Positions 1 through 46,934 of a stretch of DNA of 46,934 bases are shown here, piece after piece; the first letter of the stretch is position 1, and every line of letters begins with the position of its first letter. The translations under genes were made by a program, and so were the position numbers. Below the pieces are notes generated by a model that did not search any database, was not told where the DNA came from, and was given only the letters and a program-made list of their open reading frames with translations. Source of the stretch: a virus; the IMG/VR virus record IMGVR_UViG_3300027743_000012, positions 1 through 46,934 of that record, one strand, 5' to 3'.

Positions 1-589
1 AGCCCTCTCGCTTAAGCGCAAACATGCCGTGCCAAAGGCTCGTCCAGCATACCATAGACCACCTAAAGAATCACCAGACTGTGGCTTTAAGCTAATGCCA
101 GGCCACCAGATACTGACAGTCCAGGTAGACCTCAATCGTCAACGCCTTCCACATCTACCCCCATCTACCAAGCCTCCAGAATGGTTCACCTACGAGCTAC
201 GAGCAGGCGAGCTACATGGCGATGCCCAATCCAATCTCATTGTGGCCTATGGAGACACAGATGGCATCATGTACTTCGTAGACGTATACCAGTATAAGAA
301 ACGGATACTTAGCGAGCCATGCGAATCCGCTGAAGAAGCTACCAGATTGTTTGACGCACTTGTCACAGCAGCCACAATGGTACTATACGGTGTAGGCAAA
401 CGCAAGAGTAATCTAACCGGCAAACGCTTGCAACCTCAATCTGGAGCATATTTTCCAATAGACTGGCGCCATCTTCCGGTCTATGGGCCATTATTCAGGG
501 ATATTGCAGTAGTTATTCCTCAAAAAGAAAATGGAGAGGAGATTATAGACAGAGAGGCTTATTATAGGAAGAAACTTGGCATGATCTAA
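1..589 (+). CDS. Hypothetical protein, 3' part of a gene that crosses the contig junction
   Basis: This is the C-terminal three quarters of a 255-residue protein whose first codons lie at 46733-46911. Joining the two ends at the 23-bp terminal overlap gives one uninterrupted frame with no stop, so the GTG at 29 is an internal valine and not a start. The middle part is rich in proline and basic residues (KARPAYHRPPKE), and the C-terminal half looks like a small mixed alpha/beta domain (YVVDVYQYKK-like strand at 260-300, then helices). I do not recognise a family. It is the last gene of the small-gene early operon and is followed by the gene-free repeat region 590-1087. Confidence 0.8.
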   Translation, partial: ALSLKRKHAVPKARPAYHRPPKESPDCGFKLMPGHQILTVQVDLNRQRLPHLPPSTKPPEWFTYELRAGELHGDAQSNLIVAYGDTDGIMYFVDVYQYKKRILSEPCESAEEATRLFDALVTAATMVLYGVGKRKSNLTGKRLQPQSGAYFPIDWRHLPVYGPLFRDIAVVIPQKENGEEIIDREAYYRKKLGMI

Positions 590-628
590 GGGGCCTATAA
601 ATGACGTAACTCGTTGATAATCAACAAT

Positions 629-664
629 GTGGTCGAACCTCAGACTAGCGCGAGGTTTGACCAC
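629..664. repeat. Inverted pair of the 15-bp iteron-like unit
   Basis: GTGGTCGAACCTC (629-641) faces GAGGTTTGACCAC (652-664) with one mismatch over 13 bp and a 10-bp spacer. It is the most compact inverted pair in the gene-free region and could be read as a dimeric protein-binding site or as a hairpin. Confidence 0.7.
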
Positions 665-877
665 AGCCTGATAATCAGTAAGTTATAAGATGTGTGGTCA
701 AACCTCAGACCCCCCTATTTAGGTGGACGACTATTGACCACATGACATCGTAACTTGTTGATTATCAGGCAATTAGTTGACATTGTGTAGTTAAACCTTA
801 GACCTGTTTTAAAAAACCTGAACCTTTATGGAAAAAAAATTATTTTTTTTAATTCACTCAAACTAACCATCTATAGG

Positions 878-893
878 TAGGTAGTACTACCTA
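878..893. repeat. Perfect 16-bp palindrome
   Basis: TAGGTAGTACTACCTA is its own reverse complement. It lies in the AT-rich centre of the iteron-like region, between the left and right groups of repeats, where a symmetric protein-binding site would be expected. Confidence 0.6.
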
Positions 894-1087
894 TTGATAG
901 TATTAATTTAACACGATTTTATTTTTTTTTTCCAGTATATGTGAAAATCAAAGTGACCACCCCTTAGGTTAGACCACAATTTTTTATAAATGCCTGTATT
1001 TCAATAAATTACAACTTTTTTTGCCACCCTGAGGTTTGACCACATCTAAAAAAGGTTTGACCACAAACAATTGACAATCAATTACTT

Positions 1088-1363
1088 ATGGAAAACTATA
1101 GACAGCTAGCCAGAGATTTCTGGGAGCAAGCGACTATCGGTCAGTCGGTACTAATCAAAGGTCAAGCAGCCGGCGAGGACGTGTTATCGGAGTTAGCCAA
1201 ATGTGACCTGGCAGAGAATTTGGTGGATGATGGCAAGGGACTACGCAGGAGGCGAGAACGACCTAAGAACTGTATAGGCGGATATAATGCACAGAAACAA
1301 TTTCGGTATCAGGTAGATACCAGGGACGCAATTAAACACTACACTATATGGAGAGTTCAATGA
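1088..1363 (+). CDS. Hypothetical small protein
   Basis: A 91-residue protein with a helical N-terminus (MENYRQLARDFWEQA) and a strongly basic middle (LRRRRERPK, about 52-60). I recognise no family. It is the first gene after the iteron-like region and overlaps the VRR-NUC gene by 16 bp, so the two are probably co-transcribed with the small terminase. The basic stretch would suit nucleic-acid binding, but that is only inference. Confidence 0.65.
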   Translation: MENYRQLARDFWEQATIGQSVLIKGQAAGEDVLSELAKCDLAENLVDDGKGLRRRRERPKNCIGGYNAQKQFRYQVDTRDAIKHYTIWRVQ

Positions 1364-1707
1364 TGTATGAAGACCAGCTACAACAAGCATGTATCATGTG
1401 GTGGACTAACGTAGCCACAAGAGGCCATTCTTCTTCTTTGAGGAAACGCCTACACTGCAACAATAACAATTCACATAATCGGGTAGCAGGGAACAGGGCT
1501 AAAGCCATGGGTGTACAACCTGGGGTAGCAGACCTTGAGTTGATGCTACGGGATGGGAGGACTTGCTTCATAGAGTTGAAGCGGCCAGGAGGCGTGCAGT
1601 CTAAAGACCAGCATGAGTTTGAGATACTATGTAAGGAGTTAGGCCATGAGTACCATCTGGTCTATAATATTGAACAATTTAAAACTATTATCAATGGAAG
1701 ATTATAA
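1348..1707 (+). CDS. VRR-NUC domain nuclease
   Basis: A 119-residue protein that looks like a free-standing VRR-NUC domain of the PD-(D/E)xK nuclease superfamily. Visible motifs are GVQPGVADLELML (about 55-67, acidic D62), FIELK (74-78, E76-x-K78) and a following SKDQHEFE helix (85-92), in the order expected for the family. VRR-NUC domains cleave branched or flap DNA; phages use small versions in replication or packaging. The gene can start at 1348 or at the in-frame ATG at 1363; the earlier ATG overlaps the upstream gene. It sits directly before the small terminase, so a role in processing DNA before packaging is possible but inferred. Confidence 0.85.
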   Translation: MESSMMYEDQLQQACIMWWTNVATRGHSSSLRKRLHCNNNNSHNRVAGNRAKAMGVQPGVADLELMLRDGRTCFIELKRPGGVQSKDQHEFEILCKELGHEYHLVYNIEQFKTIINGRL

Positions 1708-2164
1708 ACATCACTGGCAGGTAGTCAACCGAGGCCAGGTAGTTGCCATCAACAGTCCAGAGGACTTGTGGTTCATAGCATGTGCCTACTTCAAGTGGTG
1801 CGATGAGCACCCGCTACAAGGTACAATCAGGCCGTATAATATAAAGGGGCTATGTCTACATGGAGGGTTCTCCGAGGAATATCTAAAAGACCTGCGGAAC
1901 ATGAAGGACAGGGATAGCTTATGGTGGCATGTGGTGGCCAGGATAGTGTATGTGATACACCTACAGAACATTGAACTGGCTACAATCGGCTCGTACAATG
2001 CCGTATTCATTAGCAAACTGTACAAAATGGACACAGAAGAGCCCCAAGAAGGGGCTATAAAGATAGAAATGGTAACAAATGTGCCCAAGCTATCGGCTAG
2101 TGAGAATGAGATTTTGACGAAAATGAATTTGGAAAATGACATTTTAGGCAATGCAAAAAGCTAA
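1694..2164 (+). CDS. terS: Terminase small subunit (gp3-like DNA-packaging protein)
   Basis: A 156-residue protein resembling the GP3_package type of small terminase found in phages of Bacteroidota. The pattern is an N-terminal helical part with FKWCDEHPL (33-41), a GLCLHGGFSEEYLKDL segment (52-67) that looks like a helix-turn-helix, and the conserved ending IVYVIHLQNIELATIGSYNA (about 84-103). It recognises phage DNA and loads the large terminase. The frame is open upstream to 1646, but the ATG at 1694 overlaps the VRR-NUC gene by only 14 bp and fits the family length better. Unusually, the large terminase lies 2.8 kb downstream, beyond a repeat-rich islet. Confidence 0.75.
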   Translation: MEDYKHHWQVVNRGQVVAINSPEDLWFIACAYFKWCDEHPLQGTIRPYNIKGLCLHGGFSEEYLKDLRNMKDRDSLWWHVVARIVYVIHLQNIELATIGSYNAVFISKLYKMDTEEPQEGAIKIEMVTNVPKLSASENEILTKMNLENDILGNAKS

Positions 2165-2309
2165 AAAATACGAAAGAGCAATTTGGTTTTCCAAAATTTT
2201 TAGCCCATCCTGCGATGGCCGATAGTACCTCATCGACGATGACCTTCGTAGTCCACCAGGTTAGTGTACTTGTACTTTGGCATGGTATTTGTAGCCCTGC
2301 CAGGTTGTC

Positions 2310-2329
2310 AGTGTATAACTTGTGTATAA
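2310..2329 (-). promoter_or_regulatory. Two degenerate DnaA-type boxes
   Basis: AGTGTATAA (2310-2318) and TGTGTATAA (2321-2329) are 11 bp apart. Read on the - strand they are TTATACACT and TTATACACA, two and one mismatches from TTATCCACA. The 11-bp spacing is the same as in the perfect pair at 31534-31553, and both pairs lie about 20 bp upstream of a candidate promoter. Confidence 0.4.
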
Positions 2330-2349
2330 ACTTATTTGGTAATGTCATA

Positions 2350-2384
2350 TAAAACCCCTATAGCAGCCAAATTGCATACCTTTG
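2350..2384 (+). promoter_or_regulatory. Candidate Bacteroidota-type promoter
   Basis: TACCTTTG at 2377-2384 matches the Bacteroidota -7 consensus TAnnTTTG. The upstream element at 2350-2355 (TAAAAC) is poor but has the same 21-bp spacing as the promoters at 31573-31607 and 42449-42483. A perfect inverted repeat (2362-2371 and 2381-2390) covers the -7 element, which suggests an operator. It would drive the islet genes from 2938. Confidence 0.5.
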
Positions 2385-2390
2385 GCTGCT
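2362..2390. repeat. Perfect 10-bp inverted repeat over the promoter
   Basis: AGCAGCCAAA (2362-2371) and TTTGGCTGCT (2381-2390) are exact reverse complements with a 9-nt loop TTGCATACC. The arms are the same GCAGCCAAA unit that is dispersed through 2.4-4.1 kb. There is no T tract, so an operator or RNA hairpin is more likely than a terminator. Confidence 0.65.
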
Positions 2391-2534
2391 GTATCAAGAT
2401 AAACCATTAAATGTTAAAATTTTGTTAATGGATAAAATAAATTTTGTGGTTTGAGCTAAAATGCTTATGAGCGCAAAACAGCCAAAGCAGCCAACAAAAT
2501 AAATTTGGAAGTATTGTACAAAATATGTATTGCA

Positions 2535-2569
2535 GCAGCCAAAGCAGCCAAAGCAGCCAAAGCAGCCAA
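2535..2569 (+). repeat. Tandem GCAGCCAAA array (four 9-bp units)
   Basis: Units begin at 2535, 2544, 2553 and 2562 and are exact except for the last base of the final unit. Single or double copies follow downstream at 2837-2851, 2897-2919, 2942-2955, 3154-3168, 3378-3392, 3823-3842 and 3995-4047. Some lie between genes and some inside genes. The array is in non-coding DNA. Confidence 0.85.
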
Positions 2570-2858
2570 TTTGTACAAAAGTTGCAAAAATAAATTTGGT
2601 GGTTTAAACAAAAATACAGGGGGTCTATACATATAAAAAAAGTATAATACTAAATTGCACCATTGGCATTTTAAGGCACCTTCCTGCCCGTCAAATATTT
2701 TATGGCATAAGTATCCACCTTTGGCATTATCTGCCAAATTTGGGCAAATTGGACTTATAACAAAAAAATATATATATGCTAAAATTTGGATTGTTGGTTT
2801 ATTTGTTGTACGCGCGCGCGCCTTCCTTTATACATTGCCAAAGCAGCCAAACCCAGGC

Positions 2859-2881
2859 AAGTACACTAATTTAGTGTACTT
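2859..2881. repeat. Perfect 11-bp inverted repeat
   Basis: AAGTACACTAA (2859-2869) and TTAGTGTACTT (2871-2881) are exact reverse complements around one T. The right arm TTAGTGTACTT also occurs alone at 2261-2271, which suggests a specific binding site and not a chance palindrome. There is no T run for a terminator. Confidence 0.6.
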
Positions 2882-2937
2882 AAAATTGGCAACATACCAA
2901 AGCAGCCAAAGCAGCCAAAAACAGTTACATTATATAT

Positions 2938-3153
2938 ATGCCCAAAGCAGCCAAAAAAAATAATTTAAAAATATTTTGGTTGTTTTGTACTTTGTATTGC
3001 TTGGGCATATATCTTTGTATCTCACAAAACAAAAAAGCCAACATTATGGAAGCAGTTATCTTTATCGGTGGTATTATTACCCTTATTTCAATCATTATTC
3101 GCTTTGTATCAACTGGCAAAACTGGCCACAATACACATAATGATGTGTATTAA
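2938..3153 (+). CDS. Small two-helix membrane protein
   Basis: A 71-residue protein with a basic N-terminus (MPKAAKKNN) and two hydrophobic segments at about 12-28 (IFWLFCTLYCLGIYLCI) and 37-58 (MEAVIFIGGIITLISIIIRF). The basic start is written by one copy of the GCAGCCAAA repeat (Ala-Ala-Lys). I recognise no family. Leucine codons differ from those of the structural genes. It could be a holin-like or superinfection protein, but nothing in the sequence proves this. A further repeat copy follows the stop codon. Confidence 0.5.
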   Translation: MPKAAKKNNLKIFWLFCTLYCLGIYLCISQNKKANIMEAVIFIGGIITLISIIIRFVSTGKTGHNTHNDVY

Positions 3154-3197
3154 GCCAAAGCAGCCAAATTATTAAACCACAAAAAATTTAAGAACAC

Positions 3198-3404
3198 ATG
3201 AAACACATTTTAATTTTAATTGACATTTGCCTTTTACCCTTGTTTATTACTGCCATATTCACTTTGGCAATATCTTACAGCTGCTCTTATAACTGCTTCA
3301 AAACTCCATTACCTTACTTTGTATTTTTCATTTCAATGTTTGGATATGTTTGTTTTGTGGCAGAGGAAAAGCAGAAAGCCAAAGCAGCCAAAAAAATCCG
3401 TTAA
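3198..3404 (+). CDS. Small two-helix membrane protein
   Basis: A 68-residue protein with hydrophobic segments at about 3-26 and 39-54 and a basic C-terminal tail AKAAKKIR, again produced by a GCAGCCAAA copy. It has the same general build as the preceding gene. The codons are AT-rich (TTA, CTT) and the favoured leucine codon CTA of the packaging genes is absent. Function unknown; a membrane role is all that the sequence supports. Confidence 0.5.
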   Translation: MKHILILIDICLLPLFITAIFTLAISYSCSYNCFKTPLPYFVFFISMFGYVCFVAEEKQKAKAAKKIR

Positions 3405-3481
3405 TTATCTTGTTTATTCGTTTATTTATTTGTATATTCATTTTTTATTAAACAGCCGAAAGGCAAAAAACCAAATCAGTT

Positions 3482-4243
3482 ATGTCAGAGATTAATGTTA
3501 TCAACCCGCTCAGCCTTGTTACAGAAAACAATCGTGTTAACCTTGAAAACGGCACAGAAGCCAATGAAGCAGCAGCAGCAGCAGCAGCAGCAGCCAAAGC
3601 AGAAGCAGAAGCAGCAGAAGCAGAAGCGGAAGCGGAAATTTGGAGTGACAAGTACACAAATGAAGCATTGGTAAAATTGCGCACAGAAGCAGAAGCAGCA
3701 GCAGCCAAAGGACAAACCTTCAAATTTGGCACAAAAGGATACATGCAATCCTTTGAAGCAGTGCAAGCCATAACAGCCAAAATAAAGGCTGAAATTGCAG
3801 GTATTAAAAAGCAGGAAGTTGAAGCAGCCAAAGCAGCCAAAGTGCAAGCAATAAACGACCAATTTGAAGCAGTTGCAGAAGCATTCGAAGCACTTGGAGT
3901 CAGTAAAGCCAATGGAGTGCCAACAGAGGTTTATGATGCTGAAAAGGCAGCAGCAACTGCACTTTTGGACGGCTGCAAAAACCTTGTACTTGGAGCGCCA
4001 AAGCAGCCAACAGCCACAGCAGCCAACAGCGACCAAAGCAGCCAAAGCAATGGAGCTTCACATGGCAATGTTAATTCTGCCATAATCAGCGAATATGTTG
4101 AACTTCGAAAAGGTATGAACCACACAGAGGCAGTCAAAGCCTTACAATCTGCACCGTACAATAACGGCGAAGGCTTTAAACGTGGTTCTGTCAATACATA
4201 TACCCGCAATTATCGCTTAAGCATTGGCGAAATAACCGAGTAA
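3482..4243 (+). CDS. Alanine-rich coiled protein with C-terminal conserved-looking domain
   Basis: A 253-residue protein. Residues 27-60 are almost only Ala and Glu with a run of nine alanines, written by GCA triplet expansion; residues 60-180 are an Ala/Glu/Lys helical region. The last 55 residues (from about ISEYVELRKGMNHTEAVKAL) are of ordinary composition and look like a small helical, possibly DNA-binding domain. The 9-bp GCAGCCAAA unit appears in two reading frames within the gene: as Ala-Ala-Lys (EAAKAAK, about 115-121) and as Ser-Ser-Gln (DQSSQS, about 185). I saw no CTA leucine codon, whereas the terminase and portal genes use CTA freely, so a foreign origin is likely. A strong terminator follows. 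Confidence 0.7.
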   Translation: MSEINVINPLSLVTENNRVNLENGTEANEAAAAAAAAAKAEAEAAEAEAEAEIWSDKYTNEALVKLRTEAEAAAAKGQTFKFGTKGYMQSFEAVQAITAKIKAEIAGIKKQEVEAAKAAKVQAINDQFEAVAEAFEALGVSKANGVPTEVYDAEKAAATALLDGCKNLVLGAPKQPTATAANSDQSSQSNGASHGNVNSAIISEYVELRKGMNHTEAVKALQSAPYNNGEGFKRGSVNTYTRNYRLSIGEITE

Positions 4244-4274
4244 GCTAAAACGGCCAAATTGGCAGAGCGGATAT

Positions 4275-4302
4275 AGTTGGGGAAAAATTTCCCCAACTTT
4301 TT
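4275..4302 (+). terminator. Rho-independent terminator
   Basis: AGTTGGGGAAA (4275-4285) pairs perfectly with TTTCCCCAACT (4288-4298) around an AA loop, followed by a run of T to 4302. It closes the islet operon after the alanine-rich gene and insulates it from the packaging and head operon. Confidence 0.85.
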
Positions 4303-4484
4303 CCTGGCCCCTACCTACCCTCACAAATTTTTTCCAGATTTTTAAGCTAAAGCGTATATATGAATCAGTCCTTAAGAGTAGTTGTCTAAGTCTCTCTTGC
4401 CTGGAAGTAGGTCAATGTACCACTCGATGGCTTAGCATGGGAGCCTCCACTTTCTTTTTGAGGAACAGCAGCTAAATTACTAAC
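4303..4484 (+). other. Gene-free stretch with possible RNA structure
   Basis: About 180 bp between the terminator and the next small gene without an open frame of note. Short complementary segments occur (for example GGCT/AGCC around TAGCATGGG near 4428-4444), so a structured leader RNA is possible. I see no tRNA and no recognised riboswitch. Confidence 0.3.
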
Positions 4485-4598
4485 ATGGAAGACCGCATCA
4501 AAGCCTTAGAATTCGCAGTAGCCGTGATTGCAATTGTTGCACTCATAGCATTATCCGGAAGTATATTAGCCCTGGCACATGCAATGCCGGATGTCTAA
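4485..4598 (+). CDS. Single-span small membrane protein
   Basis: A 37-residue protein MEDRIKALEFAVAVIAIV... with one hydrophobic segment covering residues 9-33 and charged ends. A clean ATG at 4485 and TAA at 4598 follow the gene-free leader. The size and single helix resemble phage holin or spanin-like components or regulators of them, but no family is recognised. It is followed by a promoter-like stretch and a DnaA-type box. Confidence 0.45.
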   Translation: MEDRIKALEFAVAVIAIVALIALSGSILALAHAMPDV

Positions 4599-4646
4599 AC
4601 CCCTTAGTTTTTACCGGTTTTGAGTTATTCACCTCAACAGTAAAAA

Positions 4647-4655
4647 TGTGGATAA
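4647..4655 (-). promoter_or_regulatory. DnaA-type box
   Basis: TGTGGATAA is an exact reverse complement of TTATCCACA. A degenerate copy TTATTCACC lies just upstream (4625-4633) within the palindrome-like TGAG...CTCA (4621-4636). A TAACTTTT stretch (4653-4660) could be the -7 element of a promoter for the packaging and head genes, but this is weak. Confidence 0.45.
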
Positions 4656-4715
4656 CTTTTTTTGGAAGCATGAGCTTAGCTAACCACCTTTACAGGGCAG
4701 AGCTTGAAGCGTGAC

Positions 4716-4925
4716 ATGCCTATCCTATTTAGCCTTCTCTCTAACAAGGCTGACCTAACGGAAAGCCAGTTACATGCCTTGATGGAGATTGTTAAGGCTA
4801 TAATAGCGGCAGCGGTTACCTTCTTCGTCATTAGACGGCACATGCGCAAGGAGCGAAAACGGCAAGAGCAGTTAGACAGGATTGAGAAATCGGCCAAGCA
4901 AAACAGAGACTATGACAAGCAATAA
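4716..4925 (+). CDS. Small membrane protein with basic cytoplasmic tail
   Basis: A 69-residue protein: an amphipathic N-terminus, one hydrophobic segment at about 25-40 (IVKAIIAAAVTFFVI), then a highly charged helix (RRHMRKERKRQEQLDRIEKS). The frame is open to a TTG at 4704, but the ATG at 4716 is the better start. It ends two bases before the large terminase ATG and is clearly in the same operon. The layout suits a holin-like or membrane-anchoring protein; no specific family is recognised. Confidence 0.55.
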   Translation: MPILFSLLSNKADLTESQLHALMEIVKAIIAAAVTFFVIRRHMRKERKRQEQLDRIEKSAKQNRDYDKQ

Positions 4926-4927
4926 GT

Positions 4928-6145
4928 ATGAAGTGTTCACCAATTTGGACGGAGACAGAGGCTCTGTTAGCAAGCGGAGCTAGACGCATTATACACCAGG
5001 GCGGTCAGAATAGCGGTAAAACCGTAAATATTCTTGGAGCGCTAGCCAAGACGCTGTCGGAGGAGAGGGAGCCTAGCGTAAATACAGTTACTTCACAGAG
5101 TTTTCCGCACCTAAAGGGTGGCGCACTAAGGGATTTTGAAACGTATATATATCCTACTTTTAAGCGAGCTATAAGTAAATACCACAGGACAGACCATTTG
5201 TTTACGTTTACTAGTGGCTCTATATTAGAGTTTAAGGTCTTTGAAACTGAAATGGCTGCGCATGGGCCTAAAAGAAAACGATTGTTTATAAACGAGGCTA
5301 ACACTTTCCCATATCCAATCTTTTTTCAGCTAGACTCTCGGTCGGACCAAACGATTATAGACTATAACCCTAGTTTGCAATTCTGGGCGCATGAAAAACT
5401 ACATCACCAGGATGGCAACCATCTTCTCATTAGCGATCATACGCATAACCCTTTTCTTAGTCCTAGTAAGCACCAAGAAATAGAGGATATTTGTATATTT
5501 GGCAGAGATGATGATGGTAAAATAATCTTTAATGACAAGGGTGAACCACTGGTTATTAGAGGCGACTATGAATTATGGAAGGTTTACGCTAGAGGCTTGA
5601 CAGGTAATATACAAGGTATTATATTCCCTAAATGGCAGATGATAGACGAGTATGACTATCCTGAGGACACAGATAGCATATACAGTATTGACTTCGGTTA
5701 TACTAACGACCCATCTGCCTTGATTAAACAGACCCTGGTAGGCAACACTCTATTCATTAAGGAACTGGCCTATGAAAGCCCACTAAGTGCGAGAGAAATC
5801 GTCAGGCTACTGAGGGCCAATGATTTTTCTTTTGAGGAAAGCCCCCTCTACTGCGAACATGACCCCGATATGATTAGGGAGCTAAGAAAGTTCGGAGTTT
5901 ACAATGCTCTCGCTGCCAGGAAAGGAGCAGGTAGCATAAAGGCCGGTATCAGACTACTAAACACCTTCGATGTACGTTACACCAATAATAGTAAGAACAT
6001 CCACAAGGAGCGTAGTCTATACATTTACGAATTTGACAAAGTTTCAGGTAAATTTACTAATATACCAATCGAGTATAACAACCACGCTATGGACGCCATC
6101 CGATATGGTACCTATAGTCATTACTTGCGAGCAGAAGCAGCATAG
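4928..6145 (+). CDS. terL: Terminase large subunit
   Basis: A 405-residue packaging motor with an N-terminal ATPase and a C-terminal nuclease. Walker A is GGQNSGKT (25-32) and Walker B is LFINEAN (119-125). The RNase-H-like nuclease shows SIDFGYTNDP (253-262, D255), CEHDPDM (309-315) and HAMDAIRYG (386-394, D389), the usual acidic residues. The length is typical. It translocates DNA into the prohead and cuts it. The ATG is two bases after the stop of the small membrane protein, so the two genes are probably translationally coupled. The small subunit lies 2.8 kb upstream, outside this operon. Confidence 0.97.
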   Translation: MKCSPIWTETEALLASGARRIIHQGGQNSGKTVNILGALAKTLSEEREPSVNTVTSQSFPHLKGGALRDFETYIYPTFKRAISKYHRTDHLFTFTSGSILEFKVFETEMAAHGPKRKRLFINEANTFPYPIFFQLDSRSDQTIIDYNPSLQFWAHEKLHHQDGNHLLISDHTHNPFLSPSKHQEIEDICIFGRDDDGKIIFNDKGEPLVIRGDYELWKVYARGLTGNIQGIIFPKWQMIDEYDYPEDTDSIYSIDFGYTNDPSALIKQTLVGNTLFIKELAYESPLSAREIVRLLRANDFSFEESPLYCEHDPDMIRELRKFGVYNALAARKGAGSIKAGIRLLNTFDVRYTNNSKNIHKERSLYIYEFDKVSGKFTNIPIEYNNHAMDAIRYGTYSHYLRAEAA

Positions 6146-6286
6146 CGAATGGGAGGGTGGGGGCAAATTTAGTAAGCGAGCCCTGGGCAAGTCCGAACAT
6201 TAGCCCTCATCGCCCGTTCGTTATTTTGGTTTCTTCCTTCGGCAATTAGTAGGCCCGGCTAGTCTTAGTAGGGTAAATTTTTAATT
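6146..6286. other. Intergenic spacer, nothing assigned
   Basis: A 141-bp gap between the large terminase and the next small gene. It is G-rich at the start (GGGAGGGTGGGGGC) and holds short GGGC/GCCC complementary segments, but no terminator with a T tract and no promoter that I would defend. Confidence 0.3.
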
Positions 6287-6490
6287 ATGAAGTTAGATAT
6301 TGTAACAAACCAAGCTATTGAACAAACCACAGACAAAATCATAGCGCTATCCCGAGTGTTAGAAATTGTCACTGACCCTAATAGAGTACTTCCAGTCGTA
6401 GCCCAAAGGCTAGCAGAAGTCTCTTGCGAAAAGCTATTAAACCTAATTAATGGAGTCAGCACTGCAACTACACAAGAGGGAAATCATTAA
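6287..6490 (+). CDS. Hypothetical protein between terminase and portal
   Basis: A 67-residue mostly helical protein (IVTNQAIEQTTDKIIALSRV... LAEVSCEKLLNLING) without a recognised domain. Its stop codon is one base before the portal start ATG at 6492. The position suggests a minor head or packaging factor, but this is inferred from location only. Confidence 0.55.
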   Translation: MKLDIVTNQAIEQTTDKIIALSRVLEIVTDPNRVLPVVAQRLAEVSCEKLLNLINGVSTATTQEGNH

Positions 6491-6491
6491 G

Positions 6492-7925
6492 ATGCCTACA
6501 CAAACGCTGGATTTAACCGGCGGTCTTTTTGGCACTATTGCCAGGAAGCGTATTCCATTCCCTACTGGCAAAGATTTTATTCCACTAGATAATGATAGCA
6601 ATGTCTTATATCTAACCAAGGATGGGCAACCACATTGGCTAGGCATGGACAAGAAAAACATGCAGTATTGGGCCTATCAATACTGCGCACCACTGGCCGG
6701 CGTAATAGACCGACTAGCGGAAGCCGATACTAACGGTCGTGTGAAGTTCTTGCATGACAAGGACATGAAGAAGGTAGACAATATATCCAAGGTTCCCAAG
6801 CTGGCCAGGATAAACACTTTGCTAAAGAACCCTAATCCATTTCAAACTTGGCAGGAGTTCAATAGCGAGCAGATTGTCTACTGCAAAATCTTCGGGTATT
6901 GCCCGATATTTTGCGTAGGGCCAAAAGGTATGGACAAGAGCTATACAACTGGCATGTTCAACCTGAACCCTGTGTTCTGTAGCCCTACAAAGAAGGATGA
7001 AGTAGACATCTATTCTGATAAAATTAATCCTGTAGACTACTGGGAGATTAAGATTTTCGGTCAGTCTATCAAGATACCTCCAGACGATATTTTAGTAGTT
7101 AAAGACGGATTCATAGACAACGATGGCGATGGCCTACCGATGTCTAAATTATGCGGTCTCGATTTTGCGATAAGCAATATTTGTGCAGCTATGGAAGCTG
7201 ACAATGTGCTTTTACGCAAGAAGGGGCCGCTTGGCATTTTTAGTTATGACCCGAAGCCGGATAATGTAGCTGGCTATCTTCCAATGACTAATTCCTCAAA
7301 GGATGAATTGCAGAATGAGCTATCTAGGTACGGTCTGTCTCTTAACATGCTACAGTACATAATTTCCAGGACTCCTATAAAGTGGAACCCTGTATCTTTC
7401 GATGCTACACAATTAAAAACTAAGGAAACAATACAACAAGGAACTGACCAGATTTGCGATAGGCTAGGTTATCCGGCAGAGCTAATGTCCGGCAAGAACG
7501 CAACCTACGAGAATAGGCACACGTCAGAAAGATTCCTATACCAGAACAACATCATCCCTTTTTCTTTGAGGAGAATGGCTCGCTACGATAAGTTTTTCGA
7601 GCTAGATGACTACACACTCATACAAGATTTCACACACATAGCCGTCTTACAGGAGGATATCCAGAAGGCGGCCACAGCGTTTAAGGATAAGACTACAGGC
7701 TTAGACTTGATGTGGAAGTCTGGTCTTTTATCCTATAACGAGTACAGGGTTGAATTGAAGATGGACAAAATAGCAGGCAAAGACGATTATTTTTACACTG
7801 ATTATACTAGAGAAAATGAAGTACCATCCGAAGATAGAGGAGGCAATGCGCCAGGCGCTACCAATAAACTACCGGACAGTAAAAACGGAAGTAAGCCAAA
7901 GCCAGTTGGACAAAAGAGTAGTTGA
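6492..7925 (+). CDS. Portal protein (HK97/SPP1-like)
   Basis: A 477-residue protein with the portal pattern. The central part contains YWEIKIFGQSIKIPPDDIL, matching the portal segment before the crown. The late clip/stem part has FDATQLKTKETIQQGTDQIC followed by RLGYPAELMSGKNATYENR and IIPFSLRRM, as in HK97-type portals. It forms the dodecameric ring at the packaging vertex. The frame is open upstream to 6450, but the ATG at 6492 directly follows the previous stop and is preferred. The low-complexity C-terminal tail (about 430-477) overlaps the prohead protease gene by 110 bp. Confidence 0.9.
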   Translation: MPTQTLDLTGGLFGTIARKRIPFPTGKDFIPLDNDSNVLYLTKDGQPHWLGMDKKNMQYWAYQYCAPLAGVIDRLAEADTNGRVKFLHDKDMKKVDNISKVPKLARINTLLKNPNPFQTWQEFNSEQIVYCKIFGYCPIFCVGPKGMDKSYTTGMFNLNPVFCSPTKKDEVDIYSDKINPVDYWEIKIFGQSIKIPPDDILVVKDGFIDNDGDGLPMSKLCGLDFAISNICAAMEADNVLLRKKGPLGIFSYDPKPDNVAGYLPMTNSSKDELQNELSRYGLSLNMLQYIISRTPIKWNPVSFDATQLKTKETIQQGTDQICDRLGYPAELMSGKNATYENRHTSERFLYQNNIIPFSLRRMARYDKFFELDDYTLIQDFTHIAVLQEDIQKAATAFKDKTTGLDLMWKSGLLSYNEYRVELKMDKIAGKDDYFYTDYTRENEVPSEDRGGNAPGATNKLPDSKNGSKPKPVGQKSS

Positions 7926-8529
7926 AGGCTATGGCAATATGTGGAGTTCTAAAAACGAGCATCATGAGAAGTTCGTTAAGGGCTGTTGGGCTAGGTCTAT
8001 AAAAGAGAATGGACCAGGTAGCAACTCAAACTATCAAATCAAGTTCAGGGATAGGCATGCGCGTGCGTGTTCACTATTCGATGCACTGGAAGAAGATAGC
8101 CAAGGCTTGCACTTCCGCACAAAACCGTTAGACCCTGTATCCTGGGCAGACGACTTATTAGTTCAGCTAAGAAGTGGTACAATGAACAATTTCTCTAATG
8201 GTTTCAAGTTCAATTGGGACAAGGTAGAGTATGACGACAAGGATGATTGTCTAGTAGTAATCGAGTCAAGACTATTTGAAATATCAGCCGTAGAGGTTCC
8301 GTCAGATATGGAAACATATGCACAGCGTAGCCTGGACAGGCTGGAACTAAACGACGAAATTGAAGGCTTCATAAATGACTTGTCTAAAAGCAAGCAGCTT
8401 GAAGCTAGAGACCTTATATCTAGATGTATGATGGCTGGTAGTAAAGAGCCGCTGGATAGAAAAGCACTCACTGAACGTAGCCGCTCTAAATCTGGATTGG
8501 ATTATCATTTCCTAATTAAAAATCTCTAA
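7816..8529 (+). CDS. Prohead maturation protease (peptidase U35 / HK97 gp4-like)
   Basis: A 237-residue serine protease that trims capsid proteins during head maturation. Visible family features: VVEGYGNMW (35-43) in the first strands, FRDRHARACSLFDALEED with the probable catalytic histidine H81, NNFSNGF (124-130) with the probable nucleophile S127, and LFEISAVEVPSD (153-164), the conserved family ending. The ATG at 7816 overlaps the portal gene by 110 bp; an alternative ATG at 7846 still overlaps by 80 bp and would keep the family core. It lies directly before the capsid gene, as usual. Confidence 0.9.
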   Translation: MKYHPKIEEAMRQALPINYRTVKTEVSQSQLDKRVVEGYGNMWSSKNEHHEKFVKGCWARSIKENGPGSNSNYQIKFRDRHARACSLFDALEEDSQGLHFRTKPLDPVSWADDLLVQLRSGTMNNFSNGFKFNWDKVEYDDKDDCLVVIESRLFEISAVEVPSDMETYAQRSLDRLELNDEIEGFINDLSKSKQLEARDLISRCMMAGSKEPLDRKALTERSRSKSGLDYHFLIKNL

Positions 8530-8533
8530 AAAG

Positions 8534-10153
8534 ATGAAAAAAACCTATTTCAATCCAGCGGCTATGCACTTTGTGCAGCACTTGCCTAAGATACAAAGCC
8601 GCCGGATGCCAGGGACAAGACTAGCTGCATATAAAAGTGATGCTAGCGATAATCCTTCTGACGATACGGCTACAGAGGAGGATTTGCTAAAGAAGATTGA
8701 GCAGCGTGTACAGGCTCAATTGAAAGATGTAGCCTCAAAAGAAGAATTGGAGGCTATCCGTAATAGCCAAACTGAGGGTCTTAAAGGTCTGAACCTAGAC
8801 CAACTGCGTAGTATCGCTGATGAAAAAACTGGTGTCTTAGCAATGATGACTCGTCAGGGTTTAGAAATGCAGCGTCTTGAAACTAAGATGAATAGCATGA
8901 ACAAGCAAGGTGAGGATATGTCTGTTAGGGCCCAGGTAGTACGTTGGATGGAAGAAAACAAAGGTGCTATCAAGCAGATACGTTCAGGTGAGGCAGCAGC
9001 TTCACTAAAGCCTTTGGATTTGCAGATGCGTGTAGTAGCAAGTCCAATGACTGTTGCTACAGTTAATCCGTCTAACTCACAGTACATTACAAGGGTAGAA
9101 GTAGAGCCTGGAATTAATGATTTCCTTAGAGCTGCACCAACCTTTTGGGACTATCTTACCAAAGGCAAAACCAATGCGTCTACTTATGTATGGGTGAACA
9201 AAACTAATCCACAGGGCGCTGCTGCGTGGATAGGGCCAGGCCAGTTGAAACCTGGTGTTAGCTTCGAAATGGTTACTGACATTAGCAATGCCAAAAAGAT
9301 TGCTGACAGTGCAAAGGCCACTACGGAGCTACTCGAGGACATTGACGGCATGGTGACTATGATTGAACAGGAGTTGCGCTACCAAGTTATGATAAAAGTG
9401 AACGCTACCCTGCTGAACAACGTAGGCTCTGCTACCACTCCAACTGGTATCCGTCAGCTGTCTACGACTTATACGTTGACTACCATCAAGACTACGACTC
9501 CGAATATGGCTGATGCTATTCGTGCAGCGATAGCCCAATTGCGTGGTGGTTTGCTAACCGGCGAAATCACAGTGTTCATTAATCCGGTAGATTCTGCAAA
9601 TATGGATATGCAGAAAGCTACATCTTCCGGTGTCTATGTCCTGCCACCATTTATGACAGCAGACGGCAAAACTATTGCCGGTGCTAAAATCGTGGAAGAA
9701 GCCGGTGTGCCAGCAGGGTTTTTTCAGGCAGGATTTATGCGTTTCTATAGAGTCCTGATTTACAAGCCATTTACCATTAGCTGGGGTTGGGAAAATGATG
9801 ACTTCACTCACAACTTAGTTACAGTAGTTGGTGAGATGAGGCTACATCAGTTCTTCAACCAAATTCATACAGGCGCATTTATCTATGATAGCTACGCCCG
9901 TATCATCCCGCTAATAACAGCCTCCGGTACTACTAGGGAGACTCCTCCAGAAGGTACTCCAGAAGGACAGCCTGACGCACCTGGCTCTTATAGCCCTCAT
10001 GACACTACTCATGGTGGTGGTGTAGATGAAGGTAATGTTAGGGAGGGGCCTGCTAATGTAATGGGTGTTAAACCTATTACAGGAACGACTGGAGTTAAAC
10101 CTCCAGACATAGGCAGAGGCCCAGTAGAACCACCAAAACCTGAACAAAGATAA
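8534..10153 (+). CDS. Major capsid protein (HK97 fold, with N-terminal delta domain)
   Basis: A 539-residue protein. Residues about 45-150 form a charged coiled coil (EEDLLKKIEQRVQAQLKD...) like the HK97 delta domain that acts as scaffold and is removed by the protease. The capsid core begins near RVVASPMTVATV (about 166) and includes an IGPGQLKPGVSFEM segment, an E-loop-like region and VVGEMRLHQFFNQIHTGAF (about 430-450). After about 465 there is a Pro/Gly/Thr-rich tail (ETPPEGTPEGQPDAPG) of some 70 residues, which is not part of the HK97 fold and may be surface-exposed. It follows the protease by four bases. Confidence 0.9.
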   Translation: MKKTYFNPAAMHFVQHLPKIQSRRMPGTRLAAYKSDASDNPSDDTATEEDLLKKIEQRVQAQLKDVASKEELEAIRNSQTEGLKGLNLDQLRSIADEKTGVLAMMTRQGLEMQRLETKMNSMNKQGEDMSVRAQVVRWMEENKGAIKQIRSGEAAASLKPLDLQMRVVASPMTVATVNPSNSQYITRVEVEPGINDFLRAAPTFWDYLTKGKTNASTYVWVNKTNPQGAAAWIGPGQLKPGVSFEMVTDISNAKKIADSAKATTELLEDIDGMVTMIEQELRYQVMIKVNATLLNNVGSATTPTGIRQLSTTYTLTTIKTTTPNMADAIRAAIAQLRGGLLTGEITVFINPVDSANMDMQKATSSGVYVLPPFMTADGKTIAGAKIVEEAGVPAGFFQAGFMRFYRVLIYKPFTISWGWENDDFTHNLVTVVGEMRLHQFFNQIHTGAFIYDSYARIIPLITASGTTRETPPEGTPEGQPDAPGSYSPHDTTHGGGVDEGNVREGPANVMGVKPITGTTGVKPPDIGRGPVEPPKPEQR

Positions 10154-10155
10154 TC

Positions 10156-10683
10156 ATGGCTAATTTAATAGACCCTTCGTTCTTCATTAGGGATATCAAA
10201 ATCCCTAATGCAACGTATCCGAACATAGCTCAAAATATCGAGCAGTACATAGCCAAGTATGAGCCGCAATGTCTAAGGAGCATACTTGGCCATGATATGT
10301 ACACTAAACTTATCTTGGAAATAGATACGCCAAGAATGCAGGATCTATTAAATGGCAAAGGGCCGTGGATGGGATTAGTGAACGAGCCAGCTAAGGACAG
10401 TCTTATTGCTTATTACGTCTATTATTTCTTTGAGGAGTCAATGGCAACGCAATCTACAGGCGTAGCCACTTCGATTACAAAGGACGAGAGCGCAATGAAC
10501 GTTAGTCCGGCTGACAAGATGATAGCCGCTTGGAACCAGTTTAGTTATCGTGTTACAGAAATGTACTACTTTATGACTGGAACTAAAGACATAGACGGCA
10601 ATCCTATGTATCCTGAACTTACCTCTGATATGGTTTACTATGGTATGGAACAATCAAGGCCTATAAACTACTTCGGTATATGA
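10156..10683 (+). CDS. Probable head-tail connector protein
   Basis: A 175-residue, mainly helical protein directly after the capsid gene, the usual place of the gp6-type adaptor. The N-terminal part IAQNIEQYIAKYEPQCLRSI with LGHDMYTKLI, and the central LIAYYVYYFFEESMATQSTG, resemble connector proteins of Bacteroidota phages (the DUF6712 style). It would form the ring below the portal. It overlaps the next gene by 4 bp (ATGA). The assignment rests on position and overall pattern; no single catalytic motif exists for this family. Confidence 0.6.
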   Translation: MANLIDPSFFIRDIKIPNATYPNIAQNIEQYIAKYEPQCLRSILGHDMYTKLILEIDTPRMQDLLNGKGPWMGLVNEPAKDSLIAYYVYYFFEESMATQSTGVATSITKDESAMNVSPADKMIAAWNQFSYRVTEMYYFMTGTKDIDGNPMYPELTSDMVYYGMEQSRPINYFGI

Positions 10684-11189
10684 TTGAAGGTCAAGTACTA
10701 TATGACGTGTTCAAAAACGCTGTAGCCAAGATGAAAGTTCCTGGCTACGCCAGCGTGAACTTTGAAGGCGGTCGTAGCTATAACATAGTTAAAAGCCTAA
10801 TAGAGAAGGATAATGTTCAGGTATTGCAATCACTAAAGTACCCGCTCGTAGCTGTTCTTATGCCAGTGTCCGAAAGTATTGGAACTGGTTTTCAGGTTGT
10901 TAGAGTAAATAGAATTGTCATAGCCCATTTGACTAATCCCGACATTGGGGTTGACCAACGCTACAGTTCTACAGAAATTTTTAAAACAGTGTTGTACCCT
11001 TGTTATGTTGAACTACTGAGGCAACTAGCTTTTTCCACTGCTACTAGCATCGGAGACCCTTGGGCTATACCTCACAGTAAGTTCGACAATCCTTCTAGAC
11101 AGCCTGTCGGTCAAGGTTTGCAGGACTATGTTGATACTATTGAAATTGGTAACTTGGAACTAATATTACATCAAATTAAAACTTGTTAA
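10680..11189 (+). CDS. Putative neck / tail-terminator protein
   Basis: A 169-residue alpha/beta protein lying between the connector and the tail tube genes, where head completion and tail terminator proteins are found. It contains LKYPLVAVLMPVSESIGTGF (about 56-75), a beta-rich pattern, and a later helix IFKTVLYPCYVELLRQLAFS (about 100-119). I infer a neck or tail-terminator role from order and size; no decisive motif is present. Confidence 0.5.
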   Translation: MIEGQVLYDVFKNAVAKMKVPGYASVNFEGGRSYNIVKSLIEKDNVQVLQSLKYPLVAVLMPVSESIGTGFQVVRVNRIVIAHLTNPDIGVDQRYSSTEIFKTVLYPCYVELLRQLAFSTATSIGDPWAIPHSKFDNPSRQPVGQGLQDYVDTIEIGNLELILHQIKTC

Positions 11190-11193
11190 TAAC

Positions 11194-12123
11194 ATGGGAG
11201 CTATAGTAAAAGCGTGCTCAGTAAATGTTACGGTAGGAAATACCGGCAAAGAGTGCGACACCGCAATGGCTGCTACTGCTATGTTGATTGCCCTGCACAG
11301 TACAGTTAAGTTCGACGACCAGGACTTAGCAGACCCTGTGCCTTGGATGCAGGGACTGATACATGATAGAGTAGCATTTCCGATATTTGGCCAGGAAGCG
11401 CCGATTAGAACTATCACCAACAATGCCGAGAGTGACGTCTTGGTAACCTTAGATGATGGTCTACAGGTGTTCCTCCGCTACGGAGTTTATAACCGCATCT
11501 TCGAGACTACTTCCGGTGGTTTCTGTTATGCGAAGTCACTCCAATCATTCAACAAATCTGGCTACCGCATCCTTGAGCTAGACCAGACTGGTCAGATGCT
11601 GGCCAGGAAGAACAGCGATGGAACCTATAGCGGTTTCATAACTGACTTTATGTATGCGCCTTCGCCTATATGGGCAGACTTCAAAAACACTCCGTACAAG
11701 AACAGGTTCCAGATTAGCTACAGTCCTGTGGAAGTAGTTAATAACGGTATCATCTTTCAGGGTGCAGAGGAGCTACTGTCTATGATGGGATTGATTGACG
11801 TAGAGCTTATCCTTGTACCTCCTCCTACTACCACAGTTATCAAAGTAAATGTAAGGACAGAATGTGCAGGCACAGATTTAGTTACATTGTACGGAACTAA
11901 GTTGGCCGAGCCAGGAATGTTCGTAGTAAGGGATGATACTGGTGCAGCTATTGCAACTGTACAAACAGTTGATAGCACAAACAGATTGGTAAGCATTTCA
12001 GGCACATTCGTTAGTGGAAAGACGTACACTGTAGCTGGTGGTGCTCCTACACTATGGTATGACGAAGGTGTAGAAGGCTACGATGCTTCTACTGCCGGTA
12101 TGCTGAATGTGACTATACCATAA
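11194..12123 (+). CDS. Probable major tail tube protein with C-terminal Ig-like domain
   Basis: A 309-residue protein before the terminator and the tail assembly genes. The N-terminal 215 residues look beta-rich. The C-terminal part from about 215 (VIKVNVRTECAGTDLVTLYG... GTFVSGKTYTVAGG) resembles a small beta-sandwich of the kind often attached to tail tube proteins and exposed on the tail surface. The presence of a terminator right after it suits a highly expressed tube protein. Alternatives such as another tail structural protein cannot be excluded. Confidence 0.65.
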   Translation: MGAIVKACSVNVTVGNTGKECDTAMAATAMLIALHSTVKFDDQDLADPVPWMQGLIHDRVAFPIFGQEAPIRTITNNAESDVLVTLDDGLQVFLRYGVYNRIFETTSGGFCYAKSLQSFNKSGYRILELDQTGQMLARKNSDGTYSGFITDFMYAPSPIWADFKNTPYKNRFQISYSPVEVVNNGIIFQGAEELLSMMGLIDVELILVPPPTTTVIKVNVRTECAGTDLVTLYGTKLAEPGMFVVRDDTGAAIATVQTVDSTNRLVSISGTFVSGKTYTVAGGAPTLWYDEGVEGYDASTAGMLNVTIP

Positions 12124-12162
12124 GGATTTCATTCCCATACACTTCGTGTTCAAACAACGCAC

Positions 12163-12187
12163 AACCTGCTATTCTTAGCGGGTTTTG
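12163..12187 (+). terminator. Hairpin terminator after the tail tube gene
   Basis: AACCTGCTA (12163-12171) pairs with TAGCGGGTT (12176-12184) with one G-T wobble around a TTCT loop, followed by a short T run ending in TTG. The T tract is short, so this may be a partial terminator that lowers expression of the downstream assembly genes relative to the tube. Confidence 0.6.
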
Positions 12188-12196
12188 CGGTTAGAA

Positions 12197-12676
12197 ATGG
12201 GCTTTGAAAAAACTATATCGTTCCTAAAGAGACACATGAAAGGTGAAGCACCTAGCGGAATGACTTTGCAGCAAAAGATAAACAAAATACTAAATGAGAA
12301 CAGAGATTTCTTAGAAGAATTACTAAAGACTCAATTGGCAGAAGGCAGAGATAGATATGATAAGCCTGTGACTATAACAGATGAAGATGGAGAAAGGACA
12401 TTCTATAAGTACAGAACTATACTTAGAAAAGGAAGAGAAGGTACAGGACTAGGAGCACATATAGCCTGGATTACAAACTATATGTCAGGTAGCTTTTATT
12501 CGTCTATCGAAGCAAGAGTCTATGGTACAAAGTTTTCGTTCTCAAGCGATGTTCCATACTATGATAAAATAGTATTTAGAAGTGGTGATAAGATAATGCA
12601 CTTGAGTGACAGTAGCATGAAAATACTAATGGAAGAAATTATACGACCACAACTAATGGCAATGAACAATGTATGA
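12197..12676 (+). CDS. Hypothetical tail-region protein
   Basis: A 159-residue protein starting with an amphipathic helix (FEKTISFLKRHM) and containing LLKTQLAEGRDRYDKPVTIT, which resembles a segment seen in structural proteins of Bacteroidota phages. A beta-rich half with HIAWITNYMSGSFYSSIEAR follows. The frame is open to a TTG at 12185, but the ATG at 12197 is the first good start after the terminator. It overlaps the next gene by 8 bp. A role in tail assembly is inferred from its place between tube and tape measure genes. Confidence 0.55.
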   Translation: MGFEKTISFLKRHMKGEAPSGMTLQQKINKILNENRDFLEELLKTQLAEGRDRYDKPVTITDEDGERTFYKYRTILRKGREGTGLGAHIAWITNYMSGSFYSSIEARVYGTKFSFSSDVPYYDKIVFRSGDKIMHLSDSSMKILMEEIIRPQLMAMNNV

Positions 12677-13226
12677 AGACTATACTATCAGAGAGTTTAT
12701 GGATGCTTTGTTTAAAGGAAAGACAGATGTTATTAGCAAAGATAATTTAGAAATTATATATACAGAGTATATAGATACTGCCGGACTGTATGACTTAGAC
12801 GAATTCAATAAGGTAGGCTATGTACATTTTCTGAACAGTAGGATAAACACAGTTAAGTTAGCAATCGAACTACAGACGTTATTCCTCAAAGAATTTAAAC
12901 AACCGTATAAGCCTAACTTTACTTTCTTTAGAAAATATGGTTACAAGCTAGAATGGAATAATGATGAACTTGATTTCCTTGAACAGCTAGCATCTATACA
13001 GACAAGGGAACTGAAATTTGTTAGTCAGCTTGAAGTGAAAATGAAGGAGTTAGTCGATGATAGAAAAAAGAAAAGCAAAGGAGCTAAAGAAGATAACGCC
13101 AAAGAGAAAAGAGGTAGCTTCATCAAGACTCTTAATTCTTTGGGGAAAATCGGCTACAAGATTGATAACTATAAGACGACTGTGGAAGAACTCGCTTATA
13201 TGATTAAAGAACAAGTAGAACAATAG
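12669..13226 (+). CDS. Possible tail assembly chaperone
   Basis: A 185-residue protein immediately upstream of the tape measure gene, the position of tail assembly chaperones (G/GT of lambda). It has a helical N-terminal part, a highly basic linker (DDRKKKSKGAKEDNAKEKRG, about 128-147) and a short C-terminal helical region. A classic slippery heptamer A AAA AAG lies in the correct phase at 13064-13070, but the -1 frame stops after five codons, so no GT-like fusion is made. The role rests on position only. Confidence 0.5.
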   Translation: MYEDYTIREFMDALFKGKTDVISKDNLEIIYTEYIDTAGLYDLDEFNKVGYVHFLNSRINTVKLAIELQTLFLKEFKQPYKPNFTFFRKYGYKLEWNNDELDFLEQLASIQTRELKFVSQLEVKMKELVDDRKKKSKGAKEDNAKEKRGSFIKTLNSLGKIGYKIDNYKTTVEELAYMIKEQVEQ

Positions 13227-13228
13227 CT

Positions 13229-16200
13229 ATGGACGATAATGACGTAATGAATGTCGCACTAAACATGGGAGGCGACTTCAATGAAGCTAGTCTGACCATG
13301 TTGCAAGAATTCGTGTTAGCTTTTGAAAACTTAAGTAAAGCTACGTCTGCCACTTTTAAGCCGGCAGGAGGTGGAGGTCTATCTGAATTTCAAACGTCAC
13401 TACAAAATGTCAATACACAGCTACAGGCGTTAAACGCTAACCTTGAGAAAGTTAAAACAGGAACTGCCGGTGTAGGTACTGCTACTAAGAGTACAGCTGG
13501 TTCTGTAAAAGTGCTAACTGACGAGCAGATGGCGCTAAAAGTACAGAATGAGGAAATGAACAAAAAGAACAAAGAGTTCCATCAGAACAATAATCAAATG
13601 TTCAATGATAGGCAAGCCCAAGCTACTAAAGAAAGAGAAACCAAAAAGCAAACTAGTCAATTACTAACAAAAGAGCAGGCAGACCAAAAGGTTGCTAATA
13701 AGTTGCACAATGACCAAATGATAAAAAGTGCTCAATTAGATAATGAAATATTCCAAAAGAAATTAGCTCAAACAGAAAAAGAAAAAGAAGCTGCTAAAGA
13801 AAAAACCAGACTACAAAGAGAAGGAGACCAACAAAAAAAGTCAGAACTAAAAACTATACAAGACAGTAGCAATGCCCTTTTGGTTCTAAAAAGAAATGCC
13901 AATGAAGCTGCAACGGCTTATGCTAACGCTGTTAAAAGTTCTGGAAGCAAGGATAGTCCAGAAGCTGTAGCAGCATTGGATAAATTTAATAGAGCTAACA
14001 AAGACCTCAATGAAATGAATGTTTCATTAGGACGGGCTAGCAGCAATGTGCAATTGTTCGGAGGTGGTCTAAATACCGCCTTTAACTATATGCGTCAGAT
14101 GGCGTACATTCTACCTGGATTAGGTATTGCAGGTATATTCAATCTTGCATTTGAAGCTATTGGTAAAATAATTAGTGCTTTGGGTTTATTCAATGATAAA
14201 CAAACTGAAATATATGAAGCTAGTCAAAAAATAGCTGAATCGTATAAAGAGCAATTATCTATTATGGAGGAGTTGAGAGATACTACTCAAGAGCTATGGA
14301 ATACTTATTCGCAGTCACCGGAAGGTCTAAATAGAATGAATGAAGAGCTAAAAGCTAGAGGTCATGCACTTGACGAAATATTCCCAAAGGAAATAGATTA
14401 TCTTAAAAAAGCGACAGAAGAGTCTAAGAAAGCTGCTCAAGGTGTAGCTGGTTCATACGAAGGTAATGTAGATGAAATGGTAGTAACACTAGAACACGAG
14501 CTTTTTGCAATTGATGAAATGCAGAAAAAGATACAAGAGCTAACAAGAAATAGAGACCTATTATTAGGAAAAAAAGCAGGTACAGTTAGTCAAGATGACT
14601 TTAATAATCAATTTGATTATCCAAAATATGGAGAGTTTGACATTTTAGCTTTTAACCAAGCTATAAAATCAGCACAAGATAGTAGAGATATACAAAAGAC
14701 AATTTACGACCAGGCTTTTTCAACAGTCAAAACCTATGCTGATAACAAAAAGGCTCTACTAGAAAAAATGGCAGAGTATGAAAGGTTCTTAGATGATGAA
14801 GAAAGGAGAAGGAAGTTAGAGTTTGCTAAATCAGAGATATCTGTAGAGCAAGACAAGCAAGGTAAAATCCTGGCCGCTGAAATAAGTAGTCATGAGCAAA
14901 AGAAAAAAGCACTACTAGAGGAGAAAAGATTGCAGGAGGAACTAACTGAAGCTCAAAACCAAAATGTACAAACAAATATAAATGCTACAGCAGTAGATAA
15001 GAAAATAGCTACACAAAATCGTAACGACCAAATGAAGATTATTAGTGCTCAATACAGCACTGATAGAGCTAAACTTGACGAGGAATATAGGCAAAGGTTG
15101 CTTAGTGCACAGGAAAAAATAGATAAGGATAGGGTTGACTCTGTAGCTATCGCTAACGAAAAAGTGTTCAGGAACGAGCAGCAAAGTCTAGAGAAAAGGC
15201 TTGAGGCTTACGATGCTTATATAGACAAGAAGCAGGAGCTACAAGATATTGAGTACGCTAGAGCAATTGAGCACGCCTATCTGAAAGCAGAAGGGCCAGT
15301 TCCTACAGCTGAACTAGAGGCCATCGAGTCTAACAAAGTTAAGCAGAAGGCAAGCATACAAGCTGATGTAGAGAACCAAGTGTACACTATAGTTAAGCAA
15401 TCGTATGAAAGGCAGATGCACGCCTTAGAGCTAAAAATAAACCAAGAAGACCAGCTACAATTAAATGCTTATACTAAAGAATTAAAAGACCTTACTGACT
15501 CTTTCTTAAAGAAAGAAATTAGTTATAGGAAGTACAGAGAGAATATAACTAAGATTTCTAAACAGTATGGAACTAATGTATTGGTTGAAAGGTACGCTGA
15601 CGAAGGTAAAGACTTAGGCGAACTTACTGGCCTTAGAGACCAGCAAATAACAAGCCTAGCCAAAGCAAGAACCAGTTTAGCTGCTGCACAGTCAAGATAT
15701 GACTTAGCTGTAAAGGGCGGAAATAAAGAAAGCATACAGGAAGCTAAACAATTCTTAGATTCAGCGCAAGGCAAAGTTACAGGATTTGAGGATACAGTAG
15801 CTGCATCACAAAGTAAAATAGAAACTCTACAAAAGACTCATAACAAAACAGCTAATGAAATACAGCAATCAAGGATACTAACCGAGGAGGAAAAGGAAAA
15901 GGAGGCGGATAGGAAACGTAAGGAACGCCTACAGGCTATCAAGCAGATGGAGCAAGCCATTTACCAGGCTACAAAAGAAATCGTTGACCGCCGCTACGAG
16001 GAAAAAGCAAGAAGGCTACAGGAAGAAAACGATTTAATCCAAAAGAATTTAGAGCTACAACTTGCTGCTGTACAGAAATCTAGTTTGTCAGAGAAAGAAA
16101 AGAATGCTTTAGACGCACAGCTATCTGCCGAGAAGAATGAGCGTGATAGACAAGCTGCTGCCGAGCAGAAAAAGATTAAACACGACCAAGCTGTATTTGA

Positions 16201-16654
16201 CAAGAAGTTAGCTTTAATGCACATAACATTCTCAACTGCAATAGCTGTAGCAGAACTAATTGGTACACCTTGGTTGGCTGTTGCTGCTGGTGTAGTTGGT
16301 GCTGCACAGTTCGCAACAGTAGCTTCACAAGAGATACCAAGCTACGCAGAAGGTACTAAGGGCCACAAAGGTGGCTGGGCCAGGTTTGGTGAGGCCGGTG
16401 CGGAAGTAGTCAAAGAACCGTACAGGTCGCCATACCTTGTCTACCAAGATACGATTGGTTATCTACCAAAAGGTACAGAGGTTATACCTATTGGAGATAG
16501 TCCTAACTTTGATGGCAGAGATAATACGTCATGGGAGCAAACTAAGTGGCTTGCTAAACAACTGAAACCTCAAAAAGAAAAGTCAAAGAATGTCAATATT
16601 ATTAATATAGACTTAGGCTTTGAAAGTCATAAGCGTAAGATTTTAGGTTACTAA
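13229..16654 (+). CDS. Tail tape measure protein
   Basis: A 1141-residue protein, mostly long charged coiled coils rich in Lys, Glu and Gln, with hydrophobic segments at about 285-318 (MRQMAYILPGLGIAGIF...) and 995-1035 (ALMHITFSTAIAVAEL... GVVGAAQFATVA). Near the C-terminus are GGWARFGEAGAEVVKEPY and YLPKGTEVIPI, a motif pair typical of tape measure C-termini. It sets tail length and helps DNA entry. At about 0.15 nm per residue, the rule of thumb, the tail would be near 170 nm (inference). A lytic transglycosylase domain is not visible. Confidence 0.92.
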   Translation: MDDNDVMNVALNMGGDFNEASLTMLQEFVLAFENLSKATSATFKPAGGGGLSEFQTSLQNVNTQLQALNANLEKVKTGTAGVGTATKSTAGSVKVLTDEQMALKVQNEEMNKKNKEFHQNNNQMFNDRQAQATKERETKKQTSQLLTKEQADQKVANKLHNDQMIKSAQLDNEIFQKKLAQTEKEKEAAKEKTRLQREGDQQKKSELKTIQDSSNALLVLKRNANEAATAYANAVKSSGSKDSPEAVAALDKFNRANKDLNEMNVSLGRASSNVQLFGGGLNTAFNYMRQMAYILPGLGIAGIFNLAFEAIGKIISALGLFNDKQTEIYEASQKIAESYKEQLSIMEELRDTTQELWNTYSQSPEGLNRMNEELKARGHALDEIFPKEIDYLKKATEESKKAAQGVAGSYEGNVDEMVVTLEHELFAIDEMQKKIQELTRNRDLLLGKKAGTVSQDDFNNQFDYPKYGEFDILAFNQAIKSAQDSRDIQKTIYDQAFSTVKTYADNKKALLEKMAEYERFLDDEERRRKLEFAKSEISVEQDKQGKILAAEISSHEQKKKALLEEKRLQEELTEAQNQNVQTNINATAVDKKIATQNRNDQMKIISAQYSTDRAKLDEEYRQRLLSAQEKIDKDRVDSVAIANEKVFRNEQQSLEKRLEAYDAYIDKKQELQDIEYARAIEHAYLKAEGPVPTAELEAIESNKVKQKASIQADVENQVYTIVKQSYERQMHALELKINQEDQLQLNAYTKELKDLTDSFLKKEISYRKYRENITKISKQYGTNVLVERYADEGKDLGELTGLRDQQITSLAKARTSLAAAQSRYDLAVKGGNKESIQEAKQFLDSAQGKVTGFEDTVAASQSKIETLQKTHNKTANEIQQSRILTEEEKEKEADRKRKERLQAIKQMEQAIYQATKEIVDRRYEEKARRLQEENDLIQKNLELQLAAVQKSSLSEKEKNALDAQLSAEKNERDRQAAAEQKKIKHDQAVFDKKLALMHITFSTAIAVAELIGTPWLAVAAGVVGAAQFATVASQEIPSYAEGTKGHKGGWARFGEAGAEVVKEPYRSPYLVYQDTIGYLPKGTEVIPIGDSPNFDGRDNTSWEQTKWLAKQLKPQKEKSKNVNIINIDLGFESHKRKILGY

Positions 16655-16668
16655 TAAAAACAATCATT

Positions 16669-16836
16669 ATGACAACTTTCATTACAGTAGTATTTGTCCT
16701 TATCGTTATAGGCGTTGTCCTATACCTGATTAACACGAAGGTTCCAATGGACGGAACGATTAAGCTGATTATAAACATAGTAGTTGTTCTCGGTGTATTG
16801 GCCTGGCTTCTTAACTATTTCGGAGTATTAAGGTAA
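16669..16836 (+). CDS. Two-helix membrane protein, Thivi_2564-like
   Basis: A 55-residue protein with two hydrophobic helices (about 3-21 and 31-50) separated by the short loop NTKVPMDGTIK. The pattern (helix, INTKVPMDG, helix with VLAWLLNYFG) resembles the Thivi_2564 family of small membrane proteins known from bacteria and some phages. Its function is unknown; a holin-like role is attractive in a genome without an obvious holin. It overlaps the next gene by one base (TAATG), within the tail operon. Confidence 0.65.
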   Translation: MTTFITVVFVLIVIGVVLYLINTKVPMDGTIKLIINIVVVLGVLAWLLNYFGVLR

Positions 16837-19800
16837 TGGATACTAAATATATATATACACTATTGTTTGACGAGAACCAAAAGTTCTTAACTGCTACGCA
16901 GAACGTCAATGGTGACTATATTATATCTAGGAATAACCAGCCAAATTATTTAACTTACAATCCTGCCAATGTCGCAAAGATAGCATTTGAACTTGCAACG
17001 AATAGAAAGTATAATAGCTTAGCCCGCTCCATATCATATCCCCTAGAGTTCATTAAGGATGGCGCAGCTATACTACGGGAACTATACTTTAACGGCAAGG
17101 GGACTGAGGCCTACTGTGGTATTAAAATAATGAACTGGGATGGCTTTAGGCATTCGCTACTTTACGATGGCAGGATTGATTTTAATGCTAAGACCGAAGA
17201 CCCTAAATCAGGCAAGTTTACTGTACCAATTGTAGACGACTCTGTGTGGTCTGACATTGCCAGGAATGATAGCGTCCAATACTCCATAGAGTGTAACGAA
17301 TCTAATCCTGATGCTATCAAGGTTATGTTCGATGGCATAAACATGCGTGTTAAGTTTATCTATGAAACTGTAAGGGGAACCTATAGGATATCGTTCAAGG
17401 ACTTTGACGAAGCAGAGCCTAATGGTACACAGCATAGTGCATGGATGATGCCATTGGTTAAGATTGACACAGAGGGAGATAGTGTTGGCATAATAACTAA
17501 GGATAACATTGAAATGTTTTCCATTACTAGCGGAGTGCCGCTAAGGAAAAAAGAGTGGGTTATAAAAAATCAAAACAACGTATCTAATATAGACATAGCA
17601 GGAGTTTTTACTTTCTCATGGAAGGAGTCACGTCCTAGCTATATTGATTTAAAAGTACATGGACAGTATAGTGATAGTGAAGATGCTCAATGGGTAAGAG
17701 CAGTAGGAAGATTAGACCAATCTGAATTTCCACAACCTGATGTACAGTATAGCATACCATTTACTTTCCATGAGTATGCAGCCTACCCTGGGGTAGAATA
17801 CAGTCTTATAATAACTACATTAGCTTTACATGAGTATATTAACGATGATAAGAAATCTTATCTAACTATATACCCAACAAAAGTAACATTTAGTTCCATA
17901 ACTAGAGTTGAACAGAGAATTATATATGCCATCAGGCCGTTAGACCTTATCAAACAACTTGTACAGAAAGCTACTGATGGGAAAAGAACTATCAGTAGTT
18001 CTTTCTTTACTACCAACAATAAACAAGTAGTCACATGCGGTGATGCTATCAGAGGCTTTGACAATGCGAAGATATATACCTCTATAGAGGATTTCTTCAA
18101 GACGTACAACAGCTTATTCTACATGGCATTAAGAAGCGTAGCCGGACAGCTTCAAATGGAATTGGCTACAGAGGTTTACCGCCAGGACAGCCAGTTGTTT
18201 GACATTGGAGAGTGTATAGACCTCAAGCTAAATACGGCAGAGGATTGGATTGTGAACGAAGTCCAGGTAGGCTCACCAAAGGTAGATATGCGTCACCCTG
18301 ATGGTAGACTGGAATTTAATTCAACTAACACATTCTCATTACCTATCAAGAACAGCGATGGAAAATATGAGATTATAACAAAGTATAGAACTGGATGCTA
18401 TGATATAACTTTTTTATTGTTAGACTATGTTCAAGGCTCCACTAAGGACAACACTGGTGATAAGACTTGCTACGTCTTAGACATTACTGATGTACAAGGT
18501 GGAGGCTCTGACATAGTCGAAAACTTCGAGGAGTTTACTGTAAACAATAATCCTTTAGCTCCATACATAAGTTCCCCTAACCAAGACGATATAATTACTA
18601 ATGATAAGCCTACGATAAAAGGTGTTGCTCCGGTAGGCAGCACAGTAAACATATATGCTGATGGAGTATTAGATGGCAGTACGTTACCTGACAGCGTAGG
18701 CAATTGGTCTTATACACTAATTAATCCCCTATCATCCTATGAAGAAGGTATTCCAACGGCTACGGGACAGCATCTTATTCAAGCCAGCTTTACTGATTTG
18801 GCTGCCACTACTTCTAATCTTAACATTGTTATTGATACTAATATATCAACGGAAATACGGATAATATATCCTGCTACCGGAGATACATTATACAATAATC
18901 AATTCTTAATTAAAGGAGTAGCACAAGCTGGTACAGCATTTACGCTAACGCTGGATGGAATATTCAGTGCTCCTATAGTTGCAGATGGTTCATGCACATG
19001 GGAGTACAAGCTAAACGCTCCATTGAATAATGCCAATCATACTCTACAGGCTGGTACACATACAATAGTATTTACAGTAAATAACAGAGTAGAACATCCT
19101 ATTATAACATATATAGGCCAAGAACTAAATGCCGGTGTACCATTAATAGATAATACTCCATTGGTTATGGGTGTAGCTATGCCAGGAACTGTCGTGGAAT
19201 TATTCCTTAACTACGACTCCCATTCTATTGGTTCTGCCATAGCCGACTCGCTTGGGAACTGGACTTTCCAGACAGTTCCGTTTAGCTATCCTGATGTAGC
19301 AACTGGAGTACCAGTTATGATAGTTCCTATCAGAAATGGGGATAACATAATGTCTACCAGCATGAGGATTGAGACTGTAGAAATAGGTATAACTGGTTTC
19401 ATGCTAAACAGGCCACCTTACTCTGTCATAACAGGAGTAGAGGATAACACAGTATTCAACGTAGAGCTATCCCCAAAAAGAATGTTGCAGCATCATTATC
19501 CATACTTAGCAAGTGTAATGGATAAGCTACCACAGGAAGTCATAGAGTTCCAGACTGCCGACAAGAACGCTAACCTGGCCACAGTGCTGGATGGTGTAGC
19601 TACAATTGAAAGGGCTGACGTTCCTACTTCTTCTTTGGGGGAACCGATGTTTAGATTGGAAAAGGCTATTGTCAAGACTCCTACAAGAATATCATTCGAC
19701 AAGGCTCTAGCCTTATTTAATAAGGGTGGAGTTATAAGAGCTACATATAGAGGTGCAGAACTATTCTTCCTGCCTGTTGGTAGCATGAAGATGGAGACTA

Positions 19801-20831
19801 TAACAAGTGCAGTCCAAGACTGGACGCTTATATTCTCGCCTATGACTCCGTTCTCTACATTAATTAATCTATACAAGGATGGCACAACCATTAACATCAT
19901 GGCAAACTCATTGTTTCATTCGGACTATAATAGCCTCCACTTTGTATCTTACGATTTCAAGGATATAAAGAGCTATAACTTCAAGACAATCTACAGCGAT
20001 TGGTTTGAGAATAGGAATGAAGCGTGGATGTATAATCCACACTATATGCAGAAGTACCAAAAGACAGAAACTATAAGAGACCAAATCATTAGCAATGGAG
20101 CCGGTGATTTGAAGCTACATATATTCAGATGCGAAACAGCAATGCTGGTTGGCACTATACCGTATTCACCTGTAGACCCAAATCCTACTCCTGCTCCATA
20201 TATAGTATTTGAAGCTGCAATTGATTTGTCTACGCTACCCGAAGACCAGTACTTTTTTGTAATTGAAGCTAACGGTAAGTACTGTGCTATATCAGAGCGA
20301 ATACACGTTATGGACAAATGGCTTGGCACTATACTCATTGAGTCTACCAACTCAATCAATAAGACTACATTCTTTTACTCCACAGGTATTAGAACTGTGC
20401 TAAGGGTGGAAGGATTGGTTAAGAAGATACAGCCTAACATCTTCACAGATGTATCTGTAGACGAGAGTGGTGGTAGCACATTGTTATACTCTACAACAAA
20501 TAAGAAAAGGACTATACGTTTCGGTACAGCTTACGGTTTGCCGGACTACCTTTATATAAAGGTAGCCAATGCTATTATCAATGATGCGTGGACTTGCGAA
20601 GGCGTTAAGTACACTATAGAAGATGGCGAAAAGATAGACGCTGCAAGCGAAACTGACGGCCATCCATTGTACTACTATAATGTAAGAGTTTTGGTAGCAC
20701 TTAACGAGAATGGAGCTACATTCGTAACTGAAACTCTAAGAGAAGATAACAGTGTAGTCCTTGTTGTGGATGCAGAAGCTATGGGAATACCTCTACCATC
20801 ATTAACTGATATTGGTCTACAAAACGAATAA
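16836..20831 (+). CDS. Large distal tail / tail-associated protein with Ig-like modules
   Basis: A 1331-residue protein directly after the tape measure region, the place of distal tail and central fibre proteins. The first 550 residues are a mixed alpha/beta tail domain. Three Ig-like modules follow at about 559-669, 670-770 and 771-860. Each has an opening strand followed by a G-V-A (GVAPVGST, GVAQAGTA, GVAMPGTV) and a GNW or CTW core (for example DSVGNWSYTL and DSLGNWTFQT). The remaining C-terminal part is beta-rich. It probably forms the baseplate hub and displays sugar-binding modules. Exact homology to Dit or Tal proteins is not evident. Confidence 0.75.
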   Translation: MDTKYIYTLLFDENQKFLTATQNVNGDYIISRNNQPNYLTYNPANVAKIAFELATNRKYNSLARSISYPLEFIKDGAAILRELYFNGKGTEAYCGIKIMNWDGFRHSLLYDGRIDFNAKTEDPKSGKFTVPIVDDSVWSDIARNDSVQYSIECNESNPDAIKVMFDGINMRVKFIYETVRGTYRISFKDFDEAEPNGTQHSAWMMPLVKIDTEGDSVGIITKDNIEMFSITSGVPLRKKEWVIKNQNNVSNIDIAGVFTFSWKESRPSYIDLKVHGQYSDSEDAQWVRAVGRLDQSEFPQPDVQYSIPFTFHEYAAYPGVEYSLIITTLALHEYINDDKKSYLTIYPTKVTFSSITRVEQRIIYAIRPLDLIKQLVQKATDGKRTISSSFFTTNNKQVVTCGDAIRGFDNAKIYTSIEDFFKTYNSLFYMALRSVAGQLQMELATEVYRQDSQLFDIGECIDLKLNTAEDWIVNEVQVGSPKVDMRHPDGRLEFNSTNTFSLPIKNSDGKYEIITKYRTGCYDITFLLLDYVQGSTKDNTGDKTCYVLDITDVQGGGSDIVENFEEFTVNNNPLAPYISSPNQDDIITNDKPTIKGVAPVGSTVNIYADGVLDGSTLPDSVGNWSYTLINPLSSYEEGIPTATGQHLIQASFTDLAATTSNLNIVIDTNISTEIRIIYPATGDTLYNNQFLIKGVAQAGTAFTLTLDGIFSAPIVADGSCTWEYKLNAPLNNANHTLQAGTHTIVFTVNNRVEHPIITYIGQELNAGVPLIDNTPLVMGVAMPGTVVELFLNYDSHSIGSAIADSLGNWTFQTVPFSYPDVATGVPVMIVPIRNGDNIMSTSMRIETVEIGITGFMLNRPPYSVITGVEDNTVFNVELSPKRMLQHHYPYLASVMDKLPQEVIEFQTADKNANLATVLDGVATIERADVPTSSLGEPMFRLEKAIVKTPTRISFDKALALFNKGGVIRATYRGAELFFLPVGSMKMETITSAVQDWTLIFSPMTPFSTLINLYKDGTTINIMANSLFHSDYNSLHFVSYDFKDIKSYNFKTIYSDWFENRNEAWMYNPHYMQKYQKTETIRDQIISNGAGDLKLHIFRCETAMLVGTIPYSPVDPNPTPAPYIVFEAAIDLSTLPEDQYFFVIEANGKYCAISERIHVMDKWLGTILIESTNSINKTTFFYSTGIRTVLRVEGLVKKIQPNIFTDVSVDESGGSTLLYSTTNKKRTIRFGTAYGLPDYLYIKVANAIINDAWTCEGVKYTIEDGEKIDAASETDGHPLYYYNVRVLVALNENGATFVTETLREDNSVVLVVDAEAMGIPLPSLTDIGLQNE

Positions 20832-20832
20832 C

Positions 20833-22233
20833 ATGCCAACATTAGTATTAAACGCATACTCGATAGCATATCCTCTTATAACTAATCGTATAAGGGCATC
20901 CATATACTATCAGAAAACTCCAGCGGCAATAGTATCCAGTATAATAGATACTACCATAGGCCATCCTGAAAAGGTATGGACATTCTCAGGTCTACCAAGA
21001 GAGAACTATGGGTTCTTACTGGAGGAGATTAATAGCACAGGTGCTGCCGTCAGGAACTTAGCTAAGTTTGACGTAGTACCAGGAGAACTGGAAGGTTCGC
21101 TAAACAGGGCTGACGAGCAGTTCACAGTAGACGTTACACCTGGAGTAGTATCCGGTGTGAACACACTTTTATTTAATGGAGTAGCAGGCATACCAAACTA
21201 CATTGGATGGGATATAGTTCCTTCTCAACTAAATGGTAGAGGGATACTATCCAAGCGTCTTGACTATACTTGGAACAAGACAACCGGAGAACTAAAGCTG
21301 GTGCAGACCGATGATGTGTTCGAGGCTATGACAGACTGGAACATACACTTTGTTCCAGTTAGCCAACCAGCAGGTAACAGCTACCCTTCTATAAACGACT
21401 TCCAGATTAGTGTTAAGACAGCAAACTATATTGCAACGGCAGATGATTTTGGTAGCAAGATTATATGTGAACCTGTTAGCGGGTACATGGAGCTAAAGCT
21501 GCCTGATATAGCGCTGGTTCCTCAAGGAAGAAAACTGATGATAGAGGTGCAGGCTAATTATGATTGCAGCGTTAAGCTAGTAACCTTTGGCCCCGAACCT
21601 ATTAAGTTCGCAAGAGGTACACTTATAGCATCAAGGAACGAAAGGTTCTCTGTCTATAAGTATCTAAGAGGAGCAGTTCCAGAATGGAGAATAGACGACC
21701 TGTACGGTAACTTTATTCTTTGCGGAACTATCGTATCAACAGACTCTGTTCAGTTCGATACTATAAATGCCAGGCTTCTGGATGGTTCTTCTCTAAGCAA
21801 GTTTACATACGCAAGGCTATATGATTACGTCTTGTCATTGCCTGCTGCCCAGGTAGTAAACTTCGATGATTGGGGTAGCAATCCAACATATTATTCATTA
21901 GCCAATTCATTGTCAGGAGGAAGTCTTAACCTATTTAGAATACCAAATAGGCGTAACCTTTTTGAACGTGGTTTGTCTACAGGTAAGGCCGGAGACAAGA
22001 TTATGGATAGCATCAAAGCGCATAGCCATAACTTTCCGGCAGATGATAATGTAGAGAACTGGAACCAAGACTTAGCAGCATGGACTCCACGCCTGGCATC
22101 GACTACTCGTAGAGGTGGTGACTTTGACTACAACAACAGCGAGCTAGGCCATAAAATATATTTGACAAGTGACACAGGTGGGGCAGAAACTATGCCACAA
22201 CATTACCTAATTAATAGATACGTATTACTATGA
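20833..22233 (+). CDS. Tail collar-like fibre protein
   Basis: A 466-residue protein. The C-terminal third has features of a phage tail collar domain: GNFILCGTIV (start), FRIPNRRNLFERGLSTGKAG, DSIKAHSHNF and the ending GGAETMPQHYLINRYVLL. In the family, the conserved HsH histidines (AHSHNF) and the final Y-strand belong to a metal-holding receptor-binding tip. The start is the ATG at 20833, one base after the previous stop; an upstream TTG at 20812 lies inside the preceding gene and is not used. It overlaps the spike gene by 4 bp. Confidence 0.8.
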   Translation: MPTLVLNAYSIAYPLITNRIRASIYYQKTPAAIVSSIIDTTIGHPEKVWTFSGLPRENYGFLLEEINSTGAAVRNLAKFDVVPGELEGSLNRADEQFTVDVTPGVVSGVNTLLFNGVAGIPNYIGWDIVPSQLNGRGILSKRLDYTWNKTTGELKLVQTDDVFEAMTDWNIHFVPVSQPAGNSYPSINDFQISVKTANYIATADDFGSKIICEPVSGYMELKLPDIALVPQGRKLMIEVQANYDCSVKLVTFGPEPIKFARGTLIASRNERFSVYKYLRGAVPEWRIDDLYGNFILCGTIVSTDSVQFDTINARLLDGSSLSKFTYARLYDYVLSLPAAQVVNFDDWGSNPTYYSLANSLSGGSLNLFRIPNRRNLFERGLSTGKAGDKIMDSIKAHSHNFPADDNVENWNQDLAAWTPRLASTTRRGGDFDYNNSELGHKIYLTSDTGGAETMPQHYLINRYVLL

Positions 22234-25200
22234 TTTATAATCCAGCAGCACCATCGGTCTATGGACATAAGTTTAATAGGATAAAACCTATGCAAGTTCT
22301 GCATGTGCCGGAAGGTAGTACAGAGCCTAACACTACCGACCTGTCGCCACAGCTACGTGTTATACATGGTGAGCTAAAGCTGTACCTTGAAGGCGAATGG
22401 ATTAGTATTGGAGGAGCAGCAAGTACTATAAATGTAAGGAACGGTGTCCAGGTAGACTCGGAAGGTTACCTAACATGGGGTGGCAATGTAGATACAAATA
22501 CAACTATAAAGTTTGCATCCGGTAATGAGTTTTTGCAATATACTAATGATGGTACTATAAGAGGTACTAGGATATATCAAGGACTTGGATATGTAAGTCT
22601 AGAGGGTTCTGGAAATTCTGGCCCTACCAATTATACAAGTGTTGCAAATGCTACCAATTACCAAGCATACTTAAGAACTACTATTACTAATGCAAGTACT
22701 TCTGCTGTACAATATATATCTAATATATTTTCAAATGGATATACTGCATACATGGACGTTGCTACAAGCACAGACCCTACTGTTCCTAATATGCGGTTTG
22801 AAGTAGGAGGTAACTATTTTACATTTAAGAGGATGCGTGTTTCTGACGATAGCGAGCAGCCTATGGAAATGTACTTAAAGAATTTAGTTACTGGTACAGG
22901 AAGCAATATATTATACTATAATTCAAGTACCGGCAAGGTTACATATGGTGCTGCTCCTACTCCTACTGCTGCTGGCATAACAGAATTGACAGGTGACGTA
23001 ACAGCTACCGGGCCAGGAAGCGCAGTTGCTACATTGGCAACTGTAAATAGTAATGTCGGTGCATTTACTAATGCAAATATAACAGTTAATGCTAAAGGAT
23101 TAGTTACAGCAGCGGCTAATGGAACTGTATATACAGCTAGTAATGGTTTGAATAAGAGTGTTAATGATATACAACTAGGTGGTTCACTAACTAAGAATAC
23201 TGCAATAACTAGTGGTTCGTTTACGTTTCAAATAAACGGCGCTTCGCCATCTGGATTTGAAGGGCTAGTAAAATTTTCAAGCGTAGGCGGTACAGCAACT
23301 AACTCCACACTTAAAGTAGCTAATGATGCTAATAATGCACCAGCTATTACTGGTCAAAGTTCTAGTGCATCAGCTAATTGTACAGGTGTAAATGGATGGA
23401 CTGCTAGTGGTACAGGTGTTAGAGGAACTGGCGGTGGAACTGGAATAGGAGGATGGTTTGACTCTGATAGTGGATTGCCACTAAAACTAGCTAGAAATGT
23501 GGCTAGTGTAGGAAATGTTGTTCCTGCAATTACATTAGATTTAGGCAATACAGTTGGTATGATTGCCGGTACAGGGCAATCTATAAACTTCAATATGGCA
23601 TCAACTACAACAGGTTCGCAGCCAACAAATAAAATTATATCAAAATGGTTAGACGCCACTCATGCTACTCGTACTTCTGAATTTTCAGTACAGGGTGTTA
23701 ATAGCGGTGCTTCAATAGAGAACTTATTAACTCTACCTGGTAGTGGAAAGTTGCAGCTAAATAAGTATGGTATAGGAACATTCTTTTCGGCAGGAACGCC
23801 TCCTTATTCTTTGGGGGTAGACGCTCTTGGAAATTTAGTTGAGTACACTCCTAGCGCTGGTGGTGGAACATATACAGCTAGTAATGGTTTGACTATGGCT
23901 TCCAATAATGTTAAGTTAGGTGGAACACTGACAGAGGCTACTTTAATAAATCAATCGTCTACTTTTGGATTGAAGCTATTGAGTTCGTCTATGACAGCCA
24001 ATGCACTTCATGTAGAATCTTCTATACCAAGTGGTTTACAAGTTGTATATGTTAAGAATAGTTCTACTACTGGTGGATATGGAATGAGAGTTGATATGGC
24101 TGGTAGTAGTGGTGGTGCAGCTATAATTGTAAGCTATCCATCCACAACAGGAACTAATATTGGAATAAGTGCAACTGCTACAGCTATAGCTGTTCAAGCA
24201 GTTTGTTCTGCTGGAAATGCTGCTAATAATGCTGCTGTATCTGCAAATAATCAATCTACTGTTCAAGGTTTTGGAGTATATGCTATTGGTGGATTGATAG
24301 CATCGAAAGGACTTATTAGTGGAACAAATTCAGGAACAACTAGAATAGCTGGTAGCTTTGAAACACAGTCGAGTACTGAAAGTAATACTATACATACAGC
24401 ATTAGAGATAGTTCATACAACAAGTGGAACACAGCCATTAGCAGGATTTGGAGTAGGTATGAACTTTGCATATATGTATCCTGGTACTAACATTAATAAG
24501 AACAATGCTAGAATACAATCTAAATTTGAAACAGTAAATGGTATAAACTCTGGAACAACATTAGAGTTTCTAGTAAATCTAAATGGAACTAACGCATTGG
24601 CAACAGCCTTTTCTCTTTTGGGGAACGGCCAAGCGCAGCTTAATAAATATACATTAGCTGCATTTGATGTCACTACTCCAGATAAGGCTTTGGGTGTAGA
24701 TTCGGCTGGTAAATTAGTAACATATGTCCCTGCTGCTGGTGGTGTTAGTGGTAACATATATACACAGGATGGAACTATAACAAGTTCAGTAAGAACAGTA
24801 AATCTTAATGGAAACGCTTTAGGATTTGATTGGCTAGGAGATACTACAAATACTTTAGTACTTTCAAAATCCGGCCCTCTATGTACATTTCAACTTCATC
24901 TTGCTAATGGTAGTAATCAAAGTGATGTAGTAGTATTTCCAGAGAGCCATCAGTATATAGTTACCAATGGAACTAATACAGCTTCACTTATACTTGACCC
25001 TACTGGTGCAACATTTAATTGTGGCGATGGTACTTTTGTTGGTACTTTATATTTAGCTGGTAATGGTAATGTAACTCTAAATGCTCCTAACTTTAATATT
25101 ACTACTGCTGGATATCTAGAAATATATGCTGGCTTTGTATATTTGTCAGGAGCCACAGGCCCAGGCTATGTACTTACAGATGTAGCTGGCGATGGCATAC

Positions 25201-26762
25201 TTAGCTTACAGCCACCTTCCGGTGGAGGCGGTGGAGTTAGCACAGGCAATAAAGCATACTATGTTTCTCCAAGTGGTAACAATGCTAATGACGGACTGTC
25301 ACCAGCTACAGCATGGCAGACAATTGCTAAGGTTAACTCGTTCACATTCGCAGGAGGCGACTCTATTCTTTTTGAGGGAGGAAAGATTTTTAATGATGCT
25401 ATACTACATTGCCAAAGTGGAACTGCCGGAAATAGAATTACATACGGAAGTTACGGTAGTGACAGAGCAACTATTCAATCAAATAACGCATACTGTATAA
25501 CTATTGATGATGTAAGTTATGTTGTAGTTAGAGATTTAATAGTGCAAGGAATAAATCATGTAGAGGAATATTGGGGGCCAGATGGTGTTAGCATTGGAGT
25601 TGGATATGGTACAAGTGCTACAGTTGCATGTACAGATATAAACTTAATTAATCTAAAAATAGATGGATATGCTGGCGGAAGTGGTATAGGAATTTGGAGT
25701 TATGCTACAACTTCTACTATATCAAACATACTAATAGAGCGTTGCGAAGTTTCAGGATGCTGTAATGGTATATGGACTAGTTTATCAGAGACTGGAAATG
25801 CTAATACATATACAGGAGTAACAGTAAGAAATTGCAAAGCGTTTAATAACTTTGGTGTATTTAACTATCCTAGCAATTGGAGTGGCTCAGGTATAGTCCT
25901 ATCAGGATGTAATAATTCTATTATAGAAGATTGCGAAGCATATGGTAATGGATGGAGGAATGGTAGTGGCTTTGGTGGCCCTCATGGTATATGGATTTCA
26001 GAGTGTAGCGGGTGTACTATTAGAAATTGCGAGTCTCATCATAATGGTACTGGCGTAGCTGGTGTTAAAAGATTAGACGGAGGTGGATTTGATATAGACG
26101 GTGGATGCCAAAACTGTGTTATTGAATACTGCTACAGTCATGATAATGCTGGTTGCGGTTATGCCCTATTTGAATATGGTTCTCCTAGAGCAGCATACAC
26201 TGGTAATGTAATTAGATATAATTTATCAGTAGCTGATTGTAGGTTATCAAGCATGGGCGCTATTACTATATGGAGTGCAGAATCTGGATTTACTAATAAT
26301 AGAATACACAATAATCTAATTATTATTGATAGCAATAAGATTGTAGCCGGAACCACAGCAGCTATGAAGTTTATTAGTGGAACCTATAATACTTTAAATA
26401 TTGTAAACAACATTTTTATTGTGGATGGTGCAGCTTCTACATTAACTATAGGAACTGTTGGTGGTACTTGGGCAAACAATATAACTTATGCTACCAATGG
26501 TGCTACTCTTAATTATTCTACAGGTTGTACTGTTGCAAATCCTTTACTGGTTAACCATACTATGGAGCCACCAACTGTAGGTGCATATGCACAAAAAGGA
26601 GTTAGAGGTTCTTGTTGGAACTATCAGTTGGGTGGTAATTCTCCAGCTATAAATACCGGAACAAGTACTATATCTGGATACAGTTTTCCAACTAAAGATT
26701 TTTGGGGATTGCCAGCACCGGAAGGCAATAGAAACATTGGCCCTCATGAGTTAGTTCCTTAA
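22230..26762 (+). CDS. Large tail fibre/spike with right-handed beta-helix domain
   Basis: A 1510-residue protein. The N-terminal half contains repeated modules: YTASNGLNKSVNDIQLGG (about 301) and YTASNGLTMASNNVKLGG (about 549), the latter two ending with an LNKY...LGVDxxGxLVxYxPxAGG motif, and a third, shortened opening near 844. From about 1009 (KAYYVSPSGNNANDGLSPAT) the protein is a right-handed parallel beta-helix with cysteine-rich coils (IEDCEAYGNG, IRNCESHHNG, IEYCYSHDNA), the fold of polysaccharide lyases and phage depolymerases. It probably recognises and perhaps cleaves surface polysaccharide. Catalytic residues cannot be assigned with confidence. It overlaps the previous gene by ATGA. 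Confidence 0.85.
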   Translation: MIYNPAAPSVYGHKFNRIKPMQVLHVPEGSTEPNTTDLSPQLRVIHGELKLYLEGEWISIGGAASTINVRNGVQVDSEGYLTWGGNVDTNTTIKFASGNEFLQYTNDGTIRGTRIYQGLGYVSLEGSGNSGPTNYTSVANATNYQAYLRTTITNASTSAVQYISNIFSNGYTAYMDVATSTDPTVPNMRFEVGGNYFTFKRMRVSDDSEQPMEMYLKNLVTGTGSNILYYNSSTGKVTYGAAPTPTAAGITELTGDVTATGPGSAVATLATVNSNVGAFTNANITVNAKGLVTAAANGTVYTASNGLNKSVNDIQLGGSLTKNTAITSGSFTFQINGASPSGFEGLVKFSSVGGTATNSTLKVANDANNAPAITGQSSSASANCTGVNGWTASGTGVRGTGGGTGIGGWFDSDSGLPLKLARNVASVGNVVPAITLDLGNTVGMIAGTGQSINFNMASTTTGSQPTNKIISKWLDATHATRTSEFSVQGVNSGASIENLLTLPGSGKLQLNKYGIGTFFSAGTPPYSLGVDALGNLVEYTPSAGGGTYTASNGLTMASNNVKLGGTLTEATLINQSSTFGLKLLSSSMTANALHVESSIPSGLQVVYVKNSSTTGGYGMRVDMAGSSGGAAIIVSYPSTTGTNIGISATATAIAVQAVCSAGNAANNAAVSANNQSTVQGFGVYAIGGLIASKGLISGTNSGTTRIAGSFETQSSTESNTIHTALEIVHTTSGTQPLAGFGVGMNFAYMYPGTNINKNNARIQSKFETVNGINSGTTLEFLVNLNGTNALATAFSLLGNGQAQLNKYTLAAFDVTTPDKALGVDSAGKLVTYVPAAGGVSGNIYTQDGTITSSVRTVNLNGNALGFDWLGDTTNTLVLSKSGPLCTFQLHLANGSNQSDVVVFPESHQYIVTNGTNTASLILDPTGATFNCGDGTFVGTLYLAGNGNVTLNAPNFNITTAGYLEIYAGFVYLSGATGPGYVLTDVAGDGILSLQPPSGGGGGVSTGNKAYYVSPSGNNANDGLSPATAWQTIAKVNSFTFAGGDSILFEGGKIFNDAILHCQSGTAGNRITYGSYGSDRATIQSNNAYCITIDDVSYVVVRDLIVQGINHVEEYWGPDGVSIGVGYGTSATVACTDINLINLKIDGYAGGSGIGIWSYATTSTISNILIERCEVSGCCNGIWTSLSETGNANTYTGVTVRNCKAFNNFGVFNYPSNWSGSGIVLSGCNNSIIEDCEAYGNGWRNGSGFGGPHGIWISECSGCTIRNCESHHNGTGVAGVKRLDGGGFDIDGGCQNCVIEYCYSHDNAGCGYALFEYGSPRAAYTGNVIRYNLSVADCRLSSMGAITIWSAESGFTNNRIHNNLIIIDSNKIVAGTTAAMKFISGTYNTLNIVNNIFIVDGAASTLTIGTVGGTWANNITYATNGATLNYSTGCTVANPLLVNHTMEPPTVGAYAQKGVRGSCWNYQLGGNSPAINTGTSTISGYSFPTKDFWGLPAPEGNRNIGPHELVP

Positions 26763-26772
26763 TAATAATATC

Positions 26773-27861
26773 ATGCTTACAGATTACAAACAAATATTGT
26801 TTTTAGCAGATACAGCATCCTTAAGCACTAAAAAGAAAGAGGACGCTTTACAAATACTAGTACTTAGTAATGGAACATACGAATGGGCTCCTACTGGTAC
26901 TGCTGATGGTATAAGTATTTTTGCAGCATCAGGTTCTGGATTTTGGGTTAGGAAGATAACAGATACATTAGCTACTGCTGGAGGTCAAACAGAAGTTTTT
27001 GCATGGGCATTTGATAGTGCTACTACTGCAACAGACCCTACTGCTGGAAAGTTTAAGTTAAACAATACTGTTTCATTTCCTGCAATGAATGCTGTGTATA
27101 TAGATGATGTTACATATGATATAGCAATGGACGTATCTGCTATGTTTGCAAAGGTTAAAGGAACATGGCTACTGCATATCCAACAATCAAATGATGCTAC
27201 AAGGTTTGTACAATTCGATATAACTGGTGATTTGATAGATAATGGTGGATGGTGGACTATTCCTGTTGCATGGAATGGTCAAAATGGTACTGGTGGTATA
27301 GTCAATGGACAGAAATGTACATTTGTATTTGTTAACCAGAATAATTCTACTACTGGTGGTGGAGGACAATCTCAAATTCAATTCAAAGATGAAGGAACTA
27401 ATATTGGTGCATTAGGAGCTATAACAAGCATTGATTTCGTAGGTTCAGGTGCTACCGCAAGCGTAGCTGGAACGGCATTAACAGTTACTATTCCTGGTGG
27501 AGGTGGAGGTGGAGGTGGTGGAACAGAAAGTAAAGGTGTAGTAATTGACGGTATGGGTGCTGCAATAATAGCATCTAATACTTCATATGGATATACAGTA
27601 GTTCCTTATGCAGCTACAATAACTGGATGGGACGTACAAGCAGATGTTTCAGGTAGTGTAGTATTCGATGTAGAGATTAGTGGCACAAGTATTATAGGTG
27701 CAGGAAATAAGCCTACATTATCGTCTCAAATAACAAATTCTGCCGCTACATCTGGATGGACTGATATAACATTGGCAGCTAATGATAAACTTGAATTTAT
27801 AGCTGTATCAGCTGCTACTGTAACAAGAGTAACTTTAACTTTATTCTTAACTCGTATTTAA
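26773..27861 (+). CDS. Fibre-like structural protein with polyglycine hinge
   Basis: A 362-residue beta-rich protein. A nine-glycine run (about 243-251) separates the N-terminal part from a C-terminal domain (about 252-362, ESKGVVIDGMGAAIIASNTS onward) that resembles the small jelly-roll heads of siphophage receptor-binding proteins. A shorter STTGGGGQ linker lies near 193. Codon use and location place it in the host-recognition cluster. The stop is followed at once by the next structural gene. Confidence 0.7.
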   Translation: MLTDYKQILFLADTASLSTKKKEDALQILVLSNGTYEWAPTGTADGISIFAASGSGFWVRKITDTLATAGGQTEVFAWAFDSATTATDPTAGKFKLNNTVSFPAMNAVYIDDVTYDIAMDVSAMFAKVKGTWLLHIQQSNDATRFVQFDITGDLIDNGGWWTIPVAWNGQNGTGGIVNGQKCTFVFVNQNNSTTGGGGQSQIQFKDEGTNIGALGAITSIDFVGSGATASVAGTALTVTIPGGGGGGGGGTESKGVVIDGMGAAIIASNTSYGYTVVPYAATITGWDVQADVSGSVVFDVEISGTSIIGAGNKPTLSSQITNSAATSGWTDITLAANDKLEFIAVSAATVTRVTLTLFLTRI

Positions 27862-27862
27862 T

Positions 27863-28705
27863 ATGGCAAATAGATATTGGGTAGGTGGAGGTAGTAGCAC
27901 TAACTGGGCTGCAACAAGTAATACAAATTGGGCAACTACATCAGGTGGTGCTAATAATGCAAGTGTTCCTACAAGTGCCGATGCAGTAATATTTGATGGT
28001 GTTGGAGCATCTGCTAATGGTACTAGTGTAATTGGAGCTATTATAACTGTATTATCTGTTACTATAACATCAGGATTTACTGGTACTATAAATCATAGTC
28101 AGGCATTAACGATAGCAGGAAATTTGACTCTTGGAGCAAACTATACAATTACTGGTGCAGGAAATATAAGTATTAGTGCTAATGCTGTATTGACTTCAAA
28201 TGGAAAAACATGGCCTAATGCTTTATCATTTACTGGTGGTACAACAAAAACATTTGCGGATAGCTGGAATATTTTAGGTTCATTTAATGTTGCTACTCCT
28301 TCAACTGTTACAATAAATTCAGTATTAACATCAGCTACAATATCTACTACATCTACAACAGCAGCTACTTTTACAGGTACTGCTGGATGGATATGTACAG
28401 CTTTTGGAGCAAACCAAACAGCAGCAGCTACAATAACATTACAAGATGGAATAGAATATATTATTAATGGTTCTTTAGCATCATCTGCAAGCAGAGTAGG
28501 AACTCCAGTTTTATTTACTTCTAGCCATGCAACTAATAAAGCAAAGTTAACATTAGACCAAGATGCAACTTGTATAACTAACGCTTTCTTCACAAGAATA
28601 GATGCTAGTCTTGGTAGGTCTATAAATACATGGACAGGTACAGTAACAGATTGTGTAAATATAAATAGATTTACAGATTTAAAAACAGTAGCCGCAACTT
28701 TTTAA
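27863..28705 (+). CDS. Beta-rich adhesin-like structural protein
   Basis: A 280-residue Thr/Ala/Ser-rich protein. It opens with NRYWVGGGSSTNWAATSNTN and ASVPTSADAVIFDGVG, an opening seen in many phage structural and bacterial surface proteins (RYWVGG...NW...SVPTSADDV.F). The rest is repetitive short beta strands, as in a beta-solenoid. It probably decorates the tail tip or capsid. It starts one base after the previous stop. Confidence 0.65.
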   Translation: MANRYWVGGGSSTNWAATSNTNWATTSGGANNASVPTSADAVIFDGVGASANGTSVIGAIITVLSVTITSGFTGTINHSQALTIAGNLTLGANYTITGAGNISISANAVLTSNGKTWPNALSFTGGTTKTFADSWNILGSFNVATPSTVTINSVLTSATISTTSTTAATFTGTAGWICTAFGANQTAAATITLQDGIEYIINGSLASSASRVGTPVLFTSSHATNKAKLTLDQDATCITNAFFTRIDASLGRSINTWTGTVTDCVNINRFTDLKTVAATF

Positions 28706-28713
28706 ACTAATAT

Positions 28714-29079
28714 ATGGAGACAATTTCGCTAACACTTACAGACGTCCTCAAATTGAATGAAGAAGTAGATGGTTTAATCAAAGAGAAGCTACCAGTCTAC
28801 GTTAAGTTTTGGTTACACAAGCTAAAAAAAGAGATTGCACCTGATGTAGAGGCATCGCAGTCTACACAGAAAGAACTGTTCGAGAAATACGGCTACGAAG
28901 AGAATGGTATGTGGAAGATTAAGAATGACAGCGAAGGCTATAAGACTTATGTTGCCGAGACAGAAGCAATGCTAAAGCAAATAATTCCAGTCGAGTACAA
29001 TCCTTTTAAGTTATCTTCAATAGAGAACATTGAAACGATTGTTCCATTAGATGTATTCTTTAGGTTAGTAACAGAATAG
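28714..29079 (+). CDS. Hypothetical protein
   Basis: A 121-residue, mostly helical acidic protein (LTLTDVLKLNEEVDGLIKEK... VKFWLHKLKKEIAP). No family is recognised. It lies between structural genes, so a fibre chaperone or minor virion protein is possible. The codons are like those of the neighbouring tail genes. Confidence 0.6.
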   Translation: METISLTLTDVLKLNEEVDGLIKEKLPVYVKFWLHKLKKEIAPDVEASQSTQKELFEKYGYEENGMWKIKNDSEGYKTYVAETEAMLKQIIPVEYNPFKLSSIENIETIVPLDVFFRLVTE

Positions 29080-29115
29080 AGTATCTATATTTTTCATTTT
29101 TTAAACAACAAGTTT

Positions 29116-29775
29116 ATGGAGCCTTACAAAGCTATTATCGTTCCGTTAGACGAGCCGCCCGTACTACCGCCAGGAGTAGGTGGTGGCCAGCCTCCAGTTC
29201 CAGACAACAGTCTACCGTTATTTCCGTTCCATCCAATCGTAGTCCCTCCAGGTGGAGCATGGCCAGGAGAGCCGCCTACAGTAGGTGGTGGAGACCCTCC
29301 GCATCCTGACAACACGCTACCCGGTGACCTACCCGGTAGTAATCCTAGGCCGGACATTGACCTGCCATTGTTCCCGTTCCATCCGATTGTAGTACCTCCA
29401 GGTGGTAGCTGGCCTACGCCTCCTACCGGTGGTGCGCCACGTCCAGAGCATCCGATTTACTACCCGCCAGGAACAGAACCTCCAGTAGAGCCTCCAGTAG
29501 ACCCTAACGCTCCACGTCCTGACAACACGCTACCTGGGGACTTACCTCCAGAGCCAGTAGACCCTAATGCTCCTTATCCTGACAATACTCTACCCGGAGA
29601 TTTGCCAGGCGGTAGCACTCCTCCGCCTACAGGTGGTGGTGGAAACAGGCCTAGCCATCCTATCAACCTTCCTCCTAACGATAGCGGATACTGGATATTC
29701 GTGTACGTCTATGGACTTGGTTGGGTATGGGTAGCTGTGCCTCCACAGAGGTCTGTGAAAGTAGTTAAGAAATAG
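29116..29775 (+). CDS. Proline-rich repeat protein with aromatic C-terminal domain
   Basis: A 219-residue protein made of repeats around PDNTLPGDLP (about 65, 137 and 156) and LPLFPFHPIVVPPGG (about 34 and 83), rich in Pro and Gly. It ends in an aromatic segment GYWIFVYVYGLGWVWVAVPP (about 191-210). Similar Pro/Gly-repeat proteins with a YW...GWVWV end occur in other phages, where they are regarded as virion or lysis-region proteins of unknown role. The basic tail VKVVKK ends the protein. The terminator at 29798-29831 follows. Confidence 0.7.
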   Translation: MEPYKAIIVPLDEPPVLPPGVGGGQPPVPDNSLPLFPFHPIVVPPGGAWPGEPPTVGGGDPPHPDNTLPGDLPGSNPRPDIDLPLFPFHPIVVPPGGSWPTPPTGGAPRPEHPIYYPPGTEPPVEPPVDPNAPRPDNTLPGDLPPEPVDPNAPYPDNTLPGDLPGGSTPPPTGGGGNRPSHPINLPPNDSGYWIFVYVYGLGWVWVAVPPQRSVKVVKK

Positions 29776-29797
29776 TATTGCAAACCACTTAAATTAG

Positions 29798-29831
29798 CAA
29801 TCAGGGTTATCTGGTAGCCCTGATTGTTTTT
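29798..29831 (+). terminator. Rho-independent terminator before the pectate lyase
   Basis: CAATCAGGG (29798-29806) pairs perfectly with CCCTGATTG (29818-29826) around an 11-nt loop, followed by five T residues. It stands only 5 bp upstream of the pectate lyase ATG, so the lyase is either expressed by read-through or the hairpin works as an attenuator. Confidence 0.85.
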
Positions 29832-29836
29832 ACATT

Positions 29837-31306
29837 ATGCTAAAAATCAACGGATGGGCTACACAAAATGGTGGTACTACCGGAGGCAAAGGTGGAACTA
29901 CTGTAACCGTTTCCAACGAAAATGATTTTCTAAATGCCATAAAAGGAACTGACCCTAAAATAATTTATGTAAAAGGTAAATTTGAAATTGGCTATGCGAT
30001 GGTAGGTTCAAACAAGACGATAGTAGGTCTTGGCTATGATGCTGCTACGATAGGCTGCATTAGATTAGAAGGGTCTAAGAATGTTATCATCAAGAACATT
30101 AGCTGTAGCAATCCTGGCGGCGATGGTATAGCTGCTGCTGGAGCTACCAACTTTTTCATTAGTCATTGCACGCCTAACAACTGTGCTGACGGTTGTATAG
30201 ACATAACCAAAGGCTCTGACTACTACACAGTCGAGTGGTGCAAGTTCTTTTACGACAAGGATTTAGGCCACAACTTCCCGAACCTTGTAGGCAGTAGTGA
30301 TACTGACCCTGACCAAGGAAAGCTAAAGGGAACCTTCCATCACAACTACTACTGGAAGTATTGCACAGACCGTATGCCTAGAGTTAGGTTTGGTCGTCAG
30401 CATGTATATAATAATTTTTACGACCCTGCTGTAGACCAAAAGGTTAGTGCCTTGATAACAGCAGCTATCGGGTCAGAGGTATTAGCCGAGAATAATCATT
30501 TCGAGTCAGGCGATGATGCCTTTGAGATTAGAGAAGATGGAAAGTTAGCAGGCAGAGGTAGCACATATGGGTCTAAGTACATTGGCGACAGGGGAAATGG
30601 AAATGTTAGCACTGTGTTTATTCCTCCATATCCTTATAGCCTGCAAGACGCATCCACCCTGGGTGCTACTGTGAGAGTGACAGCAGGAGTAGACGGTGAC
30701 AGCGACCTGACAGAAGATGGTAGCACAGAGCCACCAGTCCCGCCTAACCCAGGTACAACGCTTAAGGTTAGTGCCGGCGATGATATCATCGTAGACATGC
30801 CAAAGGATTTCACCAGCTTTACTGTAGCCATTACAGGATTAGCGAATGGCTCTTACACAGGCAAAGTAGTTATAACCGGCAATGGCCAGGAAGTCCAGGA
30901 CACGATGACTATATTGGTACGAGATACAACTACTCCACCGATACCGCCACCATCCCTTAGCCCAATCGAGGAGTTCGTGCTAATCAATGCCGGAACTGAC
31001 AGGGACGTAGCTTTTCTTCTTGAGGGAAATAGCTACTCCATTGCAGAGTTTGGGCCGAAACTAAACATCAGGGCTAATGCAACCGGAGCGGCATCCAAAG
31101 TTAAGTTTGTGCTAACAGGTGCTGAAAACAAAATCTATACTGACAATACAAGGCCGTTCGCATTGCATGGCAATAGCGGAACCAACTACTTTTATGGTAC
31201 ATGGAACCCGCCACCTAAAGGACAGATGAAGCTGGTGGCTATACCATATGACAGCGCAGGAGCGGAGCTACCCTCAAAAGAAATAAACTTCACCTTCATA
31301 GCATGA
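29837..31306 (+). CDS. Pectate lyase, polysaccharide lyase family 1, with C-terminal accessory domains
   Basis: A 489-residue enzyme. It opens directly with NGWATQNGGTTGGKGG, the N-terminus of mature PL1 enzymes, so there is no signal peptide. The family core follows: KTIVGLGYDA (60-69), GGDGI (94-98, D97), DGCIDITKGSDYYTVEWCKF (118-137, D118 and D122), a YDK (139-141) and VGSSDTD (151-157). The PL1 signature is DRMPRVRFGRQHVYNN (178-193), in which R179 and R184 match the catalytic RxPxxR. PL1 cleaves pectate by calcium-dependent beta-elimination. After about 290 come two accessory domains: an Ig/Fn3-like one and a C-terminal domain (FVLINAGTDRDVAFLLEGNS) of a type common in Bacteroidota extracellular proteins. 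Confidence 0.9.
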   Translation: MLKINGWATQNGGTTGGKGGTTVTVSNENDFLNAIKGTDPKIIYVKGKFEIGYAMVGSNKTIVGLGYDAATIGCIRLEGSKNVIIKNISCSNPGGDGIAAAGATNFFISHCTPNNCADGCIDITKGSDYYTVEWCKFFYDKDLGHNFPNLVGSSDTDPDQGKLKGTFHHNYYWKYCTDRMPRVRFGRQHVYNNFYDPAVDQKVSALITAAIGSEVLAENNHFESGDDAFEIREDGKLAGRGSTYGSKYIGDRGNGNVSTVFIPPYPYSLQDASTLGATVRVTAGVDGDSDLTEDGSTEPPVPPNPGTTLKVSAGDDIIVDMPKDFTSFTVAITGLANGSYTGKVVITGNGQEVQDTMTILVRDTTTPPIPPPSLSPIEEFVLINAGTDRDVAFLLEGNSYSIAEFGPKLNIRANATGAASKVKFVLTGAENKIYTDNTRPFALHGNSGTNYFYGTWNPPPKGQMKLVAIPYDSAGAELPSKEINFTFIA

Positions 31307-31389
31307 AAGAAGCGTTTATTTTAATGATTGTAGTTGTTGCCATAATGATAGCCGCTGCCGCCGACCAGGATTATGATAGTGACGAATAA
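31303..31389 (+). CDS. Tiny single-span membrane peptide
   Basis: A 28-residue peptide, MKEAFILMIVVVAIMIAAAA, then DQDYDSDE. One transmembrane helix (about 4-20) and an acidic tail. It overlaps the pectate lyase stop (ATGA) and ends just before a strong terminator, so it is the last gene of the late operon. Such last-in-operon small membrane peptides are candidates for lysis functions, but no family is recognised. Confidence 0.5.
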   Translation: MKEAFILMIVVVAIMIAAAADQDYDSDE

Positions 31390-31428
31390 CTAACTAATGA
31401 CAGTTTGTACTCTGTCTGTTGTTGGTGG

Positions 31429-31459
31429 GCCTGGCTAACTAGTTTAGCTGGGCTTTTTT
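31429..31459 (+). terminator. Rho-independent terminator ending the late operon
   Basis: GCCTGGCTAA (31429-31438) pairs with TTAGCTGGGC (31444-31453) with two G-T wobbles around a short CTAGT loop, followed by six T residues (31454-31459). It separates the late structural operon from the early region. Confidence 0.85.
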
Positions 31460-31533
31460 GTCCCTGCCGGATAATAAGCTATAATAAGGTAACAGGCGCG
31501 CGTACAACAATTTTCTGACATAACCAAATATAG

Positions 31534-31553
31534 TTATCCACAAGTTATCCACA
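31534..31553 (+). promoter_or_regulatory. Two perfect DnaA-type boxes
   Basis: TTATCCACA occurs at 31534-31542 and 31545-31553, that is two tandem 11-bp units AGTTATCCACA, one helical turn apart. This is the bacterial DnaA-box consensus. The pair lies 19 bp upstream of the TTAACA element of the early promoter, so host DnaA may help start transcription or replication here (inference). Confidence 0.65.
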
Positions 31554-31572
31554 TTTTGCTTTTGGTCGTCTT

Positions 31573-31607
31573 TTAACATCTTCTTAACAGTTAATTGCAT
31601 ACCTTTA
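31573..31607 (+). promoter_or_regulatory. Early promoter (Bacteroidota type)
   Basis: TTAACA (31573-31578), 21 bp, then TACCTTTA (31600-31607), close to the -7 consensus TAnnTTTG. A second TTAACAG lies at 31584-31590. The same two elements with the same spacings occur at 42449-42483. The first gene starts 24 bp after the -7 element. Confidence 0.7.
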
Positions 31608-31631
31608 CCATTCACCGAAAAGTATTTAGAC

Positions 31632-31784
31632 ATGGCTACGACTATAGACCTGGAAAAAGATATACACGAGCTAAAACAAAAGCTGGTTACAGGTACGACT
31701 AACAACCAAGAAGTTAAAGAGGCTATCAAAAAGCTGGAAGAAAAGAAAAGTAGAGTGTACATTCAAGAATGGCTAGCACAATAA
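31632..31784 (+). CDS. Small helical protein
   Basis: A 50-residue highly charged protein (DLEKDIHELKQKL... KEAIKKLEEKKSR) predicted to be a helical hairpin or coiled coil. It is the first gene after the early promoter. Function unknown; early small coiled-coil proteins often bind host factors, but that is not shown here. Confidence 0.6.
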   Translation: MATTIDLEKDIHELKQKLVTGTTNNQEVKEAIKKLEEKKSRVYIQEWLAQ

Positions 31785-31792
31785 CTAAAACT

Positions 31793-31903
31793 ATGGAAAA
31801 GGTAAAGGAACTTGTAGAGCAAGGCGTCATTACAATAGACGAGATTATAGAGTACCTAAACTCTATCGACGGTTATGAAGTAATAGACCATTGGAACGAA
31901 TAA
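31793..31903 (+). CDS. Tiny acidic helical protein
   Basis: A 36-residue acidic peptide (MEKVKELVEQGVITIDEIIE... DHWNE). Eight bases separate it from the previous gene, so both are in the early operon. It has no recognised family. Confidence 0.5.
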   Translation: MEKVKELVEQGVITIDEIIEYLNSIDGYEVIDHWNE

Positions 31904-31919
31904 ATCTAAAACCAAATAT

Positions 31920-32159
31920 ATGACACAAGAAAAGCTACAAGAATTAATGATGCTAGACAAGTGCATCAAGCAGCTAGAAGTTGACAGGAGAATGTGGCAA
32001 CAAGCTACAGAATTCAGGTCTATTACTTTAACAACTGGAAATTTTAGCAGAGAGCTAAACTATCCGTTCTTTGAAGATTTTGAAGCACTAAGGTCTATGG
32101 CTCTTGAGTACATTGACGACAGGCTAAGAGACTTACGTTACCAATTTGATTCACTATAA
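31920..32159 (+). CDS. Hypothetical early protein
   Basis: A 79-residue protein with an N-terminal helix (KLQELMMLDKCIKQLEVDR) and a C-terminal helix (LRSMALEYIDDRLRDLRYQF). No family recognised. It is the gene just before the recombination-associated protein and is co-transcribed with it. Confidence 0.6.
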   Translation: MTQEKLQELMMLDKCIKQLEVDRRMWQQATEFRSITLTTGNFSRELNYPFFEDFEALRSMALEYIDDRLRDLRYQFDSL

Positions 32160-32174
32160 AAACCAAAGGAAACC

Positions 32175-33104
32175 ATGAATGACGATTTCGAATTAGTCGA
32201 AGCGGTCGAGGTAGGCACCAACAACATGCAAGTCTACCAGCAGGACAAGGCTACCATTGACATGCAGATATCTACTGCAAAGCGGTGGCCAAGAAACATT
32301 AAGAAAGTTGTAGACAATTGCGTTGCCATCATTAGCCTGGATGCCGAGTTCGCAGACGATTGTACCTACACGCTAAAGAAAGGTGGCAAAGTTATTGCCG
32401 GCCCATCAGTCTACCTGGCAAGGCTTATCTGTCAGCAGATGGGAAACATTAGAGCAGAGAACAGAGTAGTCGGCTACAGCGACACACACGTTACCGTTGA
32501 AGCTACCTGCTTTGACCTTGAAACCAACTTTGCTATGAGGACACAGATTAAGAAGTCCATTGTCGGTAGCTCAGGCAAGTATAGCGAGGATATGCAGGTC
32601 ATTACTGGCAATGCTGCCAATGCTATTGCTTTGAGGAACGCCATTTTTGCAGTTGTACCCCAGGCTATAACCAAGAAGGTTTATGATGCTGCAAAGAAAG
32701 CTATTGCTGGCGACTTGAGTGACTCCACCAAGCTAATGGCAAAGCGTACCAAGCTGTTTGAATATCTAATCGGTGCCTATGGTATAACCGAAATGGAAAT
32801 CCTGAAATCAGTAGGCAAAGCTACTGCTGACCACATTACACCTGATGATATCGTAGCCATCATTGGTTATGACAAGTCTATCAAGGAGGGTGAAATGAAG
32901 GTAGCCGATATCTTCCGGACGGATACTCTAAACGTCCGCTTCATCAACAAGCCTAAGACTCCTGAACTTGACAGGCTTAAAGCATTGATTGACAATGCTA
33001 AGAAGGTGGAAGACCTTACTAAACTGCAATCATTTGTAGTAAACTACCCCGAAGTTACAGAACAGTTTGACAAAAAATTTAACGAACTAAAAGAAACCAA
33101 ATAA
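32175..33104 (+). CDS. Probable single-strand annealing / recombination-associated phage protein
   Basis: A 309-residue protein of a family common in phages near exonuclease genes. The diagnostic stretch is the N-terminal ISTAKRWPRNIKKVVDN (about 32-48), then GGKVIAGPSVYLARLICQQM (about 70-89) with GNIR, CFDLETNFAM (about 112-121), and YSEDMQVITGNAANAIALRN (about 136-155). This family is usually annotated as hypothetical or as a RecT/ERF-like annealing protein. Its place just before an HNH gene and a YqaJ-like exonuclease fits an exonuclease-annealing pair, as in the Red system. The biochemical role is inferred from context. Confidence 0.65.
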   Translation: MNDDFELVEAVEVGTNNMQVYQQDKATIDMQISTAKRWPRNIKKVVDNCVAIISLDAEFADDCTYTLKKGGKVIAGPSVYLARLICQQMGNIRAENRVVGYSDTHVTVEATCFDLETNFAMRTQIKKSIVGSSGKYSEDMQVITGNAANAIALRNAIFAVVPQAITKKVYDAAKKAIAGDLSDSTKLMAKRTKLFEYLIGAYGITEMEILKSVGKATADHITPDDIVAIIGYDKSIKEGEMKVADIFRTDTLNVRFINKPKTPELDRLKALIDNAKKVEDLTKLQSFVVNYPEVTEQFDKKFNELKETK

Positions 33105-33107
33105 GTT

Positions 33108-33386
33108 ATGGCTATTACACCGAAGAAACTATCGAAGTTGGGCTACATAGTCCTGAAAAATGGCAAGATTAAAGGCAAGCATGTACCGTATATGAAGCCT
33201 GTATTAGACACCGGAGGATTTTATTCCACTAGCTTTGCTTTTGGAAGGACAGGAGAAAGGACTAAGGATTATATCCATCGTGTAGTAGCCAAAGTCCATG
33301 TACCGAACCCTGAAAAGCTACGCAGGGTAACGCATATTAATGGTGACAAATCCGATAACCGTGCTATAAACTTAAGGTGGATATGA
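33108..33386 (+). CDS. HNH endonuclease (short)
   Basis: A 92-residue protein whose C-terminal half is an HNH_3-type domain: DYIHRVVAKVHVPN (54-67, H57), THINGDKSDNRAINLRW (75-91, H76, N84). The N-terminal part is basic. Small HNH genes of this type are often mobile elements or DNA-nicking factors. It is inserted neatly between the recombination gene and a small gene, with an ATGA overlap. The target is unknown. Confidence 0.8.
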   Translation: MAITPKKLSKLGYIVLKNGKIKGKHVPYMKPVLDTGGFYSTSFAFGRTGERTKDYIHRVVAKVHVPNPEKLRRVTHINGDKSDNRAINLRWI

Positions 33387-33571
33387 AAGCAGGTGACACA
33401 ATCTACAAAGACCTTCCAGACGGAACCATCAACCAGAAACTCTCATCCTGGCAAAACGTGGAGCTACTCGTTAAAAAGGGGTGGTACACAAAACCAAAAG
33501 AAGTAAATCCTTCTAAAGATTTACCCTCATCTAACCAGCCAACATCCAATACTGGCATTACAAATGGCTAG
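33383..33571 (+). CDS. Small hypothetical protein
   Basis: A 62-residue protein with a compact N-terminal part (GDTIYKDLPDGTINQKLSSW) and a Ser/Pro/Asn-rich tail. The ATG at 33383 overlaps the HNH stop (ATGA); an upstream GTG at 33377 is inside the HNH gene. Function unknown. Confidence 0.55.
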   Translation: MKAGDTIYKDLPDGTINQKLSSWQNVELLVKKGWYTKPKEVNPSKDLPSSNQPTSNTGITNG

Positions 33572-33595
33572 TTAAGCTGGCCGAAAAATGAAACT

Positions 33596-33820
33596 ATGAA
33601 ATCACGCACATGGCTTAAAGACTTAGTTGAAGAATTTTCTTATGAGCATTACTTGAAGCAGCAACCAGCTTTAGTTGAAGGCATTAAAAAGCTATTGATT
33701 GCAGGCGAAAAACCTGCCACAATTAGGAAGTTCTGCAAGCAATCTTGCGGTAAAGCAAACCTGACAGCTTCCACTATCGGCCACATGATTGACCATGTAA
33801 ATAAGCAAATAAAAAACTAA
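33596..33820 (+). CDS. Small basic helical protein
   Basis: A 74-residue basic protein. The central GEKPATIRKFCKQSCGKANL and TASTIGHMIDHV look like a small helical, possibly DNA-binding unit (helix-turn-helix-like), but no family match is certain. It precedes the exonuclease by four bases and could be a regulator or cofactor of it. Confidence 0.55.
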   Translation: MKSRTWLKDLVEEFSYEHYLKQQPALVEGIKKLLIAGEKPATIRKFCKQSCGKANLTASTIGHMIDHVNKQIKN

Positions 33821-33824
33821 GAAC

Positions 33825-34715
33825 ATGATAGACAACTTTGATAACTACTTATTCCGTGCCCATGCCGTAGGCAAGATAATGACAGACCCAAAAGGAAAGC
33901 ATCCTAAGATAGCCGCCGAAGAGGCTAGGGAAATGTTCAGAAAGAAACTGTACACATACCAGGAAACTAAGAACAAAGAGACAGAGACAGCTAAGAAGCT
34001 ATTGAAGTCGATGGAAACTCTGTCTTTAAAGATAGACAAATTCGATGCGCTGGCAGACCAGCCATGGCTATCAGGTACTTGCAAGGCGCATCTGGCTAAC
34101 CTGTTCGTTGCTGCTGTCTATGACAGGCATGAGGATTTCTTCAACAAGTATATGACTAAGGGTCTAATGGTGGAGGAGGACGTAATAACAAACTACTGCC
34201 TACTTACTGGCAACATGGCTGTAAAGAACACAGTCCGTCTAAAGAACGACTACGTTGAAGGAGAGAATGACTTTGAAATAGACGATGTGGTTCTGGATGC
34301 CAAAGCCAAGTGGTCTATCTTCCAGTTCACAAGGGACAGGGTTGTACCAATAGACCCGATATACCACTGGCAGTTGGACTGCTATATGTGGCTGTTCAAC
34401 AAGCCAAAAGCCAGGCTTGTGCAGGGTTTAGTTAACACGCCGGAAAAGCTAATCCTCAAAGAAGAAAAGGAACTGTTGTATAAGTTCATAGGCACCGAAG
34501 AGGACTATAAGGCAGCGTGCGCAGAGCTAAGAAGGAACCATACCTATGATGATATTCCTTTGGACAAGAAGATGAACTGGATAGACGTCAAGCGTAGCGA
34601 AGAAAGGATTGAGCTAATAAAAGCAAGGGTAACCGAGTGCCGAGAATATATGAATGGCCTATTAACTAACAATTTAAAACTAACCTTCGAGGAGGACACA
34701 GAAGATGAGACTTAA
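33825..34715 (+). CDS. YqaJ/PD-(D/E)xK-type exonuclease
   Basis: A 296-residue nuclease of the phage recombination exonuclease type. The catalytic order is visible: acidic helix MVEEDVITNYC (115-125, E117/E118), then GENDFEIDDVVLDAKAKWS (146-164, D149, D158-x-K160), then QFTRDRVV and the helix PIYHWQLDCYMWLFNK that follows the nuclease core in YqaJ-like enzymes. It would degrade one strand to give single-stranded DNA for the annealing protein at 32175-33104. It overlaps the next gene by 11 bp. Confidence 0.8.
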   Translation: MIDNFDNYLFRAHAVGKIMTDPKGKHPKIAAEEAREMFRKKLYTYQETKNKETETAKKLLKSMETLSLKIDKFDALADQPWLSGTCKAHLANLFVAAVYDRHEDFFNKYMTKGLMVEEDVITNYCLLTGNMAVKNTVRLKNDYVEGENDFEIDDVVLDAKAKWSIFQFTRDRVVPIDPIYHWQLDCYMWLFNKPKARLVQGLVNTPEKLILKEEKELLYKFIGTEEDYKAACAELRRNHTYDDIPLDKKMNWIDVKRSEERIELIKARVTECREYMNGLLTNNLKLTFEEDTEDET

Positions 34716-34932
34716 AGTAGACGGCGATTTTATCTACGCCGAAGATGGGACGATAGTTGCTGTGGTCACCGACCATTGCAGCGACGAGCTAAAACGGGAG
34801 ATTGAGTTTGGCTCCGAGGCATTGCCTATTGTCAGAGAGTTTATCTCCAACACCAATAGCGGTTCGCTACGGCCCAGGACAACAGTAAAACGGTTTGAAA
34901 ATTTACTAAACAAATACGAGCTAACAACATGA
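34705..34932 (+). CDS. Hypothetical early protein
   Basis: A 75-residue protein opening with a small beta hairpin (LKVDGDFIYAEDGTIVAVV) and ending in a helix (VKRFENLLNKYEL). Of unknown function. It overlaps both the exonuclease and the methyltransferase gene (ATGA at 34929), so the three are translated together. Confidence 0.6.
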   Translation: MRLKVDGDFIYAEDGTIVAVVTDHCSDELKREIEFGSEALPIVREFISNTNSGSLRPRTTVKRFENLLNKYELTT

Positions 34933-35648
34933 CAGAACACATTGAACAGATGCTAAAGGACGGTGTAATATGGGAACATACTAAGGTTGGCACCGTAGAC
35001 TTTATACACGCAGACAACATGCCATTCCTTAGATGGTGCAAGGAGAACATGTTATGGCATTACTTCCATGTTGTCATAGCCGACCCGCCGTATGGTATAG
35101 ATGTTACTAATATGAACATGGGTACTGACAAGAAGATGCGTGAAGCATTAGAGGCTAAGTACGAAATGGGAGATTGGGACGGAGAGATACCAACTAAAGA
35201 ATACTTTGAACTCCTTGACTATGTAGCAAGGCAGCAGATTATATGGGGTGCCAACTACTTCACCGAACACCTGTCATGGTCTGGCCGTAGCTTTTGTGTG
35301 TGGGACAAGATGCTAAGTTATACAGCGTTCTCCCATGCTGAATTAGCACTGACAACCTACGATCAAAACGCTGTGATTGTACCCTATGCCAGGGGCAGAC
35401 TGGAGAAGCAGGACGAAGGCCGTAGACACCGGACACAGAAGCCAGTCTACCTGTATGACTACCTGCACCTGACGTATGTGCAGAAAGGTCAGAGGATATT
35501 AGACACTCATGGTGGTTCGTTCAGTCATGCCATAGCTGCTATCAAGAACGGAAATCATTTAATCATAATGGACAAGCAGAAAAGCTACTATGATGCCGGT
35601 ATTGCTGCTGCTAAAGAAACTTTAAAAACGCCGAGGTTGGCATTCTAA
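34929..35648 (+). CDS. Orphan DNA methyltransferase (N6-adenine or N4-cytosine type)
   Basis: A 239-residue AdoMet-dependent DNA methyltransferase. Catalytic motif IV is VIADPPYG (49-56, DPPY at 52-55). The AdoMet-binding end is RTQKPVYLYDYL (about 174-185), followed by GQRILDTHGGSFSHAIAA (about 192-209, variant of the FxGxG motif). The circular permutation (DPPY first, FxGxG late) is that of beta-class enzymes. There is no restriction partner next to it, so it probably protects phage DNA from host restriction. The target sequence cannot be read from the protein. Confidence 0.88.
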   Translation: MTEHIEQMLKDGVIWEHTKVGTVDFIHADNMPFLRWCKENMLWHYFHVVIADPPYGIDVTNMNMGTDKKMREALEAKYEMGDWDGEIPTKEYFELLDYVARQQIIWGANYFTEHLSWSGRSFCVWDKMLSYTAFSHAELALTTYDQNAVIVPYARGRLEKQDEGRRHRTQKPVYLYDYLHLTYVQKGQRILDTHGGSFSHAIAAIKNGNHLIIMDKQKSYYDAGIAAAKETLKTPRLAF

Positions 35649-35650
35649 AC

Positions 35651-35839
35651 ATGGACAAACGGTTTGTACGATTTAAAGTTGCTATTGAAATCCTTGAAGA
35701 TAAGCTAATGTTTATGAAGATATTAGAAATGGAATGTAAGAAGTACGGAATAGATGTAGACAAACCATATACTTATGACATTGGTTTCACCGGCAATGAC
35801 TATATAATGAATACAAGAACCATAGTCGTAATACAATAA
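35651..35839 (+). CDS. Small hypothetical protein
   Basis: A 62-residue protein, helical at the N-terminus (KRFVRFKVAIEILEDKLMF) with a short beta C-terminus. It starts two bases after the methyltransferase stop. Function unknown. Confidence 0.55.
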   Translation: MDKRFVRFKVAIEILEDKLMFMKILEMECKKYGIDVDKPYTYDIGFTGNDYIMNTRTIVVIQ

Positions 35840-35840
35840 C

Positions 35841-36086
35841 ATGGAAACATACTATTTTACGTTCACGCACAAGCAGGAGACAGTAGACGGTCTTCCTATG
35901 CATGGCAGATGGGTCAGGGTGATAGCTAAAAGCTTTCCAGATGCCCGTAGACACTTTGTCCTTCACTTTTCTTCTTTGAGGATGCCTACTCCAATGAGTT
36001 TCGCTATGCAATATGACGAGACAAGGTTCCAGCCTAAGTATTATCCGGACGGAGAGCTAATGTGCATAAAACAGGAGGAGGAATAA
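35841..36086 (+). CDS. Small hypothetical protein
   Basis: An 81-residue alpha/beta protein (YYFTFTHKQETVDGLPMHGR, then VRVIAKSFPDARRHFVLHF). The VxAxSFxDARRxFV segment resembles a short domain seen in many phage accessory proteins, but I cannot name it. It overlaps the next small membrane gene by one base (TAATG). Confidence 0.6.
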   Translation: METYYFTFTHKQETVDGLPMHGRWVRVIAKSFPDARRHFVLHFSSLRMPTPMSFAMQYDETRFQPKYYPDGELMCIKQEEE

Positions 36087-36190
36087 TGGAAAGACAAAGG
36101 TATATATTCTACCTGGCAATGGCTGCCGCAGCATTGTTTGTTGCAGCTTGTTTAGTACAAATAATGATTTATTACAATGAGTATAGATAG
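36086..36190 (+). CDS. Tiny single-span membrane protein
   Basis: A 34-residue peptide (MERQRYIFYLAMAAAALFVA...) with one transmembrane helix at about 8-29 and short polar ends. It overlaps the gene before (TAATG) and the methyltransferase-like gene after. The AGGAGGAGG sequence upstream is a good ribosome-binding site. Function unknown; a membrane-active early protein is possible. Confidence 0.55.
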   Translation: MERQRYIFYLAMAAAALFVAACLVQIMIYYNEYR

Positions 36191-36842
36191 AAGCAAGATT
36201 AGAATACTCGTAGCCTGCGAAGAGTCTAACGCAGTAAGCGGCAGGTTTAATGATGCTGGTTTTGATAGCTGGAGTTGTGACTTACAATATAGCTCTGACA
36301 TTTTTAACAAGAAGCATTATAGGTGTAGCGTGTTCGACATAATAAACGATGGCTGGCATTGTCTTATAGCATTTCCACCTTGTACACATCTTGCAGTAAC
36401 TGGAGCTAAACATTTCCGCAAAAAAGAAAATGACGGGAGACAGGCTGCGGCCATAGAGTTCTTCATGGCTATGGTTAACGCACCGATACACAGGATTGCT
36501 ATTGAAAATCCAGTTGGTATAATGAGTGGTCTACATAAGCCGCCTACGCAGATTGTCGAACCTTATTATTTTGGGGACAAAGCAACCAAGAAAACGTGTC
36601 TATGGCTGAAAAACTTGCCTCCACTATTTCATAATGCTAAACCCGATTTATTTAATCCGACCGCCACCCATGTAGACCGGGGAAAAGAGAAAGTCTACGG
36701 CGATGGGTCTAAGTTCTCCAAGTGGTATGCTGAAACATCAAACTTGCCACATTCAGAACGTAGCAAGGCCAGGTCAAAGACCTTCAATGGTATAGCCGAT
36801 GCAATGGTAGATCAGTGGTCACCTATAATTGAAAGAGTATGA
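36177..36842 (+). CDS. DNA cytosine-5 methyltransferase-like phage protein
   Basis: A 221-residue protein of a phage family related to C5-methyltransferases. Motif I-like start IRILVACEESNAVSGRF (8-24), motif IV with FPPCTHLAVTG (66-76; PPC 67-69), motif VI-like AIENPVGIM (108-116; ENP 110-112), and a later TCLWLKNLP (140-148). C5 enzymes transfer a methyl group from AdoMet to cytosine C5 with the PPC cysteine as nucleophile. The protein is shorter than typical bacterial enzymes and lacks an obvious separate target-recognition domain, so the activity should be regarded as probable only. Confidence 0.75.
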   Translation: MSIDRSKIRILVACEESNAVSGRFNDAGFDSWSCDLQYSSDIFNKKHYRCSVFDIINDGWHCLIAFPPCTHLAVTGAKHFRKKENDGRQAAAIEFFMAMVNAPIHRIAIENPVGIMSGLHKPPTQIVEPYYFGDKATKKTCLWLKNLPPLFHNAKPDLFNPTATHVDRGKEKVYGDGSKFSKWYAETSNLPHSERSKARSKTFNGIADAMVDQWSPIIERV

Positions 36843-37378
36843 TACTAGAATGGCCAGAGTCCAGCCTGATAGCTGGAAGCGAGTACGATGTAGACAAGTG
36901 TGAGCTAACGATACACTTCAAGAAATACTATATTGAACAGGAGACATATTATGTCGAGCCTGAAACTTACATAGCCTTCTGTAAGGCTAAGTCGAAGGGA
37001 AAGTTTTATTTAAATTTCATCAAGCCTAAAAAAACAAAACAAATGGCAGATTTAATTATCAAGTGCAAAATCGATGTGACTAAATTGCTAAAAGAGTGGC
37101 TGTTTAGTGGAACCAAAGGAACGTATCTAAATTGTACTGTATTGTACAATGCCGAGAAAGATGCCTATGGAAACAATGGTATGATTACGCAGGACGTGCC
37201 TACCGAAGTGTATAAGAAGGACAAAGCAAAGCGGGGGCCAATCTTAGGCAACTGCAAAGTGTTTGAGAAAGGTGTAGACAACATTGAACAACAGCCTGGC
37301 CAAGAGAAGGGACTAACATTGGTTGGAGATGCTACCTCTCCAGAAGCTAAAGCCGCTTGGGACGATTTACCATTTTAA
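36839..37378 (+). CDS. KTSC domain fused to an SSB-like protein
   Basis: A 179-residue protein with two parts. Residues 1-62 look like a KTSC domain (YDVDKCELTIHFKKY... YYVEPETYIAFCKAKSKGKF). Residues 69-179 look like a phage single-strand DNA-binding protein: IDVTKLLKEWLFSGTKGTYL, VLYNAEKDAYGN, and the acidic C-terminal tip AAWDDLPF, the classic SSB tail used for partner binding. The methionine M69 (codon at 37043) could serve as an internal start for the SSB part alone. It overlaps the gene before by ATGA and is followed by a hairpin. Confidence 0.7.
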   Translation: MILEWPESSLIAGSEYDVDKCELTIHFKKYYIEQETYYVEPETYIAFCKAKSKGKFYLNFIKPKKTKQMADLIIKCKIDVTKLLKEWLFSGTKGTYLNCTVLYNAEKDAYGNNGMITQDVPTEVYKKDKAKRGPILGNCKVFEKGVDNIEQQPGQEKGLTLVGDATSPEAKAAWDDLPF

Positions 37379-37392
37379 TTAACAAATTAAAC

Positions 37393-37412
37393 AGGGGAGC
37401 TAACACTCCCCT
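37393..37412 (+). terminator. Hairpin after the KTSC-SSB gene
   Basis: AGGGGAG (37393-37399) and CTCCCCT (37406-37412) form a perfect 7-bp stem with a 6-nt loop. The tail TATTCT is only weakly T-rich, so it is a weak terminator or a transcript-stabilising hairpin. The next gene starts 7 bp later. Confidence 0.5.
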
Positions 37413-37418
37413 TATTCT

Positions 37419-37772
37419 ATGACTTATCAAGAGACTACAGTAGATATTAAGTTCGTTGAGGTTGAAGGAACCTCTAAAGTTATCCAATACGCTAAATCAT
37501 TTATGAAAAATTGTGGATTAATCTTATTGTCACATTCAGACAGCAAGCTAAGGAAAAGATTTGTGGTAAAAGGGTTTGTAGGAAGCGGGTTTATTGACAT
37601 TACATTAGACTTAACCGGAAACATAGCTAAAGATGTTAATGCAATATACGATTGTGTCAATTCCAACAAAGAACTAAACGAACATGCAATATTCAATGGA
37701 TGCAGAGTAGCTACAAGAGACAACAAAATCTCTGCTAGGCTATATTATTCTGAAAAACTTAATCTAAATTGA
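37419..37772 (+). CDS. Hypothetical early protein
   Basis: A 117-residue alpha/beta protein (TTVDIKFVEVEGTSKVIQYA... GFVGSGFIDITLDLTGNI... IFNGCRVATRDNKISARL) with no recognised family. It lies between the KTSC-SSB gene and a terminator-like stretch and ends the sub-operon. Confidence 0.6.
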   Translation: MTYQETTVDIKFVEVEGTSKVIQYAKSFMKNCGLILLSHSDSKLRKRFVVKGFVGSGFIDITLDLTGNIAKDVNAIYDCVNSNKELNEHAIFNGCRVATRDNKISARLYYSEKLNLN

Positions 37773-37810
37773 GAACGCAGTTTTAGCCAACTCAAGCTCA
37801 ACCGTAACGG

Positions 37811-37830
37811 AGGCATTTGCAGCCTTTTTT
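37811..37830 (+). terminator. Candidate Rho-independent terminator
   Basis: AGGC (37811-37814) and GCCT (37822-37825) form a short stem, extended by G-T pairs, followed by T residues to 37830. A wider pair CCGTAA / TTACGG (37802-37807 and 37828-37833) surrounds it. A termination role after 37772 is plausible; the short core stem keeps confidence moderate. Confidence 0.5.
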
Positions 37831-37869
37831 ACGGCCTTATTTTCATTGTAACGGATACCCTTATTTTTA

Positions 37870-37906
37870 TATTAAACCGGCTGCAAAGGCCGGCAAAGTA
37901 CCTTTG
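37870..37906 (+). promoter_or_regulatory. Candidate promoter for the helicase-primase operon
   Basis: TACCTTTG (37899-37906) is an exact TAnnTTTG -7 element, 43 bp before the ATG at 37949. It is overlapped on the left by a hairpin CCGGC/GCCGG (37878-37882 and 37890-37894). No clear TTTG or TTAACA element is seen 19-21 bp upstream. Confidence 0.5.
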
Positions 37907-37948
37907 TCACCCATTCACAGTATTTCGCATATTCAAACCGGAACGATT

Positions 37949-38089
37949 ATGAAAAAGTCTATAATTTACCATGAGGATAGTCTTGCTAAAGTCAGTAAGA
38001 AGGATATAAAGAAAATGCTAAAGACGTTCAAGGGTGATAAAATTAAAAAATCTAAATCAACCAAATTTTTTTCCAAAATTCGAGTCTAA
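37949..38089 (+). CDS. Small basic protein
   Basis: A 46-residue very basic protein (KKSIIYHEDSLAKVSKKDIK, then lysine-rich to the end FFSKIRV). The upstream frame begins with non-ATG codons in the promoter region, so the ATG at 37949 is the start. It probably binds nucleic acid. It overlaps the next gene by one base (TAATG). Confidence 0.6.
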   Translation: MKKSIIYHEDSLAKVSKKDIKKMLKTFKGDKIKKSKSTKFFSKIRV

Positions 38090-38367
38090 TGTCTAAACCT
38101 TACGAAACTACCGGCCATTGGTCTGCAACAGCATACGACCTAAGAGGCGTTGAAAAGCCATACTATGTAGTATTTGATGGCGAGAAAAGCGAAAAAACTC
38201 TTCATAGACACATACTACCGGCTATGAGAGAAGCGCAGGAAATACGAGAAACTGGTAGACCGGCAGGAGTATTAAAAATCCATCCTGAGCTAACCCAGGT
38301 AGTTGTATCAATGTCACCGAAAATTCAACCTGATTATTCACCTTTAGAATTCGCAACAATCCTATGA
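38089..38367 (+). CDS. Hypothetical early protein
   Basis: A 92-residue alpha/beta protein (WSATAYDLRGVEKPYYVVFD... LHRHILPAMREAQEIRETGR). No known family. ATGA overlap with the next gene and TAATG overlap with the previous one show tight coupling within the replication operon. Confidence 0.6.
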   Translation: MSKPYETTGHWSATAYDLRGVEKPYYVVFDGEKSEKTLHRHILPAMREAQEIRETGRPAGVLKIHPELTQVVVSMSPKIQPDYSPLEFATIL

Positions 38368-38663
38368 GCAAGCAAATCAAAGTAGCCTTCAATGGCTGGA
38401 ACTGCCTTTTAGTAAAACATGCCTATCGTACTGGTGGTCATGTTGCCCTTGAACTTGTAGACGACACAGACGGAGAGTCAGTAGCAATGGCTACTGTAAA
38501 CCTGCCTGAAATAACATTAGAGCCAGGAGAAGTGCTAATAAAAGACTGGTCGGAAAACGAGGGGATGCTAAAAGCCCTCTCTGATGCCGGTGTAGTCGAA
38601 GATACTGGCAGAGCAATAAGAACCGGATTTTGTAGAGCTAACATTTGTAAATTACTCGTATAA
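38364..38663 (+). CDS. DUF4313-like protein
   Basis: A 99-residue protein. The motif chain VALELVDDTDGESVAMATV, NLPEITLEPGEVLIKDWSEN and EGMLKALSDAGVVEDTGRAI closely follows a small protein family widely found in Bacteroidota phages and mobile elements (I believe DUF4313). Its function is not known. It overlaps the helicase start by one base. The recognition comes from memory of the family pattern, so the name is less sure than the fact that it is conserved. Confidence 0.65.
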   Translation: MSKQIKVAFNGWNCLLVKHAYRTGGHVALELVDDTDGESVAMATVNLPEITLEPGEVLIKDWSENEGMLKALSDAGVVEDTGRAIRTGFCRANICKLLV

Positions 38664-40234
38664 TGGAAGATAGACTGTATCAAGAAGATTTAATTGATAG
38701 CCTTATAGAACTGGCTACCTCAAAGAGAAAGGTACTCGGCCAATTGCCTACTGGTGGCGGTAAAACTGTCATATTCGCTAAGATTGCAAGACGCTATTTC
38801 GTTAAACATGGCAAAGCTGTGCTAATCCTGGTACACAGAGAGGAATTGCTACGTCAGGCTCATAAGGCTGTCAAAGAGGTCTGTTGCATTGATGCTACCT
38901 TGATTACGTCTGAAACCAAACGTACTTATGCTAACAGGGTCTATATTGGCATGGTTGAGTCGGTTATGAACCGGCTACACAACTTTATCAATGTAGGCCT
39001 TGTTATTATAGATGAAGGTCATGTTGCTAACTTTAATAAAGTACATCAGTTCTTTCTTGAGGAAATAATCATAGCATTTTCGGCTACTCCAATCGCGGCA
39101 AGCAAAAAAGAACCTCTGAATAAATACTATAACGAGATTTGTACCGGCCCGCAGATATCCTGGCTAATCAAGAACGGATATTTGGCACAAAATATGACAA
39201 GGTGTCCAAAGGACATTGTAGACTCGACAAAGCTGGAAGTTGACAGCCTAAAAGGTGATTTTAAGGAACGGGCAATGGCAGCAGAGTTTAGCAAGCCCAG
39301 GTATTTAATGGAAACGCTAAGGTCTTATCATAAGATAGCACATGGCACAAAAGCAATCATATTCAATGTTACTAAAGAACATTCCAAAGCAGTTACTAAG
39401 CTATTTAAAGATTTTGGTTATCCATGTGAGCATCTGGACTCCGATACGACTATGGAGAATAGGCGCGAAATTTTGGCATGGTTTAAGGCTACGCCAGGAG
39501 CAATCCTCTGCAACGTGATGATAGCCACAGTTGGCTTTGACGAGCCTACGGTGGAGACTATCGTGTTGAACTTTTCAACCCTGTCTTTGCCTAAGTTCAT
39601 CCAGTGTTCTGGCCGTGGTAGCCGTCCGATTGGACAGTATTTCATAGACAAGCATCAGCATGAGTATCCATACAAGTTAGAGGAGAAGCAACACTTCAAC
39701 ATAATAGACTTGGGTGGGAACTGTATTAGATTTGGCGACTGGAATGACGATAGAGATTGGGCCGATCTATTCCACAATCCGCATAAACCAGCCGGAGGTT
39801 TAGCTCCTGTCAAGACTTGTCCAGAATGTGATGCTTTAGTTTATGCATCGGCTAGAATTTGTCCATATTGCGAATTTGAGTTTCCTCAAAAAGAAAGGGA
39901 ACCGGAGAAAGAATTTGAGGAGATAGTATTAGTGACTAGGAATATTGATATGGACAGGCTAATCGTAAAACATGCCTTTAAGTATGAATATTATACGTTT
40001 GATGAATTAGCAAAGACTGTTGTTGAGAATTTGATAGAACAGTATCCTAACCCAAATGAGAAGCAACGTCTAAAGTTCTTTGACATTTACTTTGGCTTAT
40101 GTGTAGACTGGTATAAGAAAGTAATGGCCGGACGGAATGGCAATATACCTGACATATCTAATAGTACATGGCATAAGAACAAGGCGAAATATAATTTCGA
40201 CCAACTACTTAAAAAAGAGCAATGCCTAGAGTAA
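38663..40234 (+). CDS. SF2 DEAD/DEAH-box DNA helicase
   Basis: A 523-residue superfamily 2 helicase. Motif I LPTGGGKT (28-35), motif II DEGH (about 117-120), motif III FSATP (about 138-142) and motif VI QCSGRGSRP (about 314-322) are all visible. A zinc-binding segment CPECDALVYASARICPYC (about 387-404; CxxC-10-CxxC) follows the helicase core. The protein would unwind DNA for replication or recombination. It overlaps the primase gene by 13 bp, so the two work together in one operon. Confidence 0.93.
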   Translation: MEDRLYQEDLIDSLIELATSKRKVLGQLPTGGGKTVIFAKIARRYFVKHGKAVLILVHREELLRQAHKAVKEVCCIDATLITSETKRTYANRVYIGMVESVMNRLHNFINVGLVIIDEGHVANFNKVHQFFLEEIIIAFSATPIAASKKEPLNKYYNEICTGPQISWLIKNGYLAQNMTRCPKDIVDSTKLEVDSLKGDFKERAMAAEFSKPRYLMETLRSYHKIAHGTKAIIFNVTKEHSKAVTKLFKDFGYPCEHLDSDTTMENRREILAWFKATPGAILCNVMIATVGFDEPTVETIVLNFSTLSLPKFIQCSGRGSRPIGQYFIDKHQHEYPYKLEEKQHFNIIDLGGNCIRFGDWNDDRDWADLFHNPHKPAGGLAPVKTCPECDALVYASARICPYCEFEFPQKEREPEKEFEEIVLVTRNIDMDRLIVKHAFKYEYYTFDELAKTVVENLIEQYPNPNEKQRLKFFDIYFGLCVDWYKKVMAGRNGNIPDISNSTWHKNKAKYNFDQLLKKEQCLE

Positions 40235-42405
40235 GTATATTTCAAAATGTAAGGGAGGTAGACAATCCTAAGTTAATGGATTTAGTCGAGTACCTTGAAA
40301 AAATTAGAGATGGAGAATGGGAAGATTTAGTTACAGAGTGTAGACTCATAAAGGATAGTAAATTAAGAAACGAATTTAAACGGACTCGGATGCCTACGAC
40401 TAGTATGTCGGGCATCTTCTCCCGAAGGGACGATAGCAGTCTAGTCACGCACAGTGGTTATATTGCTATCGACCTTGACCATGTTGAGAACATGGCACAC
40501 GTTAGGAACCTGCTAGTCCAGGATATATTTGTACACTCACTGTTTATGTCTACGTCAGGCGATGGCCTACGAGTCTTGTTCAAGATAAAGACTAACAAAC
40601 ATGTAGACTCATTCAGAGGGATACAAGAATATCTATTTGGCAAGTATGAGCTAAACTGTGACCCGAATGGTAGCAATGTCAGCAAGCCATATATCGTTAG
40701 CTGGGACCCCGCTATGTATTATGACTTCGATGGCAGGAAGCAGTTATTCTGCTACTTCCCGAAGGAGATAACAGTAAAGCCGATCATAGACTTCGCACAC
40801 ACACCGGCAGATTTCCAAGATGTACTAAAGCAGATAACAGAGCGTAGCCTGAATATATGTGATGGATACCAAGAATGGTTGAAGGTAGCATTCGCCCTTG
40901 TTGCCACCTATGGTGAGGAGGGTAGAGCCTACTTCCATGAGATAAGTAGACAGTCACAGAAATACCACCCCAGGCTAACAGACAAGCAGTACACATATTG
41001 TCTAAAGCGTGGGCAGAGTGGTATTAACATTAGTACGTTTTACTACCTGGCCAAACAAGCTGGAGCCGATGTAGTATCCGAGACAACAAGACTTATAGTC
41101 AGGACTACAAAGAATGGAAAGCGAGCGGGTCTAAACAAGCAACAGATACTGGACAATCTGCTAAAGTTTCAGAACATAACTGGAGCAGATAAGATAGTCG
41201 AGCAGGTTTTGTCCTCAAAAGATGAATGGGTAGACGAGAAGGATAATACGTCTATACTCCAGCAACTTGAAATGTTTATAGGTGCCAACTACTCCATGCG
41301 AATGAATGAAGTAACTGGCTACCTGGAAAATGGCAAGGTGCAACAGCAGCCGTCAGAGTTGAATAGTATATTTATAGCTGCAAAGAAAGCTATACCTGTA
41401 CTGGACTATCATCTGATGATACGATTGCTAAAGTCTGACTTCATACCTGTGTTCAATCCATTCTTTGAATTCTTTGGTAGCGATGGAGTGCCATATAGAC
41501 TTCCTGCCATACCGGAAGATGATACTAAGGTATGGGATAGCCCATTGATACAGCAGTTGTCTAATTGTATCATAAACGACAGCCAAACGTACACATTTTA
41601 CTTTTTGAGGAAATGGCTCGTAGGCGTTGTATCCGCTATGCACAAAGTTCACTGCCCATTACTCCTGGCGCTGCTAGGGCCACAGAATACCGGCAAAACT
41701 GAATTCTTTAGACGGCTTTTGCCACATGAGTTAATTGGCTATTATGCTGAGAGCAAATTGGATAAAGAGACTGACGACGAGCTACTGATGTGCGAAAACA
41801 TAATCATTATGGACGATGAGCTAAGCGGTAAGTCTAAGAAGGATACTCTAAAGCTGAACGCAATATGCTCGAAGCAGCACTTCTATCTAAGGCGACCGTA
41901 TGGCGATCATAACGAAAAGTTGCTAAGATTGGCTGTGTTGTGCGGGACGTCAAACTACCTGGAAATTATATCAGACCCGACAGGTAATAGACGTGTCATA
42001 CCAATAAAGGTTGACAACATAGACAGGGTCGGCTACAATGCCATTGACAAGAAGGAGCTATGGAAAGAAGCATTTGCTTTGTACAAGGCCGGCTTTGACT
42101 GGCGAATAGACAACAAGGATATACCATTACTAAACAAGGATAAAGAAAAATTTGAAACTACCGTGAAAGAAAGAGAGCTAATACAAAAGTACTTCATGCC
42201 AGGCGAAGAAGTCTATTTAACAACAACTGAAATGCTGGTGGAAGTGGAACGACTAACCAATCAGAGATTGCTAATGTCGGTTTTCGGGGCGGAACTGCCC
42301 AGGCTAAAGTTTGTCAAGACAAGTACAAGAGAAAAAGATGGCAGCACCTTAAAGAAATGGGGATGCGTCAGAACCAATAGGCCTAACGTATTTGAGTCAA
42401 ATTGA
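40222..42405 (+). CDS. VirE/BT4734-type primase with VapE-like helicase
   Basis: A 727-residue replication protein. Residues about 1-185 form a VirE N-terminal/BT4734-like domain of the archaeo-eukaryotic primase (AEP) type: TTSMSGIFSRRDDSSLVTHSG, IAIDLDHVE (with the metal-binding D-x-D-like pair), and LFMSTSGDGLRVLFKI (about 109-124). Residues about 200-290 resemble PriCT. Residues about 350-700 are a VapE-like helicase with Walker A GPQNTGKT (486-493) and Walker B IIIMDDEL (about 527-534). It could prime and unwind at the origin and, if polymerase-active, extend DNA as well. It is the only polymerase-like gene recognised in this genome. Confidence 0.88.
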   Translation: MPRVSIFQNVREVDNPKLMDLVEYLEKIRDGEWEDLVTECRLIKDSKLRNEFKRTRMPTTSMSGIFSRRDDSSLVTHSGYIAIDLDHVENMAHVRNLLVQDIFVHSLFMSTSGDGLRVLFKIKTNKHVDSFRGIQEYLFGKYELNCDPNGSNVSKPYIVSWDPAMYYDFDGRKQLFCYFPKEITVKPIIDFAHTPADFQDVLKQITERSLNICDGYQEWLKVAFALVATYGEEGRAYFHEISRQSQKYHPRLTDKQYTYCLKRGQSGINISTFYYLAKQAGADVVSETTRLIVRTTKNGKRAGLNKQQILDNLLKFQNITGADKIVEQVLSSKDEWVDEKDNTSILQQLEMFIGANYSMRMNEVTGYLENGKVQQQPSELNSIFIAAKKAIPVLDYHLMIRLLKSDFIPVFNPFFEFFGSDGVPYRLPAIPEDDTKVWDSPLIQQLSNCIINDSQTYTFYFLRKWLVGVVSAMHKVHCPLLLALLGPQNTGKTEFFRRLLPHELIGYYAESKLDKETDDELLMCENIIIMDDELSGKSKKDTLKLNAICSKQHFYLRRPYGDHNEKLLRLAVLCGTSNYLEIISDPTGNRRVIPIKVDNIDRVGYNAIDKKELWKEAFALYKAGFDWRIDNKDIPLLNKDKEKFETTVKERELIQKYFMPGEEVYLTTTEMLVEVERLTNQRLLMSVFGAELPRLKFVKTSTREKDGSTLKKWGCVRTNRPNVFESN

Positions 42406-42415
42406 CCGCTTTAGA

Positions 42416-42424
42416 TGTGGATAA
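42416..42424 (-). promoter_or_regulatory. DnaA-type box
   Basis: TGTGGATAA, the exact reverse complement of TTATCCACA, lies 24 bp upstream of the TTAACA element of the promoter at 42449-42483. This matches the arrangement at 31.5 kb. Confidence 0.5.
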
Positions 42425-42448
42425 CTTGTTAATAACTTTTAAGGGACG

Positions 42449-42483
42449 TTAACATTTTTTTAACAGTTAAAATGCGACCTTTA
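42449..42483 (+). promoter_or_regulatory. Promoter of the small-gene operon
   Basis: TTAACA (42449-42454), 21 bp, then GACCTTTA (42476-42483), with a second TTAACAG at 42460-42466. Element order and spacing are identical to 31573-31607. The ATG at 42526 is about 43 bp downstream, which rules out the more upstream ATG at 42472 because it overlaps the -7 element. Confidence 0.65.
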
Positions 42484-42525
42484 TTGCTGCTGCAAGATAA
42501 ACCAAACCGGCAGCTAACTATAGAC

Positions 42526-42786
42526 ATGGCAATGACAAAAAGAGACTTTAGCAACATGATGGACAAATCGGCTACAACACAAAGAAATGTACGCCTGACA
42601 ACTAAACACGTTCGTCCAGTTTTTGGCAGGTTTGTACAACTTGCTGATGCAGCCGAATTAGCCAACAAAGGTTGGTATCGTTTCGTATTAGCTTGCAGGG
42701 AGGACGACTTCCAGGCTAATCCTGTTGCAGCTAACACCAAGATGTACAATGTAGACTCTGTAATTTTTATCGAATTCTTTAACTAA
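42526..42786 (+). CDS. Hypothetical early protein
   Basis: An 86-residue protein with a basic N-terminus (MAMTKRDFSNMMDKSA) and a small alpha/beta domain (FVQLADAAELANKGWYRFVL). The frame is open from the ATG at 42472, but that codon lies inside the promoter. First gene of the small-gene operon; function unknown. Confidence 0.6.
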   Translation: MAMTKRDFSNMMDKSATTQRNVRLTTKHVRPVFGRFVQLADAAELANKGWYRFVLACREDDFQANPVAANTKMYNVDSVIFIEFFN

Positions 42787-42791
42787 TATCC

Positions 42792-43082
42792 ATGACGCCT
42801 AACGCACGCCTACTTATATCGGTTAAAACCGAATTATTGCCTACCGTATTTAAAGACGAATGGGCTATGTTTGTGGACAATGATATTAGCCTGGAGCTAG
42901 ATCACATAACTACCGAGAACGAAATGACAGATACCTATTGGCACGCTTGGAACAATATAGTCGAAATGGCTATTTTAGAGTTCCAAGGCGAAAAGTTCGA
43001 GCTATTCGAGGACGACAAAGGTCTATGGGCTGTGCCTGTCAACGAAGTCTATCTTTTATTCAAAAAAACCAATATGTTATGA
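42792..43082 (+). CDS. Hypothetical early protein, paralogue A
   Basis: A 96-residue acidic protein. The C-terminal half has YWHAWNNIVEMAILEFQGEK, then FELFEDDKGLWAVPVNEVY, which matches the same region of the next gene (YWESWDMLLDNAKLKFGDKV, YELHQNDGDLWAVPVDEL). The two are a tandem duplication. No known family. It overlaps the paralogue by 4 bp. Confidence 0.65.
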   Translation: MTPNARLLISVKTELLPTVFKDEWAMFVDNDISLELDHITTENEMTDTYWHAWNNIVEMAILEFQGEKFELFEDDKGLWAVPVNEVYLLFKKTNML

Positions 43083-43399
43083 CAGCAAATTCAGTATTTT
43101 TAGTCAACAATGCCTATGGCATCTATGTCCCGCAAATTTTCGCTAAGAACTTTATCCATGTAATTGCTAACAGAAGCGATATGGACACGTATTTAGACGA
43201 CCTATTGTATGGCCCAGACAACGAGCTATATTGGGAGTCTTGGGATATGCTACTTGACAATGCCAAACTTAAGTTTGGCGACAAGGTCTATGAGCTACAC
43301 CAAAACGATGGCGACCTTTGGGCTGTGCCGGTTGACGAGTTAGACCAGATTAGCGACTCTGAATTTGAAGGACTTGCAAACTACGCCAATGAAGACTAA
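43079..43399 (+). CDS. Hypothetical early protein, paralogue B
   Basis: A 106-residue acidic protein with the shared YWxxW...AxLxF...DLWAVPVxEL pattern at about 56-95. The ATG at 43079 overlaps the stop of paralogue A (ATGA). The frame is open upstream to 42938 without an ATG, so the ATG start is preferred. Acidic tandem paralogues in an early operon are typical of host-interaction proteins, but a function cannot be assigned. Confidence 0.65.
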   Translation: MTANSVFLVNNAYGIYVPQIFAKNFIHVIANRSDMDTYLDDLLYGPDNELYWESWDMLLDNAKLKFGDKVYELHQNDGDLWAVPVDELDQISDSEFEGLANYANED

Positions 43400-43649
43400 A
43401 GCCGAAATGCTTAGCATGATGACTAAGCGCAATGCCGAAATGGTCAAGCAGTGCATACTTGTAGTCGAGACTATGCCTCCGGCGGTTATCCTCAAAGAAA
43501 AAGGCCAGATACTATACGATATTAAGCTAATGGAGGACAGAGGCAAGCAGTATTACAAGGATGAGCTAAAGGACTTGAAAAGGAAACTAAAGTATTTAAG
43601 ATTTATTACTGCCCGTACAAGGGCTAAAAACACGAGGAAGAAACTATGA
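43389..43649 (+). CDS. Basic helical early protein
   Basis: An 86-residue protein, helical and increasingly basic towards the C-terminus (KDELKDLKRKLKYLRF, RTRAKNTRKKL). It overlaps the paralogue B stop by 11 bp and the next gene by 4 bp. Possibly nucleic-acid binding; no family recognised. Confidence 0.6.
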   Translation: MKTKAEMLSMMTKRNAEMVKQCILVVETMPPAVILKEKGQILYDIKLMEDRGKQYYKDELKDLKRKLKYLRFITARTRAKNTRKKL

Positions 43650-43834
43650 GCTATTCATTTTATGTTCGTTCTATCATTGAAGATATTGGTATACTATACC
43701 CAATATTATTATTTTTGTTTACTGTAACAGTAGCTTATTTTGTAATTAAATGGGCTGTACAAGCTGCTACTAAAGACCTTTATGATGATATTAAAGATGC
43801 CGTTAAAGCAGCTATAAAGGAGACCAAAAAATGA
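43646..43834 (+). CDS. Single-span membrane protein
   Basis: A 62-residue protein with one strong hydrophobic helix (about 18-38, YPILLFLFTVTVAYFVI) and an amphipathic basic C-terminus (DDIKDAVKAAIKETKK). It is coupled to both neighbours by 4-bp overlaps. Candidates are holin-like or superinfection-exclusion roles; there is no direct evidence. Confidence 0.6.
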   Translation: MSYSFYVRSIIEDIGILYPILLFLFTVTVAYFVIKWAVQAATKDLYDDIKDAVKAAIKETKK

Positions 43835-44148
43835 CATACATAACGAAGGAAGTGCTACCTGGGCTGGAGGTAGAGTTTATGGGCCAACCATCATGGCAGG
43901 ACAAAGGTATAGGCCGGTATGAGTGCCATGGCTATAAAGGAAACGATGTGCAGATTGTAGCCGTAATGGAGGATGATATAGAGTGGAATAAGAGTCTATA
44001 TGATGCTGACCAAAATGCCATGCTTGAAGCCTATGTCGAGGCTAAGTATGACGACCTTGCTAGAGAAATGGAAGAAAACTATGCAGAAAACTATGATGGG
44101 CCGGACGAACCGGATTATGACCCTGACGACTACGACGAGTACGACTAA
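43831..44148 (+). CDS. Very acidic hypothetical protein
   Basis: A 105-residue protein with a small N-terminal alpha/beta part (YITKEVLPGLEVEFMGQPSW) and a strongly acidic tail (DGPDEPDYDPDDYDEYD). Such acidic tails suggest DNA mimicry or partner binding, for example an anti-restriction type, but I see no known family. Confidence 0.6.
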   Translation: MTYITKEVLPGLEVEFMGQPSWQDKGIGRYECHGYKGNDVQIVAVMEDDIEWNKSLYDADQNAMLEAYVEAKYDDLAREMEENYAENYDGPDEPDYDPDDYDEYD

Positions 44149-44154
44149 GTCATA

Positions 44155-44173
44155 AGGCGGCTCGCTACCGCCT
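44155..44173 (+). other. Small intergenic hairpin
   Basis: AGGCGG (44155-44160) and CCGCCT (44168-44173) form a 6-bp stem around CTCGCTA, without a T tract. It lies in the only real gap of the small-gene operon, upstream of the ATG at 44204, and may be an RNA-processing or pausing hairpin. Confidence 0.4.
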
Positions 44174-44203
44174 CCTATCGCTCACCAATTTAACAACAAG
44201 TCT

Positions 44204-44479
44204 ATGGAAACCACCATTGCAGGTCTAATTAGAGACGACAGAACGCTTGCAGAGATTAAGAAAAGTATAGCCGAAATGCAATCAAAGCGTGACGCACAAA
44301 AGCTATTATTCCACCAACACGCTGGCTACCTGAGTGGCAAATGCTACTTAAGGGAAGATATTCCGCAGGATATTGTGGATGCTATTGCACATCTAAGAGA
44401 ACTCGCATTTGCCGACATTAATTCACTAACAATCGAACAACTAAAAGAAAAGTATGAACCTAGAGCAACTAAGGGATGA
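44204..44479 (+). CDS. Helical hypothetical protein
   Basis: A 91-residue protein (TIAGLIRDDRTLAEIKKSIAE, MQSKRDAQKLLFHQHAGYLS). It resembles a short coiled coil with a histidine-rich turn. It overlaps the next gene by 26 bp. Function unknown. Confidence 0.6.
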   Translation: METTIAGLIRDDRTLAEIKKSIAEMQSKRDAQKLLFHQHAGYLSGKCYLREDIPQDIVDAIAHLRELAFADINSLTIEQLKEKYEPRATKG

Positions 44480-44795
44480 TTTATCCAAACAAATCCGTGA
44501 TGCTGGCTACGCTGGCTTTATTTTGATTACTGCTCCTAAAGACAATGGAGAGGGAGCAATTAGCATTCAGAGTGCTAGTTCCAGAGTCTATGACCATCCA
44601 GATGGATGCTACATTGCTGACGAGGACAGGACAATTAAGATAAAGCCAGACCACACAGAGGAGGAGTCTAACATCACCAACTCAATTCTACTGTCAGTTG
44701 CCAAGAAACTGGCTAACGAGTCTGATTTTGCATTCAGCAAGATAGACGAGGACTTCTTAATTACTAACGCCGATAAAATACTAAAGAATGATTGA
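44454..44795 (+). CDS. Hypothetical early protein
   Basis: A 113-residue alpha/beta protein (LEQLRDDLSKQIRDAGYAGF, then an acidic central strand region). No known family. Overlaps both neighbours (26 and 8 bp). Confidence 0.6.
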   Translation: MNLEQLRDDLSKQIRDAGYAGFILITAPKDNGEGAISIQSASSRVYDHPDGCYIADEDRTIKIKPDHTEEESNITNSILLSVAKKLANESDFAFSKIDEDFLITNADKILKND

Positions 44796-45057
44796 CTACG
44801 ATAAAATCAAAAGCGTTGTTGATAGACACGAATGGCTATCCGAACAACTGAGCATTGCTAAGGATATAAAACTGGTACAAAACCTTGTTGTCTACACAGA
44901 CGATGAAGGAACATTCAAGGAGTCAATAGACCCTGTGTTCGTTGACGTACCGAGGCTACAGGAACAGATTATAAGCCAAATTGAAACCAATCTAAAAAAC
45001 ATTGACAATGAACTTAGGAGACTCGTTGCACCAACCAAACCCGAACTCATTAGCTGA
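44788..45057 (+). CDS. Hypothetical early protein
   Basis: An 89-residue protein with helical ends and a short beta segment (LVQNLVVYTDDEGTFKESID). Of unknown function. The next gene overlaps its 3' end by about 50 bp, which is long for this operon and supports dense packing. Confidence 0.55.
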   Translation: MIDYDKIKSVVDRHEWLSEQLSIAKDIKLVQNLVVYTDDEGTFKESIDPVFVDVPRLQEQIISQIETNLKNIDNELRRLVAPTKPELIS

Positions 45058-45394
45058 CAGTTACTTCGCTGATTGGCTAACGAAAAACAAGCCCTTACTG
45101 ATGCACTACAACAAGGAAGAAAGGCATGACGCCTACAAGCTACTGAAAAGTTTTATGATGGATCGCTATGAGAGGGGATTTATCCATGGCTTCTGCTACT
45201 CATTGTCAATTCTAACAGGTTTCACATGGATTGAGAATGACATAGGCGAGGAGTATCCAGAGTTGATAGCCAAGAAACCTGACCCTGACCTGCTATACTG
45301 GTATCCTTGTGACGAGGAAGGTCACCAGGCTAGAATGATTATTCTTGACAAATGTATTGAAGAAACAGCTAACAATGAATCCGAAGATTATTAA
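45008..45394 (+). CDS. Hypothetical early protein
   Basis: A 128-residue protein with GFIHGFCYSLSILTGFTWIE in the middle and an acidic C-terminus (EETANNESEDY). The ATG at 45008 is chosen over a TTG at 45002; an internal ATG near 45098 would avoid most of the overlap with the previous gene. No family recognised. Confidence 0.55.
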   Translation: MNLGDSLHQPNPNSLADSYFADWLTKNKPLLMHYNKEERHDAYKLLKSFMMDRYERGFIHGFCYSLSILTGFTWIENDIGEEYPELIAKKPDPDLLYWYPCDEEGHQARMIILDKCIEETANNESEDY

Positions 45395-45890
45395 CAAACT
45401 ACGTTTACGGCCTACCCAATATCTGGTAGGCCAATCGTTTGCTAACGCCATTCAAATCTTTTCTTTTGAGGATGGCATTTTAGTAGCACATTGCGACCAT
45501 TCAGGCCAGCCAACGCCAGGCAAACTAATGTTCTGGACACGCTCTGCATGGGTAGCATATGATGAGGCATATATCCTGGCAGCTTCATACAAAGCTATTA
45601 AGGCTTGCCTTGAATGTAATCTAAAGATTTTCCTCAAAGGAGATAAGGAAATGGACAATCAGGAATACTATGAACAGTGCAAACTGTTAGTCATCAACGG
45701 CCTTGAGAATATAGACTGGGAGAACGACCAAATTGACGTTGAGCTACTGTCCAAAGAGTATCTAAAGATGATTCAGGTCTACGCCGACAAGGAGGACTAT
45801 GAAGCTGCGAGAGCAGTGAAGGATGGCCTAAGAGAATTTCTAAACAACCACGGACACAATATACCTAAAGACGCAACAGTAAAACTATGA
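45375..45890 (+). CDS. Hypothetical protein with C-terminal UvrB/UvrC-like helix pair
   Basis: A 171-residue protein. The N-terminal part is alpha/beta (PTQYLVGQSFANAIQIFSFE). The C-terminal part includes QVYADKEDYEAARAVKDGLR (about 137-156), a pattern like the UVR helix-turn-helix motif (a short two-helix partner-binding unit) of UvrB and McsA. Such a motif would suggest binding to a protein partner. The start is the ATG at 45375, overlapping the gene before by 20 bp. Confidence 0.55.
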   Translation: MNPKIINKLRLRPTQYLVGQSFANAIQIFSFEDGILVAHCDHSGQPTPGKLMFWTRSAWVAYDEAYILAASYKAIKACLECNLKIFLKGDKEMDNQEYYEQCKLLVINGLENIDWENDQIDVELLSKEYLKMIQVYADKEDYEAARAVKDGLREFLNNHGHNIPKDATVKL

Positions 45891-46270
45891 AAATTCGTAT
45901 CACAGACAGTCTATGCGGAGTGCCAGTTGGCACAATTTTGCCAGTAATCGTAACAGAGAAATCTACTTGGTGGGTCTATTATGAAGGCAAGGAGCACATG
46001 GTAGCTCCTTGGGAGGGTGTTGTTATAGACAACATGAAGTCGGAGGCCAGGCTACTGGCAAAGATTGAAGAACTCGAAACACTAAAGGAAGCGGCCGTAA
46101 ACCTTGCTACCATTACTGATAATGCGTTCTTAGTCAGGAACGCTCATGTGTGGCAGCGTAGCCTTGAGGCCAGGATTAACCTCTTAAAATGGGTGCTACA
46201 ACCCGATGAGCATGAAATCAACAAGAGCAAACCTCTTAGCCTTAAAATTGGCGGAGGAACTGAAAACTAA
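45887..46270 (+). CDS. Hypothetical early protein
   Basis: A 127-residue protein. The N-terminal 55 residues look like a small beta barrel (IRITDSLCGVPVGTILPVIV, WWVYYEGKEHMVAPWEGVV) followed by a helical region (ARLLAKIEELETLKEAAVNL). ATGA overlap with the gene before. Function unknown. Confidence 0.6.
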   Translation: MKIRITDSLCGVPVGTILPVIVTEKSTWWVYYEGKEHMVAPWEGVVIDNMKSEARLLAKIEELETLKEAAVNLATITDNAFLVRNAHVWQRSLEARINLLKWVLQPDEHEINKSKPLSLKIGGGTEN

Positions 46271-46415
46271 AGTTATCCCCAAAGAAGAAGGACCAAAGGC
46301 AGATAGACCAGTTATCGGTTTAGCTGCTGGCAATTTTGCCGATTACGTTGAAAACTACAGAGACAATGTCTTACCAAGAAGAAAGCCAGGAACTACAGGA
46401 AATCAAAGCGATTAG
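46206..46415 (+). CDS. Small hypothetical protein
   Basis: A 69-residue basic protein (MSMKSTRANLLALKLAEELK, then a Pro/Gly-rich end RRKPGTTGNQSD). The ATG at 46206 or the second ATG at 46212 may be used. It overlaps the genes on both sides by 50-65 bp, so it is less certain than its neighbours. Confidence 0.45.
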   Translation: MSMKSTRANLLALKLAEELKTKVIPKEEGPKADRPVIGLAAGNFADYVENYRDNVLPRRKPGTTGNQSD

Positions 46416-46752
46416 ACTTAAACACGAAAAGCTAATCAAAGAAGATGGATGCATCGGCATATCCATAGTAATGAAAAACAAAAAGTCGGCTACGACCAGG
46501 GTGTTCATCACCAATGTCGAATCCATCCCTGAGACTAAAGAAGCCGTTATCGAGACTATGGTCGATATGCTTGTTATCCGAGACAGCCTAAAGCAGGAGA
46601 TAAGGCTAATCGACGAGAACCTTGAACGTGTTGGCGTGCTACTCGGCATGAGCGATATCCTCAAAGAAATAATGGGCGATGCAGTCTTAGACAATTTATT
46701 CAAAGAAGCCAAAGCCGAAACAATAGCAAAGCATGCAAATAAAAATCTATAA
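46366..46752 (+). CDS. Helical hypothetical protein
   Basis: A 128-residue, mostly helical acidic protein (SYQEESQELQEIKAIRLKHE, RDSLKQEIRLIDENLERVGV, LLGMSDILKEIMG). No family recognised. The ATG at 46366 is preferred over a TTG at 46336. It overlaps the junction-spanning gene by 20 bp. Confidence 0.6.
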   Translation: MSYQEESQELQEIKAIRLKHEKLIKEDGCIGISIVMKNKKSATTRVFITNVESIPETKEAVIETMVDMLVIRDSLKQEIRLIDENLERVGVLLGMSDILKEIMGDAVLDNLFKEAKAETIAKHANKNL

Positions 46753-46934
46753 CTCCGACACAAATGAAGTCGTTTCCATAGCCATTGAACTACCGTTCAG
46801 TGGTTATGGCACTAAGGTGTACTATCAGGATGGCCTTTACTTTCTTGAGGCTAACAACGACCTCATCAAGAACGCTGACTACCATGTACTTGAGAGATAT
46901 TCAGAAATTATAGCCCTCTCGCTTAAGCGCAAAC
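46733..46934 (+). CDS. Hypothetical protein, 5' part of the gene that crosses the contig junction
   Basis: This is the N-terminal part (starting MQIKIYNSDTNEVVSIAIEL) of the 255-residue protein whose remainder lies at 1-589. The frame is open to the last base; the last 23 bases equal the first 23, and continuing from base 24 keeps the frame. The N-terminus resembles a short beta-rich unit. No family is known. Its existence across the junction is the proof that the genome is circular or circularly permuted. Confidence 0.8.
   Translation, partial: MQIKIYNSDTNEVVSIAIELPFSGYGTKVYYQDGLYFLEANNDLIKNADYHVLERYSEIIALSLKRK
46912..46934. repeat. Terminal 23-bp overlap with the start of the window
   Basis: Bases 46912-46934 are identical to bases 1-23. 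The length suits an assembler word-size overlap on a circular or terminally redundant molecule, not a biological terminal repeat, because it lies within an open frame. Confidence 0.9.

Follow-up and report, generated by a model that had tools for sequence, protein, structure and literature searches.

A phage-encoded PL1-family lyase with an exchangeable catalytic head as a candidate depolymerase

The window analyzed here, a 46,934-nucleotide stretch of viral DNA (IMG/VR virus record IMGVR_UViG_3300027743_000012, positions 1 to 46,934), encodes a 489-amino-acid lyase on its plus strand (29837–31306), which consists of a PL1 head, a Pro-rich linker and a C-terminal module with Ig-like domains. 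We consider it probable that this protein is an exchangeable phage depolymerase that acts outside the cell on a uronic-acid-rich exopolysaccharide or capsule of a Bacteroidota host, with the C-terminal module placing the enzyme. This reading is based on the PL1 fold with both catalytic Arg residues kept, the presence of an unrelated PF14099 head on the same module and in the same neighborhood in two phage lineages, the location at the end of a tail/adhesin block, the lack of a signal peptide in the phage copies, purifying selection that is strongest on the catalytic domain, and a tail-region protein that also varies its C-terminal end.

Results

The PL1 catalytic domain

The open reading frame starts with an ATG at 29837, and its stop codon ends at 31306. 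PF00544 covers residues 55–222 (E = 5.6e-23; 82 bits against the 24-bit Pfam cut-off), and the PL1 matches in the PDB included 7bbv (E = 1.2e-28, the best) and 7xks (E = 2.4e-26), with alignments spanning residue 4–6 to about 285. The AlphaFold model had a mean pLDDT of 73.8, with values mostly above 85 for residues 11–110 and low confidence for the linker (286–330). When this model was used in a Foldseek search, PL1 structures ranked first (7bbv; E = 8e-18, TM 0.81 by target length), and the head is predicted to adopt the right-handed parallel β-helix of solved PL1 enzymes. Taken together, we confirmed that the gene encodes a true PL1 domain (residues 1–288; 29837–30700, plus strand) with a match far beyond chance, in agreement with the preliminary description of a PL1 enzyme in a phage. 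No match to the lyase was found in PHROGs or NCBIfam.

Active-site residues and the Lys-less PL1 branch

A near-complete PL1 signature had been claimed for this protein, which holds for the arginines and the calcium-binding aspartates but not for the conserved catalytic Lys. Alignment with PL1 enzymes placed D96, D118 and D122 (codons 30122–30124, 30188–30190 and 30200–30202; region 30122–30202, plus strand) at the Ca-ligand positions of classical PL1 pectate lyases. Likewise, the RxPxxR motif was found as R179-M-P181-R-V-R184 (RMPRVR; 30371–30388, plus strand), containing the catalytic Arg pair R179 and R184. In place of the conserved catalytic Lys, however, the protein has F147 (30275–30277, plus strand), which aligns with PelC K190 and BacPelA K167. 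Classical PL1 enzymes use a Lys-Arg-Arg set, and the K167A, R196A and R201A mutants of BacPelA are each almost completely without activity (PMC9820310). PfPL1 and VexL, of PL1 subfamilies 2 and 13, are said to work with two Arg and without a catalytic metal (PMC11229556), and loss of the Lys therefore need not mean loss of catalysis. Because the classical set is incomplete, we regard the protein as a PL1-family lyase, not as a proven pectate lyase.

Among about 110 aligned PL1 proteins, Phe or Tyr occurs at the Lys position in the phage lyases (Leu in L088, where the motif following RMPRVR also deviates), in the PL1 of another virus (L086), in a number of PL1s encoded by Bacteroidota genomes and by one spirochaete MAG; the residue is Arg in a gammaproteobacterial/actinobacterial branch and Ile in one protein. 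In the tree, a branch with an SH-aLRT of 87 separates the Phe/Tyr PL1s from the others, and a single state change explains the replacement of Lys by Phe/Tyr when long rows are left out, in trees made by a quick method with the motif columns kept and the Arg branch scored together with Lys. Comparison with Bacteroidota PL1s, which the preliminary description had recommended, thus placed the phage lyases with Lys-less, mainly Bacteroidota proteins. The members from Bacteroidota and spirochaete genomes (L089–L127; 32–41% identity) resemble the window lyase in that H-x-[F/Y]-x-[N/D]-L replaces the Lys motif, and differ from it in having signal or lipoprotein-like N-termini. As judged from these alignments, the Lys-less branch appears to be bacterial, mainly of Bacteroidota, and may act on a substrate other than ordinary pectate.

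Start site and export signal

The absence of a secretion signal, also noted in the preliminary description, was borne out. An in-frame stop leaves 13 non-hydrophobic codons before the ATG, so that no upstream start with a signal peptide is available, and the lyases of four related contigs (L002, L003, L087 and L088) begin at the same residue. Inspection and a hydropathy window, used in place of a trained predictor, detected neither a signal peptide nor a lipobox in the phage copies (the window and these four relatives), whereas the bacterial members of the branch carry a hydrophobic or lipoprotein-like/lipobox-like segment about 25–85 residues before that start. The window lyase thus differs from classical PL1 enzymes in lacking a secretion signal. 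It also differs from type IX-secreted Bacteroidota enzymes, which have a signal peptide and a C-terminal sorting domain: the lyase ends with an Ig-like domain and has neither a signal peptide nor a Pfam sorting domain.

The C-terminal module and the exchange of the catalytic head

The C-terminal module (30722–31303, plus strand), whose Ig-like domains come after the Pro-rich linker, was said to be of a type common in Bacteroidota extracellular proteins. Such homologs do exist, but a profile of the last domain matched proteins, most of them large and extracellular, in no more than 11 of the 390 Bacteroidota genomes sampled, and "common" is therefore too strong. Several of these proteins end in a "YPNP...GIYYLHI"-type tail resembling, by eye, a type IX sorting domain; the phage lyases have nothing beyond the Ig-like domain. 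From these homologs, the module is probably of Bacteroidota origin. Elsewhere in the open reading frames of the examined phage loci the module was not found, except for a marginal match in L187/L188.

Searches with the neighboring Pro-rich protein (PR) and with the C-terminal module yielded further contigs. In L154 and L187, the genes are arranged in the order N1024, TM1, PR and lyase, and the lyase head belongs to PF14099 (E = 2e-22 and 3.3e-19, respectively), with a weak match of the L154 head to glucuronan lyase A (2zzj). L153, L184, L185 and L186 are near-copies of L154, and L188 is one of L187; near-copies were counted as one lineage, so that the PF14099 type represents two related phage lineages. 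The PF14099 and PL1 heads have no similarity at E < 10. The C-terminal 200 residues are nevertheless homologous between the two types of lyase (39% identity, E = 1e-39, for L154), and N1024 (48–68% identical), PR and TM1 are shared by phages of the PL1 and PF14099 types; the window keeps PR and is without N1024. By sequence comparison, a single constant module at the C-terminus, in the same gene neighborhood, thus carries either of two unrelated lyase classes. A match of L154 to a chimeric/designed protein in the PDB was set aside as chance.

Genomic neighborhood and host

Genes for the terminase, portal, protease and major capsid protein lie at 4928–10153, followed by structural and tail genes. 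After the tail genes come several long adhesin-like proteins, the Pro-rich protein (29116–29775, plus strand; adjoining the lyase in PL1-type and PF14099-type phages) and the lyase, which is the last large gene before the apparent replication block. The gene had been described as embedded in a host-recognition cluster; it does lie in the tail/adhesin block, but at its end, not in its middle. Similar capsid proteins and terminases are found in phages of, among other hosts, Flavobacterium, Cellulophaga, Leeuwenhoekiella and Bacteroides, and the host is therefore very probably a member of Bacteroidota. Because the major capsid protein had no more than two weak matches when searched against 390 Bacteroidota genomes, we place the host at the Bacteroidota level only.

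Several further features were observed in this region. PR contains PLFPFHPIVVPPGG repeats between conserved ends. Relatives of it are encoded on about 30 viral contigs (L149–L177), mostly without an adjoining lyase relative. N1024 is a protein of about 1024 residues adjoining the lyase module (L003 4337–7411, L087 4727–7801, L088 1239–4307, L154 3706–6774 and L187 2482–5553); it had no PDB relative, no Pfam match above the cut-off and one weak phage match, and its structure prediction reached a pLDDT of 38.7. Terminator-like hairpins lie directly before the lyase start (29796–29828, plus strand) and after the lyase and a downstream peptide (31427–31455, plus strand), in a region where five such hairpins were found against 3.7 expected by chance. 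Both L002 and L003 have a hairpin at the corresponding place, immediately before position 8001; it is perfect or near-perfect in the window and in these two relatives, and its sequence is unrelated in each. The downstream peptide is a possible membrane peptide of 28 residues (31303–31389, plus strand); its start codon and the stop codon of the lyase overlap as ATGA. The peptide and its relatives (L002 9470–9556 and L003 9464–9541) share a length of 25–28 residues, one membrane span, an acidic DYDSDE tail and an ATGA/GTGA start, and the coding pattern of the tail occurs in only two IMG/VR contigs, both of them relatives. A minus-strand open reading frame at 31439–31762 was not taken as a gene, and a further open reading frame of 92 residues at 33108–33386 looks by eye like an HNH-type endonuclease.

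A large tail-region protein (window 22230–26762; L003 64–3969) differs between relatives at its C-terminal end. The end appears by eye to be a β-helix in the window, with a sub-threshold choice-of-anchor Q match, and is a GDSL/SGNH hydrolase in L003 (PF13472, E = 2.7e-15). An esterase acting beside a lyase would make sense on a coat of acetylated uronate.

Rarity, age and selection

The gene is rare in phages, as had been stated. In tblastn searches of INPHARED (50,697 phage records), no match was found with the lyase, its last domain, the PF14099-type lyase of L187 or PR. In IMG/VR, four query sets gave the same small set of carriers, with PL1-domain identities to the window of 99% (L002), 82% (L003), 76% (L087) and 66% (L088); these were short-motif scans, so the number of relatives is a lower bound. 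L086, an unrelated 110-kb virus, also carries a PL1 (5947–6846; 299 residues, 32% identical), which has no signal peptide and a Tyr at the Lys position and lies near spirochaete PL1s on a very long branch of the tree. Viral PL1 as such is not new, since viral PL1 or "pectate lyase" genes are on record from metagenomes, as reported earlier (PMC8725595; PMC7468147).

When the window was compared with L003, L087 and L088, pS of the catalytic domain was 0.74–0.87 (saturated) and pN was 0.13–0.22, while pN of the C-terminus was 0.24–0.36. The pN/pS ratio of about 0.2–0.3 indicates purifying selection, strongest on the catalytic domain, and the gene is old and long maintained in phages. The preliminary description had proposed capture from a Bacteroidota host, with which the probable origin of the module agrees; a recent capture, however, is ruled out by the saturated synonymous sites.

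Discussion

PL1 and PF14099 enzymes both act on uronic-acid polymers, and for this reason an acidic host exopolysaccharide is the substrate that we infer. In the proposed mechanism, the PL1 β-helix would cleave a uronic-acid-containing exopolysaccharide or capsule by β-elimination, the Ig-like module would be the constant part positioning the enzyme, and the head would be swapped for the PF14099 (glucuronan-lyase-like) domain in related phages, presumably matching hosts with other coats. The preliminary description had left the choice between a depolymerase and an aid to hosts feeding on plant polysaccharide; our results favor a depolymerase whose target would be an acidic glycan of the host. 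In cryoconite phages, too, pectate lyases and GDSL lipases have been listed as putative depolymerases of extracellular polymeric substances (EPS) (PMC7468147).

Domain-swapping phage tailspike depolymerases are the closest parallel in organization, in that an enzymatic part is exchanged on a constant part among related phages and encoded in the tail/adhesin region. They differ from the window lyase, which begins directly with its catalytic domain and is without the usual N-terminal virion anchor, a feature that counts against the depolymerase reading. Its constant part is instead C-terminal, and its heads belong to true lyase families (PL1 and PF14099). The position of the lyase after the tail genes and the constant part with exchangeable heads favor virion attachment, and as the role of the module we slightly prefer a virion anchor to a tag on an enzyme freed by lysis. 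Packaging has a precedent in Aureococcus anophagefferens virus (AaV), which, unlike the phage studied here, is a giant virus of an alga: its particle contains one of its pectate lyases (PMC7507832). The best BFVD fold match of the window lyase is also a putative pectate lyase of AaV.

The most serious competitor, which we rate at somewhat below even chances, is a soluble clearing enzyme that is produced late, stays in the cytoplasm until lysis releases it and then dissolves the surrounding slime or biofilm for the spread of progeny, without being part of the virion. The absence of an N-terminal anchor is consistent with this, and so is the fact that no large gene follows the lyase in the late block. 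The flanking terminator-like hairpins fit as well, as do small one- or two-span membrane proteins of the kind seen in lysis cassettes, encoded beside the lyase (L003, L087 and L088) or ahead of PR (L154 and L187). No Pfam holin or endolysin, however, was found among the proteins scanned, and it is virion-bound enzymes that usually combine a constant module with exchangeable heads. Since release at lysis is a variant of the depolymerase reading, our confidence in the two overlaps; action outside the cell is the ground common to both routes.

Activity itself is not certain because the catalytic Lys is replaced by Phe (Leu in L088) and K167A abolishes the activity of BacPelA (PMC9820310). It is nonetheless unlikely that the protein is a catalytically dead PL1 serving as a polysaccharide-binding receptor protein, an idea to which F147 and the altered motif after RMPRVR in L088 could be taken to point. 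Both Arg and the Ca-binding aspartates are invariant in the phages and under purifying selection, the Lys is likewise absent from many bacterial PL1s that do carry export signals, VexL and PfPL1 are said to manage with two Arg and no catalytic metal (PMC11229556), and the head found instead in related phages belongs once more to a lyase family. That the gene is an auxiliary metabolic one helping the infected host to use plant or algal pectin is very improbable, even though PL1 enzymes are mostly pectinolytic and viral PL1 genes have been read in this way (PMC8725595), because nothing in the lyase would export it via Sec or type IX from a living cell, the phage copies being without the signal peptide or lipobox of their bacterial branch members, and because its head is exchanged for another lyase class in related phages and its gene closes the tail/adhesin block.

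With respect to the depolymerase reading, known PL1 enzymes provide two points of comparison. The pectate lyases PelC, BacPelA (7xks), Verticillium PelB (7bbv) and TmPel (3zsc) share the fold, Ca-binding aspartates and RxPxxR motif with the window lyase at 32–38% domain identity, whereas the latter has Phe for Lys, no signal peptide and a different C-terminal module and is encoded by a phage. The Vi-antigen lyase VexL (6fi2, PL1 subfamily 13), detected by sequence and fold matches, has the PL1 fold and acts without a catalytic metal on an N-acetylgalacturonate polymer, a bacterial capsule uronate (PMC11229556); it differs in being a periplasmic enzyme of the capsule producer, and the sequence similarity is weak.

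A broader proposal, which we offer tentatively, is that Bacteroidota phages carry a cassette consisting of PR, a lyase with the C-terminal module and, mostly, N1024 and small membrane proteins, in which the head swaps between unrelated lyase classes. The enzyme would then be of a non-tailspike kind, freed at lysis to break down the slime of host or biofilm, and its Lys-less PL1 head would cut a polymer other than pectate.

The window lyase draws attention to a branch of PL1 enzymes that lack the catalytic Lys known from textbooks. If the exchange proposed here is true, catalytic domains of a phage depolymerase would be exchanged on a C-terminal rather than an N-terminal constant part, and the PL1 and PF14099 heads on one module would constitute a natural experiment relating lyase class to the coat chemistry of Bacteroidota.
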